A DNA stretch of 64,000 bases from Polaribacter sp. GTDB lineage: Bacteria > Bacteroidota > Bacteroidia > Flavobacteriales > Flavobacteriaceae. The position numbers and the translations under genes are program-made. This document shows, in pieces, positions 1-64,000 of this stretch. The stretch's first letter is position 1, and the number at the start of each line of letters is the position of its first letter. The stretch covers positions 1 to 64,000 of the forward strand of contig JALQYN010000012.1 of NCBI GenBank assembly GCA_023254055.1. The letters are read 5' to 3'. The notes below the pieces were generated by a model that ran no database searches, had not been told where the DNA came from, and worked only from the letters and a program-made list of their open reading frames with translations.

Positions 1-638
<638 letters not shown>

Positions 639-851
639 TTATATAATTAATATTGTTATTTCTATTTTACACTTCTCTAATAGTCAATTTGTATGCCAAC
701 CCTTGTTAGCTTAAAAAAATGTCAGTTTACACGAATTGAATTGAAAAAATATGACAGGTTGACAGAAATCAGCCTTAATTAAGGTGTATAAAATTCATAA
801 AATAAAACTTTTCAAAACGACAATTTTTATACATTAGCCAAAAATTTAGGT

Positions 852-2276
852 ATGTCGCAATTTATTAGTGTTTTTGATATGTTAAAGATTGGTGTTGGTC
901 CTTCAAGCTCACATACACTTGGTCCTTGGCGTGCTGCTCAACTTTGGATTAAAAAGTTGAATTTAGAAATCATCACTGATGTAATTACACATATTCATGT
1001 AGACTTATATGGTTCACTCTCTTTAACAGGAAAAGGACACGCAACAGATTTAGCAGTTTTGTTAGGTTTAAGTGGTACCGATCCAGAATATGTGCCAATT
1101 GATTCTATAAATGCAATTATTGCAAACATAAAAGATACCGGAATTTTAAAATTAAATGCCTTAGATGAGGTTCCGTATTCTGAAAATACCATCACTTTTA
1201 ATAGAGATTTTTTACCCTTTCATTCAAACGGAATGACATTTACCGCATATCATGATACTAAAGTTCTTTCTAAAGAAACCTATTATTCTATTGGTGGCGG
1301 ATTTATAGTTCAAGAAGACGATAATTTAGAAGACGATATTGAAATCTCTAAAAAAAACTTTCCCTATCCAATCAACAAAGCCAAACAATTAGAAGAATAT
1401 TGCGAAAGGGAAAATAAACTCATTTCTGAGATTGTACTTCTAAATGAATTAGAATTAAAATCGGCTGATGAAATTGACTTCGAATTACGCAGAATTTGGG
1501 ACACTATGTTAGAATGCATGTACATTGGTTGTCATACTGATGGTATTTTACCTGGCGGATTAAATGTAAAACGTAGGGCTCTTACCATGCATGATAAATT
1601 GATTAAAGACAGCTCATATACAAATCCAAAAGAATGGGTTACTGCAATTAGAAGCACCGAAGTTAAGTTTAGAGAAATTTTAAAATGGGTAAGTTGCTTT
1701 GCGTTGTCAGTAAATGAAGTGAATGCTTCTTTAGGAAGAGTTGTAACAGCGCCTACAAACGGAAGTGCTGGAGTAATTCCCGCTGTTTTAATGTACTATT
1801 TGGTCATTGAAAACCATGAAGCAGATTTTAGTGATATTCGAAAATTCTTATTAACTGCTGGAGAAATAGGAAGCATCTTTAAAAAGAATGCGACCATCTC
1901 TGCTGCAATGGGTGGTTGTCAGGCTGAAATTGGGGTTTCTTCTGCAATGGCCGCAGCTGCATTGACTGAGGTTTTAGGTGGTACTCCTGGGCAATGTTTG
2001 GTAGCCGCTGAAATTGCTATGGAACATCATTTAGGAATGACCTGTGACCCTATTGGTGGATTAGTTCAAGTTCCATGTATTGAACGTAACGCAATGGGAG
2101 CAATAAAAGCAATTAACGCAGCTGAATTGGCATTAGACACAGACCCAAAAGACACAAAAGTTCCTTTAGATAAAGTTATTGATACCATGTGGGAAACTGC
2201 AAAAGACATGAATCGCAACTACAAAGAAACGTCTGAAGGTGGCTTGGCAATTACAGTTCGTTTGGCAGATTGCTAG
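852..2276 (+). CDS. sdaA: L-serine ammonia-lyase (L-serine dehydratase), single chain
   Basis: MSQFISVFDMLKIGVGPSSSHTLGPWRAA and GSAGVIPAVL/GCQAEIGVSSAMAAAAL motifs. Confidence 0.95.
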   Translation: MSQFISVFDMLKIGVGPSSSHTLGPWRAAQLWIKKLNLEIITDVITHIHVDLYGSLSLTGKGHATDLAVLLGLSGTDPEYVPIDSINAIIANIKDTGILKLNALDEVPYSENTITFNRDFLPFHSNGMTFTAYHDTKVLSKETYYSIGGGFIVQEDDNLEDDIEISKKNFPYPINKAKQLEEYCERENKLISEIVLLNELELKSADEIDFELRRIWDTMLECMYIGCHTDGILPGGLNVKRRALTMHDKLIKDSSYTNPKEWVTAIRSTEVKFREILKWVSCFALSVNEVNASLGRVVTAPTNGSAGVIPAVLMYYLVIENHEADFSDIRKFLLTAGEIGSIFKKNATISAAMGGCQAEIGVSSAMAAAALTEVLGGTPGQCLVAAEIAMEHHLGMTCDPIGGLVQVPCIERNAMGAIKAINAAELALDTDPKDTKVPLDKVIDTMWETAKDMNRNYKETSEGGLAITVRLADC

Positions 2277-2295
2277 GCAAAGCCTAGAGTTAAAT

Positions 2296-3054
2296 TTAAC
2301 GTGTAAACACCAATTCTGTTTCTGATGACATACCTTCAGAAAAACCGTAGTTCTCAATATTGAATCCTTTTAAACCTTCAATAGTTGTAATATTGTTATC
2401 AATAATATAACGCACCATTAATCCACGTGCTTTTTTAGCAAAGGTCATAATGGTTTTGTATTGCCCGTTTTTAAAATCTTTAAATACTGGAGTAATCATA
2501 GGCACTTTCAATACTTTTTGATTGACCGCTTTAAAGTATTCTGAACTTGCTAAGTTGACAAATAATTCATCATCTGTTAATTCTTCATTTAAAGCATTGG
2601 TTATTTTATCTCCCCAGAATTTGTACAAGTTTTCTGTTTTACCAACTTTTAGCTTTTTACCCATTTCTAAACGATATGGCTGCATTAAATCCAACGGCTT
2701 CAGTAAACCATACAATCCAGATAAAATTCTTAATCTTTCTTGTAAAACAGGAATTTTATCTGAAGCTAAAGAATTAACATCAATACCTCTAAAAACCTCC
2801 CCAGTAAAAGCAAAAACAGCTTGTTTAGCATTATCTGGTGTAAATGGCAAACTCCATTCTTGATTTCGTTGATAATTTAGCTCTGCTAAATCTGCAGAAA
2901 TCCCCATAAATTCTGATAGTTTTTTTCTAGAAAGTGTTTTTAATTTTTTATTAAGTTTTACAGAATCTTCTAAAAACTGTGGTTGAGAATACAAACTTGT
3001 TGAAACTGTACTTTCAAAATCTAATGATTTCGCTGGAGATATAATAATTTTCAT
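2296..3054 (-). CDS. yaaA: YaaA family peroxide-stress protein (DUF328)
   Basis: MKIIISPAKSLDFES N-terminus and ISGLYGLLKPLDLMQPYRLEMG motif; the longer ORF start at 3099 is probably not used. Confidence 0.9.
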   Translation of the reverse strand: MKIIISPAKSLDFESTVSTSLYSQPQFLEDSVKLNKKLKTLSRKKLSEFMGISADLAELNYQRNQEWSLPFTPDNAKQAVFAFTGEVFRGIDVNSLASDKIPVLQERLRILSGLYGLLKPLDLMQPYRLEMGKKLKVGKTENLYKFWGDKITNALNEELTDDELFVNLASSEYFKAVNQKVLKVPMITPVFKDFKNGQYKTIMTFAKKARGLMVRYIIDNNITTIEGLKGFNIENYGFSEGMSSETELVFTR

Positions 3055-3200
3055 ATTGCTGTTTTGTTGATGAAGTAAAAATACAAATGCAATTAACAAC
3101 TGTCAAGTTTTTAGAAAAATTCTATCGATGTACTTATAAAGAGAATTGATATATTCCTTTTTAAGTAAATTTGATGCATCTAAATAAAAGCGTTTTCAAA

Positions 3201-3653
3201 ATGAAAAAAATAATATTATTAAGTGTTTCTATATTTCTATTAGCTACAACTTCTTATGGTCAAAGTAAAGAATATCAAAAAAAGAAATTAGAAAAAATAA
3301 CTAAAGGCTCAGTGTTCACAAAAATAATCAACAGAGAATTACCCGCTCATATTGTTTATGAAGATTCAGATATAATAGCATTTGTTCCGTTAAGACTTCA
3401 AGCCAGAGTACATTTACTAATTGTACCTAAAAAAGAAATTCACACCATTAATGATGCAACAGAAAAAGATTTAAAAGTTCTAGGAAAGTTATTTTTAGTC
3501 GCTAAAAAGCTAGCAAAAGAAAATGGAATTTCAGAAACTGGATACAGACTTTCAATAAACATCAATGAAGATGCTGGTCAATCTGTGTTTCATTTACACA
3601 TGCACTTGTTGGGAGGTGAAAAATTAGGACCTATGGTAGCTCAAAAAGAATAA
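3201..3653 (+). CDS. HIT-family protein with N-terminal signal peptide
   Basis: HLHMHLLGG histidine triad; N-terminus MKKIILLSVSIFLLATTSYGQ looks like a Sec signal peptide. Confidence 0.85.
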   Translation: MKKIILLSVSIFLLATTSYGQSKEYQKKKLEKITKGSVFTKIINRELPAHIVYEDSDIIAFVPLRLQARVHLLIVPKKEIHTINDATEKDLKVLGKLFLVAKKLAKENGISETGYRLSININEDAGQSVFHLHMHLLGGEKLGPMVAQKE

Positions 3654-3691
3654 TTGAACTTAATTCTAAAATCAATACCAATCACTTTTCT

Positions 3692-4723
3692 TTAAACCTC
3701 GTCTTTAGAATTTATGGTATAGGTTCTCCATTTTTCTAAACAAGCAGCAATATCTTCTGGAATTTCAGAATTAAAACGCATAAATTCTCCAGTTACTGGA
3801 TGTGTAAATCCAAGTGTTTTTGCATGTAAAGCTTGTCTTGGTAAGGTCTTAAAACAATTCTGCACAAATTGCTTGTATTTAGTAAAGGTTGTTCCTTTTA
3901 AAATATCATCTCCTCCATAACGTTCGTCGTTAAATAAAGTATGACCAATGTGTTTAAAATGCGCTCTAATTTGATGTGTTCTTCCCGTTTCTAATTTACA
4001 TTGCACCAAGGTTACATAAGTCAATCTTTCTAAAACCTTAAAATGTGTAACGGCGTGTTTCCCAAAATCTCCTTCAGGAAAAACATCCATTTGTAAACGA
4101 TTTTTTAAACTACGACCAATATTTCCTTCAATAACACCTTCATTTTCTTCAATATTTCCCCAAACCAAAGCATAATACAACCGCTCGGTAGTTCTATCAA
4201 AAAACTGTTTTGATAAATGCGCCATGGCAAATTCGGTTTTTGCAACCACTAACAGACCACTTGTATCTTTATCAATTCTATGTACCAAACCTGGACGTTC
4301 ATTAGAATTGGTAGGTAAGTTTTCTATATGATGAATTAATCCGTTTACTAAAGTTCCAGAATAATTTCCGTGTCCAGGATGTACTACCATTCCTGCGGGT
4401 TTATTTACCACAATAACCGTATCATCTTCGTAAACAATTTCTAACGGAATGTCTTCAGCAACTAGTAAATTCTCTGCAGGTGGATGAGCCAACACAACGC
4501 GAACAATATCTTTGGGTTTAACTTTGTAATTTGATTTTACAGCAACATCATTTACCAAAACATTCCCTGCTTTTGCAGCTTGCTGCACTTTATTTCGAGT
4601 AGCATTTTCTACGAAATTCATTAAAAATTTATCAACACGTAAAGGCTCTTGACCTTCACTAGCTGTAAACCGATAATGTTCGTATAATTCGTCGTTTTCT
4701 ACTTCTATATTTTCTTCCTGCAT
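3692..4723 (-). CDS. RluA/RluD family pseudouridine synthase
   Basis: S4-like N-terminus, HRIDKDTSGLLVVAKT and GRTHQIRAHFKHIGH motifs. Confidence 0.93.
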   Translation of the reverse strand: MQEENIEVENDELYEHYRFTASEGQEPLRVDKFLMNFVENATRNKVQQAAKAGNVLVNDVAVKSNYKVKPKDIVRVVLAHPPAENLLVAEDIPLEIVYEDDTVIVVNKPAGMVVHPGHGNYSGTLVNGLIHHIENLPTNSNERPGLVHRIDKDTSGLLVVAKTEFAMAHLSKQFFDRTTERLYYALVWGNIEENEGVIEGNIGRSLKNRLQMDVFPEGDFGKHAVTHFKVLERLTYVTLVQCKLETGRTHQIRAHFKHIGHTLFNDERYGGDDILKGTTFTKYKQFVQNCFKTLPRQALHAKTLGFTHPVTGEFMRFNSEIPEDIAACLEKWRTYTINSKDEV

Positions 4724-4825
4724 AAATAAATGATGTACTATATTGCTTTCTTTTGAGAATCTTTACTATGTGTAGAGTTCTAAATTACTCTTTAACAACT
4801 GATAATTGTTAACTGACAACTGAAC

Positions 4826-5383
4826 TTACTGATTTCCGTCTCCTAAAATTAAATCGACCACCGAGTTTTTTGGCAACTTATTTCCTGGTTTTAATTCGCT
4901 TCCGTTATTTTTCATTCCTCTAACCACATCTTTACCGATATCTGGCACGTAAGAAAATTCTCCAATCCTAAAACCTATAGAAAGTAAATGTGTGATTGCT
5001 TGCCTTTTTGTTCTACCATTTAAATCAGGTAATACAACATCATTATATTTAGATGGATTGACAGTTAAATAAATTTTTCTTTTTTCTTTTACAAAATCAC
5101 CAGCTTCAGGATTCTGTTCAATAACCGATTTATTTGCATATTCAGGGTTATATCTTGCAGAATCTATTACTATATAAGTTAAATTTAGTTCTTCTAATTT
5201 TTTAGCAACTTCGTCTAATTCCATCTTATGTAAATTTGGAACTTCAATTTTTTGATCGTGATTTGTTGTATAGCCAAACCACCATTGCAATGCAAAGACA
5301 AATATTAAAGCTGCAACAACAACAATTGCAACTTGCTTAAAAAAAGATATACTTTTAATGAATTTAAAAACGCTCATGATCAT
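4826..5383 (-). CDS. PASTA domain-containing membrane protein
   Basis: N-terminal TM helix followed by PASTA-like repeats (VPNLHKMELDEVAKKLEELNL, LPDLNGRTKRQAITHLLSIGF). Confidence 0.85.
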   Translation of the reverse strand: MIMSVFKFIKSISFFKQVAIVVVAALIFVFALQWWFGYTTNHDQKIEVPNLHKMELDEVAKKLEELNLTYIVIDSARYNPEYANKSVIEQNPEAGDFVKEKRKIYLTVNPSKYNDVVLPDLNGRTKRQAITHLLSIGFRIGEFSYVPDIGKDVVRGMKNNGSELKPGNKLPKNSVVDLILGDGNQ

Positions 5384-5471
5384 TTTTTTAATAACAGCAA
5401 AGATATAAAACCAAACGTTAGTCTTTCTATTTATATTTTGATAAATTTGTTAATACGATTTTAGATTTCAC

Positions 5472-5498
5472 AATAAATCCCTCGTCGAGGGATTTATT
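5472..5498. repeat. 27-bp perfect palindrome in a divergent intergenic region
   Basis: AATAAATCCCTCG-T-CGAGGGATTTATT, 13-bp arms. Confidence 0.85.
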
Positions 5499-5549
5499 AA
5501 ATCAAGACCAAGGTTAGATTATAAATAATCCTTAAATTAAAACTTATAA

Positions 5550-6518
5550 GTGAAGAAAAATATTGCAATAGTTATGGGAGGTTTTTCCTCTGAAGTAAAC
5601 ATATCATTAAAAAGTGGTGCTATGGTTTACAAAAAATTGAATAGAGAAAAATACAATCCATTTCAAATTCACATTTTAAAAGAAAAATGGGTAGTAATGG
5701 TTGATGAATTTGAATATCCTATTGATAAAAATGATTTTTCGGTAACTTTAGGTGGAACAAAAATCACATTTGATTGTGTATTTAATGCCATTCATGGCGC
5801 ACCCGGTGAAAACGGAGAATTGTTAGCATATTTTCAATTATTAGGAATAAAACACACTTCTGCACCATTTTATCAAATGGCATTAACATTTAACAAAAGA
5901 GATTGTTTGAGTGTTGTAAAACAGTATGGAATTCCGACTGCGAATTCTGTTTATTTAAACAAAGGGGATATTGTAAATACAGATACAATTATTGCAAAAG
6001 TTGGCTTACCGTGTTTTATAAAGCCAAACAATGCAGGTTCTAGTTTCGGAATTTCGAAAGCATATTCTGCAGAAGAAATAATTTTAGGAATTGAAAAAGC
6101 ATACAAAGAAGATTCTGAAATTTTAATAGAAAGTTTTTTAGACGGACGTGAAGTTTCTGTTGGAGTTATTCAATATAAAGGAGAAATAAAGGTCTTGCCA
6201 ATTACAGAGATCACAACAGAAAATGATTTTTTTGATTATGAAGCAAAATATGAAGGAAAATCAAACGAAATAACGCCTGCACAACTACCAGAAGATGTTG
6301 CTCAAAGAATAAGAACAGTAGCTAAAAAAGTATATACTGTTTTAAATATGAGTGGCTTTTCTCGATCAGAATATATTTTGGTAAATGGGGAGCCTCATTT
6401 TTTAGAGATGAATACGGTTCCTGGTTTAACTGGAGAAAGTTTATTACCACAACAAGCAAACGAAGCCAACATTGACTTGTCAGATTTATTTGACAACGCG
6501 ATAGAATCTGTTTTATAG
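5550..6518 (+). CDS. ddl: D-alanine--D-alanine ligase
   Basis: NIAIVMGGFSSE, FNAIHGAPGENGELL, ATP-grasp EMNTVPGLT motif; non-ATG start likely. Confidence 0.95.
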   Translation: MKKNIAIVMGGFSSEVNISLKSGAMVYKKLNREKYNPFQIHILKEKWVVMVDEFEYPIDKNDFSVTLGGTKITFDCVFNAIHGAPGENGELLAYFQLLGIKHTSAPFYQMALTFNKRDCLSVVKQYGIPTANSVYLNKGDIVNTDTIIAKVGLPCFIKPNNAGSSFGISKAYSAEEIILGIEKAYKEDSEILIESFLDGREVSVGVIQYKGEIKVLPITEITTENDFFDYEAKYEGKSNEITPAQLPEDVAQRIRTVAKKVYTVLNMSGFSRSEYILVNGEPHFLEMNTVPGLTGESLLPQQANEANIDLSDLFDNAIESVL

Positions 6519-6552
6519 AAACAAGATATTTTGATCCAAGAGTCACGAGATT

Positions 6553-6909
6553 ATGAAAAGACATAATTTTAAAAAGTTACAAATATGGAATGAAAGTATG
6601 CTTTTAATTAATGAGATTTATGCAATAACCTCTAATTTCCCAGATTTTGAAAGATTTGGTCTTATCTCCCAATTAAATAGATGTGCTGTTTCAATTGCTT
6701 CAAATATTGCTGAAGGAACAAGCAAAAGCTCTACAAAACATTTTGTGAATTTTCTTGAGCATAGTTTAGGCTCTGCATTCGAATTGGAAACACAATTGAT
6801 AGTTTGTTTTAATTTAAAGTATATTTCAAAAGAAAAATTCTTAGATTTAGAGTCTAAAACAAACACAATACAAAGAAAAATTTCAGCATTTATAGCATCT
6901 TTAGATTAA
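6553..6909 (+). CDS. Four-helix bundle protein (23S rRNA-intervening-sequence / S23 family)
   Basis: KLQIWNESM..., FGLISQLNRCAVSIASNIAEGTSKSS...FLEHSLGSAFELETQL signature. Confidence 0.92.
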   Translation: MKRHNFKKLQIWNESMLLINEIYAITSNFPDFERFGLISQLNRCAVSIASNIAEGTSKSSTKHFVNFLEHSLGSAFELETQLIVCFNLKYISKEKFLDLESKTNTIQRKISAFIASLD

Positions 6910-6957
6910 ACTTATCCAGTTTCTTGATTCTAAAAATCCTGTTTCTATTTATACAAG

Positions 6958-7425
6958 ATGAAAAAAGCAGTATTTCCAGGTTCTTTTGATCCAATAACAT
7001 TAGGTCATATAGACATTATTAAAAGAGGACTTCCTTTGTTTGATGAAATTGTAATTGCTATCGGAATCAATGCCAAGAAAAATTACATGTTTTCTGTAGA
7101 AGAAAGAAAACGTTTTATTCAAAATGCTTTTTTTGCAGAAGAGAAAATTACGGTAGAAACCTACACAGGCTTAACCGTTGATTATTGTAAATCTATTGAC
7201 GCAGATTTTATTTTACGAGGGCTACGTAATCCTGCAGATTTTGACTTTGAAAAAGCCATTGCACAAACCAATAGGAAATTATCTGGAATTGAAACTGTGT
7301 TTTTATTAACAAGTGCTGAGACCTCTTTTATCAGTTCTTCAATTGTTAGAGATATCCTTAGAAATGGCGGAGACGCTTCTAGTTTGTTGCCAGACTCTGT
7401 GTCAAACTCAATTAAAGAGAACTAA
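6958..7425 (+). CDS. coaD: Pantetheine-phosphate adenylyltransferase
   Basis: KAVFPGSFDPITLGHIDII, RGLRNPADFDFE, TSFISSSIVRDI. Confidence 0.96.
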   Translation: MKKAVFPGSFDPITLGHIDIIKRGLPLFDEIVIAIGINAKKNYMFSVEERKRFIQNAFFAEEKITVETYTGLTVDYCKSIDADFILRGLRNPADFDFEKAIAQTNRKLSGIETVFLLTSAETSFISSSIVRDILRNGGDASSLLPDSVSNSIKEN

Positions 7426-7432
7426 ATTAGCT

Positions 7433-8830
7433 TTAAAGATTAACGTGTTTTTCTTTTAAGATTGCAGAATTCTTTTCTACAAATTCTTCTAATACAGTAA
7501 AGAAATTTAAAATATCTTTTTCTGTATTTGTAGCATTTATTGTTACGAATCGAATAAAAGTATCTTCTCTAAAATCTCCAAAACCAACAACGGTAATTTG
7601 ATGTTCATACAACAATGTACATAACGTTTTTGGATCTATATTTTTATAATTAAAACAAATTGAGATAGAATCTTCAAAACTATACAACGTATAATCTGGA
7701 TGATTAGCAACATAGTTTCTTGCAACATCTGCCAACTCAAATTGTTGATTTATGATTTTTTCTAATCCATTACTTCCTATCGATTTCCATAAAGTCCAAA
7801 ACTTTAATGCATCGTTTCTTCTTCCACATTGAAAAGACGTTTTTCCTAAGTTAAAATCATCACCGTCGGTTTGATACAAATAATCAGCCTCATTGCTAAA
7901 TGAATTATGAAGATGTTTTTTATCTTTTACCAAAATAACAGAACAAGTTAATGGAGTTCCAATCATTTTATGTGCATTGTAACTGAAAGAATCAGATCGT
8001 TCTACTCCATTTAACAAATGCTTTTTAGCATCACTAAATAGTACAGAACCACAATACGCTCCATCCACATGCAACCACATATTGTACTTTTCTGTAACAT
8101 CAGCTATTTTGTCAATTGGGTCAAAAGCTCCTAAAACGGTTGTTCCTGCAGTTGCATTTACAAAGATTGGCGTAAAACCATTTTGAATATCAAGCTCAAT
8201 CTGTACTTCTAAGTTAGCAGGAATCATTCTACCTTTCTCATCCGTTTCAACATATCGAATGTTGTTTTTTCCTATACCCGCAAAGCTTGCATTTTTCGCA
8301 TTTGAATAATGAGATTCTTTAGAAGTGTACATCACTAAAGGCTTTGTCATTCCGTTTTCTCTACAACTTGGGTCTTTAACGTCTCTAGCCATAATCAAGG
8401 CCATATAATTACTCATTGATCCACCAGTTGGAAAAGTTCCATTACTTTGTAATCCATAACCAATCAGATTACAAGATTGTCTAATAATCTCTTGTTCAAT
8501 ACCAACTTGAGGGCCAGCTACTTTATAGGTATACATACTGTTGTTTAACAAAACAGCTAATAAATCTCCTAAAATAGCTTTGCTTTGTCTTCCTCCAAAA
8601 AGTTGATTGAAAAATAAATTGGTTGCAGTTTTTGGTGTAGCAATAAGCACCTCTTTAAGCACTTTTTTAAATGCATCATCTACCATAGCATTTTTAGTAA
8701 GTGACAAATCTATTGTATCGAATAAAACATTTGAATCAATGCGTTTTGCAACAGGGTGACTTTCTTCTTCATTTAATAAAATTTCTACTAGTTCATTAAA
8801 AAGCAGTAAATCGTTACTTAATTCAGACAT
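7433..8830 (-). CDS. PLP-dependent group II decarboxylase, probable cysteine sulfinate decarboxylase (CSAD/GAD family)
   Basis: Lys-PLP motif SYNAHKMIGTPLTCSVIL, HVDGAYCG, FQCGRRNDALKFWTLWKSIG; adjacent to CDO. Confidence 0.85.
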   Translation of the reverse strand: MSELSNDLLLFNELVEILLNEEESHPVAKRIDSNVLFDTIDLSLTKNAMVDDAFKKVLKEVLIATPKTATNLFFNQLFGGRQSKAILGDLLAVLLNNSMYTYKVAGPQVGIEQEIIRQSCNLIGYGLQSNGTFPTGGSMSNYMALIMARDVKDPSCRENGMTKPLVMYTSKESHYSNAKNASFAGIGKNNIRYVETDEKGRMIPANLEVQIELDIQNGFTPIFVNATAGTTVLGAFDPIDKIADVTEKYNMWLHVDGAYCGSVLFSDAKKHLLNGVERSDSFSYNAHKMIGTPLTCSVILVKDKKHLHNSFSNEADYLYQTDGDDFNLGKTSFQCGRRNDALKFWTLWKSIGSNGLEKIINQQFELADVARNYVANHPDYTLYSFEDSISICFNYKNIDPKTLCTLLYEHQITVVGFGDFREDTFIRFVTINATNTEKDILNFFTVLEEFVEKNSAILKEKHVNL

Positions 8831-8835
8831 ATATG

Positions 8836-9393
8836 TTATCGTGGTTTATATTTTAATAATTCGTGTTTCTTATCATATGAAAGCACTTTACTCACAAAAT
8901 GACCTTTATTGGTGTCATACACATTACATTTTCTAATTGGTTTTGCATACAAATGTAGTGATATACTTTTTTGATTTGACACGTTTTCAAGATCATGAAA
9001 ACCCATGAAATCTTTCATATACGAAACTCCTCCAGAAGTAAACTCTGTAGTCTTTACAACTTTCAATTCTTCTATTTCGTTTTTCTGATATATATTTTCT
9101 CTAAATGCACCTTCTACAAAATACACCCAACATTCTTCTCCACCGTGATCATGGATCTCTGTCACCTGTTTTTTATCCCAGCAGATTAAAAGCAATTCAA
9201 AATTTTCATTTTCAACAATGCAATTTCGAGTATAACAATTCTCAGACCATGTTGCATATTTTTTAAACTCCGCAATTGGTAATTCTAAAGCATTTAAAAT
9301 TTCAGTATAATTTGCCCTCTCTTCTTCATCTAAAATTTGAACAAGCTCTGCAAATGTTTCAACGTTTTTTTGTGTTTTTTTTGATGTTTTCAA
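8836..9393 (-). CDS. Cysteine dioxygenase
   Basis: Cupin metal motif IHDHGGEEC, YTRN (Arg60-type), SLHLYAKP (Tyr157-type). Confidence 0.9.
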   Translation of the reverse strand: MKTSKKTQKNVETFAELVQILDEEERANYTEILNALELPIAEFKKYATWSENCYTRNCIVENENFELLLICWDKKQVTEIHDHGGEECWVYFVEGAFRENIYQKNEIEELKVVKTTEFTSGGVSYMKDFMGFHDLENVSNQKSISLHLYAKPIRKCNVYDTNKGHFVSKVLSYDKKHELLKYKPR

Positions 9394-9652
9394 GAGTTTT
9401 TAGCTGTTTTTTGAGTTAAATTAAGTAAAAATTATTGTTTTTTTGAGTTTTTGCTAATATACCTTTTTGATGTCTTTTAAACGAATAATTTAAAAAAGAA
9501 TGCCTTTTTTAAAGATCGGATTCTTTAGAGTCAATTAGGTTATTAGTTGTGTAAAGAAGATAAAACTAACAACAACACAAAATTTATAAACTATTTTTAA
9601 GAAATTAAATTTTGTTAAATTTTCTTCTTCTTTTTTAAAAATTAGTAACTTA

Positions 9653-10132
9653 GTGTGCACTAAAAAAATCAGGCATTTGAAAACACTCACTATCAACGGA
9701 AAAAACCACACCATAGAGGCACAAGACGATATGCCTCTTTTGTGGGCAATAAGAGATATTGTTGGATTAACTGGCACCAAATACGGATGCGGAGTTAGTC
9801 AATGTGGCGCATGTTCTATACTTATAGATGGCGAAGTAGTAAGATCTTGTAGCTTACCAGTAAGCTATGGAATTGGAAAACAAATAACAACCATAGAAGG
9901 TAAAACAGACAATCTTGAATATTTAAGAGAAGCTTGGGAAGAAATAAATGTTCCGCAATGTGGTTATTGCCAATCTGGACAATTAATTGCTGCAGCTTCT
10001 TTGTTAAATACCAATCCTAATCCTTCAGATCAAGACATTGATGATGCTATGAGTGGTAATATATGTAGATGCGGAACCTATCCTAGAATAAGAAAAGCAA
10101 TTCATAAAGCTGTAAAACTTAAAAACAAATAG
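9653..10132 (+). CDS. (2Fe-2S)-binding small subunit of xanthine dehydrogenase/isoquinoline 1-oxidoreductase-type Mo-hydroxylase
   Basis: [16 protein letters not shown] and CGYCQSGQ...[12 protein letters not shown]. Confidence 0.92.
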
Positions 10133-10134
10133 AT

Positions 10135-12327
10135 ATGGAAAGTATACAAAATATGAGCCGTAGAAATTTTGTGAAAGTTTTTGGCTTAGCTTCAGGAGGA
10201 TTAATTATCGGATGTCAATTTTCATCAGAAAAAAATATTGTAAGAATAGATGACGGGACTACTTTTGCGCCAAATTTATTTGTGCAACTAAAAAAAGATG
10301 GAAAATTAATTTTGGTGTGTTCTCGTTCTGAAATGGGACAAGGAATTAGAACTTCATTGACTTCTGCCATTGCAGATGAAATGGAAGCTGATTGGAACTA
10401 TGTATCTGTAGAACAAGCAACTGGTGATCAAAAGTTTGGAAATCAAAATACGGATGGCTCTCGAAGTGTAAGAACTATTTTAGAACCTATGCGTAAAATG
10501 GGTGCAACTGCAAAAGCACTATTAATTGCTGCTGCGGCAAAAAAATGGCAAGTTGCTGAAACAGACTGTAAAGCAGAAATGCACTATGTGATCAATAAAA
10601 ATAATGATAAAAAAATATTTTTTGGAGATCTAGTTGAAGATGCAATGAAAATGGATGTTCCCACAAACATCTCTTTAAAAGATAAGAAAGATTTCAATTA
10701 TATTGGAAAAACACTGGGAAGTGTTGATATTAAAGACTTCACACATGGTTCTGCTACTTACGGTTTAGATGCTCGCCTACCCAACATGAAATTTGCAGTC
10801 ATCGCTCGTTGTCCATCAACCTTTGGAACAGTAAAAAGTTTTGACAAAACTGCTACTCTTAAAATTGCAGGAGTAGAAAATGTAATTGAACTAGAACGTG
10901 TAAAAAAACCTTTCGGAATGCTAGGTGGAGTTGCAGTTATTGCATCCAATACTTGGTCTGCAATTCAAGGAAGAAATAATTTAGATATTCATTGGGATAA
11001 AGGATCAAATGGACAGTATGATAGTAAAAAATACATGCAAAAAATTACCAGTCGTGTACACAATAATGCTAAAGTTGCTCCACCTACAAAAGGCAATGTA
11101 AATACAGCCTTTTCAAAAGCTTCTCAAATTGTTGAAGCCACTTATCAATTACCTCATTTAGCTCACGCACCCATGGAAACACCTAATGCATTAGCTTGGG
11201 TACATGATGGAAAATGTGAGGTTTGGGCACCTTTACAAGACCCACAAACAGCAAGAGCTGATGCTGCTGCTTATTTAGGAATCGAAGTAAAAGATGTTAC
11301 TATCAATGTTACTTTTTTAGGAGGCGGATTTGGTAGAAAATCTAAACCTGACTTTGTCATTGAGGCTATTACGTTATCTAAAAAAATAAATGCACCCGTT
11401 CAGGTAGTATGGACACGTGAAGATGATATTCAACATGGCTATTATCACACCACAAACGCGCAATACTTAAAAGCATCCTTAGATAAAAATGGAGATGTAA
11501 CGGGCTGGCTGCATAGAACTGCTTTTCCAAGTATCAATTCTACTTTTATGCCAGGAGCAAATTATGCTGCAGGTTGGGAAATTGGACAAGGAATGAATAA
11601 CAATCCTTTTGACATACCAAATACTCGTTACGAAAATGCAAAAGCAGAACCTTTTGTAAGAATTGGTTGGTTGCGTTCTGTTTGCGCTATTTTTCATAGT
11701 TTCGGAATCAATTCTTTTATTGATGAATTAGCAGACAAAGCAAAAAAAGACCCATTACAATTCAAATTAAATTTAATTGGAAAGGATAGGATTAGAGAAG
11801 AAAAATCTCCGCATCCATTAAACACAAAACGTTTAAAAAACGTGATGAATATTGCTGCTAAGAAAGCAAACTGGGGAAGAGAACTACCGGAAGGACATGG
11901 ATTAGGAATTGCTTTTTATTACAGTTTTTACAGTTATGTTGCTACAGTTGTTGAAGTTTCTGTAATTAATAATAAATTAAAATTACATCATATTTGGACC
12001 GTTTTAGATTGTGGTATGGTTTTAAACAAAGACAATGTTTTAAATCAAATGGAAGGTGCATCTGTTTTTGGATCTTCAATTGCATTGTACGGAAAAATTA
12101 CCGCTAAAGATGGTGCTATTGAACAAAGTAATTTCCATGATTATAAAATGACAAGAATGAACGAAATTCCGCCAATTGACGTAACTCTTGTAGAAAGCGA
12201 TGAAGCTCCAACCGGAGTTGGTGAACCTGGTGTTCCACCTGTTGCTCCTGCAATTGCAAACGCAATTTTTAATGCTAGTGGGAAAAGATATCGCTCATTA
12301 CCATTATCCGATCACGGATTGGTATAG
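10135..12327 (+). CDS. Molybdopterin-binding large subunit of Mo-hydroxylase (IorB-like) with Tat-type N-terminus
   Basis: MSRRNFVKVFGLASGG twin-arginine; GGGFGRKSKPDFVIEA; GVGEPGVPPVAPAIANAIF. Confidence 0.93.
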   Translation: MESIQNMSRRNFVKVFGLASGGLIIGCQFSSEKNIVRIDDGTTFAPNLFVQLKKDGKLILVCSRSEMGQGIRTSLTSAIADEMEADWNYVSVEQATGDQKFGNQNTDGSRSVRTILEPMRKMGATAKALLIAAAAKKWQVAETDCKAEMHYVINKNNDKKIFFGDLVEDAMKMDVPTNISLKDKKDFNYIGKTLGSVDIKDFTHGSATYGLDARLPNMKFAVIARCPSTFGTVKSFDKTATLKIAGVENVIELERVKKPFGMLGGVAVIASNTWSAIQGRNNLDIHWDKGSNGQYDSKKYMQKITSRVHNNAKVAPPTKGNVNTAFSKASQIVEATYQLPHLAHAPMETPNALAWVHDGKCEVWAPLQDPQTARADAAAYLGIEVKDVTINVTFLGGGFGRKSKPDFVIEAITLSKKINAPVQVVWTREDDIQHGYYHTTNAQYLKASLDKNGDVTGWLHRTAFPSINSTFMPGANYAAGWEIGQGMNNNPFDIPNTRYENAKAEPFVRIGWLRSVCAIFHSFGINSFIDELADKAKKDPLQFKLNLIGKDRIREEKSPHPLNTKRLKNVMNIAAKKANWGRELPEGHGLGIAFYYSFYSYVATVVEVSVINNKLKLHHIWTVLDCGMVLNKDNVLNQMEGASVFGSSIALYGKITAKDGAIEQSNFHDYKMTRMNEIPPIDVTLVESDEAPTGVGEPGVPPVAPAIANAIFNASGKRYRSLPLSDHGLV

Positions 12328-12340
12328 ATTATTAAATTAA

Positions 12341-12369
12341 AATTCCCGCGCTTTGCGGGAATCTTTTTT
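12341..12369 (+). terminator. Rho-independent terminator-like hairpin
   Basis: ATTCCCGCGCTTTGCGGGAATCTTTTTT. Confidence 0.7.
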
Positions 12370-12999
12370 ATGATTAAAAATAAAACTATTCTTATCATTT
12401 TAGCTGGTGGAAAATCATCACGTATGGGTTTTCCTAAAGGCTTATTGAAGCACTCTTCTACTTTTTGGATCTTATCACAAATAGAAAACTATATTGGACA
12501 AGAAGTGTATATTGGATTAGGCTTTGATTATCAACGTTATTTTGAAGCAATTCCTTGGCTAAATGAAGCCCTCGAAAAACCGATATCTTACAAAGGAAAA
12601 AAAATCAGAGTAGCACTCAACCAAACACCTGAATTTGGTTTATTTTCTACCATACAAAATGTATTAAGCATCCTAAATCTTGAAGAAAGAAATAACACTG
12701 TTTTGATACTTCCAATCGACGTACCATTATTAAATGCAAAAGGACAAGAAAAACTAGTTTTTGATGAGCAACTCATTTCAATCCCAACTTACAATAACAA
12801 AAAGGGGCATCCTGTTAAATTAACTTCAAAATTTTGGAAATTACTTTTAAATCTGAATTTAAGCGATAAAGACTCTAGATTAGATGTACAAATCAAAAAA
12901 AGAAATGCATCAGAAATTTCGTTAGTTGAAATAAATGATGCATCTATTGTAAAGAATTTAAACACGCCAAATGATTGGCAAGAGTTTATCGATTCTTAA
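12370..12999 (+). CDS. NTP transferase, MobA/MocA-like (molybdenum cofactor nucleotidyltransferase)
   Basis: IILAGGKSSRMGFPKGLL motif; downstream of Mo-hydroxylase genes. Confidence 0.82.
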   Translation: MIKNKTILIILAGGKSSRMGFPKGLLKHSSTFWILSQIENYIGQEVYIGLGFDYQRYFEAIPWLNEALEKPISYKGKKIRVALNQTPEFGLFSTIQNVLSILNLEERNNTVLILPIDVPLLNAKGQEKLVFDEQLISIPTYNNKKGHPVKLTSKFWKLLLNLNLSDKDSRLDVQIKKRNASEISLVEINDASIVKNLNTPNDWQEFIDS

Positions 13000-14624
13000 A
13001 ATTTATATTCTGATAATGATTTTGTAAAATCTTCAGGATTTGCTGCTAGATGATAGCGTGGGTCGTCAATAGCTTCTTCAATAATTCCTGCAAATATTGG
13101 ACTCGATTTATACAATAAGATTTTACAATCTTCACTTAGATGTTTTAATATAATTGATTTTCCTTCTGCTTGATATTTTTCAACCAATGCAAAAATAGCT
13201 TCAATTGCAGAATGATCACTAACTCTTGCTTCTATAAAATCAATTTCTACATGTTGTGGATCATTTTTAACATCAAATTTTTCATTAAAAGCAGAGATGC
13301 TACCAAAAAATAATGGCCCCCAAATTTCATAAATTTTAGTACCGTCTTCTTTAAAACGTTTTCTTGCTCTAATTCGTTTTGCATTTTCCCAAGAAAACAC
13401 CAATGCACTCACAACAACTCCCGCTAAAACCGCAATAGCTAAATCAAAAAGAACTGTTAATCCAGAAACCAATACCAAAACAAAAACATCTGTTCTTGGT
13501 ATTTTGTTTAAAATTCTAAAGCTAGACCAAGCAAAGGTTCCGATAACCACCATAAACATAACTCCCACCAACGCTGCAATTGGAACTTGTTCTATATAAG
13601 AGGATGCAAAAACAATAAATATCAATAAAAATACAGCCGCCGTAATTCCAGATAATCTACCTCTTCCACCACCTTTTATATTGATAATAGATTGTCCAAT
13701 CATTGCACAACCTCCCATTCCACCAAACAAGCCAGTAATTATATTTGCACTTCCTTGCGCAACACATTCTTTATTAGAATTTCCTCTAGTTTCGGTTAAA
13801 TCATCAATTAAGTTTAAGGTCATTAAAGATTCTATCAATCCGATTGCTGCTAAAATCAATGCATATGGAAAAATAAATTGTAATGTTTTAAAATTCATTG
13901 GAATGTTTGAAAACGTTTCTAAATGTAGTGTTGGCAATCCACCTTTTAAACCTTCTCCTCCTCCATCTCTAATAAATGAACCAACGGTAGCTACATCTAA
14001 ATTTGAGAAAATAACAATTCCTGTTACCACTAATATTCCGATTAAAGCTTCTGGTAATTTTTTGGTTGCTTTGAGTTTTGGCAATCCCCACATAATAAGC
14101 ATGGTTAATAAAACCAACCCTATCATATACCATAAACCATTACCTTCTAACCATACTTTTTCACCATTTACATTAGTTTTAAACATCCCTAATTGAGATA
14201 AGAAAATAACGATAGCCAATCCGTTTACAAAACCCATCATCACAGGATGTGGAATCAATCGAACAAACTTTCCTAATTTAAAAACACCTGCTAAAATTTG
14301 AATGAATCCCATTAAAATTACTGTTGCAAATAAGTAGTACAAACCAAGATTTTCATCAGGATTCCCCATAGCATTCCCTTCACTTACTAAAGAAACCATC
14401 ACAACCGCTAAAGCACCTGTTGCTCCTGAAATCATTCCTGGCCTACCTCCAAAAATAGAAGTAATGAAACCAATCATAAATGCTGCATATAATCCCACCA
14501 AAGGATCTACTCCTGCAACAAAAGCAAAGGCAACAGCTTCTGGGACCAAAGCCAATGCAACTGTAATTCCTGACAAGACATCATTCTTTACATTTTTAAC
14601 TCTCTTTCTTATAAATTCTGTCAT
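12996..14624 (-). CDS. SulP family anion/sulfate transporter with STAS domain
   Basis: NDVLSGITVALALVPEAVAFAFVAGVDPLVGLYAAF; C-terminal STAS-like region. Confidence 0.92.
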   Translation of the reverse strand: MTEFIRKRVKNVKNDVLSGITVALALVPEAVAFAFVAGVDPLVGLYAAFMIGFITSIFGGRPGMISGATGALAVVMVSLVSEGNAMGNPDENLGLYYLFATVILMGFIQILAGVFKLGKFVRLIPHPVMMGFVNGLAIVIFLSQLGMFKTNVNGEKVWLEGNGLWYMIGLVLLTMLIMWGLPKLKATKKLPEALIGILVVTGIVIFSNLDVATVGSFIRDGGGEGLKGGLPTLHLETFSNIPMNFKTLQFIFPYALILAAIGLIESLMTLNLIDDLTETRGNSNKECVAQGSANIITGLFGGMGGCAMIGQSIINIKGGGRGRLSGITAAVFLLIFIVFASSYIEQVPIAALVGVMFMVVIGTFAWSSFRILNKIPRTDVFVLVLVSGLTVLFDLAIAVLAGVVVSALVFSWENAKRIRARKRFKEDGTKIYEIWGPLFFGSISAFNEKFDVKNDPQHVEIDFIEARVSDHSAIEAIFALVEKYQAEGKSIILKHLSEDCKILLYKSSPIFAGIIEEAIDDPRYHLAANPEDFTKSLSEYKF

Positions 14625-14672
14625 GATTTCATGCTATTATTGAAGTCGGCAAATATAGGTTTTATTTTAAAC

Positions 14673-15272
14673 TTATAATTGCTTGTATGCATCTATAACC
14701 AACTTAATGTTTGCATAAGTATTCTGCAATGCTTCGTTGACTTTAGCTTCATTTTTAAATTCCACTTTGGTAATACCTTCTTCTAATTGTGGAATTAATC
14801 TTTCTTGAAAATTTGTTGTCATTAAAAACCAATGTGTGATTTTTAGTTGTTGAATATTATTCATAAAAAACAAATGATAGGTAGTAATTAAAGGTTGCAC
14901 TAAAGCCAACTCTTTTACACCGCATTCTTCTTCAACTTCTCTTACTGCAGTTTGTTCAATTGTCTCTCCTTTTTCAATTCTTCCTTTAGGCAAATCCCAA
15001 GTATCTAGACGATAAATAAAAAGGATTTCTTTATTTTTATTTAAAACCAAACCACCACCTGCTGAAACCACTTTGAAATTTTTTTTGAAAGTTTTCCAAT
15101 CTTTTTCAAGGTTCGCACAAAATAAATTTACGCCTTTGGTTTTGCTTTTTTTAAGTTTATGCAAGATTTCATCTACTACAACATCCTTAAAAATATAAAC
15201 ACGATAATTATTGTCTTTTTTTAATGAATCTGTTAAAATAATTGGCTTATCATTTACAAAAACTTTATACAT
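14673..15272 (-). CDS. NUDIX hydrolase
   Basis: LPKGRIEKGETIEQTAVREVEEECGV Nudix box. Confidence 0.92.
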   Translation of the reverse strand: MYKVFVNDKPIILTDSLKKDNNYRVYIFKDVVVDEILHKLKKSKTKGVNLFCANLEKDWKTFKKNFKVVSAGGGLVLNKNKEILFIYRLDTWDLPKGRIEKGETIEQTAVREVEEECGVKELALVQPLITTYHLFFMNNIQQLKITHWFLMTTNFQERLIPQLEEGITKVEFKNEAKVNEALQNTYANIKLVIDAYKQL

Positions 15273-15279
15273 TTGTGAT

Positions 15280-15921
15280 ATGATTTTAAACAAAGATACA
15301 GCAAAAAAAACAGCTGAGTTTTTATTGCAAATAAAAGCTATAAAGTTAAGTCCTTCAGAGCCATTTAATTGGGCTTCAGGTTGGAAATCTCCAATTTATT
15401 GTGACAACAGAATTACTTTATCTTTTCCTTCTGTTAGAAATTTCCTAAAAGAAGAAATCGCAAAATTAGTTGAGCTAAAACACGGAAAACCTGATGCTAT
15501 AGCTGGTGTAGCTACTGGAGCTATTGCAATTGGAGTTTTGGTTGCGCAAGAATTAGGTGTTCCGTTTGTATATGTTAGACCCGAAGCAAAAAAACACGGT
15601 CGCAAAAATCAGATCGAAGGTCATTTAGAAAAAGGACAGAATGTTGTTGTAATTGAAGATTTAATTAGCACCGGAAAAAGTAGTTTACTTGCTGTGGAAG
15701 CTTTAAAGGAAGCCGATGCAAATGTTAAAGGAATGATTGCGATTTTTACTTATGGATTTGAAGTTGCCGAAAACAATTTTAAAGAGAGTAATGTAGAACT
15801 AACTACCTTAAGTGATTATGAATATTTGTTAGAACAGGCTTTAGACAGCAATTATATTTCAGACAAAGAATTAAACACACTACAAGATTGGAGAAAAAAT
15901 CCTAGTAGCTGGAATCAATAA
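15280..15921 (+). CDS. pyrE: Orotate phosphoribosyltransferase
   Basis: ASGWKSPIYCDNR, VVVIEDLISTGKSSL PRPP motif. Confidence 0.95.
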   Translation: MILNKDTAKKTAEFLLQIKAIKLSPSEPFNWASGWKSPIYCDNRITLSFPSVRNFLKEEIAKLVELKHGKPDAIAGVATGAIAIGVLVAQELGVPFVYVRPEAKKHGRKNQIEGHLEKGQNVVVIEDLISTGKSSLLAVEALKEADANVKGMIAIFTYGFEVAENNFKESNVELTTLSDYEYLLEQALDSNYISDKELNTLQDWRKNPSSWNQ

Positions 15922-15927
15922 AAAACT

Positions 15928-16317
15928 ATGAATTTAGAAAGCACAAAAGTTACCGTTGCAAGATCTTCAAAAGAAGTTTTTGAATTTTTAATCAACCTTC
16001 AAAATTTTGAAAAATTAATGCCAGAAAATACTCAAAAATTCGAAGTTGATGGTGATTCGTTTTTATTTGCTTTAAAAGGAATGCCAGAAATAAGATTGAT
16101 TTTAAAAGAGAAAACTGCTTTTTCAAATATAACTTTAGGTGCTGCAAGCAGTAAATTACCATTTACTTTATCAGGAAATATTAGTGAAATTAGTGACACT
16201 CAGTGTGAAGTTCAATTAATTTTTAATGGCGATTTCAATCCAATGATGGCCATGATGGTGAAAAATCCACTCACAAAATTTATTGAAGTGTTGGCTGAAA
16301 ATATTTCTAAAATTTAA
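15928..16317 (+). CDS. SRPBCC (START-like) family protein
   Basis: Size and fold pattern; downstream of pyrE. Confidence 0.65.
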   Translation: MNLESTKVTVARSSKEVFEFLINLQNFEKLMPENTQKFEVDGDSFLFALKGMPEIRLILKEKTAFSNITLGAASSKLPFTLSGNISEISDTQCEVQLIFNGDFNPMMAMMVKNPLTKFIEVLAENISKI

Positions 16318-17042
16318 GCAAAAGAAATTTCTTTTACTCCAAACTCTTTAATTGCATCATTTTCCAATTCTATTTGCAACTTCCCAACAGAAGAAACACC
16401 AATAATTTTTCCCATAAACAGTGAGCCATTACTATTTTTAAACATAGTTGGGGTGTTTTTTTTATACAAATATTTTAAATAATTTTTCTTTAAAACATTC
16501 GTAGATGCATTGGTTATATATGAAATCTGAATTTTTAATTCAGAAATTAATTCACTTAACAAAGTATCTAAATTTACTTCATAGTTTAGTTCATTAACAA
16601 TCGAAGTTGCATTTAAATTATGTGAAAAAACCGTTTGATTTACATTCAGTCCAATCCCAATAAATGAATGTTTAATTTCTTCTTTTAGCATGACATTTTC
16701 TACCAAAATTCCACATATTTTTTTATTTGATGACAAAATGTCGTTTGGCCATTTAACCGCTAATCTTGGCAACTTATGTGCTTTTAATACATTCAGAATT
16801 GCAATAGAAACTGCATAATTAATTAAAACTTGATGACTTATCGGCAAAGAGTTAAATTGAACAAACACACTACACAACAAGTTTTTATTGGGCTCAGAAA
16901 CCCATTTAGTTCCCATTTGACCTCTACCATTCGTTTGCTCTTTAGTTACTGCAATTGTAAAGTTTTCTAACAAGGAAGTATGTGTCATTTCTTTTAAAAA
17001 AGAATTGGTAGAATCGATGGCATTAAGTTTGATTATCTTCAT
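16314..17042 (-). CDS. birA: Biotin--[acetyl-CoA-carboxylase] ligase (catalytic domain only)
   Basis: TNGRGQMGTKWVSEPNKNLLCSV, KWPNDIL, CGILVEN. Confidence 0.92.
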   Translation of the reverse strand: MKIIKLNAIDSTNSFLKEMTHTSLLENFTIAVTKEQTNGRGQMGTKWVSEPNKNLLCSVFVQFNSLPISHQVLINYAVSIAILNVLKAHKLPRLAVKWPNDILSSNKKICGILVENVMLKEEIKHSFIGIGLNVNQTVFSHNLNATSIVNELNYEVNLDTLLSELISELKIQISYITNASTNVLKKNYLKYLYKKNTPTMFKNSNGSLFMGKIIGVSSVGKLQIELENDAIKEFGVKEISFA

Positions 17043-17129
17043 TTGTTAAAAATTCTACAAACATGTAGATGATAGCGCAAAATAATCATAAAAAAACAAT
17101 AACTTTGTTTTAAATATTAAAGAATTTTA

Positions 17130-17501
17130 ATGACCATAAAAAAAATAAACACTGACGATTTAATTGCTGAAATAATTAAAGGAATTGATGATGTAAAAGG
17201 AGAAGATGTTCAACTATTAGATTTAAGAGAAATTGAAAACACAGTTTGCGATTATTTTATTGTTTGTTCAGGAGGTTCTAACACGCAAGTAAAAGCCATT
17301 TCTGGTTCAATTCAAAAAGTTGTTAGCAAAAGTTTAAAAGACAAACCTTGGCATATAGAGGGGGAAATAAACTCAGAATGGATTTTAATGGATTATGTGA
17401 ATGTTGTAGTTCATGTATTTCAAAAACACATCAGAGAGTTTTATGATATAGAAAGTCTTTGGGGCGATGCTAAAATAACAACAATTAGCCCTTCAAATTA
17501 A
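17130..17501 (+). CDS. rsfS: Ribosome silencing factor
   Basis: DYFIVCSGGSNTQVKAI...WILMDYVNVVVHVF. Confidence 0.94.
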   Translation: MTIKKINTDDLIAEIIKGIDDVKGEDVQLLDLREIENTVCDYFIVCSGGSNTQVKAISGSIQKVVSKSLKDKPWHIEGEINSEWILMDYVNVVVHVFQKHIREFYDIESLWGDAKITTISPSN

Positions 17502-17525
17502 TTAATTAGTACAGAAATTTAATTC

Positions 17526-19484
17526 ATGAGTGATTCTAAAAATAATAAAAAAAACATGCCCAAATTTAACTTTTATTGGGTGTACGGGGCAATATTTGTA
17601 CTTCTAATTGCATTCCAGTTTTTAAATTCTGGTGATGTCTCTTCTAGAAATATTTCTTCAAATAAATTTTCAGAAATATTAAGAAGTAATGATATTAAAG
17701 AAATTGTTATTGTTAACAGAAGTAATGCACAGATCTACCTTACAGACAAAGCTTTAGATACTGACGCGTATAAGAAATACAAAAAAACAAATGTTTTTAA
17801 TCAAAAAACACCTGTGTTTTCATATGATTTTGGAGATTTACAAAACTTTGAAAATCAACTTACAGAAGCAAGAAAAACGTACAATTTAGATTTTGATCAG
17901 AAACACATAGAGCAAACAAGTTTTATGGATCAAGTTTTTGCATTCTTACCATTTATTATCTTAATCGCTATTTGGCTTTTCTTCATGAGAAGAATGTCTG
18001 GTGGTGGAGCTGGCGGCGGAGGTGGCGGTCAAATATTTAATATTGGAAAATCGAAAGCTAAACTTTTTGATAAAGACACTAAAGTTAAAACAACTTTTAA
18101 AGATGTAGCCGGTTTAGAAGGCGCTAAAGAAGAAGTACAAGAAATTGTAGACTTCTTAAAAAACCCAGGAAAATATACTGCCTTAGGAGGTAAAATCCCA
18201 AAAGGCGCATTGTTAGTTGGATCTCCAGGAACAGGAAAAACATTATTAGCAAAAGCTGTAGCTGGTGAAGCTGGTGTACCATTTTTCTCTTTATCGGGTT
18301 CAGATTTTGTAGAGATGTTTGTTGGAGTAGGTGCTTCTCGTGTTAGGGATTTATTTAAACAAGCAGCTCAAAAATCTCCATCAATTATTTTTATTGATGA
18401 AATCGATGCAATTGGTAGAGCTCGTGGAAAGAATAGCATGACTGGTGGAAATGACGAACGTGAAAATACTTTAAATCAACTACTTACAGAAATGGATGGT
18501 TTCGGTACAGACACAAATGTAATTGTTCTTGCGGCAACAAACCGTGCTGATGTTTTAGACAAAGCGTTGATGCGTGCTGGTCGTTTTGATAGACAAATTT
18601 ATGTTGATTTACCTGACATTAATGAGCGTCAAGCCATTTTTGAAGTTCACATAAAACCATTAAAGTTAGCAGATAATGTTAATATTGAATTCTTAGCACA
18701 ACAAACTCCTGGTTTTTCTGGAGCAGATATAGCTAACATGTGTAATGAAGCTGCATTAATTGCTGCAAGAACAGATAAAAAAGCAATCGAGCATCAAGAT
18801 TTCTTAGATGCAGTTGATAGAATTGTTGGCGGATTAGAAAAGAAAAATAAAGTAATCACACCAAAAGAAAAGAAAGCTATTGCATACCACGAAGCGGGAC
18901 ATGCAACAGTTAGTTGGATGTTAGAACACGCAGCTCCGTTAGTTAAAGTTACAATTGTACCTAGAGGGCAGTCGTTAGGAGCAGCATGGTATTTACCAGC
19001 TGAGAGGATGATTGTTCAAACAGAGCAAATGCTTGATGAAATGTGTGCAACCTTAGGAGGAAGAGCTGCTGAAAAAATTATTTTTGATAAGATTTCAACT
19101 GGAGCCTTAAGTGATTTAGAAAAAGTAACTAAACAAGCTAGAGCCATGGTTACTGTTTATGGATTAAATGAAGAAGTAGGAAATATTACTTATTACGACT
19201 CTTCAGGTAATGATGCCTTTGTAAAACCTTATAGCGAAGAAACTGCCAAAACTATTGATAAAGAAATTTCTAAAATGATTGAAGCTCAATATCAAAGAGC
19301 CATAAAATTATTAGAAGCAAATAAAGAAAAATTAACAACTCTTGCAGAATTATTATTAGAAAAAGAAGTTATCTTTAAAGATGATTTAATGAAGATATTC
19401 GGAAAAAGGCCCTTTGACGAAGAAGAAATTATAAGAAAAGAAATAGTTATTGACGCAGAAAAAAAAGAGGACAAAGAAGAATAA
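17526..19484 (+). CDS. ftsH: ATP-dependent zinc metalloprotease FtsH
   Basis: [20 protein letters not shown]+ SRH, HEAGH. Confidence 0.98.
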
Positions 19485-19499
19485 TCTTATTTTTATAAA

Positions 19500-20090
19500 A
19501 TGAGTTTTTTAAAAAAGATATTCAAATTTACTAAAGAATCATCTGATGAGAAATCGGCCAAACAACAAGAGGTCAATTTATCTTTAGATGATTCTTTTGT
19601 ACACTATTTTTTAGAAAAAGGTGGTAAATTTTTGTATTGTACTAAAAAAGAAGAAATTGAATATCATTTAAAAAATATTATAAAAGAAAATGATTGGAAA
19701 GAATTAGTTTGTTTAGATGAAAAACTAAGTAAATTATCTAAAAAAATAGATGTCTCTTTTAAATCTGACATCAATTACACTGCTCCTTTTTTTACAACGT
19801 GTGAACATTTAATTTCAGACAATGGCGATATTCTTTTTTCTTCAAACCAACTACGAAGCAAAAAACTTGCATCGCTCTCTGAAAACTTTATTGTATATGC
19901 TACTACAAGTCAATTGGTTAAGAATACAGGGGAAGGTTTAACAGGAATTAAAACCAATTTTAAAGATAATATTCCAACAAATATTAGTTCCATTAAAAAT
20001 TATTCTTTGCAAAAAAAGGAGGATAATTTCTTGATTTACGGAAACAATAACTCAAAAAACTTATATTTGCTGCTGTTCGAAGATTTATAA
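19500..20090 (+). CDS. LUD domain-containing protein (LutC/YkgG-like)
   Basis: HLISDNGDILFSSNQLRSKKLASLSENFIVYATTSQLV. Confidence 0.75.
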   Translation: MSFLKKIFKFTKESSDEKSAKQQEVNLSLDDSFVHYFLEKGGKFLYCTKKEEIEYHLKNIIKENDWKELVCLDEKLSKLSKKIDVSFKSDINYTAPFFTTCEHLISDNGDILFSSNQLRSKKLASLSENFIVYATTSQLVKNTGEGLTGIKTNFKDNIPTNISSIKNYSLQKKEDNFLIYGNNNSKNLYLLLFEDL

Positions 20091-20091
20091 T

Positions 20092-20892
20092 ATGCGCAAC
20101 TTAATAACCAGATCTATTTCTGGAATTGTTTATGTAACTCTTTTCTTATTTGCAATTCTTTATGACGCAAAAAGTTATATAGCCTTAACAGCTATTTTTG
20201 CGATAATTTGTATTTGGGAATTTTCTAAACTCATAAATTCTAAAAATATAATCCCCTATCTGTTATTAGGTGGAATGTTGTATTTTTTTATAAACCCGAT
20301 TGAAGGTTATTCATCACTAACAAGCTTAATCACAACCTTAATCGGTTTGCTCATATTGATCTATTACCTCTTTAGTTCTAAAAAAATTGAATCTGACACC
20401 ATATTACAAAGACTGCTTTTACAACTTATTTATCTTGTTTTACCTTTTTATTTTTTAATATCAATACCTTTTATTTTTGGAACATATCAACCAGAAATTC
20501 TAATATGTATTTTAATTTTTATTTGGGTGAACGACAGTTTTGCTTATTTAGTAGGTAAGAATTTTGGCAAAACCAAGTTGTTTGAAAGCGTTTCTCCTAA
20601 AAAAACAATTGAAGGATTTTTGGGTGGATTAATTTTTTCACTAGTTGCAGCATTTTTTATCTCATATCAACATGATAACCCTAGAATTACTTTAATAGAT
20701 TGGATGATTATTGCAGCTATTTTATCTATTTTAGGTACTATTGGTGATTTAATCGAATCAAAATTTAAAAGACAAGCAAACAGTAAAGATAGCGGGAATA
20801 TTATGCCAGGACATGGCGGAATGTTAGACAGATTAGATAGTTTGTTTTTCGCTGCTCCATTTGTATATTTGTACTTATACTTCATCATTTAA
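20092..20892 (+). CDS. cdsA: Phosphatidate cytidylyltransferase
   Basis: SPKKTIEGFLGG ... GDLIESKFKRQANSKDSGNIMPGHGGMLDRLDS signature. Confidence 0.95.
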   Translation: MRNLITRSISGIVYVTLFLFAILYDAKSYIALTAIFAIICIWEFSKLINSKNIIPYLLLGGMLYFFINPIEGYSSLTSLITTLIGLLILIYYLFSSKKIESDTILQRLLLQLIYLVLPFYFLISIPFIFGTYQPEILICILIFIWVNDSFAYLVGKNFGKTKLFESVSPKKTIEGFLGGLIFSLVAAFFISYQHDNPRITLIDWMIIAAILSILGTIGDLIESKFKRQANSKDSGNIMPGHGGMLDRLDSLFFAAPFVYLYLYFII

Positions 20893-20904
20893 AATTGAAC
20901 TTTT

Positions 20905-21555
20905 ATGTTTCATAAAGAAGGATTTAAAATCATTACAATAACCTCTTTAATTATTGTAGCCGGAATTTTATTAGCTGATGCGTTTATTTCTATTGCGTGG
21001 TTACAAAAATCAATTCAGTTTGGGTTGATTCTACTTTATGTGATTGTACTTCAGTTTTTTAGAAATCCAAAAAGAAACACCTTAATCAATGATGGTCAAA
21101 TAATAGCACCCGTTGATGGTAAAGTTGTTGTTATTGAAGAAGTTTTTGAACCTGAATACTTTAAAGATAAAAGGCTACAGGTTTCAATTTTCATGTCACC
21201 ACTAAACGTTCACGTAACACGTTATGCTTTAAGCGGAACGGTTAAATACAGTAAATATCATCCTGGAAAATATTTGGTTGCTTGGCACCCAAAAGCATCT
21301 ACAGAAAATGAAAGAACTACTATCGTTTTAGAAAATAAAACTTTTGGCCAAATATTATATAGACAAATAGCAGGTGCATTGGCTAAAAGAATTGTAAATT
21401 ACGCTACTGAAGGACAAGAAGTTGTTCAAGGAACAGATGCCGGATTTATCAAATTTGGTTCTAGAGTAGATTTATTCTTACCTTTAAATACTAAAATTGA
21501 TGTAAAAATTGGTGATAAAGTTAAAGGAGGAGAACAAATAGTTGCACACAAATAA
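20905..21555 (+). CDS. psd: Phosphatidylserine decarboxylase family protein
   Basis: IAPVDGKVV, MSPLNVHVTR, IKFGSRVDLFLP pyruvoyl site. Confidence 0.93.
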   Translation: MFHKEGFKIITITSLIIVAGILLADAFISIAWLQKSIQFGLILLYVIVLQFFRNPKRNTLINDGQIIAPVDGKVVVIEEVFEPEYFKDKRLQVSIFMSPLNVHVTRYALSGTVKYSKYHPGKYLVAWHPKASTENERTTIVLENKTFGQILYRQIAGALAKRIVNYATEGQEVVQGTDAGFIKFGSRVDLFLPLNTKIDVKIGDKVKGGEQIVAHK

Positions 21556-21556
21556 A

Positions 21557-21817
21557 ATGAGTTCATTAGATACACAATTTCAAGACGCATATAAAATTGC
21601 CTCAAGTTTATCTCAAGATCAATTAGCACCAGACATCATGTTAAAATTGTATGCTTACTATAAGCAAGCAACTTACGGTGACAATAATCCTGATTTTATA
21701 GAAACAAACGAATTAGACCTTAGAAACGGTTTTAAACTAAACGCTTGGATTCAATTAAGAGGAATGTCTATAGAGAAAGCAAAAAAAGAATATATTAAAA
21801 TAGTTAAACAATTATAA
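21557..21817 (+). CDS. Acyl-CoA-binding protein (ACBP)
   Basis: MLKLYAYYKQATYGDN ... WIQLRGMSIEKAKKEYIKIV, classic ACBP motif. Confidence 0.9.
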   Translation: MSSLDTQFQDAYKIASSLSQDQLAPDIMLKLYAYYKQATYGDNNPDFIETNELDLRNGFKLNAWIQLRGMSIEKAKKEYIKIVKQL

Positions 21818-21828
21818 TAAATCCTACT

Positions 21829-22446
21829 ATGAGAAAATTTTTATTTGTTGCCATATTACTATCTATTACTTTTCAATTTACTTCTTGTAAATCTGAAGAA
21901 AAAAAGAAAACAGAAAAAAAAGAGGTAAAAACAGCTCCTTTTTCATTAGAGACAGCTAACAATTCAATAGATTTTGTTGCCTATAAAACAACTGATAAAA
22001 TTCCTGTTAAAGGAAAATTTAAAAAAATTAATATTACTAAAAACGGAAACGGTACTACTGCAAAAGAAGCAATTAACAATACTGAATTTGCAATTCCTGT
22101 AAGTAGTTTGTTTACAGCTGATGTTAGTAGAGATTTTAAATTAAAGAAATTTTTCTTTGGGGTGATGGACAATACAAGTCTTTTGTCTGGTAAATTAATG
22201 CTACAAACAGATAGTACTGGTGTTGCTACAATTACTATGAATGCAGTAACAGCTGATTTACCTTTTTCATATTCAATAAAAGACAAAGAGTTTACGTTAA
22301 GTGCTACGATGAATTTAGACAATTGGAATGCACAAAATGCTGTAGATTCATTAAATTTAGCTTGTAGAGATTTACACAAAGCTGCAGACGGAATTTCTAA
22401 AACATGGAGTGAGGTTGCTATCAATATTATGACCGTTTTCAAATAA
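21829..22446 (+). CDS. YceI-family lipoprotein
   Basis: LSITFQFTSCKSEEK lipobox; YceI-like pattern. Confidence 0.7.
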   Translation: MRKFLFVAILLSITFQFTSCKSEEKKKTEKKEVKTAPFSLETANNSIDFVAYKTTDKIPVKGKFKKINITKNGNGTTAKEAINNTEFAIPVSSLFTADVSRDFKLKKFFFGVMDNTSLLSGKLMLQTDSTGVATITMNAVTADLPFSYSIKDKEFTLSATMNLDNWNAQNAVDSLNLACRDLHKAADGISKTWSEVAINIMTVFK

Positions 22447-22460
22447 CAAAAAATACACAA

Positions 22461-22490
22461 AAAAAAGCCTCGAAATTCGAGGCTTTTTTT
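22461..22490. terminator. Bidirectional terminator hairpin
   Basis: AAAAAAGCCTCGAAATTCGAGGCTTTTTTT. Confidence 0.85.
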
Positions 22491-23574
22491 ATGCTAATAT
22501 TTTATCTACCAATTCCTGTTTTGCTTTTTCATCCTCACCAAAAAGCCATTGCAATACATTATCATCCCAAATTTCATCTCGTTCTGTTTTATTGATAATT
22601 CCTTGTTCAATTGCTAAATCCAATATTTTTCCAGGATAAGAAGATTGTTGTTCACTTTCCATTTCTCCTAACGGATATGGATCATCTAAGCCCATTAAAA
22701 CTTGTTTAGAACCTTGATTTTTAATTAGTAATTGCAGTCCTCCTGTATCATGCACCAAGGTGTCAAAGAAAATATTTTTATGACCAACTGCTTTTCTAGG
22801 ATGTGTTTTACCTTCAAACAGATCTGGTCTACCATCAAAACCTTGAATTCTACGTCCTAAATTTATTTGCGCTAACTGTCCGCCATGCGCAAAACAAACT
22901 CGCATTCCTGGATATTTATCTTGATATCCGTTTAAGGTTAAAAAATGATAGGCGTCTGCACATTGTGCCAACATCCATATCAAATGAAAACGCCAAGATG
23001 TATTTTCTAATTTGATAAATTTTTCTCCGTCATAGGGATGAATTTCTACTGCTAAATTGTATTTGCTTGCCAATTCAAAAATAGGCTCATTTTCTTCATC
23101 AAAAATACAACGCCATGTTCCTATAGTATCCATATAATGTGTTGGCAAACACAACAAGCGCATCCCTAATTGCTCTACACAACGTTCTATTTCCCAGCAA
23201 GCACCTCTAACAAAACCAGGATGCACTACAAAACCACAGGTGAATTTAGAAGGATGATCGTGTTGAATTTTAGCATTGAAATCGTTTTGAAAACGCAAGG
23301 CTTGTTTCATTTCTTCCACACGTAAACCATTTCCATATAACTGAGACAAGTTTAAAACAACAGCATGATCAATCTTAAAACGATCCATCCATTCTAACTT
23401 TTCTTTTAAGAAAAAACTAGAATCGGTAACAGGTCTACTCCAATCTTTTTGAAGCATGTATTTTCGATCTTTATCTACCCAAAAAATTCCTTTGTCTTGC
23501 ATAAACTGCGGAATCTCTTCTGGATATGGCAGTAAATGTGAATGTCCGTTTATGCGTAGTTTTCTTTTTTTCAT
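22489..23574 (-). CDS. Amidohydrolase, 2-amino-3-carboxymuconate-6-semialdehyde decarboxylase-like (ACMSD)
   Basis: INGHSHLLPYPEE, FAHGGQL, GLDDPYPLGE; in kynurenine cluster. Confidence 0.87.
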   Translation of the reverse strand: MKKRKLRINGHSHLLPYPEEIPQFMQDKGIFWVDKDRKYMLQKDWSRPVTDSSFFLKEKLEWMDRFKIDHAVVLNLSQLYGNGLRVEEMKQALRFQNDFNAKIQHDHPSKFTCGFVVHPGFVRGACWEIERCVEQLGMRLLCLPTHYMDTIGTWRCIFDEENEPIFELASKYNLAVEIHPYDGEKFIKLENTSWRFHLIWMLAQCADAYHFLTLNGYQDKYPGMRVCFAHGGQLAQINLGRRIQGFDGRPDLFEGKTHPRKAVGHKNIFFDTLVHDTGGLQLLIKNQGSKQVLMGLDDPYPLGEMESEQQSSYPGKILDLAIEQGIINKTERDEIWDDNVLQWLFGEDEKAKQELVDKILA

Positions 23575-23580
23575 CCTATC

Positions 23581-23659
23581 TATTATTGCGAGGCTTTAGC
23601 CGTGGCAATCTTTTTGTTTTTTAATGAGATTACATCGTTATTACCTCCTCGTAATGACG
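23581..23659. repeat. Palindromic interspersed repeat, family P1 copy 1
   Basis: attattGCGAGGc...GGCAATC...GAGATTAc...CCTCgtaatgac. Confidence 0.75.
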
Positions 23660-23669
23660 AACAAATTTA

Positions 23670-24194
23670 TTATATTTTATTTGGGGCCTCCATTACCGTT
23701 CCACAATTAGAACAGGTACATTTCTTGGTGTCTGAATAATAGTTATCAAAAATTACGGGCATATCCGTTTCAATATTATCCAACGCAAATTGCTCTCTGT
23801 ACAATTGATTTCCACATTTTTCACAATACCATTCTAAGGCATCTAACATACCGTCAGAACGCGGGTATTCTATTACCAAACCAACAGTATTTGCTTTACG
23901 TTGTGGAGAATGAGGCACTTTGGCTGGCAATAAATAAATATCGCCTTCGTTAATTGCTACATCTTGTGATTTCCCGTCAACAATGATTTTCAACACCATG
24001 TCTCCTTCAACTTGATAAAAGAATTCAGGTGTTTCATTATAATGATAATCTTTTCTATTATTTGGTCCGCCAACCACCATTACAATATACTCTCCGTTAT
24101 CCCAAACACATTTGTTGCCAACTGGCGGCTTTAATAAATGACGATGTTCATCAATCCATTTTTTAAAATTTAAAGGCTGTACTAGTTTACTCAT
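23670..24194 (-). CDS. 3-hydroxyanthranilate 3,4-dioxygenase
   Basis: MVVGGPNNRKDYHYNETPEFFYQVEGDMVLK; C-terminal CxxC rubredoxin-like motifs. Confidence 0.93.
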   Translation of the reverse strand: MSKLVQPLNFKKWIDEHRHLLKPPVGNKCVWDNGEYIVMVVGGPNNRKDYHYNETPEFFYQVEGDMVLKIIVDGKSQDVAINEGDIYLLPAKVPHSPQRKANTVGLVIEYPRSDGMLDALEWYCEKCGNQLYREQFALDNIETDMPVIFDNYYSDTKKCTCSNCGTVMEAPNKI

Positions 24195-24251
24195 TTTATT
24201 TAATTTTTTAGGCGTTTCCTAAAGGTCGGGCTTTATGCTGTACCTTTTTAT

Positions 24252-24332
24252 TGTCATTGCGAAGAAAGTTTTTCTCTTTCTGTGGCAATCTCAAATATAC
24301 AGAGAGATTACTTCGTTTTACTCGTAATGACG
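24252..24332. repeat. Palindromic interspersed repeat, family P1 copy 2
   Basis: TGTCATTGCGAAGAAAGtttttCTTTCTGTGGCAATCTC...GAGATTACTTCG...CGTAATGACG. Confidence 0.8.
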
Positions 24333-24391
24333 TTTTCTTATTACATAAAAAAGGGTGTCGCTTCAATCCCTAACGCAAGGTTTCGATAAAT

Positions 24392-25168
24392 TTACAAACT
24401 TTTTGTTCTTCCACCATCAACCGGAACATTTATTCCGTTGATAAAACTTGCTTTTTCACTTGCTAAAAACACTACTGCATTGGCAATTTCTTCTGGTTTT
24501 GCAAAACGCTGAGCTGGTGATGCTTTTTTCATTGCTTCTGCAACTTCATCAAAAGATTTTCCTGTTTTAGCAGATTTATTTTTGATAATTTCATTCAAAC
24601 GTTCAGTACCTGTGGCACCTGGCAACACGTTGTTTACAGTAATTCCGAATTCACCTAACTCATTTGCTAAGGTTTTAGACCAACTAGCAACTGCTCCTCT
24701 TATGGTATTAGAAACTCCTAATCCGTCTAAAGGTTGTTTTACAGAAGTAGAAATAATATTGATAATTCTACCAAAACATTGTGTTTTCATAAAAGGCACA
24801 ACTGCCTGCACCAATAGATGATTGCATTTTAAATGCTGTGTAAAAGCGCTTTCAAACTCTTCTAATTTGGCATAAAAAATTGGTCCTCCTGCTGGCCCAC
24901 CTGTATTGTTTACCAGAATATGAAATTGCATTTGGGTAGCTTCTAGCTTTTCTTTCAATGCTTGTGGATTTGAAAAATCTGCCACTAAATAACTGTGACA
25001 TTGATTGTTGTTTGGCAGTTCTGCTAAGACTGCTTTTAACTTTTCTTCGTTACGAGCAACTAAAGTAACGTTCACTCCTTCTGCAGCCAATCCGATTGCA
25101 GATGCTTTTCCTATCCCTTGTGTGCTGCCGCATACCAAGGCGTTTTTATTATTTATTTCTAAGTTCAT
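24392..25168 (-). CDS. SDR family oxidoreductase
   Basis: ALVCGSTQGIGKASAIGLA, NNTGG, FLASEKASFINGINVPVDGG; embedded in kynurenine cluster. Confidence 0.88.
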   Translation of the reverse strand: MNLEINNKNALVCGSTQGIGKASAIGLAAEGVNVTLVARNEEKLKAVLAELPNNNQCHSYLVADFSNPQALKEKLEATQMQFHILVNNTGGPAGGPIFYAKLEEFESAFTQHLKCNHLLVQAVVPFMKTQCFGRIINIISTSVKQPLDGLGVSNTIRGAVASWSKTLANELGEFGITVNNVLPGATGTERLNEIIKNKSAKTGKSFDEVAEAMKKASPAQRFAKPEEIANAVVFLASEKASFINGINVPVDGGRTKSL

Positions 25169-25179
25169 CTTATTTTATA

Positions 25180-25247
25180 GATGTAAGAATCTAGAAACAA
25201 GAAACAAGACTTTTTGTCTTTACTCTTGGCTCTTTCGTCTTGGTTCT
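25180..25247. repeat. Simple-type imperfect inverted repeat, family P2 (AAGAAACAAGACT...GTCTT..CTCTTGGCTC)
   Basis: agaatctagaaacaagaaacaagactttttgtctttactcttggctctttcgtcttggttctt. Confidence 0.6.
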
Positions 25248-26729
25248 TTAATTATATTTAATACATACATTTTTAGCTTCGGTAAAGAAACGTAAGGCTT
25301 CAAAACCACCTTCGCGGCCAACTCCAGATGCTTTTGCTCCACCAAATGGCGTACGTAAATCACGTAGCATCCATGTGTTTACCCAAACAATTCCTGTTTG
25401 TAATTGTTGTGAGAATTGCATAGTTCTATTTAAGTTGTTAGTCCATAAGGTTGCTGACAATCCATACTTTACATTGTTTGCTAATTGTAATGCTTCTTTA
25501 TCAGTTTTAAAAGACATGATGGTTACAACGGGCCCAAATACTTCTTCTTGATTGATGCGACAATCATTTGTTGTTATTTCAATAATTGTAGGTTGCATAT
25601 AATAGCCGTTCTCAAAACCTTCAATAGTGACTTCTAAACCTCCACATAAAATTTTCCCGCCATCGTCTTCAGCAATTTTAACATAGTTTTCTACCTTTTC
25701 TAAATGTGATTTAGAAACCAATGCACCAATATTTGTGTTTTCGTCCGAAGGGTGGCCAACTTGTAATTGCTTTACTTTTTGAACAAAGTCTTTTTTAAAC
25801 TTTTCAAAAATGGCTTCTTCAACAAAAATTCTACTTCCACATAAACAAATCTGACCTTGATTTGCAAATGAAGAGCGTACTGTAGTTGCTAACATATTCT
25901 CATAATCGCAATCTGCAAAAATGATGTTTGGGTTTTTTCCCCCTAATTCTAAGGATAACTTCTTAAACTTAGGAGCCGCAACGCGTGCAATATGTGCTCC
26001 AGTTTCTGTTCCGCCTGTAAATGAAATGGCTTTGATATTTGGATGTTCTATAATAGCCTGACCTGTGGTTGTTCCTAATCCGTGAACAATGTTTAACACG
26101 CCTTTTGGGAGGCCAGCCTCATTGAGTATCTCCCCTAATAAATAAGCCGTCATAGGAGTTACTTCACTAGGTTTTGCTACCACACAATTACCAGCTGCAA
26201 TAGCAGGTGCAATTTTCCAAGTAAACAAGTATAATGGCAAATTCCAAGGAGAAATACATCCAACAACTCCGATTGGTTGACGTAATGTAAAGTTCACGGC
26301 ATTCAACCCTACACTTTCATGAGATTCTGAAGCAAACTGTGTAATGGCATTTCCGAAGAAACGAAAATTACTTGCTGCTCTAGGGATATCAATTTGTTTG
26401 GCTAAACTTAATGGTTTTCCATTGTCTTTAGATTCTGCCATTGCAAAACGTTCTAAATTAGATTCGAGTAGTTCAGAGATTTTAATCAAAATTCGACTTC
26501 GTTCTTCTAAGGTAGAATTGCTCCATTTCGGTAATGCTTCTGCTGCTGACTGGTAAGCTTTGGCAACATCTTCAGTAGATGAATTCGGAATTTGAGAATA
26601 CACTTCTCCGTTTGATGGATTGTAGTTATCTAGCCAATTATTACTAACTGGATTTACAAACTCTCCGTTGATATAGTTTTTTATGTTCATTTTATTCTTA
26701 GATAAAAATAACCAATAAGACAGAATCAA
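25248..26729 (-). CDS. Aldehyde dehydrogenase, probable 2-aminomuconate-6-semialdehyde dehydrogenase
   Basis: LELGGKNPNIIFADCD, NQGQICLCGSRIFVEE, cluster context; translated start may be the internal MNIKNYINGEFVNP. Confidence 0.88.
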   Translation of the reverse strand: MILSYWLFLSKNKMNIKNYINGEFVNPVSNNWLDNYNPSNGEVYSQIPNSSTEDVAKAYQSAAEALPKWSNSTLEERSRILIKISELLESNLERFAMAESKDNGKPLSLAKQIDIPRAASNFRFFGNAITQFASESHESVGLNAVNFTLRQPIGVVGCISPWNLPLYLFTWKIAPAIAAGNCVVAKPSEVTPMTAYLLGEILNEAGLPKGVLNIVHGLGTTTGQAIIEHPNIKAISFTGGTETGAHIARVAAPKFKKLSLELGGKNPNIIFADCDYENMLATTVRSSFANQGQICLCGSRIFVEEAIFEKFKKDFVQKVKQLQVGHPSDENTNIGALVSKSHLEKVENYVKIAEDDGGKILCGGLEVTIEGFENGYYMQPTIIEITTNDCRINQEEVFGPVVTIMSFKTDKEALQLANNVKYGLSATLWTNNLNRTMQFSQQLQTGIVWVNTWMLRDLRTPFGGAKASGVGREGGFEALRFFTEAKNVCIKYN

Positions 26730-26766
26730 GACAATCCGTCTTGTCTCTTGGCTCTTGTTTCTCTAG
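26699..26766. repeat. Imperfect inverted repeat, family P2 copy 2
   Basis: aataagacagaatcaagacaatccgtcttgtctcttggctcttgtttctctagtct. Confidence 0.6.
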
Positions 26767-26767
26767 T

Positions 26768-27169
26768 CTATTTTTTATAAGCAGTCACTTTAATCTCCAC
26801 TACCAAATCTGGATGTGGTAATTGATGTACAGCAACTGTTGTTCTTGCTGGTCCTGTTTCTGCATTAAAAAATTCTGCATAGGCTTTATTATAACCAGCA
26901 AAATCATTCATATTTACCAAAAAAGTAGAAACATCAACCACATCTTTCAAACTTGCGCCAACTTTTTGCAAATTCTTATCAATGTTGTTTAAAACCTCTC
27001 TGGTTTGGGTTTCTATATTTAAATGCTTCGTTCCCATTTCATCAATAATATCTACTCCAGCAATACTATTGTCTGGTCTGCGAGAACTTGTCCCTGATAC
27101 AAAAATAAAATTGCCTACCACTTTTACATGTGGATATGCGCCTCTTGGGGTTACTTTTTTTTCTTCCAT
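26768..27169 (-). CDS. RidA-family protein, probable 2-aminomuconate deaminase
   Basis: [39 protein letters not shown]; cluster context. Confidence 0.82.
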
Positions 27170-27182
27170 TTTAAATTATTTC

Positions 27183-27250
27183 TGTCATTGCGAAACTTTG
27201 AAAATGTTGTGGCAATCTCATGAGATTCCTTCACTTTGTTCGGAATGACG
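27183..27250. repeat. Palindromic interspersed repeat, family P1 copy 3
   Basis: TGTCATTGCGAAACtttgaaaatGTTGTGGCAATCTCATGAGATTCCTTC...CGGAATGACG. Confidence 0.8.
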
Positions 27251-27256
27251 TTATTA

Positions 27257-27778
27257 TTATGCTTTCGCCATTTCTAACAACTTCATGGTTGTTCTATAAT
27301 TACGGCTTGTTGCTCTTACGTTTAATTTCTTTTCAAATAGATTATTTGTCAGTTTTGTGCTGCCAAACCCGTCTGGACAATACATATACACCATATCATC
27401 TACAATAGTATACACGTCATCATTAGTTATGTTTACTTCTATACTTTTCTCTTTTGGCACTCCACTCAAAAAAGTAAAAGATACAATTTTATGATTATCT
27501 ATTGGGTATGGATTATTTGAAATTGCTTTTTCCCATTCTTCGATAGTTCTTACCATGACTGGAACATCATACCCAAACTGACTGGAAATTCCATTTTTTA
27601 TTGAGTCTGCTACTTCCTCTTTAGACAAATTTGAGTTGACAATCACATTTCCACTTTGAATATACGTTTGCACATTTTGAAAACCCAACTTATTTAAAAC
27701 TTCTCGAAGTGCTGCCATTGGAAGTTTATTTTTTCCTGAGACATTGATTCCGCGAAGTAGTACAATATATGTTTTCAT
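27257..27778 (-). CDS. DUF1697 domain-containing protein
   Basis: YIVLLRGINVSGKNKLPMAALREVLNKLGFQNVQTYIQSGNVI. Confidence 0.92.
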   Translation of the reverse strand: MKTYIVLLRGINVSGKNKLPMAALREVLNKLGFQNVQTYIQSGNVIVNSNLSKEEVADSIKNGISSQFGYDVPVMVRTIEEWEKAISNNPYPIDNHKIVSFTFLSGVPKEKSIEVNITNDDVYTIVDDMVYMYCPDGFGSTKLTNNLFEKKLNVRATSRNYRTTMKLLEMAKA

Positions 27779-27791
27779 TTATCTAAATCAC

Positions 27792-27857
27792 CTGTCATTC
27801 CGCACTTGATGCGGAATCTATTTTTATTTATGGATTCCTGCCTTCGCAGGAATGACA
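27792..27857. repeat. Palindromic interspersed repeat, related variant (CATTCCGC...GGAATGAC)
   Basis: TGTCATTCCGCacttgatGCGGAATCT...GGATTCCTGCcttcGCAGGAATGACA, two hairpins in one palindrome. Confidence 0.85.
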
Positions 27858-27863
27858 ATTCAT

Positions 27864-29273
27864 TTATAACCCAGCAATTTTATCTTCCTGTAAAATCTCG
27901 TTGGTTTCTTGCTGTACTTTTTTCAAAACTATTTCTAATTCTTCTGTTGTCATATCGAGCGAAGTTGAGATGTCTTTATCTGCAATCATATTCAACAAAG
28001 CTTTGTCTTGCGCTCTACCAATTCTCATAGCTTCATCATAACCAATATGTTCATTAAATGTTACCATAGAATATTTCGAAAAGTATTCGGTCGGAAAATT
28101 CTTTTCTAAATCCATTTCTATTTTTCGCTTTTGTTTGAATAACGGATTTGACACATGATCTCGCATTTCATAATAATTCTCTACTGCTAATTCTCCAATC
28201 GCATCTGTGTTTAATTTTCTTGCTTTAGTATATGCTTTAAAAACAGATTCCCAGTCATTTAAATTCTGATCTAAAACGGCGTCTAACACTACTACATCTT
28301 CAAACGAAGCGTTCATGCCTTGTCCGTAAAACGGCACCACTGCATGTGCAGCATCACCCATAATTAGTGTGTTGCTTTTGTAATGCCAAGGCGAACATTT
28401 TACAGTTCCTAAAGCTCCAGTTGGATTGTTTGCAAACTCTTCTGCAATATTCGGAATCAATGCTAACGCATCAGGAAATTGCTCTTGAAAAAATGCTGTA
28501 ATTTTTTCCTCAGAGGCCAAATCTTTGAAATTATAAGTTCCTTCTTCATGCCCTAAAAACAAGGTTACTGTAAAACTACCATCCATGTTTGGTAATGCAA
28601 TCAACATATATTCTCCTCTTGGCCAGATGTGTAAATGATCTTTACTAATTTGGTGATTTCCGTTTGTATCTGCCGGAATCTCTAATTCTTTATATCCGTG
28701 TGTTAAATAGTCTTGCGAATAACTAAATAAGAATTTACGCTCTAAATAATAGCTTTTACGTAAAACAGAACCAGCACCATCTGTTCCAAAAAGCACATCT
28801 CCAGATACTTTGATTTTTTCTTTTGTAGCATAATTTTCAAATTCAGCAATCGTATTTTCAATATCAATCGAAATACATTTTTGGTTGAAATGTATGTTTA
28901 CATTTTCATGTTTTTCAGCCTCAGTTAATAGAATTCCGTTTAAATCTCCACGAGAAATGGAATTGATATATTCTCCTTCTCTACCCGAATAATTAGACGA
29001 AAATGTATTGCCTTTGGTATCATGCATTAATCGACCATACATTGGAATACAAATTGCTCTTGCTTTTTCTTCTACACCAACTAAACGCAAAGCTTTAAAT
29101 CCACGATCTGACAATGCTAAATTGATTGAACGTCCGGCAGAAATATCTGTAGTTCTTAAATCTGGTCTACTTTCATACACTTCAACTTTATACCCTCTTT
29201 GCGCTAAACGCAATGCTAATAAAGAGCCGCACAATCCAGCTCCGATGATTAGTATGTTTTCTTTTTTATTCAT
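27864..29273 (-). CDS. kmo: Kynurenine 3-monooxygenase
   Basis: IIGAGLCGSLLALRLAQRGYKVEVYESRPD, GRSINLALSDRG, GDAAHAVVPFYGQGMNASFEDV. Confidence 0.95.
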   Translation of the reverse strand: MNKKENILIIGAGLCGSLLALRLAQRGYKVEVYESRPDLRTTDISAGRSINLALSDRGFKALRLVGVEEKARAICIPMYGRLMHDTKGNTFSSNYSGREGEYINSISRGDLNGILLTEAEKHENVNIHFNQKCISIDIENTIAEFENYATKEKIKVSGDVLFGTDGAGSVLRKSYYLERKFLFSYSQDYLTHGYKELEIPADTNGNHQISKDHLHIWPRGEYMLIALPNMDGSFTVTLFLGHEEGTYNFKDLASEEKITAFFQEQFPDALALIPNIAEEFANNPTGALGTVKCSPWHYKSNTLIMGDAAHAVVPFYGQGMNASFEDVVVLDAVLDQNLNDWESVFKAYTKARKLNTDAIGELAVENYYEMRDHVSNPLFKQKRKIEMDLEKNFPTEYFSKYSMVTFNEHIGYDEAMRIGRAQDKALLNMIADKDISTSLDMTTEELEIVLKKVQQETNEILQEDKIAGL

Positions 29274-29280
29274 ATTTTAT

Positions 29281-29361
29281 GTCATTGCGAAACAAATTTT
29301 AATTTGCTGTGACAATCTATATTTTTAGAGATAACTTCGTCATTCCTTCCTCGTTATGACG
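29281..29361. repeat. Palindromic interspersed repeat, family P1 copy 4
   Basis: GTCATTGCGAAACAAATtttaATTTGCTGTGACAATCT...CGTTATGACG. Confidence 0.8.
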
Positions 29362-29367
29362 TTCTTT

Positions 29368-30630
29368 TTACAACAATCCTTTTAAAATTGTCACCATTCT
29401 ATACACATCTTCAAAACGATTATACATTGGCACGGGTGCACATCGAATTACATCGGGTTCTCGCCAATCTGTTATGATATTGTTCTCCGTTAGCTTACGA
29501 TGCAAACTTTTATCTGCGTTTTTTACTTGAATTGACAACTGACAACCTCTTTCTGATGGATTACTTGGTGTGATAATTTTAATGCTATCCGAATCAATTT
29601 GATTGATTAAAAACTCAAAGTAACCTGTTAACTTTTCTGACTTCCTACGCAATGCTTCCATACCAACTTCTGCAAACATATCTAACGAGGCTTTAATGGC
29701 CGCCATTGATAATATAGGTGGATTGGATAGTTGCCAACCTTCTGCCCCTGGCATCACATCAAAGGGTTGACGCATATTAAAACGGGTTTCTTTGTTGTGA
29801 TTCCACCAACCAGAAAAACGCGGTAACTCTTTATTATATGCGTGTTTTTCATGCACAAACAATCCGCCTAAACTTCCAGGTCCAGCATTTAAATATTTGT
29901 AAGTACACCAAGCTGCAAAATCTACTCCGCTATCGTGTAATTCTGGTGAAATATTTCCTACTCCATGCGCTAAGTCTATTCCGACCATGCAATTTTTTGA
30001 ATGCCCAATTTCTGCAATTCGTTTTACATCTAAATATTGCCCGGTATAATAATTTACACCGCCAATTAACAACAATGCAATTGCATCACCTTGTGCTGCA
30101 ACAATACTTTCTAAATCTTCAATATTTAGTAGTTCTTCTCCGTCTCTAGGTTTCCACTCAATCAAACCTTCTTCAACATCAAACCCGTGAAATTGTAATT
30201 GCGATTGCACTGCATATCGGTCTGAAGGAAAGGCATCACTTTCTATTACAATTTTATATTTGGTTTTTGTAGGTTGATAAAAAGACACCATCAACAAATG
30301 CAAATTGGTTGTTAATGTATTCATGATTACCACTTCTATTGGTTTAGCTCCTACAATTTTTGCCATTGACTCTGTTAAAAACTCATGGTAAGGCATCCAT
30401 GGGTTTTTCGCTTCAAAATGACCTTCTACTCCATAATTTGCCCAATCGTCTAATTCTTGTTGAATGTATTTTTGCGTCTTTTTAGGTTGTAATCCTAATG
30501 AGTTTCCTGTAAAATACAACCAATCATTTCCGTTTTTGTCTTTCGGAATGTGAAATTGCGCTCTTAAATGTGATAATGTATCTTCTTTATCTTGTTGTTG
30601 CGCGTATGCTAACGTATTTTGGTAATTCAT
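29368..30630 (-). CDS. kynU: Kynureninase
   Basis: YFTGNSLGLQPK, DLAHGVGNI, CTYKYLNAGPGSLGGLFVHE. Confidence 0.96.
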   Translation of the reverse strand: MNYQNTLAYAQQQDKEDTLSHLRAQFHIPKDKNGNDWLYFTGNSLGLQPKKTQKYIQQELDDWANYGVEGHFEAKNPWMPYHEFLTESMAKIVGAKPIEVVIMNTLTTNLHLLMVSFYQPTKTKYKIVIESDAFPSDRYAVQSQLQFHGFDVEEGLIEWKPRDGEELLNIEDLESIVAAQGDAIALLLIGGVNYYTGQYLDVKRIAEIGHSKNCMVGIDLAHGVGNISPELHDSGVDFAAWCTYKYLNAGPGSLGGLFVHEKHAYNKELPRFSGWWNHNKETRFNMRQPFDVMPGAEGWQLSNPPILSMAAIKASLDMFAEVGMEALRRKSEKLTGYFEFLINQIDSDSIKIITPSNPSERGCQLSIQVKNADKSLHRKLTENNIITDWREPDVIRCAPVPMYNRFEDVYRMVTILKGLL

Positions 30631-30751
30631 TAAAAAATGGTTATCCCCAAATATAAGATTATTCGAGAAATCAATTTGAATATTTTTATGATTTTGTACA
30701 TTAGCAAAAAATTAACCCTGCCAATAGGGTCAAAACTATTATCTATCAATT

Positions 30752-31945
30752 ATGAAACTTATAAAAACCTCTTTGTTATTTCTTTTTGTCCTTTTTATTT
30801 CTTGTAATGACACATCAAATACTATATCGGATTTAGAAAAAATTCACGCTGATTTAAAACAACAATTTGCTCCAGACAAACGAGTAGAATTGTTTGATAT
30901 TAAATTTGAAAATCTAAATAACACGTTGGTTGTTTCTGGAGAAACAACTACCAAAAAGGCTTTTGATATTTTGTTGGATAGTTTGAAAAGAAGAAAAATT
31001 ACTTTTAAAAATGAAGTTCGAGTTTTACCAGATTCTGTTGTTGGAAACAAAAATTACGCGTTGGGAAATAACTCTGTGATAAATATAAGATCTAGGCCTG
31101 CTCATTCTGCCGAATTAGGCACGCAAGGATTGCTAGGTATGGAATTGAAAGTGTTGGATAAAAAAGGAAGTTGGTATAGAGTACAAACTCCTGATAAATA
31201 TATCTCTTGGGTTGATGGAGGTGGAATTGAAAGAATGACCGCACAAGAATTGCAAAATTGGAACAAAAAAGATAAGTTGATTTACACGGAGAATTTCGGA
31301 TTTGTATACGAGCAAAAAAATACAACATCTATGAGAGTTTCTGATATTTCTTTTGGCGGAATTTTAGCATTGCAAAAAGAACACGATTCTTTTTACGAAG
31401 TTGAATACCCTGATGGAAGAATTGGATTTGTAAAAAAATCAGAGGCAGTGTTGTATAATTCTTGGTTGAAAAAGAATCCAGCAAATGCTGAATTTATCGA
31501 AGAAGCTGCAAAAACCATGTTGGGTGTTCCATATTTATGGGGTGGAACTTCACCAAAAGGAAACGATTGTAGTGGTTTTACAAAAACGGTGTATTTAATG
31601 AACGGATTTGTCATTCCGCGTGATGCATCACAACAAGTTACAGCTGGAAAAATTGTAGATGAAAATTTAAAATTTGAAGGCTTAGAAAAAGGCGATTTAA
31701 TGTTCTTTGGAACCCCTGCTAAAGATGGCAAAAAACAACGTGTTACTCATGTTGGTATTTGGCTAGGAAATGGTAAAGGAGAGTTTATTCACTCTGCGAG
31801 TAATGTGCATTTAAGCTCTGTAAACGAAAACGAAAAACACTACGACAAGTTCAATACCAATAGATATTTAGGAAGCCGACGTTATTTAGGGGTCAAAGAT
31901 GATAGGATTATTAACTTGAAAGAATCATTGGAAATAAAGCCTTAA
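30752..31945 (+). CDS. SH3-domain / NlpC-P60 cell-wall peptidase, lipoprotein
   Basis: LLFLFVLFISCND lipobox; GVPYLWGGTSPKGNDCSGFTKTVY; VTHVGIWLG. Confidence 0.9.
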   Translation: MKLIKTSLLFLFVLFISCNDTSNTISDLEKIHADLKQQFAPDKRVELFDIKFENLNNTLVVSGETTTKKAFDILLDSLKRRKITFKNEVRVLPDSVVGNKNYALGNNSVINIRSRPAHSAELGTQGLLGMELKVLDKKGSWYRVQTPDKYISWVDGGGIERMTAQELQNWNKKDKLIYTENFGFVYEQKNTTSMRVSDISFGGILALQKEHDSFYEVEYPDGRIGFVKKSEAVLYNSWLKKNPANAEFIEEAAKTMLGVPYLWGGTSPKGNDCSGFTKTVYLMNGFVIPRDASQQVTAGKIVDENLKFEGLEKGDLMFFGTPAKDGKKQRVTHVGIWLGNGKGEFIHSASNVHLSSVNENEKHYDKFNTNRYLGSRRYLGVKDDRIINLKESLEIKP

Positions 31946-33234
31946 TACAACACCCTAAATTTTATCGTTCCTTCTACATTCTTGAGTTTTTTAATTAACT
32001 CTGGGTTGTATTCTTTATCTATGTCTGTCATTACATAACCAATATTTTTATCAGTTGATAAATATTGTGCTGTAATATTGCGTTTAGAAGTTGCTAGCAC
32101 TTTATTAATGGTTGCCATGACACCCGGTATATTTTGATGAATATGTAAAAAACGATGGGTGTTTTTATAGGCAGGCAATTTGATGTTTGGAAAATCAACT
32201 GCTCCTATAGTATCACCAGAATTGATGAAATCTAGTATTCTTTTTGTGTTCTTCTTTATTGATTTTTTTACTTTAAAAACCACAATTCCTTTATCTTTAA
32301 AAGCAGCTACATCAATATTACTTTTATCAATACTAAAATTAGCAACAGCTAATAATTTTTCAGCAGCATTCATCATTCTGTTGGTAATTTTTGTTGATTG
32401 AGTTCCAACAACATGAGCACTTTTAAGATGCTCTAAAATACTTGTTTCAGAACTCTCTTTTGAAATTATTTCAACCGAAAAACCTTCGTTAGAAAATTGT
32501 TTAGCGACTTCTGAATCAACATCATCAAATAGTAAAATTTGAATGCGATTTTTAGGATAAGAAATGCTTCTAGGTAATTTATTGACAAATAAAAACTCGT
32601 CTAAACTAGGAGCAATAAAATCGGCATTTTGTGTTGTTTTATCTCGAGAAACATTTTCAGTATAGGCAAAAAACTTATCTGCAATTCCGGCTTCTCTTGT
32701 TACATAATCACTATACCCATCTCCAATCACTTGAATTTCACCTTTTAGTTTTAAATCGCGTAAACACTGTATTTTTCCGTTATGCACAGACAGCGGATTC
32801 TCTCTATCAAAACCAACAATATTATCTTGCTCGTCAAACTCAAAAGTATTGGCATATACTCTATCGGCGGCTATGTTGTACTTAGCAACAATCGGTATGA
32901 TAAACTCTTTAAATCCGGCCGAAATCACATAAATTGATGAAGCATAGGTTTCGAAAAATTCTTTGTTTCTCTCAATAGATGGAGAAACCTTTTTTTGCAA
33001 TTCTTTAATCAATTTAGACAAATCTGATTTATTTGCTTGTAATAAATTGATGCGTTTTTCTAGTGACTCCGTAAACGAAATTTCGCCGTCGATTCCCAAA
33101 TTTGTAATATCAATAATTTCTTGAATGATTTGATCTTTATTTGGGTTTTTTGCCAAAGTAATCTCGGCTAAAACATCCAATGCTTCTACACTTGTAAGTG
33201 TGCTATCAAAATCGAAAACGTAATTTCTATTCAT
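31942..33234 (-). CDS. HAD-IB phosphoserine phosphatase (SerB-like) fused to a SerA-derived tail (substrate-binding-domain remnant plus ACT) lacking the NAD-binding domain
   Basis: N-term FDFDSTLTSVEALD...GDGYSDYVTREAG; C-term THRFLHIHQNIPGVMATINKVLATSKRNITAQYLSTDKNIGYVMTDID...GTIKFRVLY matches E. coli-type SerA ACT tail; no GxGxxG segment. Confidence 0.88.
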   Translation of the reverse strand: MNRNYVFDFDSTLTSVEALDVLAEITLAKNPNKDQIIQEIIDITNLGIDGEISFTESLEKRINLLQANKSDLSKLIKELQKKVSPSIERNKEFFETYASSIYVISAGFKEFIIPIVAKYNIAADRVYANTFEFDEQDNIVGFDRENPLSVHNGKIQCLRDLKLKGEIQVIGDGYSDYVTREAGIADKFFAYTENVSRDKTTQNADFIAPSLDEFLFVNKLPRSISYPKNRIQILLFDDVDSEVAKQFSNEGFSVEIISKESSETSILEHLKSAHVVGTQSTKITNRMMNAAEKLLAVANFSIDKSNIDVAAFKDKGIVVFKVKKSIKKNTKRILDFINSGDTIGAVDFPNIKLPAYKNTHRFLHIHQNIPGVMATINKVLATSKRNITAQYLSTDKNIGYVMTDIDKEYNPELIKKLKNVEGTIKFRVLY

Positions 33235-34053
33235 TTAATTTGTACTTGTTAAAATGATCCACCAAAAAATGGGCAATGCTTCTACCCAAAAAGAGCTGTA
33301 ATATTTTGATTGCTTTTTATCTGCTCTCATTAAAAACATTAAAACTACCAATGAAAAACCCAAAAATATATTTTTTGTTAGCGTTTGTGAAGAGATTAAA
33401 AACTCTATAGTTAACACCAAAAGCAACAATACAAAGCCTAGTTTTTTGGTGTTTGGAATTCCGATTTTCTTTGGTATGGTCTGTAACGAAATGGCATCGT
33501 ATTGTATGTCTCTAATATCAAACGGTAAAATTAATACAGAAATCAGTAAAAAACGTTGTAAAAACAATAGTGTTATTTTTTGGTCATCAAGGATGTCGTG
33601 TGCATCAAAAACGGGAACAACAACTGTTACCCCTGCCCAAACAAAAGCAACTACAATAATTTTTAAATAACTGATGTTTCGTAAGTTTTTTTGAAATCCA
33701 CTTAAAAAAGGAATGGCATACAAAACCGTTAATAAGCCAAAACCAGCTAGCAAAAACAATGTTTTTATTGACAATTGAAAGCCGTAAAAACACATCAATA
33801 AAAAACACAAAAACGAAAAAATTTGAATAATTTTTAAATCCTTCGTTAAACTTCGGTGATGAAACTTTGCAATTCCAAAATACTTCACAAAATTATATCC
33901 AGTAATGGTAGCAAAAAAGATGAAATAATTTAATGTTTCATTGTATTCTAAATCGTAATACAACTCTGTTATTTTTACAAATGCATATGCTGCCAAAGCA
34001 ACATGAATGCTTGAGTTGATATAAAAATTTAAAAGGTTTTTTAAAAATGTCAT
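33235..34053 (-). CDS. Polytopic membrane protein, UbiA prenyltransferase-like
   Basis: Multiple TM helices; LPFDIRDIQYDAISLQTIPKKIG segment. Confidence 0.6.
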   Translation of the reverse strand: MTFLKNLLNFYINSSIHVALAAYAFVKITELYYDLEYNETLNYFIFFATITGYNFVKYFGIAKFHHRSLTKDLKIIQIFSFLCFLLMCFYGFQLSIKTLFLLAGFGLLTVLYAIPFLSGFQKNLRNISYLKIIVVAFVWAGVTVVVPVFDAHDILDDQKITLLFLQRFLLISVLILPFDIRDIQYDAISLQTIPKKIGIPNTKKLGFVLLLLVLTIEFLISSQTLTKNIFLGFSLVVLMFLMRADKKQSKYYSSFWVEALPIFWWIILTSTN

Positions 34054-34207
34054 TATACAAAAATAGCATTTATGTTAACAACCCTATTAATTGGTTCATA
34101 AAATGTTGCTTTTAATTAATTTGTAGCATAAAATATTCTCTAATTTTAATTACTTTTGATACGCAAAATTTAAACGTGCAATTTTCCAACATAAAACCAC
34201 TATAATA

Positions 34208-37093
34208 ATGAACACAAATTCATTTCAACTAAGACATATTGGTCCAAATCTACAGGAGCAAAAAGAAATGTTAGCAGCCATAAAAGCTGATTCTTTGGAG
34301 CAATTAATTTCTGAAACAATTCCAACGGATATTCGCTTAAAAGAGGATTTAGACCTAGAACCAGCCATGAGTGAATATGAATACTTAAATCACATTCAAG
34401 AATTGGCTTCAAAAAACAAGGTTTTTAAAAGTTATATTGGTTTAGGATATCACGAAGCAATAGTACCAAGTGTTATTCAACGTAATATTTTAGAAAACCC
34501 GGGTTGGTATACAGCCTATACTCCATATCAAGCAGAAATTGCTCAAGGAAGATTAGAAGCCTTATTAAATTACCAAACAATGATTTGTGATTTAACAGGA
34601 ATGGAATTGGCAAATGCTTCTTTATTGGATGAAGGAACGGCTGCTGCAGAAGCAATGGCTTTGTTATTTGACATTAGAGAGAGAGCTCAGAAAAAAGCAG
34701 GCGTAAACAAGTTTTTTGTTACTGAAGAAATTTTACCTCAAACATTATCTGTTTTACTTACACGTTCAGCTCCTATTGGGATTGAATTAGTAGTAGGCAA
34801 CCACAGAGAATTTGATTTCTCAGATGAATTCTTTGGAGCTATTTTACAATACCCAGGTAAATTTGGACAAGTTTTTGATTATTCTGATTTTGTTGCCAAA
34901 GCAAATGAAAAAAATATTAAAGTTTCAGTTGCTGCCGATATTTTATCATTGGCAAAATTAAAAGCACCCGCAGAATTTGGGGTTGATGTAGTAGTTGGAA
35001 CGACACAGCGTTTTGGAATTCCGTTAGGATATGGTGGACCACATGCTGGATATTTTGCAACTAAAGAAGCATACAAACGAAGTATTCCTGGGAGGATTAT
35101 TGGAGTTACAAAAGATGTTGATGGCGGACGTGCATTGCGTATGGCTTTACAAACACGTGAGCAACATATTAAAAGAGAAAAAGCAACTTCTAACATTTGT
35201 ACTGCGCAAGTGTTGTTAGCGGTAATGGCAGGAATGTATGCTGTGTATCATGGAAAAGAAGGAATTCAATTTATAGCAGACTCTGTTCACAATAAAACAA
35301 AATTATTGGCAGATTATTTAGACAAGTCTGGTTTTAAACAATTAAACACTTCTTATTTTGACACGTTACTTGTAGAAGTAGATTGCTTAAAATTAAAACC
35401 AATTGCAGAGCAACATAAGGTAAACTTCAATTTTATCAATGAGAAATACGTTTCAATTTCGATAAATGAAGCTACTACTCAGCAAGATTTAATGAAATTG
35501 TTTACAATTTTTGGGCAATTAAAAAAGCAACCAGATACGATTACTGCAGAAGCTTATGGAGAGTTTCATCAGATTTTAACTCAAGAATCTTTTAATTCTG
35601 ATTTTGATGTAATCCCTGAAAATTTAAAAAGAAACACCTCTTTCTTAGAGAATGAAGTGTTTAACACGTATCGTTCAGAAACTGACATGATGCGCTATAT
35701 TAAAAAATTAGAACGTAAAGATTTAGCCTTAAATCATTCTATGATTTCTTTAGGATCATGTACCATGAAACTAAATGCTGCTTCAGAAATGTTGCCTTTA
35801 AGCAATCCACAATGGGGAAATATTCATCCATTTGTGCCTTTAAACCAAGCAGAAGGTTATCAAACCGTTCTCAAAAAATTAGAACACCAGCTAAATATTA
35901 TTACAGGTTTTGCAGGTACATCTTTACAACCAAACTCTGGTGCACAAGGAGAATTTGCTGGATTAATGACCATTAGAGCCTATCATCTTTCTCGTAACGA
36001 AGAACATAGAAATATTTGTATCATCCCTGCTTCTGCTCACGGAACAAATCCTGCATCTGCAGTAATGGCTGGTATGAATGTAGTTGTTACGAAAACAGAT
36101 GAAAAAGGAAATATTGATGTGGAAGATTTACGTGAAAAAGCAATTTTACACAAAGACAATTTAGCGGCTTTAATGGTAACCTATCCTTCTACTCATGGTG
36201 TTTTTGAAAGTGCCATTAGAGAAATTACACAGATTATTCATGATAATGGTGGACAAGTGTATATGGATGGTGCAAATATGAATGCACAAGTTGGATTGAC
36301 AAATCCGGCTACTATTGGCGCAGATGTGTGTCACTTAAACTTACATAAAACTTTTGCCATTCCACATGGTGGTGGTGGACCAGGTGTTGGACCTATTTGT
36401 GTGGCTCCACAATTAGTGCCTTTTTTACCAACAAATCCAATGATAGAAACAGGAGGAGAAAATGCAATTAATGCCATATCTGCAGCTCCTTGGGGTTCTG
36501 CATTGGCTTGTTTAATTTCTTACGGTTACATTACAATGTTAGGGTATAAAGGTTTAACAAACTCAACTAAAAATGCCATCTTAAACGCAAATTACATGAA
36601 AGACCGTTTACATGGACACTATGAAACGTTGTATACTGGTGAAATGAACAGAGCAGCGCATGAAATGATTTTAGATTGCAGAGATTTTAAACAAAACGGA
36701 ATTGAAGTAGTTGATATTGCAAAACGTTTAATGGATTATGGTTTCCATGCGCCTACAGTTTCTTTTCCTGTTGCTGGAACCATCATGGTAGAACCTACAG
36801 AATCTGAAAGCAAAGCAGAATTAGATCGTTTTTGTGATGCATTGATTTCTATTAGAAAAGAAATTGCTGAAGCTTCTAAAGAAGATGCAAACAATCCGTT
36901 AAAAAATGCACCTCATACACAAGAAATGCTTACTGCTGATGAATGGGTTTTTCCTTATTCTAGAAAACAAGCAGCTTTTCCTTTAGACTATATTGCCGAA
37001 AATAAATTTTGGCCATCAGTTAGAAGAGTTGATGATGCTTTTGGTGATAGAAACTTAATTTGTTCTTGTAACCCAATTGAAGATTATATGTAG
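34208..37093 (+). CDS. gcvP: Glycine dehydrogenase (aminomethyl-transferring), P protein
   Basis: [46 protein letters not shown]. Confidence 0.98.
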
Positions 37094-37115
37094 CGCACAA
37101 TGTGCTCGAATAATT

Positions 37116-37142
37116 AAAAACCACTCAAATTGAGTGGTTTTT
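37116..37142 (+). terminator. Terminator hairpin downstream of gcvP
   Basis: AAAAACCACTCAAATTGAGTGGTTTTT. Confidence 0.85.
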
Positions 37143-37223
37143 GTTTTTTTATTATATTTATGAAGAATTGATAAAACCATGAAAAGGTTTTGTTATCCCG
37201 AAAATAAGACGGGATAACGTCAT

Positions 37224-37250
37224 AAAATGTAATTATATAACACGTTGCCA
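37224..37250. repeat. attC-like repeat X, right arm only (start of cassette 0)
   Basis: tgtaattatataacacGTTGCCA; reverse complement CAACGTGTTATATAATTACA resembles the left arms of the other repeats. Confidence 0.65.
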
Positions 37251-37270
37251 TTCATTGAAAACAAACCAAA

Positions 37271-37450
37271 ATGAAGAATAAAAAGTTAATATATATAATA
37301 ATTAGAATTTTAATTGTAATACTAATTTTTAGTGTTTTAGATTTTGATTTTGATAAAATCAAAAGTGCTCTTTCTGATGGAGCAACACAAATGATTTTGA
37401 TTTTGACTTTGCTTTTTGTTTTCCTTCAATACTTACAAAAGAAAAAATAA
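37271..37450 (+). CDS. Small membrane protein (59 aa), cassette 0
   Basis: MKNKKLIYIIIRILIVILIFSVLDFDFDKIKSALSDGATQMILILTLLFVFLQYLQKKK; two predicted TM segments; below the ORF track cutoff. Confidence 0.6.
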   Translation: MKNKKLIYIIIRILIVILIFSVLDFDFDKIKSALSDGATQMILILTLLFVFLQYLQKKK

Positions 37451-37594
37451 TTATGAATTATGCCTCTTTCGGAATTGCTCAGTCAATCGGAATTGAAATA
37501 TTTTAAAGAATAATATGCTGACCGAAATTACTCAAACGCTGGAAAAACAAAACGGAATTTAGCTGAATAATTTGAACTCTGAAAAACAACGAAA

Positions 37595-37725
37595 TGGCAA
37601 CAACGTGTATAATTAATTGCTAGTTCTAGCTTACTTACGAAAATCCTCTCGGATTTTCTATTCGGTTTGTATTTACTAAATTAGTCGCTTAAACACGCAA
37701 CAACTCATACACAAACACGTTGTAC
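37595..37725. repeat. attC-like repeat A (131 bp)
   Basis: TGGCAACAACGTGTATAATTAATTGC...GAAAATCCtctcGGATTTTC...GCAACAACTCATACACAAACACGTTGTAC. Confidence 0.85.
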
Positions 37726-37864
37726 GCAAGCTTGACTCGCACTGAATAAAGGTTGCGTAATACTTAAAACCTAATAACAATTCAGTCCATATTTATCATT
37801 ATTCAAAGGGTTTGCCACAGATGGCATAAAGATGTCATAAGCTTGGCGCAAGTGACAACGCCCA

Positions 37865-37900
37865 TTGTATTTAATTTTGCTCACTGAACATTAAATACAA
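37865..37900. promoter_or_regulatory. 10-bp inverted repeat just upstream of the serine hydrolase start; candidate operator
   Basis: TTGTATTTAA (37865-37874) ... TTAAATACAA (37891-37900), 16-nt spacer, ATG at 37905. Confidence 0.5.
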
Positions 37901-37904
37901 ATCA

Positions 37905-39290
37905 ATGAATAATTTTTTTACAACACTCACTTTTCTTTTCATTACACATTTTAGCTTTAGTCAGAGCTATGAATCAAAAATAGACTCTATAGTTTCTTTA
38001 CATTATAGTTCTAATGATCCAGGCATTTCAATTTTGGTAGCGAAAGACGGTAAAGCCATTTATCAAAAAGCTTTAGGAAAATCAAATTTAGAATTAAATA
38101 CACCTATACAGCTAAACAGTGTATTTCAGATTGGTTCAATAACAAAACAATTTACTGCAGTTTCAATTTTAATGCTTGCAGAGCAAGGTAAGCTCAATAT
38201 CGAAGATAAAATTGGAAAATATATTCCCGAATATGCAGAGGTTGGAAAAGATATTACCATTCATCACTTATTAAATCATACTTCGGGAATAAAAAACAAA
38301 ACGCCTTTAAGTGAAAAGAATTATACCTCTAGAATGGATAGGTCTCCAAAAGAACTCATTACCTATTTTAAAGATGAACCATTGGTATTTATGCCTGGTG
38401 AAAAATTTAAATACAGTAACGCAGGTTATATTTTATTAGGGCAAATTATTGAAACAATTTCTAAGCAATCTTATGTTGAATTTATTCAAGAAAATATTTT
38501 TGATAAAATAGGAATGACGTCATCATACTATGGAAATATGAAACAAATTATTCCAAACAGAACTAATGGTTACATAATTGAACAAAATAAATATATAAAC
38601 GCAGATTATATGAGTTTGTCATTAGCATATTCAGCAGGTGCTATATTATCTACTACAGAGGATCTTTTAAAATGGCAAAAAGCATTACTTTCAAACACTC
38701 TTTTAAAAGCGTCTAGTATAAAGCAGGCTATGACACCAACCCTATTAAATAGTGGAAAAAGAATACCTTACGGATATGGCTTTCGGTTTTCAAGATTGGG
38801 GAATTCTCCTGTAATTGCACACACAGGAAGCACAAAGGGTTTTACCGGTATTGCTCTGTTTTTACCTCAAGAAAATATGTATATAACTGCATTAACTAAT
38901 TGCAATTGTAAAAATGTAAATAACGTTGCAAAACAAGTTGCAGAATTATTTGTTACTATACCTGACGCAAATAAAATTTCAGCAGTCACTAAAACCATTG
39001 AACAAGTAAAGAAGTCAATTGCTGTTCCCGTAGAAATATTAAATAACTATACAGGAACTTATGAGGTTAAACCAAACGTAAACCTTACAATCGGTTTAGA
39101 TAACACAAATCAATTATACTTATTAGCTCCAGGTCAAACTAAAAAGGTCGAACTTTTTGCTGAAACTCAAAATCATTTTTTTGTAAAAATTGTAGATGCA
39201 GAAATCACGTTTAATAAAAATGAAACGAATAATGTTATTAGCTTAACAATGAATCAATCTGGTCGTAAAATTATCGCTAAAAAGAACTAG
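37905..39290 (+). CDS. Serine hydrolase (class C beta-lactamase / penicillin-binding family), secreted; cassette 1
   Basis: FQIGSITKQFTAVSILMLAEQGKLN (SxxK), YSNAGY (YxN), HTGSTKGF. Confidence 0.92.
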   Translation: MNNFFTTLTFLFITHFSFSQSYESKIDSIVSLHYSSNDPGISILVAKDGKAIYQKALGKSNLELNTPIQLNSVFQIGSITKQFTAVSILMLAEQGKLNIEDKIGKYIPEYAEVGKDITIHHLLNHTSGIKNKTPLSEKNYTSRMDRSPKELITYFKDEPLVFMPGEKFKYSNAGYILLGQIIETISKQSYVEFIQENIFDKIGMTSSYYGNMKQIIPNRTNGYIIEQNKYINADYMSLSLAYSAGAILSTTEDLLKWQKALLSNTLLKASSIKQAMTPTLLNSGKRIPYGYGFRFSRLGNSPVIAHTGSTKGFTGIALFLPQENMYITALTNCNCKNVNNVAKQVAELFVTIPDANKISAVTKTIEQVKKSIAVPVEILNNYTGTYEVKPNVNLTIGLDNTNQLYLLAPGQTKKVELFAETQNHFFVKIVDAEITFNKNETNNVISLTMNQSGRKIIAKKN

Positions 39291-39291
39291 T

Positions 39292-39762
39292 ATGAAAAAC
39301 AACGAAAAAACTACTTTACAGCAAGCCATATATTATGCTAAAGCACCCATAATAATTGCACTAATCCTAACACCTGTTAGATATTGTTTAGAATTATTGG
39401 GATTGCCTGAAAATGCTATTTTTATTATCGGGCTACTTTGGCTTACTTTAGGATTTGCGATATATTTAGGCATTAAAATAGCTATGCATAAAAAAGCATT
39501 CAAGATTCTTTTATTAAGCTTGCTTATTTACTCAACTATTTCAAGGATTCCAGTTGCCATACTTTGGTGGGTAGATACAAAATGGGAAATTGGTACCCAT
39601 TATGGACTATATTATGATAATTTTGGGCAAGCGCTATTAAATCATGTTATATATGGGTCGTTAGTTCAATTGGTTCCTGGATTTTTATTAGGAACATTAA
39701 CCATAACAATAATGAGGTACAGAAAAACTTTAACTAAAAACAAACCTTTAAAAAATGGATAA
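39292..39762 (+). CDS. Membrane protein, unknown; cassette 1
   Basis: 156 aa with about four hydrophobic segments; tightly packed between flanking genes. Confidence 0.65.
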   Translation: MKNNEKTTLQQAIYYAKAPIIIALILTPVRYCLELLGLPENAIFIIGLLWLTLGFAIYLGIKIAMHKKAFKILLLSLLIYSTISRIPVAILWWVDTKWEIGTHYGLYYDNFGQALLNHVIYGSLVQLVPGFLLGTLTITIMRYRKTLTKNKPLKNG

Positions 39763-40330
39763 CAACTATTTAGCTTTAAGAGTAAAAGAATTGAGAAACC
39801 AGAAAGGAATGTCACAAGAATTTCTAGCAGAAGAATCTGGTTTAAGTTTACGAACTATTCAGCGGATTGAAAAAGGGGAGTCAAACCCAACAGGTGAGTC
39901 ATTGAAGCGATTAGCAAATGCATTAAATGTAAGTCCAGATGAGTTGATAGATTGGTCTGTAAAAGAAGATAAAAAATATTTAACGTATCTTAATCTCTCT
40001 GCACTTACATTTCTATTTTTCCCATTACTCGGAGTTTTAATTCCATTTATACTTTGGACATCGAAAAAAGGTAAGATTAAAAACATCAATAAGTTGGGTA
40101 AAGATTTAATCAATTTCGAAATCACATGGACAATACTGCTATTTTTTATCCCTATAGTATTGTTATTAATCTCAAAAATCGGACTCACAGACCAAATAAC
40201 TTTAAGTACATTTTTTATGGTTATTGGCTTTTTGTATGTCGCCAATTTAGTATTAATATTAATAAATACATTGAGAATTAACAATAAAAAAGAGGTGATA
40301 TATAGTCCTCGAATTAAGTTTTTAAAATAA
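39755..40330 (+). CDS. XRE-family HTH regulator with C-terminal membrane domain; cassette 1
   Basis: LRVKELRNQKGMSQEFLAEESGLSLRTIQRIEKGESNPTGESLKRLANALNV plus hydrophobic C-terminus; overlaps upstream ORF by 8 nt. Confidence 0.88.
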   Translation: MDNNYLALRVKELRNQKGMSQEFLAEESGLSLRTIQRIEKGESNPTGESLKRLANALNVSPDELIDWSVKEDKKYLTYLNLSALTFLFFPLLGVLIPFILWTSKKGKIKNINKLGKDLINFEITWTILLFFIPIVLLLISKIGLTDQITLSTFFMVIGFLYVANLVLILINTLRINNKKEVIYSPRIKFLK

Positions 40331-40340
40331 AAAAGCCAGC

Positions 40341-40472
40341 GTACAACAACGTGTATAGTTAATTGCTTGGTTCTTTCCTACTTTGGAAATTCCTTCAGAA
40401 TTTCCTCTGGTTCGTTTTCTTTTGTTAACTTAGTTCTAGCCAACGCAACTAGCCATACACAACACGTTGTGC
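40341..40472. repeat. attC-like repeat B (132 bp)
   Basis: GTACAACAACGTGTATAGTTAATTGCTTGGTTCT...GGAAATTCcttcaGAATTTCC...AGTTCTAGCCAACGCAACTAGCCATACACAACACGTTGTGC. Confidence 0.87.
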
Positions 40473-40496
40473 TTCATTATCAGAAAACGCTAACCA

Positions 40497-41225
40497 ATGA
40501 TAAAATTCTTTCGAAAAATAAGGCAAAACTTACTTATGAAAAATAAAACAGGTAAATACCTAAAATATGCCATTGGTGAGATTCTTTTGGTGATTATCGG
40601 AATCCTTATAGCAGTATCTATTAATGGTTGGAATGAAGACCGAAAGCTAAAAAAAGCAGAGCAGTCTATTCTTAAAGACCTTAAACAAGAAATGATAATA
40701 AATAAGAAAGCTTTGGAATATGCAATTGAGGAAAACGAAAAATCCTTTCAAACCGCAATAGAAATGAGAGCGCTTTTTAGAGACAGAGCAGCTTTTGATA
40801 AAATGTCAGATAGTCTGTTTTTTGAATCATTCAGAAAATTGAATTGGAACGTCACTTATGATTCGCAAAATGGGATACTTAATTCTATAATCTCTTCAGG
40901 ACAAATCAATCATCTTTCTAATAAGGAACTAAAATATTTACTCGCATCTCTAAAGGAATTGACAATAGATGCTATAGAAAATACACGAAAAATTGAAGCC
41001 CAAAGAGATGATTTGATTAAATCAGCTTGGACTAATGCCATGATTATTAAAGATGGAAAAAATGTAGGATTAAATGTGAAATCAATGTATGAGAATCCAG
41101 AATTTAGATGGGCAACGAACCATCTTTTTTATTTTCAACGTAAAGATGGATTAAAAGAAGAAAAAGAGCTAGCCGCAACTTTAGAGAATATTATTGAACT
41201 TATTAATGAAAATATTAATAAATAA
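40497..41225 (+). CDS. DUF6090-type single-pass membrane protein; cassette 2
   Basis: YLKYAIGEILLVIIGILIAVSINGWNEDRKLKKAEQSILKDLKQEM. Confidence 0.82.
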   Translation: MIKFFRKIRQNLLMKNKTGKYLKYAIGEILLVIIGILIAVSINGWNEDRKLKKAEQSILKDLKQEMIINKKALEYAIEENEKSFQTAIEMRALFRDRAAFDKMSDSLFFESFRKLNWNVTYDSQNGILNSIISSGQINHLSNKELKYLLASLKELTIDAIENTRKIEAQRDDLIKSAWTNAMIIKDGKNVGLNVKSMYENPEFRWATNHLFYFQRKDGLKEEKELAATLENIIELINENINK

Positions 41226-41230
41226 CGAAA

Positions 41231-41281
41231 GCACAACAATGGCTATAAGTAATTACTTGTTCTCGCATACTTCTGAAAATC
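41231..41281. repeat. attC-like repeat C, left arm only (truncated)
   Basis: GCACAACAATGGCTATAAGTAATTACTTGTTCTCGCATACTTCTGAAAATCC then abrupt switch to the rpmE2 terminator. Confidence 0.7.
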
Positions 41282-41284
41282 CAA

Positions 41285-41317
41285 TAAAAAAAGCTCCAAC
41301 AAATGTTGGAGCTTTTT
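41285..41317. terminator. Terminator hairpin (3' of rpmE2)
   Basis: AAAAAAGCTCCAACaaatGTTGGAGCTTTTT. Confidence 0.85.
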
Positions 41318-41341
41318 AATATGTTTAAAATTCTAAGAAAT

Positions 41342-41593
41342 TTATTTCTTGAATTTTGCGTATTTGTTTTTGAACTTGTCAATACGTCCTGCAGCATCAA
41401 TTAATTTAGACTTACCAGTGTAAAACGGGTGAGATGTTCTAGAAATCTCTAATTTAATTAGCGGATATTCTACACCATCAACTTCTAAATTCTCTTTTGT
41501 ATTAGCAGTAGACTTTGTTAAAAAAACATCTCCGTTAGACATGTCTTTGAAAGCCACCATTCTATAATTTTCTGGGTGTATACCTTTTTTCAT
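41342..41593 (-). CDS. rpmE2: 50S ribosomal protein L31 type B
   Basis: MKKGIHPENYRMVAFKDMSNGDVFLTKST...ISRTSHPFYTGKSKLIDAAGRIDKF. Confidence 0.95.
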   Translation of the reverse strand: MKKGIHPENYRMVAFKDMSNGDVFLTKSTANTKENLEVDGVEYPLIKLEISRTSHPFYTGKSKLIDAAGRIDKFKNKYAKFKK

Positions 41594-41768
41594 CTTACTA
41601 TTACTTTTATAATCTTTTTAATATTTTGTTTATAAAAGAGTGAAGCTGGTAAATTCTTACTCTTATCTCTAAATAACGAGCATTAAGTTATTTGAGGGTG
41701 CAAATTTAACGATATTTTTAAGATTACAAAGAAATAATTTATTTAATTTGTGTAAAATTACATCCACC

Positions 41769-42809
41769 ATGCGTTTATCAAAATATATTTCTTTAATAGC
41801 ACTACTTTTAATCGTTTTTACTTCTTGTAATGATGCCTATAAATTTAAGTTAACTACAACTAAAAAAATAGTAATCAACCAATTAGCGACAGCTACATTA
41901 ACAGAAGTTAATAACAAACCAATAGATTCTATTCAGTTTTTCGTAAACGGAAAAAGAGTTGCTTCTAAAGGGAATTCCATAAATATAAACACAAAAGAAT
42001 TAGGCGTAGGAAAGTTTACGGTAACGGCGCTGGCCTTTTATCCTGAGAAAACTAAAAAAGTAAATAATTCTATTGAAGTTTTATCAAATATAGAACCTTC
42101 AATTTACAGCTATAAATTAATCAACACCTATCCACATGATAAAACTTCGTATACACAAGGGTTGGAATTTTACAATGGTTTCTTATATGAAACTACAGGA
42201 AAAAAAGGAAAATCTGTATTGCGTAAAATAGCATTAAAAACTGGAAAGGTTTTACAAGAGACAAAATTAGATGCCAAATACTTTGGAGAAGGAATGACAA
42301 TTTTAAATGGCAATATTTTTTGGTTAACATGGCAGGCTAGAAAAGGATTTATATACGACTTAGAAACCTTTAAACAGAAAGGCGAATTTGCTTACACTTG
42401 GAGTGCTGAGGGATGGGGTTTGACAAATGATGGAACACACTTAATAAAATCTGACGGGACACATAAAATTTGGTTTTTAGACCCTGAAACACAAAAAGAG
42501 AAAAAATCAATTCAAGTATATACCAATAAATATTCTTTAAAAGAATTGAATGAAATAGAATACATCAACGGAAAAATTTATGCCAATAAATGGCAGCAAA
42601 ACTCGATTGTAATTATTGATGCTAAAACCGGAATTGTAGAAGGTGTTGCCAATTTATCGGGGTTGAAAAAAGAAATTGAAAAATCGCAAACCATAACCGA
42701 TCAAGACGAAGTTTTAAACGGAATTGCATTTGACAAAGAAACAGGTAGAATTTTTGTAACCGGAAAACATTGGGGAAAACTTTTTGAAATAGAGTTAGTA
42801 AAGCAATAA
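41769..42809 (+). CDS. Glutaminyl-peptide cyclotransferase (plant-type, beta-propeller), lipoprotein
   Basis: PHDKTSYTQGLEFYNGFLYETTG, NEIEYINGKIYANKWQ. Confidence 0.9.
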   Translation: MRLSKYISLIALLLIVFTSCNDAYKFKLTTTKKIVINQLATATLTEVNNKPIDSIQFFVNGKRVASKGNSININTKELGVGKFTVTALAFYPEKTKKVNNSIEVLSNIEPSIYSYKLINTYPHDKTSYTQGLEFYNGFLYETTGKKGKSVLRKIALKTGKVLQETKLDAKYFGEGMTILNGNIFWLTWQARKGFIYDLETFKQKGEFAYTWSAEGWGLTNDGTHLIKSDGTHKIWFLDPETQKEKKSIQVYTNKYSLKELNEIEYINGKIYANKWQQNSIVIIDAKTGIVEGVANLSGLKKEIEKSQTITDQDEVLNGIAFDKETGRIFVTGKHWGKLFEIELVKQ

Positions 42810-42858
42810 TAACAATATCTAAATCAATTAAAAGTTATATTTTTATACAAATTGAAGT

Positions 42859-44373
42859 ATGAGATATTTTGTTACCGTAATTTTGTGTTTGTTGTTGTTT
42901 TCTGTAAGCTCTTGCAGAAAAGATTTTAGCACTATTCCCAGTTTCGGTAAACTTACTTTTTCTAAAGACACCGTTTTTTTAGATACTGTTTTTACAAACA
43001 TTGGCTCTAGCACTTACAACCTCAAAGTTTATAATACTAGCAGCTCTGCAATTACAATTCCGTCTATACAATTAGAAAACGGAAATGCTTCTAATTACAG
43101 AATTAGTGTTGATGGAATCCCTGCTAAAACCTTTCAAAACATCGATATTTTAGCCAAAGACAGCTTATATATTTTTGTTGAAACGACTATCGATTATGCC
43201 GCTGTTACAAATCCCATTTATACTGATAAAATTATTTTTGATACAGGAAATAACCAACAAGATGTAGATTTGGTAACGCTTGTTCAAGATGCTACTTTTA
43301 TTTATCCGGGACGAAATGCTATTTCCATGAAAATAGATTCCCTTTCTTTAGACGGAAAACCAACCACCATTAAAGGACGTTTTTTAACTGATTCTGAATT
43401 AACTTTTACCAATACAAAACCCTATGTTATTTATGGTTATGCTGCTATTCCAGAAAACAAAACAGCGACTATAGAAGCGGGTGCTAAATTGTATTTTCAT
43501 AACGATTCTGGTATCATCGTCGATAAAAAAGCCAGTTTAAAAGTAACAGGAACCATTAATAATAAAGTTGTTTTTGAAGGCGACCGATTAGAACATCGTT
43601 TTGATGCTGTTCCAGGACAGTGGGGAACCATTTGGATGCGTGCAGGGAGTAAAGAAAATGAAATTAATCACGCCATAATTAAAAACGGCATTGTTGGAAT
43701 ATTAGTAGATTCTTTAGGCTCTAACGCTCCTACTTTATCTATAAAAAACACAGAGATTTACAACAATTCTAATTTCGGAATTTTGGGAAGAGAGACCAAT
43801 ATTAAAGGAGAAAATTTAGTTATCGGAAACACAGGACAATCTGCTTTGGCATGCACAATTGGCGGAACTTATAATTTTACACATGCTACTTTTGCAAATT
43901 ACTGGAACAATAGCATACGACAACTTCCTGCTGTTTTAGTGAATAATTTTTTTACCTATGTAGATGCTAATAATCAAGAAATTACAGAAACAAGAGATTT
44001 ACACGCTGCTAATTTCACCAATTGCATCATTGCTGGAAACAACAATATAGAGTTTGTATTAGACAAAGTAACCGGGAGCTTGTTTAACTACTCGATACAA
44101 AATAACATGATTCAGTTTAACGACATTGACAACACGTTTGCTAACAATACTGAATTAGATTTTAACGATACTTCTCATTATCAAAATAATATTATAAACG
44201 GAACAGTTCATTTTAAAGATTCTTTTACCAATCAATTTAATATTGGTCAAAATAACGAAGGAATCAACAAAGCATTAAACAGTGCTTCGCAAGCAATTCC
44301 TTTAGATATTTTAGGAACTGACAGAACAACTTCTCCAGATATCGGGGCATATCAACACATCACTTTTCAGTAA
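42859..44373 (+). CDS. Secreted lipoprotein, right-handed parallel beta-helix-like
   Basis: LLLFSVSSCRKDF lipobox; repetitive NNTEIYNNSNFGI-type strands; C-term SPDIGAYQ. Confidence 0.65.
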   Translation: MRYFVTVILCLLLFSVSSCRKDFSTIPSFGKLTFSKDTVFLDTVFTNIGSSTYNLKVYNTSSSAITIPSIQLENGNASNYRISVDGIPAKTFQNIDILAKDSLYIFVETTIDYAAVTNPIYTDKIIFDTGNNQQDVDLVTLVQDATFIYPGRNAISMKIDSLSLDGKPTTIKGRFLTDSELTFTNTKPYVIYGYAAIPENKTATIEAGAKLYFHNDSGIIVDKKASLKVTGTINNKVVFEGDRLEHRFDAVPGQWGTIWMRAGSKENEINHAIIKNGIVGILVDSLGSNAPTLSIKNTEIYNNSNFGILGRETNIKGENLVIGNTGQSALACTIGGTYNFTHATFANYWNNSIRQLPAVLVNNFFTYVDANNQEITETRDLHAANFTNCIIAGNNNIEFVLDKVTGSLFNYSIQNNMIQFNDIDNTFANNTELDFNDTSHYQNNIINGTVHFKDSFTNQFNIGQNNEGINKALNSASQAIPLDILGTDRTTSPDIGAYQHITFQ

Positions 44374-44457
44374 TATTTTAACTACTAAATTAATTATATT
44401 GTAAGGTTAATTAACTTCTTCGTCAAAATAGGCAGAACGAATTTAAAAACCTTAAAC

Positions 44458-45009
44458 ATGAAAAAATTATTTTTAGCAATTTTATTAATCAGTATTTCAA
44501 TAACTACTTTTGGTCAAGAAAAATTAAAAACTACAAGTGGTCATATTAAATTTTTCTCTACAACTCCTGCAGAAGATATTGAAGCAAACAACTATAAAGC
44601 AATTAGCAATTTAACGCCATCAACAGGTGATCTTGTTTTTTCAATTCCAATGCAAAGTTTTGAATTTGAAAAAGCATTGATGCAAAAACACTACAACTCA
44701 AAGAAATTTTTAAACACAAAAAAATTCCCGAAAGCAAAATTTAAAGGAAACATTACCAATTTATCAGCAATTAATTTTTCTAAAGACGGAACGTACGCTG
44801 CTGATGTTTCTGGTGATTTAACTATTCATGGAGTTACCAATAAAGTATCAGAAAAAATGATGCTTACAATTAAAAATGGTGCTGTTACAGGAACCACTTC
44901 TTTTGATATTACACTTGCAGATTATGATGTTGTTTTTACCAAAGGAAAACCATCAAAAAACATTGCAAAAAGTGTAAAGATTACTGCCAATTTAAATTAC
45001 ACAAAATAA
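44458..45009 (+). CDS. YceI-family protein
   Basis: Signal peptide; FKGNITNL...DVSGDLTIHGVTNKV. Confidence 0.88.
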   Translation: MKKLFLAILLISISITTFGQEKLKTTSGHIKFFSTTPAEDIEANNYKAISNLTPSTGDLVFSIPMQSFEFEKALMQKHYNSKKFLNTKKFPKAKFKGNITNLSAINFSKDGTYAADVSGDLTIHGVTNKVSEKMMLTIKNGAVTGTTSFDITLADYDVVFTKGKPSKNIAKSVKITANLNYTK

Positions 45010-45015
45010 AACAGT

Positions 45016-45477
45016 ATGAAATCTAAAATTATTAAAATTGTTTTAGCACTTATTGTTATTGCTATTGGAGTTGTTGCCTACTTGTGGTTTATGCCACACA
45101 GAAATGTGCAATCAGTTAAAGCTTTTAAAACAATTGATGCAACAGCATTAGTCAATGAGTTTTTAACAGACAAAGAAAAAGCCAACGCATTGTATTTAGA
45201 TAGTGATGAAGGTGAATCTAAAGTATTGATTGTAACAGGAATAGTTGCAAAAATCTCTAAAGATCAACTTGGTCAGCAAGTAATTTTATTAAAAAATAAA
45301 AAAGATAAAATGGGAGTTTCTTGTTCTTTCACTTTAGAAACAAACAACCAAGTAAATACAATTAAAATTGGAGATCACATTTCTATAAAAGGCGTTATCC
45401 GTTCTGGAGCAGAATATGACGAAGATTTAGATTTAATTGAAAATGTAATTATAGAAAAAAGTGCATTGATAAAATAA
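45016..45477 (+). CDS. OB-fold (tRNA_anti-like) membrane-anchored protein
   Basis: TM N-terminus plus OB-like KVLIVTGIVAKISKDQLGQQVILL. Confidence 0.6.
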   Translation: MKSKIIKIVLALIVIAIGVVAYLWFMPHRNVQSVKAFKTIDATALVNEFLTDKEKANALYLDSDEGESKVLIVTGIVAKISKDQLGQQVILLKNKKDKMGVSCSFTLETNNQVNTIKIGDHISIKGVIRSGAEYDEDLDLIENVIIEKSALIK

Positions 45478-45497
45478 TTTATTACTCCTTTTTAAAG

Positions 45498-45530
45498 AAA
45501 AAGCAGTTAAGATATCTTAACTGCTTTTTT
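45498..45530. terminator. Bidirectional terminator hairpin
   Basis: AAAAAGCAGTTAAGATATCTTAACTGCTTTTTT. Confidence 0.85.
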
Positions 45531-45542
45531 ATTTTAATTACA

Positions 45543-46823
45543 TTAATTTTTATAAACTTTTCCTTCTTTCATTACAAAAACTACATTTTCCATGGTTTTA
45601 ATATTTTTTGTTGGATCGTCATTTACAGCAATGATATCTGCAAAAAAACCTTTTTGAATCTGACCTATTTCGGTTGACATGTTTAAGATTTTTGCATTGG
45701 TTATTGTAGCAGACTGTATTGTTTCCATTGCCGGCATTCCTGCTTCAACCATAAATCCGAATTCTTTTCCGTTTTCTCCATGTTTAAAAACTCCAGCATC
45801 TGTACCGAATGCAATTCCGACTCCAGCTTTATACGCTTTACCAAAAGTACCTTGTATTTTTGGCCCAATATCTAAGGCTTTAGGAACAATAATGGCTGGG
45901 TAATATCCTTTTATTTTTGCTTTTTCAGTTACCTCTTTTCCTGCTGTGATGGTAGGCACTATATAGGCATCGTATTTGACCATTAATTTCATGGTAGCTT
46001 CACTCATCAACGTTCCGTGCTCAATCGTTTTTACACCTCCTAAAATTGCTCGTTGCATTCCTTCATCACCATGTGCATGCGCTGCAACATGCATTCCGTA
46101 ATCTTTTGCTGTTTCGCAAATTGCTTTAATTTCTTCTAGAGTAAACTGTGGATTTTGACCACTTTTAGCAACACTTAAAACACCACCTGTTGCGGTTATT
46201 TTAATCACATCTGCTCCATTTTTATAGCGTTGTCTTACCGCTTTTTTTGCATCATCTACACTGTTTACAACTCCTTCTTTTGGCCCTGGGTCTCCAGTTA
46301 ATTTCTTACTCATTCCGTTTGTTGGATCTGCGTGACCACCTGTTGTTGCCAATGATTTTTCTGCAGTAAAAATTCTCGGCCCTATAATTTTTCCAGCATT
46401 AATGGCATTCCGTAATGAAACATTTACGCCACTCCCCCCTAAATCTCTAACGGTTGTAAAGCCTGCTTCTAAAGTTACTTTTGCATAATTTACAGAGTTG
46501 TACGCAATATCTGCATCATCATTCGTAAAACGTTCAATATATGCTGAAGGATTTGATTCAGATTCTAAATGAACATGCATATCAATCAAACCAGGCATCA
46601 CAATTTTATCTTTTAGATAGATAATTTTATCTACTTTGCTTTTGGGTTGCACATATCCATTGTGGATATTGACAATCTTATTTCCTTCTACAACAATGGT
46701 TTTTCTGTTTTCAATTTTACCTGTTTTTGTATCAACCAATTTACCACATAAGATATATGTTTTTTGAGCAGATACAACTGCAACAGATAATATTAAAATA
46801 AGAGACAGCAATACTTTTTTCAT
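45543..46823 (-). CDS. Secreted amidohydrolase (imidazolonepropionase/prolidase-like)
   Basis: VMPGLIDMHVHLES, HAHGDEGMQRAILGGVKTIEHG, FGTDAGVF. Confidence 0.9.
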   Translation of the reverse strand: MKKVLLSLILILSVAVVSAQKTYILCGKLVDTKTGKIENRKTIVVEGNKIVNIHNGYVQPKSKVDKIIYLKDKIVMPGLIDMHVHLESESNPSAYIERFTNDDADIAYNSVNYAKVTLEAGFTTVRDLGGSGVNVSLRNAINAGKIIGPRIFTAEKSLATTGGHADPTNGMSKKLTGDPGPKEGVVNSVDDAKKAVRQRYKNGADVIKITATGGVLSVAKSGQNPQFTLEEIKAICETAKDYGMHVAAHAHGDEGMQRAILGGVKTIEHGTLMSEATMKLMVKYDAYIVPTITAGKEVTEKAKIKGYYPAIIVPKALDIGPKIQGTFGKAYKAGVGIAFGTDAGVFKHGENGKEFGFMVEAGMPAMETIQSATITNAKILNMSTEIGQIQKGFFADIIAVNDDPTKNIKTMENVVFVMKEGKVYKN

Positions 46824-46912
46824 GATTCTTGTTTTTAGATTTTATAAATGTATTAAAAAATGAGTAGATTGCTTGCTTAATTTAAAGCTTTCAAAAAAGA
46901 ATACGAGTTTAG

Positions 46913-47593
46913 ATGAAAAATGTTATAATTACAGGAACAAGCAGAGGAATTGGCTTTGAGCTAGCAAAACTTTTTGCCAATGCCAATCATAATGTATTAG
47001 CCATTTCTAGAAATTCAGAAACAATTTTAAAATTAAATCATCCTAAAATCAAGGCATTATCAGTTGATATTTCTGATGAAATAGATATTAAAAAAGTGAT
47101 AGATTTTGTTTCATCTACATGGAAAAGTGTTGACATTATCATTCATAATGCTGGCATGTTAGTAAACAAACCTTTTACAGAAATCAATTCTAAAGATTTT
47201 TTAGAGGTATATAAAGTAAATATTTTTGGAGTTGCTGAATTGACAAAAAGTATGATTCCTTTTTTACAAAAAGGGAGTCATGTTGTTACAATTAGCAGTA
47301 TGGGCGGAATTCAAGGAAGTTTAAAATTCCCTGGATTAGCCGCTTATAGTTCATCAAAAGGAGCTGTTATTACATTATCAGAATTATTAGCAGAAGAATA
47401 TAAAGAGCAAGGAATTGCTTTTAATGTATTAGCACTTGGAGCAGTACAAACAGAAATGTTAGAAGAGGCTTTTCCTGGCTATAAAGCACCAACAAGTGCT
47501 AAAGAAATGGCATCTTATATTTTTAATTTTTCATTAACTGGAAATCAATTTTACAACGGTAAAGTATTGCAAGTTTCAAGTACAAATCCGTAA
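46913..47593 (+). CDS. SDR family oxidoreductase
   Basis: VIITGTSRGIGFELAKLFA, HNAG, YSSSKGAV. Confidence 0.9.
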   Translation: MKNVIITGTSRGIGFELAKLFANANHNVLAISRNSETILKLNHPKIKALSVDISDEIDIKKVIDFVSSTWKSVDIIIHNAGMLVNKPFTEINSKDFLEVYKVNIFGVAELTKSMIPFLQKGSHVVTISSMGGIQGSLKFPGLAAYSSSKGAVITLSELLAEEYKEQGIAFNVLALGAVQTEMLEEAFPGYKAPTSAKEMASYIFNFSLTGNQFYNGKVLQVSSTNP

Positions 47594-47606
47594 AACAACA
47601 AAGAGC

Positions 47607-47701
47607 TGTCACTTCGAGTGATTTTCTGAAAAGAAAATTGTATCGAGAAGTGATCAATTCTCGATACAAAAATTTTATTCAAAATTTTCACTCGAACTGA
47701 C
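47607..47701. repeat. Nested palindromic repeat (family P3)
   Basis: TGTCActTCGAGTG...TTGTATCGAGAA gtgatcaa TTCTCGATACAA...CACTCGAaCTGACA. Confidence 0.85.
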
Positions 47702-47711
47702 AAATTATATT

Positions 47712-48305
47712 TTGCAACACCACTATCAAACATACATTCCAGAGAAAGCAATTCCGATTGTTCAGTATTTAATTGAGCAACATCATTTTACATTAAAAAT
47801 TGTCAACCAAAGACAAACAAAACATGGTGACTTTAGAAAAATGCCAAATGGCAGATTTCAAATCACCATTAATAACAGTCTGAATCCATATCAGTTTTTA
47901 TTAACCTTGATTCATGAAATTGCACATCATGTGACTTATCAAAAATTTGGAAGAGTTCAACCTCACGGAAAAGAATGGAAAACTATTTTTCAGCATTTAA
48001 TGCTGCCTTTTTTACAACCAGATATTTTTCCAAATCATTTGCTACCAATTTTAGCTAATTATTTAAAAAACCCGAGAGCTAGTACAGATGCTGATGTAAA
48101 ATTGTCCTTAGCTTTTAAAGAGTATAGCAAAGAAATCGGAAAGAATTATATCTTCGAAGTACCTTACGGAAGTTTATTTAAATTTAAGAAAGGGATTTAC
48201 AAACGAGGAAACAAAAGAAGAACTCGTTTTGAATGTTTACACACTACAAATAAACGAGTCTATTTATTCAATCAAAATGTAGAAGTTGAAATCTATAAAG
48301 AGTAG
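47712..48305 (+). CDS. SprT-like zinc metalloprotease-domain protein
   Basis: LIHEIAHHVTYQKFGRVQPHGKEWK; TTG start codon. Confidence 0.87.
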   Translation: MQHHYQTYIPEKAIPIVQYLIEQHHFTLKIVNQRQTKHGDFRKMPNGRFQITINNSLNPYQFLLTLIHEIAHHVTYQKFGRVQPHGKEWKTIFQHLMLPFLQPDIFPNHLLPILANYLKNPRASTDADVKLSLAFKEYSKEIGKNYIFEVPYGSLFKFKKGIYKRGNKRRTRFECLHTTNKRVYLFNQNVEVEIYKE

Positions 48306-48362
48306 CTATTACACCTACAAAAACTAAGCAAGAAGTTATTTTCAAAACTAAAAAACCGAAAC

Positions 48363-49829
48363 TTACTGTTCTCTTTTAATAAATAAAGTATCTAGTTTTA
48401 GTTCGACTTGCATCCATTTTCTTAACTCCAATTCTTTTAAATTAACCAAGCTATCTTTTGTTGTGGAATTCCACTTAACAATTGCTAACGGAATTGTATC
48501 AATTTTGATAAAATCACTAGAAGAAAGCACTTTAGAAAAACCTATTTTTTCGATGTTTAAATAACGTATTTTGGCTTCTTTGGCAATTCTACTAAAAGCA
48601 ATTGCTTTTTCGTTATTTAAAGCTGCTTTTTGTTCAATATTTTGATTTAAAACAGAAATAGTATTTTTTAAATCTTCAATTTCTTTTCGAAGTCCTTCAA
48701 TTATTTTTTTACTGTCTTCTAATTCTTGTCTTTTTTCTTTGTAAGCAGTTGTAATTAACTCAAAACTTTTGGTATCACTCCCTTTAATGATAAGTTTAAA
48801 ATCTTTTAAAGCTTCATAATTTATATTATTTTTTAACTGATTATTTAAAGCATTAACTGTAGCTTCATTTACTTCATTAAAAAAATTAAGTTTTAATTCT
48901 TTATTTTTTAAATCTGGTTCTTCTTTATCCATCAATTGTAAAGAATGATTATTCTTTATTTCATTTCTAATAAATGCACTATATTGATGGTTTATTTTGC
49001 TTTCTTTATACACCGTAACAAAAGTAAAAACTGCAGGAATCATCACAACAATTGCTAATACAGAAGCCAATTGTGCAGTACGTTTTCTTTTAGCAGAATT
49101 GACATATTTTAGCATTGGAAAACTCAGCAATTTTAACACCAAGAATGTTGCTAAAGCAATAAAGATGGTATTAATTGTAAATAAATACATGGCACCAAAA
49201 AAGTAGCTCCAATTTCCTTGTGCCAATCCATAACCGGCTGTACATAAAGGAGGCATTAAGGCTGTTGCAATTGCAACCCCAAAAATCACTGACGCTACAG
49301 TTCCTTTTTTAGTTCTTGCAACCATTAATGCTAAACCACCAAAAAAGGCAATTAAAACATCTCTAATATCTGGCCGAACACGTCCTAATAATTCTGAATT
49401 ATCTTCACTAAGTGGAAAAATATAAAAGAATAAAAATGCTGTAATCAAACTTAGCACAATCATCGTTGCTAAATTAATTAATGATTTTCTTAAGGTATCG
49501 ATATCATTAATGGCAATTGACATTCCAATTCCTAAAATTGGCCCCATCAAAGGAGAAATTAACATGGCTCCAATGACAACTGCAGTCGAATTAGCATTTA
49601 ATCCAATAGATGCCACAAAGACCGCAAAAATTAAAATCCATGCAGTAGCGCCTTTAAACGGAATATCAATTTTTATAGCTTCTATTGTTGCTTGATGATC
49701 TGTATCATCGCGAAAATCTAGTAGCTCTACTAAAAACTTCTTAATTCCCGCTAATAGACCTTTAGCATCTTTTTGAATCTCTTGCTTTGCTTGCTCTACA
49801 GCTTCATCTTTTTCGATATTTTCACCCAT
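48363..49829 (-). CDS. DUF389 / TIGR00341-type membrane protein with coiled coil
   Basis: SIGLNANSTAVVIGAMLISPLMGPILGIGMSIAIND. Confidence 0.9.
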   Translation of the reverse strand: MGENIEKDEAVEQAKQEIQKDAKGLLAGIKKFLVELLDFRDDTDHQATIEAIKIDIPFKGATAWILIFAVFVASIGLNANSTAVVIGAMLISPLMGPILGIGMSIAINDIDTLRKSLINLATMIVLSLITAFLFFYIFPLSEDNSELLGRVRPDIRDVLIAFFGGLALMVARTKKGTVASVIFGVAIATALMPPLCTAGYGLAQGNWSYFFGAMYLFTINTIFIALATFLVLKLLSFPMLKYVNSAKRKRTAQLASVLAIVVMIPAVFTFVTVYKESKINHQYSAFIRNEIKNNHSLQLMDKEEPDLKNKELKLNFFNEVNEATVNALNNQLKNNINYEALKDFKLIIKGSDTKSFELITTAYKEKRQELEDSKKIIEGLRKEIEDLKNTISVLNQNIEQKAALNNEKAIAFSRIAKEAKIRYLNIEKIGFSKVLSSSDFIKIDTIPLAIVKWNSTTKDSLVNLKELELRKWMQVELKLDTLFIKREQ

Positions 49830-49885
49830 TGATTAAGTTCTTTTTAAATAACTACGGAAATATACAAAAAGAAATTGTTTTTAAA

Positions 49886-50419
49886 TTAAAGACTTAGCTC
49901 AATCCTATCAATCTCTAACCTAAAACTTTCATTTTTTTTATTTCCTATAAGAAAAGCAATTTCTTCTAATTGCTTTCCTTGATACTTTTCCATATTTAAC
50001 TTTCTTCCTCTAAAAGCCGGATACATTTCTAAAAAAGGAATCTCTATAGTTTGCCATTCTGTAGTAGTTTGAAAAGTAAAAATATAGGAATGATAATCGT
50101 AAAGATTTGTTTTTACTCTAAACTGATACGCTTTTCCGTCACCTCTAATTTTAAGTACAAATTTCGAGTAATTTTCGATATTATCTTTATTTAAACGATA
50201 TCTTACTGAAGAAAAACCTCCATTATTCTCTAAAGAAACATCTCCTGTAAACTCTCCATGACCGCTTTTGTTTAAAGAAAAACTTCCAAACGATTTTCCT
50301 CCCATAACCACATCATCAACAATTACCCATTTAGATATATTACTTTGTTGATTAAAATCAAAAACTAAATCATTAGTTATCATAGAAGAAAATATTAGAA
50401 TTTGAATGATATTTTTCAT
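49886..50419 (-). CDS. CIA30-family (NADH:ubiquinone oxidoreductase intermediate-associated 30-like) protein
   Basis: FDFNQQSNISKWVIVDDVVMGGKSFGSF ... GFSSVRYRL. Confidence 0.88.
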   Translation of the reverse strand: MKNIIQILIFSSMITNDLVFDFNQQSNISKWVIVDDVVMGGKSFGSFSLNKSGHGEFTGDVSLENNGGFSSVRYRLNKDNIENYSKFVLKIRGDGKAYQFRVKTNLYDYHSYIFTFQTTTEWQTIEIPFLEMYPAFRGRKLNMEKYQGKQLEEIAFLIGNKKNESFRLEIDRIELSL

Positions 50420-50428
50420 GTATTTTGA

Positions 50429-52831
50429 TTAAAAATCAACGATAAATCCAAAACGAGGCAATACATTTCCACCTGAATTTTCTATTTCTTCTAAAACATA
50501 TCTAGAAGAGTCGTTTGCATTAATCACTTTGTTTCCGTTTGCATCTAGGGATGGTAACAAAATAGATTGCGCATTTGATTTACTTGCCGTTAAATTTTGC
50601 ACATCAATATAAAAATTCAAAGAGAATTTACTCCAAAACCATGTTTTATCGACTCTAACATCAAGTTGTGTGTAAGTTCCAAAACGCTCTGAATTTAAAG
50701 ATGCATAATCTAAAATACCTCTGTTTGCCACATCATAATTTGCAATTACTGACGAAGCATTCAAATCATATGGCGTATATGGTTTTCCCCCAACCAATCT
50801 AAATTTTGTGCCTATTTCCCAATTCTTATTCAATTTTTTTCCAGCTGTTATGGTTAACAAATGTTTGTTATCCCAAGAAGATGGAATGTATTGGTTTAAT
50901 TGATTCTGGAATTCACTTCTAACAAATGTATATGAAAAGATCCCGTACAAACCTTCATAAGATTTCTTCTGAGCAAAGATTTCAAAACCATAGGCTTTTC
51001 CTTTTGACGTAGAGGTTACTTCTTCACTTCCAACAACACCAAAATCTGCTCCTAAGTTTGCCAAACTAATTTGATTTCTTACAGAAAATGGATAGTCTGA
51101 ATACGATTTATAAAAACCTTCAACTGTTATTTTTGAGCTCGAATCTGGCTTAAACTCTAGTCCAGAAACCAAATGATTGGATTGGATGTATTTTAAATTT
51201 TGTTGATTTACCAATACGTTTGCATTATTTCTAAAACCTAAAGATGTATAGGTTGGCAGTTGATAATAAGTACCTATAGAAGAATTGATGGACCATTTAT
51301 CAGTAAGCGAAAAGGTTGCAGAAAGTCTTGGAGAAAACTGATTAAAGACATTCTTCATTGAAGCATTGTAATTATTTCCGTCTAATCTAAAGCCAAAAGA
51401 AAGGCCTAATTTAGAATTGAAATAGTTTTTAGAGACTTGTCCAAATAGGGCATATTTAAAAATGGCTAAATCAGATGAAAAATTTCGAGTAATCACACCT
51501 TGAGAATTTACTTCTTTTTGAAAAGTTGTATTCGAATAATTTGCTTGCTCTAAACCTACACCATAATTAATACGAAAATCATTTACATTACTATTGTTTT
51601 CAAATCTAAATTTATTTTCAATTTCCTTAGAAGTATAGTCTAATAATAAATCATTTGCATTTCCTGTGTTGTTAAAATATTTGGTCGAATTATTATTCCA
51701 CACACTTCTACTTACAACATACTGCTGATTTGAATTTTCTCCAAAGTGTTTATACCTTACACCAACGGTATAATTCCATTGTTCTTGCACCGGAATATTA
51801 CTTAATATAAAACGATTCCTTTTAATTGTTTCTTCGTCAGTAACACCATCATTTACACTTTCATTCAATTCAAAATTATCTATTGCTCCCAAGGCAATAA
51901 AAGATATTTCATCATTGTTCTCTAATTCAGTTTTTACATTGATTTGAAAGTCGTTATAGGTTGGTAAAAACGGTAACTTTATCAACTTAAACAAGTATTG
52001 TAAATACGATTGTCTTACTGATGCAATAAATGTTGTGTTTGATCCAATGGGCCCATCTAGTGTAATTCCGGCATCAGAAGTTCCTATTGTTGCTCTTGTG
52101 TTTAAGGAAGTTGGGTTTCCATTTTTTTGAGTAAATTCTATCACAGAACTTAGGGCATTTCCTCTGTTTGCAGGAAAAGCACTTGAATAAAAGTCTACTT
52201 TTCTAATTAAATCTGCATTGATAATTCCAACTGGGCCACCAGAAGCTCCTTGTGTTTGAAAATGATTTATTACTGGAACTTCGATTCCGTCTACATAAAA
52301 TTTGTTTTCTGAAGTCGCTCCACCACGGATAATGATATCGTTTCTAAAACCTGGATTAGAAGCAACTCCTGGCAATGATTGAATTACTTTTAATATATCT
52401 CTATTACCTCCTGGGTTTTTCTCAATTTCTACAACACTAAGAGTTTGTAAAGACAAAGGACTAACAAGTGATTTTTTAAACAATTTACTTCTAACTAGCA
52501 CCTCATCTAAGGTAGCTGTTGTTTCGAAAAGCTCTATGGTTACAAACGGAATTTTATCATTTGTCACTAAATAATCATCCGTTACAATAGTTTCATACCC
52601 TACAAAAGAAGCTTGTAATTTAAAATATCCTAAATCTGTATTTGTAATAGAAAAATTTCCTTCTTCATCTGTAGTAGCACCTTTTTGTGTATTTAAAATT
52701 AGAATTGATACAAAAGGCAATGCTTCTCTTGTTTTACCATCAATAACTTTTCCTTTGATGGTTCCTTGTGAAAACAGCTGAATTGAGCAAACAACTAATA
52801 GAACAGTTAAAACTATTTTTTTCATTTTCAA
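50429..52831 (-). CDS. TonB-dependent receptor with carboxypeptidase-like N-domain
   Basis: GTIKGKVIDGKTREALPFVSILILNTQKGATTDEEGNFSI; plug domain and beta-barrel C-terminus. Confidence 0.93.
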   Translation of the reverse strand: MKMKKIVLTVLLVVCSIQLFSQGTIKGKVIDGKTREALPFVSILILNTQKGATTDEEGNFSITNTDLGYFKLQASFVGYETIVTDDYLVTNDKIPFVTIELFETTATLDEVLVRSKLFKKSLVSPLSLQTLSVVEIEKNPGGNRDILKVIQSLPGVASNPGFRNDIIIRGGATSENKFYVDGIEVPVINHFQTQGASGGPVGIINADLIRKVDFYSSAFPANRGNALSSVIEFTQKNGNPTSLNTRATIGTSDAGITLDGPIGSNTTFIASVRQSYLQYLFKLIKLPFLPTYNDFQINVKTELENNDEISFIALGAIDNFELNESVNDGVTDEETIKRNRFILSNIPVQEQWNYTVGVRYKHFGENSNQQYVVSRSVWNNNSTKYFNNTGNANDLLLDYTSKEIENKFRFENNSNVNDFRINYGVGLEQANYSNTTFQKEVNSQGVITRNFSSDLAIFKYALFGQVSKNYFNSKLGLSFGFRLDGNNYNASMKNVFNQFSPRLSATFSLTDKWSINSSIGTYYQLPTYTSLGFRNNANVLVNQQNLKYIQSNHLVSGLEFKPDSSSKITVEGFYKSYSDYPFSVRNQISLANLGADFGVVGSEEVTSTSKGKAYGFEIFAQKKSYEGLYGIFSYTFVRSEFQNQLNQYIPSSWDNKHLLTITAGKKLNKNWEIGTKFRLVGGKPYTPYDLNASSVIANYDVANRGILDYASLNSERFGTYTQLDVRVDKTWFWSKFSLNFYIDVQNLTASKSNAQSILLPSLDANGNKVINANDSSRYVLEEIENSGGNVLPRFGFIVDF

Positions 52832-52890
52832 AATTTGTTTAATATTTTTTAATTTTAATTAAACAAAATTACACTTAATTTTCCATATAA

Positions 52891-52924
52891 TAAAAAAAGC
52901 AGCTTACAAAAGTAAGCTGCTTTT
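52891..52924. terminator. Terminator-like hairpin
   Basis: AAAAAAAGCAGCTTACaaaaGTAAGCTGCTTTT. Confidence 0.8.
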
Positions 52925-52932
52925 AAAAAATG

Positions 52933-53014
52933 TGGTGAGAGCAGGATTCGAACCTGCGAAGACGTAGTCAGCGGATTTACAGTCCGCCCTCGTTGGCCAC
53001 TTGAGTATCTCACC
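52933..53014 (-). tRNA. tRNA-Tyr (GTA)
   Basis: GGTGAGATACTCAAGTGGCCAACGAGGGCGGACTGTAAATCCGCTGACTACGTCTTCGCAGGTTCGAATCCTGCTCTCACCA; class II variable arm; CCA not encoded. Confidence 0.96.
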
Positions 53015-53088
53015 AAAATTTCAAATAAAAAGCCTCTCAAAATGAGAAGCTTTTTGTCTTTTTTCACCAAATACTTAGTGAAAATTTG

Positions 53089-53161
53089 TGACCGGGCTGG
53101 GGCTCGAACCCAGGACCCTCTCCTTAAAAGGGAGATGCTCTACCAACTGAGCTACCAGGTC
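53089..53161 (-). tRNA. tRNA-Lys (TTT)
   Basis: GACCTGGTAGCTCAGTTGGTAGAGCATCTCCCTTTTAAGGAGAGGGTCCTGGGTTCGAGCCCCAGCCCGGTCA. Confidence 0.94.
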
Positions 53162-53224
53162 AATTTTCTTTTGTCTTAGCGGGTGCAAATATAGTAGCAA
53201 TATCTAAATAAACAAATCTTTTTT

Positions 53225-53992
53225 TTAATTTGTTTTGTTTAAATATGCCTCACGGACTTTCTTAAATAAATTAGAACTATACACAAAGTTTACAACCGCT
53301 TCATTGTCAGTTTTAAATATCTCTTCTTTGCTTCCTTCCCAAGCTTTTTTTCCGTTTTTTAAGAAGATAATTTTTTCGCCAATTTCCATTACAGAATTCA
53401 TATCATGAGTATTAATTATTGTTGTAATTTGATATTCTTCTGTAATTTCTTTAATTAAATTGTCAATCAGAATTGCTGTTTGAGGATCTAAACCAGAGTT
53501 TGGCTCATCACAAAATAAGTATTTAGGATTCATTACAATGGCTCTTGCAATGGCAACTCTTTTTTGCATTCCTCCAGAAAGTTCTGCAACATATTTTTTA
53601 TTAGAACCCACCAAATCAACTCTTTTTAAGACAAAATTTGCACGTTCTAACATTTCTTTATCAGGTTGTTTTGTAAACATTTTAAGAGGAAACATTACAT
53701 TTTCTTCTACAGTTTGAGAATCAAATAAGGCACTTCCTTGAAACACCATTCCAATTTCTTGACGCAATTGTCTTCTTTCATCAGAATCCATTTCAATATT
53801 TACTCTACCATCAAACTCTATGGTTCCTTTTTCTGGTGTATGTAAACCAATTAACGATTTTAAAAAAACTGTTTTTCCAGAACCACTTTGTCCAATAATT
53901 AAATTGGTCTTTCCGGTCTCAAATTTTGCAGAAATCCCCTTTAAAATTTCGTTCCCATTAAATCCTTTATGTAAACTTTTTACTTCTATCAT
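53225..53992 (-). CDS. ABC transporter ATP-binding protein (MlaF-like)
   Basis: IIGQSGSGKTVFLKSLIG, ELSGGMQKRVAIARAI, FCDEPNSGLDP. Confidence 0.94.
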   Translation of the reverse strand: MIEVKSLHKGFNGNEILKGISAKFETGKTNLIIGQSGSGKTVFLKSLIGLHTPEKGTIEFDGRVNIEMDSDERRQLRQEIGMVFQGSALFDSQTVEENVMFPLKMFTKQPDKEMLERANFVLKRVDLVGSNKKYVAELSGGMQKRVAIARAIVMNPKYLFCDEPNSGLDPQTAILIDNLIKEITEEYQITTIINTHDMNSVMEIGEKIIFLKNGKKAWEGSKEEIFKTDNEAVVNFVYSSNLFKKVREAYLNKTN

Positions 53993-54733
53993 TTAGGTTA
54001 ATAGCATTTGAGTTAATAAATAATTAGTAATCACAATTAAAACGGTTGTCCACACCACAGATTGTGTACTTGCTTTTCCTACTTCTAAAGAACCTCCTTT
54101 TACATAATAACCGTGAAATGAAGGCACTGTAGCAATGATAAACGCAAAAACTAATGTTTTTATAATTGAATATTGTATTAAATAAGGATCAAAATCTGTT
54201 TGCAACCCTTCTATATAATCTGTTCCAGAGAACAAACCCGTTAAGGTTCCTGCAACCCAGCCACCAAAAATCCCTAACACCATTCCTAGTGTTATTAAAA
54301 AAGGATAAAATAAAACTGTTGCTATTATTTTTGGTAATACCAAGTAATTTAGAGAATTGATTCCCATTACTTCTAATGCATCAATTTGCTCTGTAACCCT
54401 CATTGTACCAATACTCGAAGTAATATACGAACCCACTTTACCTGCTAAAATAATAGAACAAAATGTTGGCGCAAATTCTAAAATAATCGACCTTTTTGCT
54501 GCAAATCCTATTAAAGATTTTGGTATTAATGGGTTGTTTAAATTGAGTGCTGTTTGTAAAGCAATTACTCCTCCTATAAAAAAAGAGATAAATGCAATTA
54601 TACCAATAGATTTTATTCCAAGCTCTTCAATTTCTCTAGTTAAAGCTTCTTTAAAAACTCGAGCTCGTTGAGGCTTTCTAAAAACTAGTTTCAGCATCAA
54701 AAAGTACTTACCTATTTCTTGTAGATAATTCAT
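53993..54733 (-). CDS. ABC transporter permease (MlaE family)
   Basis: FFIGGVIALQTALNL; MRVTEQIDALEVMGINSLNYLVLPKI. Confidence 0.94.
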   Translation of the reverse strand: MNYLQEIGKYFLMLKLVFRKPQRARVFKEALTREIEELGIKSIGIIAFISFFIGGVIALQTALNLNNPLIPKSLIGFAAKRSIILEFAPTFCSIILAGKVGSYITSSIGTMRVTEQIDALEVMGINSLNYLVLPKIIATVLFYPFLITLGMVLGIFGGWVAGTLTGLFSGTDYIEGLQTDFDPYLIQYSIIKTLVFAFIIATVPSFHGYYVKGGSLEVGKASTQSVVWTTVLIVITNYLLTQMLLT

Positions 54734-54839
54734 TAATTACATTTCTTTTTGCTAAAGTATTAAAATATCATTAACAGTCCTTAAAATTGTAGTATTCTTA
54801 ATTAAAATATTTATTTTTGATATTCTTAAAAGCCATCAA

Positions 54840-56480
54840 ATGAAAAAATATATCGCTTATATATTACTACCATTATTAATTTTGTCAAGTTTTACTCTCT
54901 ATGCGCAATCAGTTAAAAAGCCAAAATTAGTCATTGGAATTGTAATTGACCAAATGCGTTACGATTATTTGACACGATTTGCAGATAAATATGGAGATGA
55001 TGGTTTTAAAAGAATAATAAATGGTGGTTTTTCTTTAGAAAATGCAAATTACAACTACATACCAACCTATACTGCAGTTGGGCATACTTCCATATATACA
55101 GGAACCACGCCAGAAAATCATGGAATCATTGGAAACAATTGGTACGACAAATTTGCTAAAAAATTTATTTATTGCGTAGATGATGCAAATTATAATTCGA
55201 TAGGCGTCGCTTCAAATGGCGGAAAAAAATCTCCTTATAGAATGCAAACTTCAACCATAACCGATCAATTACGTTTGGCTCAAAACATGAATGGAAAAAC
55301 GATAAGTATTGCTATCAAAGATAGATCTGCTGTTTTGCCTGGCGGACATACAGCAAATGGTGCTTATTGGTTAGAAGGCTATAATGAAGGGAAATGGATT
55401 ACCAGTTCTTATTATATGAATGATTTACCTAGATGGGTGAAAAAATTTAATAGATCTGGGAAAATCGATGCTTATTTGTCTAAACCTTGGAATACCTTAT
55501 ATGATATTAAAACCTATACAGAAAGTATAGATGATGACAATGCTTTTGAAGGAACCTTTAGAGGGAAAGAAAAACCAGTTTTCCCATATGATATACCAAC
55601 CTTAAAAGCGCAAAACGGAAATTATGAAATGATAAAAGCGATTCCTGCTGGAAACTCATTTACTACTGATTTTGCAAAAGCTGCTATTGTTGGAGAAAAA
55701 TTAGGAAAATCTGAATATACAGATTTCTTGGCATTGAGTTATTCTACTCCGGATTATGTGGGACATCAGTTTGGTGTAGCCTCAAAAGAAATTGAAGATA
55801 CCTATTTGCGTTTAGACAAAGATTTAGCGAACTTGTTTTCATTTTTAGACGCCGAAGTTGGAAAAGGGAATTACACGTTATTTTTAACAGCAGATCATGC
55901 AGCAGTTCAAGTACCTGCTTATTTGCAAACTGAAAAGGTTCCTGCACACTATATTAGACTTGGAGAATTAAGAAAGTATGTAAATTCAATTACTTTAAAA
56001 TATTTTAAATCTGATAAATTGGTAGAAAACATCTCTAATTTTCAACTCTTTTTAAATAAAGAAAAATTAGAAGAATTAAATTTAGATGCAAACACTGTAG
56101 CTCAAAAACTAGCAGATGAAATTGTCAATTTTGATAGAATTTACAAAGCTGTAACAGCAAGAACAATGCAAACCACACATTTTACAGATGGCATTTTGCA
56201 AAAATTACAAAAAGGATACAATCAAAAATATTCTGGCGATGTATTATTAATTCCGTTACCATCTACCATTAGCAGCAATAGCAGAAAAGGAACCACGCAT
56301 GGTTCTGGATATAGCTACGACACACATGTGCCTATTATTTTTTACGGAAACGGAATTAAGCAAGGTGCTTCTAAAAAAGCGTATAACATTACAGATATTG
56401 CGCCAACCATTGCCAATTTATTACAGATCGAGTTTCCGAACGGAACCACTGGACAAATTGTTGGTGAAGCTTTAAAATAG
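54840..56480 (+). CDS. Alkaline phosphatase family protein (PafA-like)
   Basis: LVIGIVIDQMRYDYLTRF, PTYTAVGHTSIYTGTTPENHGI, HGSGYSYDTHVPIIFYG. Confidence 0.92.
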   Translation: MKKYIAYILLPLLILSSFTLYAQSVKKPKLVIGIVIDQMRYDYLTRFADKYGDDGFKRIINGGFSLENANYNYIPTYTAVGHTSIYTGTTPENHGIIGNNWYDKFAKKFIYCVDDANYNSIGVASNGGKKSPYRMQTSTITDQLRLAQNMNGKTISIAIKDRSAVLPGGHTANGAYWLEGYNEGKWITSSYYMNDLPRWVKKFNRSGKIDAYLSKPWNTLYDIKTYTESIDDDNAFEGTFRGKEKPVFPYDIPTLKAQNGNYEMIKAIPAGNSFTTDFAKAAIVGEKLGKSEYTDFLALSYSTPDYVGHQFGVASKEIEDTYLRLDKDLANLFSFLDAEVGKGNYTLFLTADHAAVQVPAYLQTEKVPAHYIRLGELRKYVNSITLKYFKSDKLVENISNFQLFLNKEKLEELNLDANTVAQKLADEIVNFDRIYKAVTARTMQTTHFTDGILQKLQKGYNQKYSGDVLLIPLPSTISSNSRKGTTHGSGYSYDTHVPIIFYGNGIKQGASKKAYNITDIAPTIANLLQIEFPNGTTGQIVGEALK

Positions 56481-56486
56481 AAATTA

Positions 56487-57170
56487 TTAATATTTAAACT
56501 TAGATCTTGCTTGGTGTTTCTTGATTGCTTTTCTAGACAATAGAATTCCAATTATTAATGAAGCAAAAGCACCAAGAGAGATTCCTGGTATAAAATTGAT
56601 GAATAGAAAGAAATCATAGGCTCCATGAAAAACGGTTGCCGCTAACAAACCTGTTAAATTCAATCTAATCTTCTCTTTTTTGGTGGCAGCAAATTTAGCT
56701 TTCCCCATATAATAGCCCATGAGTATACCGAATGTTGCATGTGCAGGAACCGCTGTAAACGCTCTTACAATTCCGTTTCCCATTCCAAATTGAAATACAT
56801 ACATGATGTTTTCTAAGGCAGCAAAACCCATAGAAACCATTACTGCGTATACAATTCCGTCAAAAGGCTCATCAAATTCTTTATTGCGTTGTGCATAATA
56901 CCGAACAACAATATATTTAGAAAACTCTTCAACCAAAGCGACCACCACAAAAGCTTTAAAAAATTGTTGTGATATACTTAATGGATCTGCAGTTGGAAAA
57001 ATTATTTTTAAAATAACTCCGATAATTAAGGTAATGATAATACTTGCTGAAGCACCTAAACCAAAGTTTTTAAGCAATAATTTTATCGGTTCTCTTTCAT
57101 ATTTATCTTTAATATAAATATAAATCATAATTACAATTGCTGGCGCTAAAGCCAATGCCAATAATACCAT
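56487..57170 (-). CDS. PrsW-family intramembrane metalloprotease
   Basis: VALVEEFSKYIVVRYYAQRNKEFDEPFDGIVYAVMVSMGFAALENIMY; PAHATFGILMGYY. Confidence 0.9.
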   Translation of the reverse strand: MVLLALALAPAIVIMIYIYIKDKYEREPIKLLLKNFGLGASASIIITLIIGVILKIIFPTADPLSISQQFFKAFVVVALVEEFSKYIVVRYYAQRNKEFDEPFDGIVYAVMVSMGFAALENIMYVFQFGMGNGIVRAFTAVPAHATFGILMGYYMGKAKFAATKKEKIRLNLTGLLAATVFHGAYDFFLFINFIPGISLGAFASLIIGILLSRKAIKKHQARSKFKY

Positions 57171-57171
57171 A

Positions 57172-58110
57172 TCAACTATTTTTAGGTAAAAAAACTTCTG
57201 CCATCATACAACGTGCACTACCTCCTCCACACATTTCAATAGTTTGCAAGGAGCTATGAATGATTGGATTGTATTTTTCGATTTTTTGAAGTTGTTCTTT
57301 TCTTAACGAATCATAGGCTGCTGAACTCATTACTAAAAAGCGTTGATTGTTTTTTCCTATCACTTGCAACATATTTCCTGCAAAAGCATTTACTTGTTGT
57401 TCTGTAATATCAATGACCTCTTTTCCGGTTTCTCTCAAATGTTTCACAACATTTTTTCGTTCTTTTTTATCATCTATAGCAGCCAAACAAATGATAGCAA
57501 ATTGTTCTGCTACACACATCATTACATTGGTATGATAAATAGCTTCTCTTTGATTATTTACCGTTTGATTTGCAGTAAATAACACTGGAGTATACTCAAA
57601 ATCTTCGCAAAATTCGATAAACAATTCTTCATCTGCTCTTGGAGATAAAGCACAATAAGCAATGCTGTGCTCTCTATCTAAAATCATACTTCCTGTTCCT
57701 TCTAAGAAAATTTCTTCTTCTTCGGCTTCTGTATAATCAACAATATTTTCTATGACAAAACCTTTTGATTCTAAAATTTCTAGTACATCTTCTCTACGCT
57801 CTAGTCTTCTGTTTTCGGCAAACATTGGGTACAAAGCCACATCACCATTTTGGTGAAAAGAAATCCAGTTATTCGGAAAAAGCGAATCTGGGGTGCTTGG
57901 AGTTTCTGTATCATCTACAACAATAACGTTTACTCCTTGATTCTGTAATTTGATTACTAAATCATCAAACTCTCTTTGTGCTTTTGCATTAATGGTAGCT
58001 GGTAAGCTATCTATTACTTCTTGCTGATAATAATTATTTACCGCCGTTTGTTCGTTCATTCTAAAACCAACAGGGCGAACCATTAAAATAACATTTGTAG
58101 TTTGTTGCAT
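57172..58110 (-). CDS. ctlX: Citrulline utilization hydrolase CtlX / arginine deiminase-related protein
   Basis: NVILMVRPVGFRMNEQTAVNNYYQ; DSLFPNNWISFH; EMCGGGSARCMMAEVFLP. Confidence 0.88.
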   Translation of the reverse strand: MQQTTNVILMVRPVGFRMNEQTAVNNYYQQEVIDSLPATINAKAQREFDDLVIKLQNQGVNVIVVDDTETPSTPDSLFPNNWISFHQNGDVALYPMFAENRRLERREDVLEILESKGFVIENIVDYTEAEEEEIFLEGTGSMILDREHSIAYCALSPRADEELFIEFCEDFEYTPVLFTANQTVNNQREAIYHTNVMMCVAEQFAIICLAAIDDKKERKNVVKHLRETGKEVIDITEQQVNAFAGNMLQVIGKNNQRFLVMSSAAYDSLRKEQLQKIEKYNPIIHSSLQTIEMCGGGSARCMMAEVFLPKNS

Positions 58111-58207
58111 GCTGCAAAGTTAAGAATTTGGTTTGTTTCTAAACTCGTTTTTCGCTACCTTTCACTAAATCTTGAATTAAAATAGAAGTACGTTCGATAT
58201 CATAAAA

Positions 58208-58819
58208 ATTGTGCTTAATTAGAATCCTAACTTCAAATGAAAACCTTTAACCTAATTAAATTATCATTAATAATATGTGTAATTGGAACCTCTTGTGATA
58301 ATCGGTCAAGAGCCGAACATTTAAGAGATTATCTTCAGGATGAGCTATTGCCAAAAGGTTTTCAAGGAATTATTAAAAAAACTGAGTTATGGAAAGGGTG
58401 TTCTTATGCCATTGATATAAAGACAAAAACTGGTAAAATTGAAGAAATAAGCATTAATAATAATTGTGAAATTCTTTTTCAAATAAAAAAGGGAGATTAT
58501 TTTAATAAAATAGCAAACAGCAATAAATGTTCAATAGCTAGAAACGACAGCATAATTTATATTGACTGTATTGATTTGAATAAAAAACCCAAAAACGACA
58601 AAAGCCTATTGTCTGACATAAAAATAGAAGAACGGAATAGAGAAATTATCAATAAATGGAAATTCAAAAAGGATAAGAATTAAAAACTAAGCACAACAAC
58701 GTGTATAATTAATTGCTACATTTATAACTCAAAACACTAATATAGTTACGCTTTCAATCGGTTGATTTTCTATCGAAAATCTTCACTCACGAAACCGAAA
58801 CTAATCATACACAAAACCG
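58208..58819 (+). mobile_element. Solitary cassette-like insertion (gene 58237..58683 plus attC-like repeat D)
   Basis: Starts TTGTGCTTA (58208-58216), the exact reverse complement of TAAGCACAA (58688-58696) at the left edge of repeat D. Confidence 0.7.
58237..58683 (+). CDS. Hypothetical lipoprotein (cassette gene)
   Basis: KLSLIICVIGTSCDN lipobox; 148 aa, no recognised family. Confidence 0.75.
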   Translation: MKTFNLIKLSLIICVIGTSCDNRSRAEHLRDYLQDELLPKGFQGIIKKTELWKGCSYAIDIKTKTGKIEEISINNNCEILFQIKKGDYFNKIANSNKCSIARNDSIIYIDCIDLNKKPKNDKSLLSDIKIEERNREIINKWKFKKDKN

Positions 58820-58825
58820 TTAGCG
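58691..58825. repeat. attC-like repeat D (135 bp)
   Basis: GCACAACAACGTGTATAATTAATTGC...GATTTTCtatcGAAAATC...ACTAATCATACACAAAACCGTTAGCG. Confidence 0.85.
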
Positions 58826-58886
58826 AAACACTAAAATACATCCTTACACCAAATGCAGGAGGTACATTTCTTTCTTTAATAAAATC

Positions 58887-59846
58887 TTAAAGTGATTTTG
58901 AGATGGTTTTAGTAACATCATCTAAAATTTCGAATGCTGTTTCTGCCATGACATTTCCTTTTAAATCTAATAACGGATTTACCTCAACAAACTCTACACA
59001 AACCACTTTTTTTGTTTCAATAAATTGGTTCATAATTTGAGTAACTTCTTGCTGATCAAATCCTTTATTCACAGGTGTTCCTGTACCGTAAGAAACCATA
59101 TCGCAATCCATCGAATCTACATCAAAAGAAATATAAATAACATCACAATTAGATAATTTATCGATGGCTTCATTTACACATTGTTCTAGTCCTCTATAAC
59201 GAATTTCAGAAACGGTATAGTTTTTTATTTGAAGATTTTTAATTTGTTTTTCTTCTGGTTCTTCGGTATCTCTAACTCCAAAATACACCACATTTTCTGC
59301 AGCAACTTTAGGTCCTAGGATACCAACATTTTTCATTCGCTCCCATAAATCAGAAGTTTCTCTTGTTACTTCATTAATTTGGAACTCAAGATTGTCTTCA
59401 GACAAAGCTGCCGCTAACGGCATTCCATGAATGTTACCAGATGGTGAAGTATACGGTGAATGAATATCTGCATGCGCATCAATCCAAACAACACCCACAG
59501 TTTCTTTTGGGAAAGCTGCTTTTACACCACTAATAGTTCCTAAAGCGGAAGAATGATCTCCAGACAATACAATTGGAAACGTTTTTTCTTGTAGTGTAAC
59601 TTTCACATGATTGCTCAATCTTGTACACTGAATTAAAACACTGTCTATTCGTTTAGCAAAAGAATTTTTTACTTTGTTGTAAATAGATTCATTTGCTGTA
59701 GATACATCTGTAAATTCAAACTGTTCAAAATAATTATTGTTCTTGTTTATGGCTGCTATTTCTATGGCATCAATTCCCATATCAGAACCACGAGTTCCTG
59801 CACCAATATCTGACCTATTTTTAATTATTTTTATTGAATTTAACAT
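58887..59846 (-). CDS. Arginase/formimidoylglutamase family hydrolase
   Basis: VLSGDHSSALGTI, VVWIDAHADIHSP, IYISFDVDSMD. Confidence 0.92.
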   Translation of the reverse strand: MLNSIKIIKNRSDIGAGTRGSDMGIDAIEIAAINKNNNYFEQFEFTDVSTANESIYNKVKNSFAKRIDSVLIQCTRLSNHVKVTLQEKTFPIVLSGDHSSALGTISGVKAAFPKETVGVVWIDAHADIHSPYTSPSGNIHGMPLAAALSEDNLEFQINEVTRETSDLWERMKNVGILGPKVAAENVVYFGVRDTEEPEEKQIKNLQIKNYTVSEIRYRGLEQCVNEAIDKLSNCDVIYISFDVDSMDCDMVSYGTGTPVNKGFDQQEVTQIMNQFIETKKVVCVEFVEVNPLLDLKGNVMAETAFEILDDVTKTISKSL

Positions 59847-59859
59847 ATAGTTTTATGTA

Positions 59860-61146
59860 TTATCTTTTATCAATAGTTGTAAAACTTCTTAAATTTTCTC
59901 CAGTATAAATTTGTCTTGGTCTACCAATTGGTTCTTTCCCTAAACGCATTTCTCTCCACTGTGCAATCCAACCTGGCAATCTACCTAAAGCAAACATTAC
60001 CGTAAACATCTCTACAGGAATTCCCATTGCACGGTAAATAATACCTGAGTAGAAATCTACATTTGGATATAGTTTTCTCTCAACAAAATACGGATCATTT
60101 AATGCTTCATGTTCTAAACCTTTTGCGATATCTAAAATAGGGTCATCAATTCCTAAATCGTTCAACACTTCATCCGCTGCTACTTTAATAATTTTAGCTC
60201 TAGGATCAAAGTTTTTATATACTCTATGTCCAAATCCCATCAAACGGAAAGGATCGTTTTTATCTTTAGCCTTAGCCATATATTTTTTAGTGTCTCCTCC
60301 ATCTTCCTTTATCGCTTCCAACATTTCTAATACAGCTTGATTTGCTCCACCATGTAATGGCCCCCAAAGTGCTGAAATCCCTGCCGATAATGATGCAAAT
60401 AACCCTGCATGTGAAGAACCAACAATTCTTACTGTAGATGTAGAACAGTTTTGCTCATGATCTGCATGTAAAATCAATAATTTATTTAAAGCGTCTACAA
60501 CAACTTGGTTTGTTACATAATCTTTATTTGGCTGCTTAAACATCATTTTATAGGTGTTTTCTACATAGCCTAAACTACAATCTCCATAATCTAAAGGAAG
60601 TCCTTGTTTTTTACGCATCGTCCAAGCAACTAACACTGGGAACTTCCCTAATATCTTTACAATAGCTTTGTACATATCTTCTTCTGAATTTACGTTTACA
60701 GAAGAAGGGTTAAATGCTGTTAATGCTGACGTTAATGAAGAAATTACACCCATTGGATGCGCAGACTTAGGAAATGAATCTACTATTTTTCTAACATCCT
60801 CATCTACTACAGACTGTTCGCAGATGTCTTCTTTAAACTTACCTAACTGTTCAGAAGTAGGCAATTCTCCAAAAATTAATAAATATGCCACTTCTAGAAA
60901 ATCTGCTTTTTCAGCCAATTCTTCAATAGAATATCCTCTATATCTTAAAATACCTTTTTCACCATCTAAAAATGTGATTGCACTTTCACAAGAACCGGTA
61001 TTTTTATATCCTGGGTCAATTGTTACTATTCCCCCAGTAGCGGCTCTTAAATCTTTAATATCAATTGCTGTTTCATTCTCTGTTCCTGTAATTAATGGAA
61101 ATTCAAACTCTTTTCCGTCAATTTTGATAGTAGCTTTATCTGACAT
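59860..61146 (-). CDS. gltA: Citrate synthase
   Basis: LRYRGYSIEELAEKADFLEVAYLL, HADHEQNCSTSTVRIVGSSHAGLFAS, MGFGHRVYKNFDPRA. Confidence 0.97.
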   Translation of the reverse strand: MSDKATIKIDGKEFEFPLITGTENETAIDIKDLRAATGGIVTIDPGYKNTGSCESAITFLDGEKGILRYRGYSIEELAEKADFLEVAYLLIFGELPTSEQLGKFKEDICEQSVVDEDVRKIVDSFPKSAHPMGVISSLTSALTAFNPSSVNVNSEEDMYKAIVKILGKFPVLVAWTMRKKQGLPLDYGDCSLGYVENTYKMMFKQPNKDYVTNQVVVDALNKLLILHADHEQNCSTSTVRIVGSSHAGLFASLSAGISALWGPLHGGANQAVLEMLEAIKEDGGDTKKYMAKAKDKNDPFRLMGFGHRVYKNFDPRAKIIKVAADEVLNDLGIDDPILDIAKGLEHEALNDPYFVERKLYPNVDFYSGIIYRAMGIPVEMFTVMFALGRLPGWIAQWREMRLGKEPIGRPRQIYTGENLRSFTTIDKR

Positions 61147-61267
61147 TATTTCTATTTTTTTTTATTTATGAATTGAATTACAAAGATACCAATTTTCCAA
61201 CCATTTTAAAAGTCAACCTAGATAGAATTTAGGTATTTAAACATAGATTTAACTTATTTTTAAGCAT

Positions 61268-61300
61268 AAAAAAACCTTATAAAAAAATTTATAAGGTTTT
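61268..61300. terminator. Terminator-like hairpin between eno and gltA
   Basis: AAAACCTTATAAAAAAATTTATAAGGTTTT. Confidence 0.75.
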
Positions 61301-61319
61301 GATTTTTATAAAAGAGCTT

Positions 61320-62624
<1,305 letters not shown>

Positions 62625-62657
62625 TTATATTTTCCAATTCTTATGAAAAAATCTTAT

Positions 62658-63758
62658 TTACTTTTTAATGTTTTCTATAAATTGATCGAACAAATATTCT
62701 GCATCGTGTGGACCCGGACTTGCTTCTGGATGATATTGTACAGAAAAAACATTTTTGTTTTTCATTCTAATTCCAGCAACTGTATGATCATTTAAATGCA
62801 CATGTGTAATTTCTACATTTTCATTTGCTTCTGTTTCTTCTCTATTAATTGCAAATCCGTGGTTTTGAGAGGTAATTTCTCCTTTTCCCGTTAATAAGTT
62901 TTTTACTGGATGATTAATTCCTCTATGACCATTGTGCATTTTATAGGTAGAGATTCCGTTTGCCAAAGCAATCACTTGATGCCCTAAACAAATACCAAAT
63001 AAAGGCAAATCTCTTTTAATGATTTCTTTTGCTGTATTTTGAGCATCTACTAAAGGTTCTGGATCACCAGGGCCGTTTGAAATGAAATATCCATCTGGTT
63101 TAAAAGCACTCAACTCTTCAAAACTCGCGTTGTAAGGAAATACTTTAATATAGGCATCTCTTTTTGCAAAATTTCTTAAAATGTTCTTTTTAATACCAAT
63201 ATCTAGTGCAGAAATTTTATAGGTTGCATTTTCGTTTCCATAAAAATAAGGTTCTTTTGTAGACACCTTTGAAGCCAATTCCAAACCATTCATATCCGGA
63301 ACTTTATCCAATTGTTTTTTTAGTTCATCAATATTATCAACCTCTGTAGAAATAATAGCATTCATTGCCCCATTGTCTCTAATGTAAGCTACTAAAGCTC
63401 TTGTATCTACATCAGAAATCGCAATCGTATTGTGTTTGATAAACCAATCTTTTAAGTTTCCTTCTGAATCTACTCTTGAGTGTGTTAAACTAAAATTTCT
63501 ACAAATCAATCCAGAGATTTTTATTCCTTCTGATTCTACTTCATTGGCATTCACACCATAGTTTCCAATATGGGCATTTGTTGCAACCATTAATTGACCA
63601 TAATAAGATGGATCAGTAAAAATTTCTTGATAACCAGTCATACCTGTATTGAAGCAAATTTCTCCTGAAGAAGTTCCTTCAATACCAATAGATTTACCAT
63701 AAAAAATTGTTCCGTCTGCTAATAAAACTAAAGCTTTTTTGTTTTGTTGGTACTTCAT
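62658..63758 (-). CDS. carA: Carbamoyl-phosphate synthase small subunit
   Basis: GMTGYQEIFTDPSYYGQ, PLFGICLGHQVIALANG, SVQYHPEASPGPHDAEYLF. Confidence 0.97.
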   Translation of the reverse strand: MKYQQNKKALVLLADGTIFYGKSIGIEGTSSGEICFNTGMTGYQEIFTDPSYYGQLMVATNAHIGNYGVNANEVESEGIKISGLICRNFSLTHSRVDSEGNLKDWFIKHNTIAISDVDTRALVAYIRDNGAMNAIISTEVDNIDELKKQLDKVPDMNGLELASKVSTKEPYFYGNENATYKISALDIGIKKNILRNFAKRDAYIKVFPYNASFEELSAFKPDGYFISNGPGDPEPLVDAQNTAKEIIKRDLPLFGICLGHQVIALANGISTYKMHNGHRGINHPVKNLLTGKGEITSQNHGFAINREETEANENVEITHVHLNDHTVAGIRMKNKNVFSVQYHPEASPGPHDAEYLFDQFIENIKK

Positions 63759-63856
63759 TTTAAGGTGTTTCTTTTTTTAATTGTTATTTAAAACATTTCG
63801 ATTACAAAAGTAATAATATCTTAATAATTAAACTTTTGTTGTTTATAAAATTGTAT

Positions 63857-63890
63857 AAAAAAAGGGATAAACGTAAACGCTTATCCCTTT
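63857..63890. terminator. Terminator-like hairpin
   Basis: AAAGGGATAAacgtaaacgcTTATCCCTTT. Confidence 0.75.
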
Positions 63891-63915
63891 ATATGATTTC
63901 TTTAGAAATATCATA

Positions 63916-64000
63916 CTATTCTTCAGAAGTTTCTGGTGTTTCTGTTTCTGCAACATCAGTAACTACTTCTTCAGTAGTTGCTTTCTTTCTACCCCTACGA
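63916..64000 (-). CDS. rplQ: C-terminus of probable 50S ribosomal protein L17 (acidic tail), partial
   Basis: RRGRKKATTEEVVTDVAETETPETSEE* and position upstream of carA-eno-gltA. Confidence 0.55.
   Translation of the reverse strand, partial: RRGRKKATTEEVVTDVAETETPETSEE

Follow-up and report, generated by a model that had tools for sequence, protein, structure and literature searches.

The question that this locus raises is how a single lipoprotein gene came to lie between a ctlX-like gene and an arginase-family gene, both on the minus strand as the original prediction had it, and what kind of target received it. By the window we mean the whole 64-kb stretch of DNA that was analysed, which belongs to a Polaribacter MAG (G000) of 2.25 Mb, 85.5% complete and chimeric. 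Two contigs of this MAG (G000:C74, locus L021, and G000:C67, locus L023) each carry an acyl-CoA dehydrogenase gene beside a truncated xer and are clearly different in sequence, so the assembly combines sequence from two or more strains or species. The features of the interval and its neighbours are as follows:

57172-58110, minus strand: ctlX-like gene (DDAH-family amidinotransferase), the left neighbour (Pfam PF19420, E 1.9e-111)
58209-58819, plus strand: mobile unit (cassette) of 611 bp, delimited by docking-site homology, by the reverse-complement rule and by another cassette that replaces it in the relative G169
58237-58683, plus strand: lipoprotein ORF of 148 aa with a lipobox-like IGTSC; no family match above curated cut-off
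58688-58819, plus strand: attC-like repeat D, with outer arm TAAGCACAAC (58688-58697), inner arms GTGTATAATTA (58701-58711) and TAATCATACAC (58802-58812), and last base G (58819)
58887-59846, minus strand: arginase-family gene, the right neighbour (Pfam PF00491, E 8e-55)

Read from the sequence, the cassette is a compact unit in which a single ORF is followed by an attC-type site, the same lipoprotein ORF and repeat D that had been predicted; the unit and its right end were also placed correctly, while its start had been set one base early, at 58208. The first nine bases, TTGTGCTTA (58209-58217), are the exact reverse complement of TAAGCACAA (58688-58696), the first arm of the attC-like repeat; the nine-base match thus stands, with its start arm moved from 58208-58216. 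The base preceding TT is A (58208), and after the cassette the sequence continues with TTAGCGAAACAC at 58820; the first base of the core does come from the target, as proposed. When the cassette is closed into a circle its bottom strand folds at -21.7 kcal/mol (z -5.63, none of 200 shuffles as low), against a z of only -1.84 for the integrated form, so that closure restores an imperfect palindrome and a strong bottom-strand hairpin. The R boxes, GCACAAC and GTTGTGC, are each one position off RYYYAAC and GTTRRRY, with the AAC/GTT core intact. No recombinase gene was found in the neighbourhood read around the cassette, and the locus therefore has what defines a CALIN or single attC, an attC without an integrase nearby. 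No Rfam model matched within the window.

Further copies of the attC-like repeat lie in an array at 37.6-41.3 kb of the window and on contigs C25, C39, C46, C59, C73 and C94 of the same genome. The copy number of GTTAGCGAAA in the 2.25 Mb is unremarkable (seven, against 11 for a backwards control pattern); six of the seven copies fall exactly at the 3′ end of the last attC-like repeat, and because of this we rejected the idea that dispersed GTTAGCGAAA was a pre-existing random target. A transposon with terminal inverted repeats was likewise rejected, since the cassette itself splits the arms and there is no target duplication. A search for direct repeats of at least 30 nt within the window did not reveal the repeat family. 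One leader, GTTTCTAAACTC...TAACTTCGCTAACTGCTGATATAAATCATTAAAACGGATTCATATCAAAATGCA, is common to the left ends of C39, C46 and C94, where it meets TTGTGC at the junction. As TTCGCTAAC is the complement of GTTAGCGAA, the array flanks, once joined, were expected to make up a further attC-like site. Joining the flanks of sister arrays predicted an empty site of 72 nt, for which 63 of the 168 genus genomes gave matches, and many of these span the full length of the joined sequence and so are empty sites. The array at 37230-41280 of the window begins after an attI-like ...AATTATATAACACG that meets TTGCC, has no integrase alongside, and closes with a truncated attC-like repeat adjoining a ribosomal protein L31-like gene region, without a GTTAGCGAA end.

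A covariance model found this docking site in half of the genus genomes (84/168, with 1-21 copies each), and in 62 of 400 family genomes, representing 46 of 237 genera, in a sample that includes a few members of the genus. By an exact degenerate pattern, the named matches among 85,462 species genomes were Polaribacter, Tenacibaculum and Algibacter, together with one uncultured member of the Flavobacteriaceae, and viral contigs had no site by that pattern. In the docking site, promoter-like boxes (TTG-N20-TAnnTT) are followed by an attC-like hairpin, TTCGCTAAC...GTTAGCGAA, that is cut at (A/G)^TT. Among 142 anchored sites the TTG lies upstream of the left arm by 27 nt (97 sites) or 28 nt (21 sites), with TAAC at the arm. 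As these boxes fit the Bacteroidota promoter consensus TTTG / TAnnTTTG (PMC7366714), they may well be active promoters.

The hairpin itself covaries. In an alignment of 19 empty sites, 95.4% of cells are paired in the order R''-L''-loop-L'-R', against 30-47% for slid versions, and 13 double changes were counted. Pairs in the inner arm alternate between T-A and G-C, G-C and A-T, and A-T and C-G, and the outer arm is nearly invariant. Bottom strands fold with z of -4.5 and -6.6. Altogether we distinguished 149 docking sites, about 50 of them empty and 99 occupied (an approximate split from partly chosen samples), mostly by one forward-facing cassette; the longest ORF is forward in 41 of the 43 loci that were parsed as a single cassette. 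Occupants begin (A/G)^TT[A/G], and nearly all occupied copies have the insertion at the same phosphodiester position of R'. In the 43 single-cassette loci the cassette start matches its own attC over a mean of 6.3 nt, against 4.0 nt when loci were shuffled (4.7 nt in the largest of 200 shuffles), and the window cassette matches over 9 nt.

Around the window cassette, the docking site is split as follows:

58130-58208, plus strand: left half of the docking site, a diverged copy, with left arm remnant TTCACTAAA (58161-58169) and right inner arm CGTTCGATATCAT (58191-58203)
58132-58163, plus strand: promoter-like boxes predicted from sequence, TTTG (58132-58135), a 20-nt spacer and TACCTTTC (58156-58163)
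58820-58829, plus strand: right half of the docking site, TTAGCGAAAC, identical to the ends of six arrays of G000 and to empty sites

The crossover lies directly after A 58208. Across the whole window, covariance model R1 scores highest at 58130-58226, which is the left flank of the cassette, with 18.9 bits; the E of 0.56 with filters off is weak alone, but the match lies at the expected place. The sequence to the left of the cassette is 93% identical, across 495 nt, to that of the orthologous intact site in G169; the left arm is degenerate in the window, with TTCACTAAA where G169 has TTCGCTAAC. Because the left arm has decayed, the window copy may be stuck and no longer able to release its cassette. 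The empty site had been predicted to be flanked by an 8-bp inverted repeat. It is so flanked, TTTCGCTA being the reverse complement of TAGCGAAA (58821-58828), although TTTCGCTA lies at 58150-58157, not at 58149-58156, and comparison with homologous sites assigns the left arm to the next repeat unit, TTCACTAAA, instead.

In the closest relative, G169, whose arginase is 97% identical, the ctlX-arginase interval holds an intact docking site. There ...GATATCATAAAAG (the left junction is also given as ...TTTCGCTAACTCTTGATATAAAACATTAAAACGTTCGATATCATAAAAG) meets TTGGCAAAC, and after the insertion GACG meets TTAGCGAAAC; the cassette at this identical junction encodes a beta-lactamase-family protein (PF00144), and a secreted-protein gene lies downstream. 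The orthologous site thus supports the junction that was predicted for removal of the module. An examination of relatives for an empty site between the two genes had been suggested, and the interval does hold an empty docking site in G148 and a diverged empty one in G144, these informative relatives having come from the wider genus search. The intervals of G020, G033, G031 and G011 have no empty site and only another gene (in G020 and G033, in place of a docking site), and that of G076 has neither site nor gene. In relatives (L275 at 2930-4060, L025, L027 and L028) a plus-strand gene whose C-terminus resembles a sorting signal stands between ctlX and arginase; the window does not have it.

The same pattern is seen at other orthologous loci. 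That of contig C39 holds a different cassette in G169 and is empty in G076, G144 and G148; that of C46 holds a different cassette in G169 and is empty on contig C8 of G000 itself and in G064; and a third locus carries different cassettes in G000 (C94), G093 and G136. The position of orthologous docking sites is conserved across species, and the cargo changes. As the element is conserved and kept at orthologous places, the target in the window is not a secondary site, as had been thought, but a copy of a dispersed element; nor does the A before TT mark an off-target insertion, for A^TT is also found at the cut in 5 of the 19 aligned empty sites. The contigs C8 (L113, empty) and C46 (L064, occupied) were considered as a perfect empty/occupied pair and rejected: site and right flank are 99% alike, but the left flanks differ beyond the promoter boxes, making this comparison weaker than that with G169. 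The homology of these two contigs starts exactly at the promoter boxes, and the docking site may also be a breakpoint for rearrangement.

We consider it very probable that the window unit is an integron-type cassette that entered a dedicated docking site on the chromosome through site-specific recombination. What carries this reading is the ends of the unit, the family of sites, the orthologous sites that are empty, occupied or differently occupied, and the covarying hairpin. The docking site would be a short dispersed element, with promoter-like boxes and then an attC-like hairpin in which the cut falls at (A/G)^TTAGCG. A circular cassette would open at G^TTGTGC and join it at the cut, so that a promoter would come to lie ahead of the cassette and the right half of the site behind it, with no duplication of the target, and the same site could be emptied and refilled. 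Recombination would probably proceed via a folded single strand, and the enzyme would be a recombinase of ~385 aa, related to IntI and Xer, that lies beside the main cassette array in relatives. Against integron-like docking stand the window genome, in which this integrase was not found, the genomes with sites but without it (see below), the lack of the IntI additional domain in that integrase, and, in the window, a docking site whose left arm is degenerate and whose E is 0.56.

This ~385-aa tyrosine recombinase, the long integrase, is conserved in the genus besides the Xer proteins. In several genomes an attI-like ATATAAC(C/T)(A/C)GTT lies after its gene on the same strand, together with cassettes that have the same kind of attC-like repeats, and the full platform of integrase, attI-like site and array is present in relatives such as G076, G020, G001, G021, G155 and G029, and absent at the window locus; no long integrase was found in the window genome, a chimeric MAG that is 85% complete. 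Five full-length proteins score ~196-208 bits with TIGR02249, in two stretches and below the cut-off of 265. Compared with VchIntI4 (PDB 2a3v), to which the core is related over two stretches and with which it shares -PLD near the C-terminus, the long integrase has ~43 residues fewer between the stretches (query 269-291, chain 181-246), where the IntI-specific additional domain near patch III is absent, and it has an extra N-terminal part of ~85 aa. The best sequence match, in one continuous stretch, is to archaeal XerA-type recombinases (NF040815; PDB 4a8e, 5hxy), from which it differs by the N-terminal extension and by its association with cassette arrays. We suggest that this extension might substitute for the additional domain in holding folded DNA. 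The ~85 residues (A2; L162, L208 and others) contain an invariant F, Y and W, and 2 of 11 members give a weak match, below cut-off, to the HARP domain (DNA annealing).

Docking sites occur in 69 of the 116 genomes with the integrase and in 15 of the 52 without it (Fisher P 4e-4, uncorrected for phylogeny). In addition, one cassette gene of the G021 integrase array, of HNH type, is found, with 98% protein identity, in a docking site of G017, where it is the second ORF of the docked unit and has the cassette start TTAGGCAACATT and the attC outer arm seen in G021. The long integrase is the likely enzyme for moving docked cassettes, a role that we infer.

A rival view is that the docked cassettes are moved by XerC/XerD of the host or by some other housekeeping recombinase, as happens with elements that exploit Xer, and that the long integrase acts on its own array alone. 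Xer proteins are present in all genomes, and the 15 genomes with sites and without the long integrase include some with many sites, such as G015 (14) and G059 (12). Such sites may however be relics, as CALINs are, and against a housekeeping enzyme stand the enrichment just described and the likeness of array and docked cassettes in their starts, in attC type and, once, in a gene; we regard this view as improbable, though it is the best of the rivals.

Much less likely is an ordinary integron event, in which a classical IntI placed the cassette at an off-target genomic (attG) site. That IntI inserts cassettes at attG is established (Loot 2024, cited in PMC12444791), and such an event would share with our locus an attC-like hairpin, a crossover at G/A^TT and cassettes at chromosomal places outside an integron. 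Yet the attG target is defined as non-conserved and as neither attC nor attI, and in the E. coli experiments relayed by the same source insertions spread broadly over many loci, whereas here the target differs in being a structured, promoter-bearing repeat of a conserved hairpin family, at fixed, orthologous places in several species. Moreover, none of the 168 genus genomes encodes a protein above the integron-integrase cut-off of TIGR02249.

To a similarly small degree we credit the possibility that the docking element is a repeat unrelated to integrons (a small RNA gene, a REP- or MITE-like element, or a terminator) and that the cassette boundary comes from an unrelated insertion hotspot. 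Promoter-like boxes with a hairpin, often followed in empty copies by terminator-like sequence, would allow transcription of a small RNA; an unrelated hotspot fits poorly with insertions that start TT[A/G] at the single position in R' and with the two arms of attC architecture, and no Rfam model matches docking sites at the eight loci searched. Vertical descent of the lipoprotein gene in all relatives, with repeats by chance, is refuted by the want of any homologue in the 168 genus genomes (or in plasmids) and by the other cargo at the identical junction in G169.

Returning to the docked integron-type cassette that we favour, the unit resembles integron cassettes, and SALIN or CALIN members, in its one ORF with a foldable attC-like site, its G^TT crossover, the R''/R' pairing restored by circle closure, and the lack of an integrase beside it; it differs in sitting in a dedicated conserved docking element, not in an array or at an arbitrary site. 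The genus also has the parts of a sedentary chromosomal integron (attI, Pc), namely an integrase gene oriented as the cassettes are, an attI-like site and an array, with promoter-like sequence upstream of the insertion point; but cassettes also occupy many platforms that hold one each and lie far from the integrase, and that integrase does not have the additional domain, which has been described as defining and necessary for IntI (PMC9668308, PMC4792948). Because the integrase fails this defining feature, we do not class the system with classical IntI integrons; we take it for a variant of the integron principle. Our confidence is evenly divided on the wider proposal that the Flavobacteriaceae have a separate lineage of integron-like systems, in which an XerA/IntI-related recombinase without the additional domain acts on a home array and also on dedicated, promoter-armed, single-cassette docking sites throughout the genome.

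Such systems have apparently been missed by current tools: Tenacibaculum larymnensis, reported as integron-free (PMC10013915), has a contig with an occupied docking site (L185). IntegronFinder 2.0 gave a single complete integron in Bacteroidetes proper, in Salinibacter (PMC9024848), and in the literature searched, the scope of which excluded subscription papers, we found no description of the docking element. Attachment sites of attC type are plausible in this host range, as attC-like sites of a Polaribacter phage, at least P12002L_attC2, recombined with IntI1 (PMC9892861).

The docking system makes it testable whether a recombinase without the IntI additional domain can use folded single-stranded sites. 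In classical integrons it is mainly the first cassettes, next to the single promoter, that are expressed. A genome with many docking sites at fixed places, each provided with promoter-like boxes of its own and usually with a single cassette, would have a different means of storing and expressing the genes that it captures; if this distributed arrangement is true, each cassette would have its own promoter and would not compete for one. In Polaribacter glomeratus (L135, G075:C1:277980-290034) six docking sites stand in a row on one strand, ~0.8-1.8 kb apart, and several of them hold cassettes.
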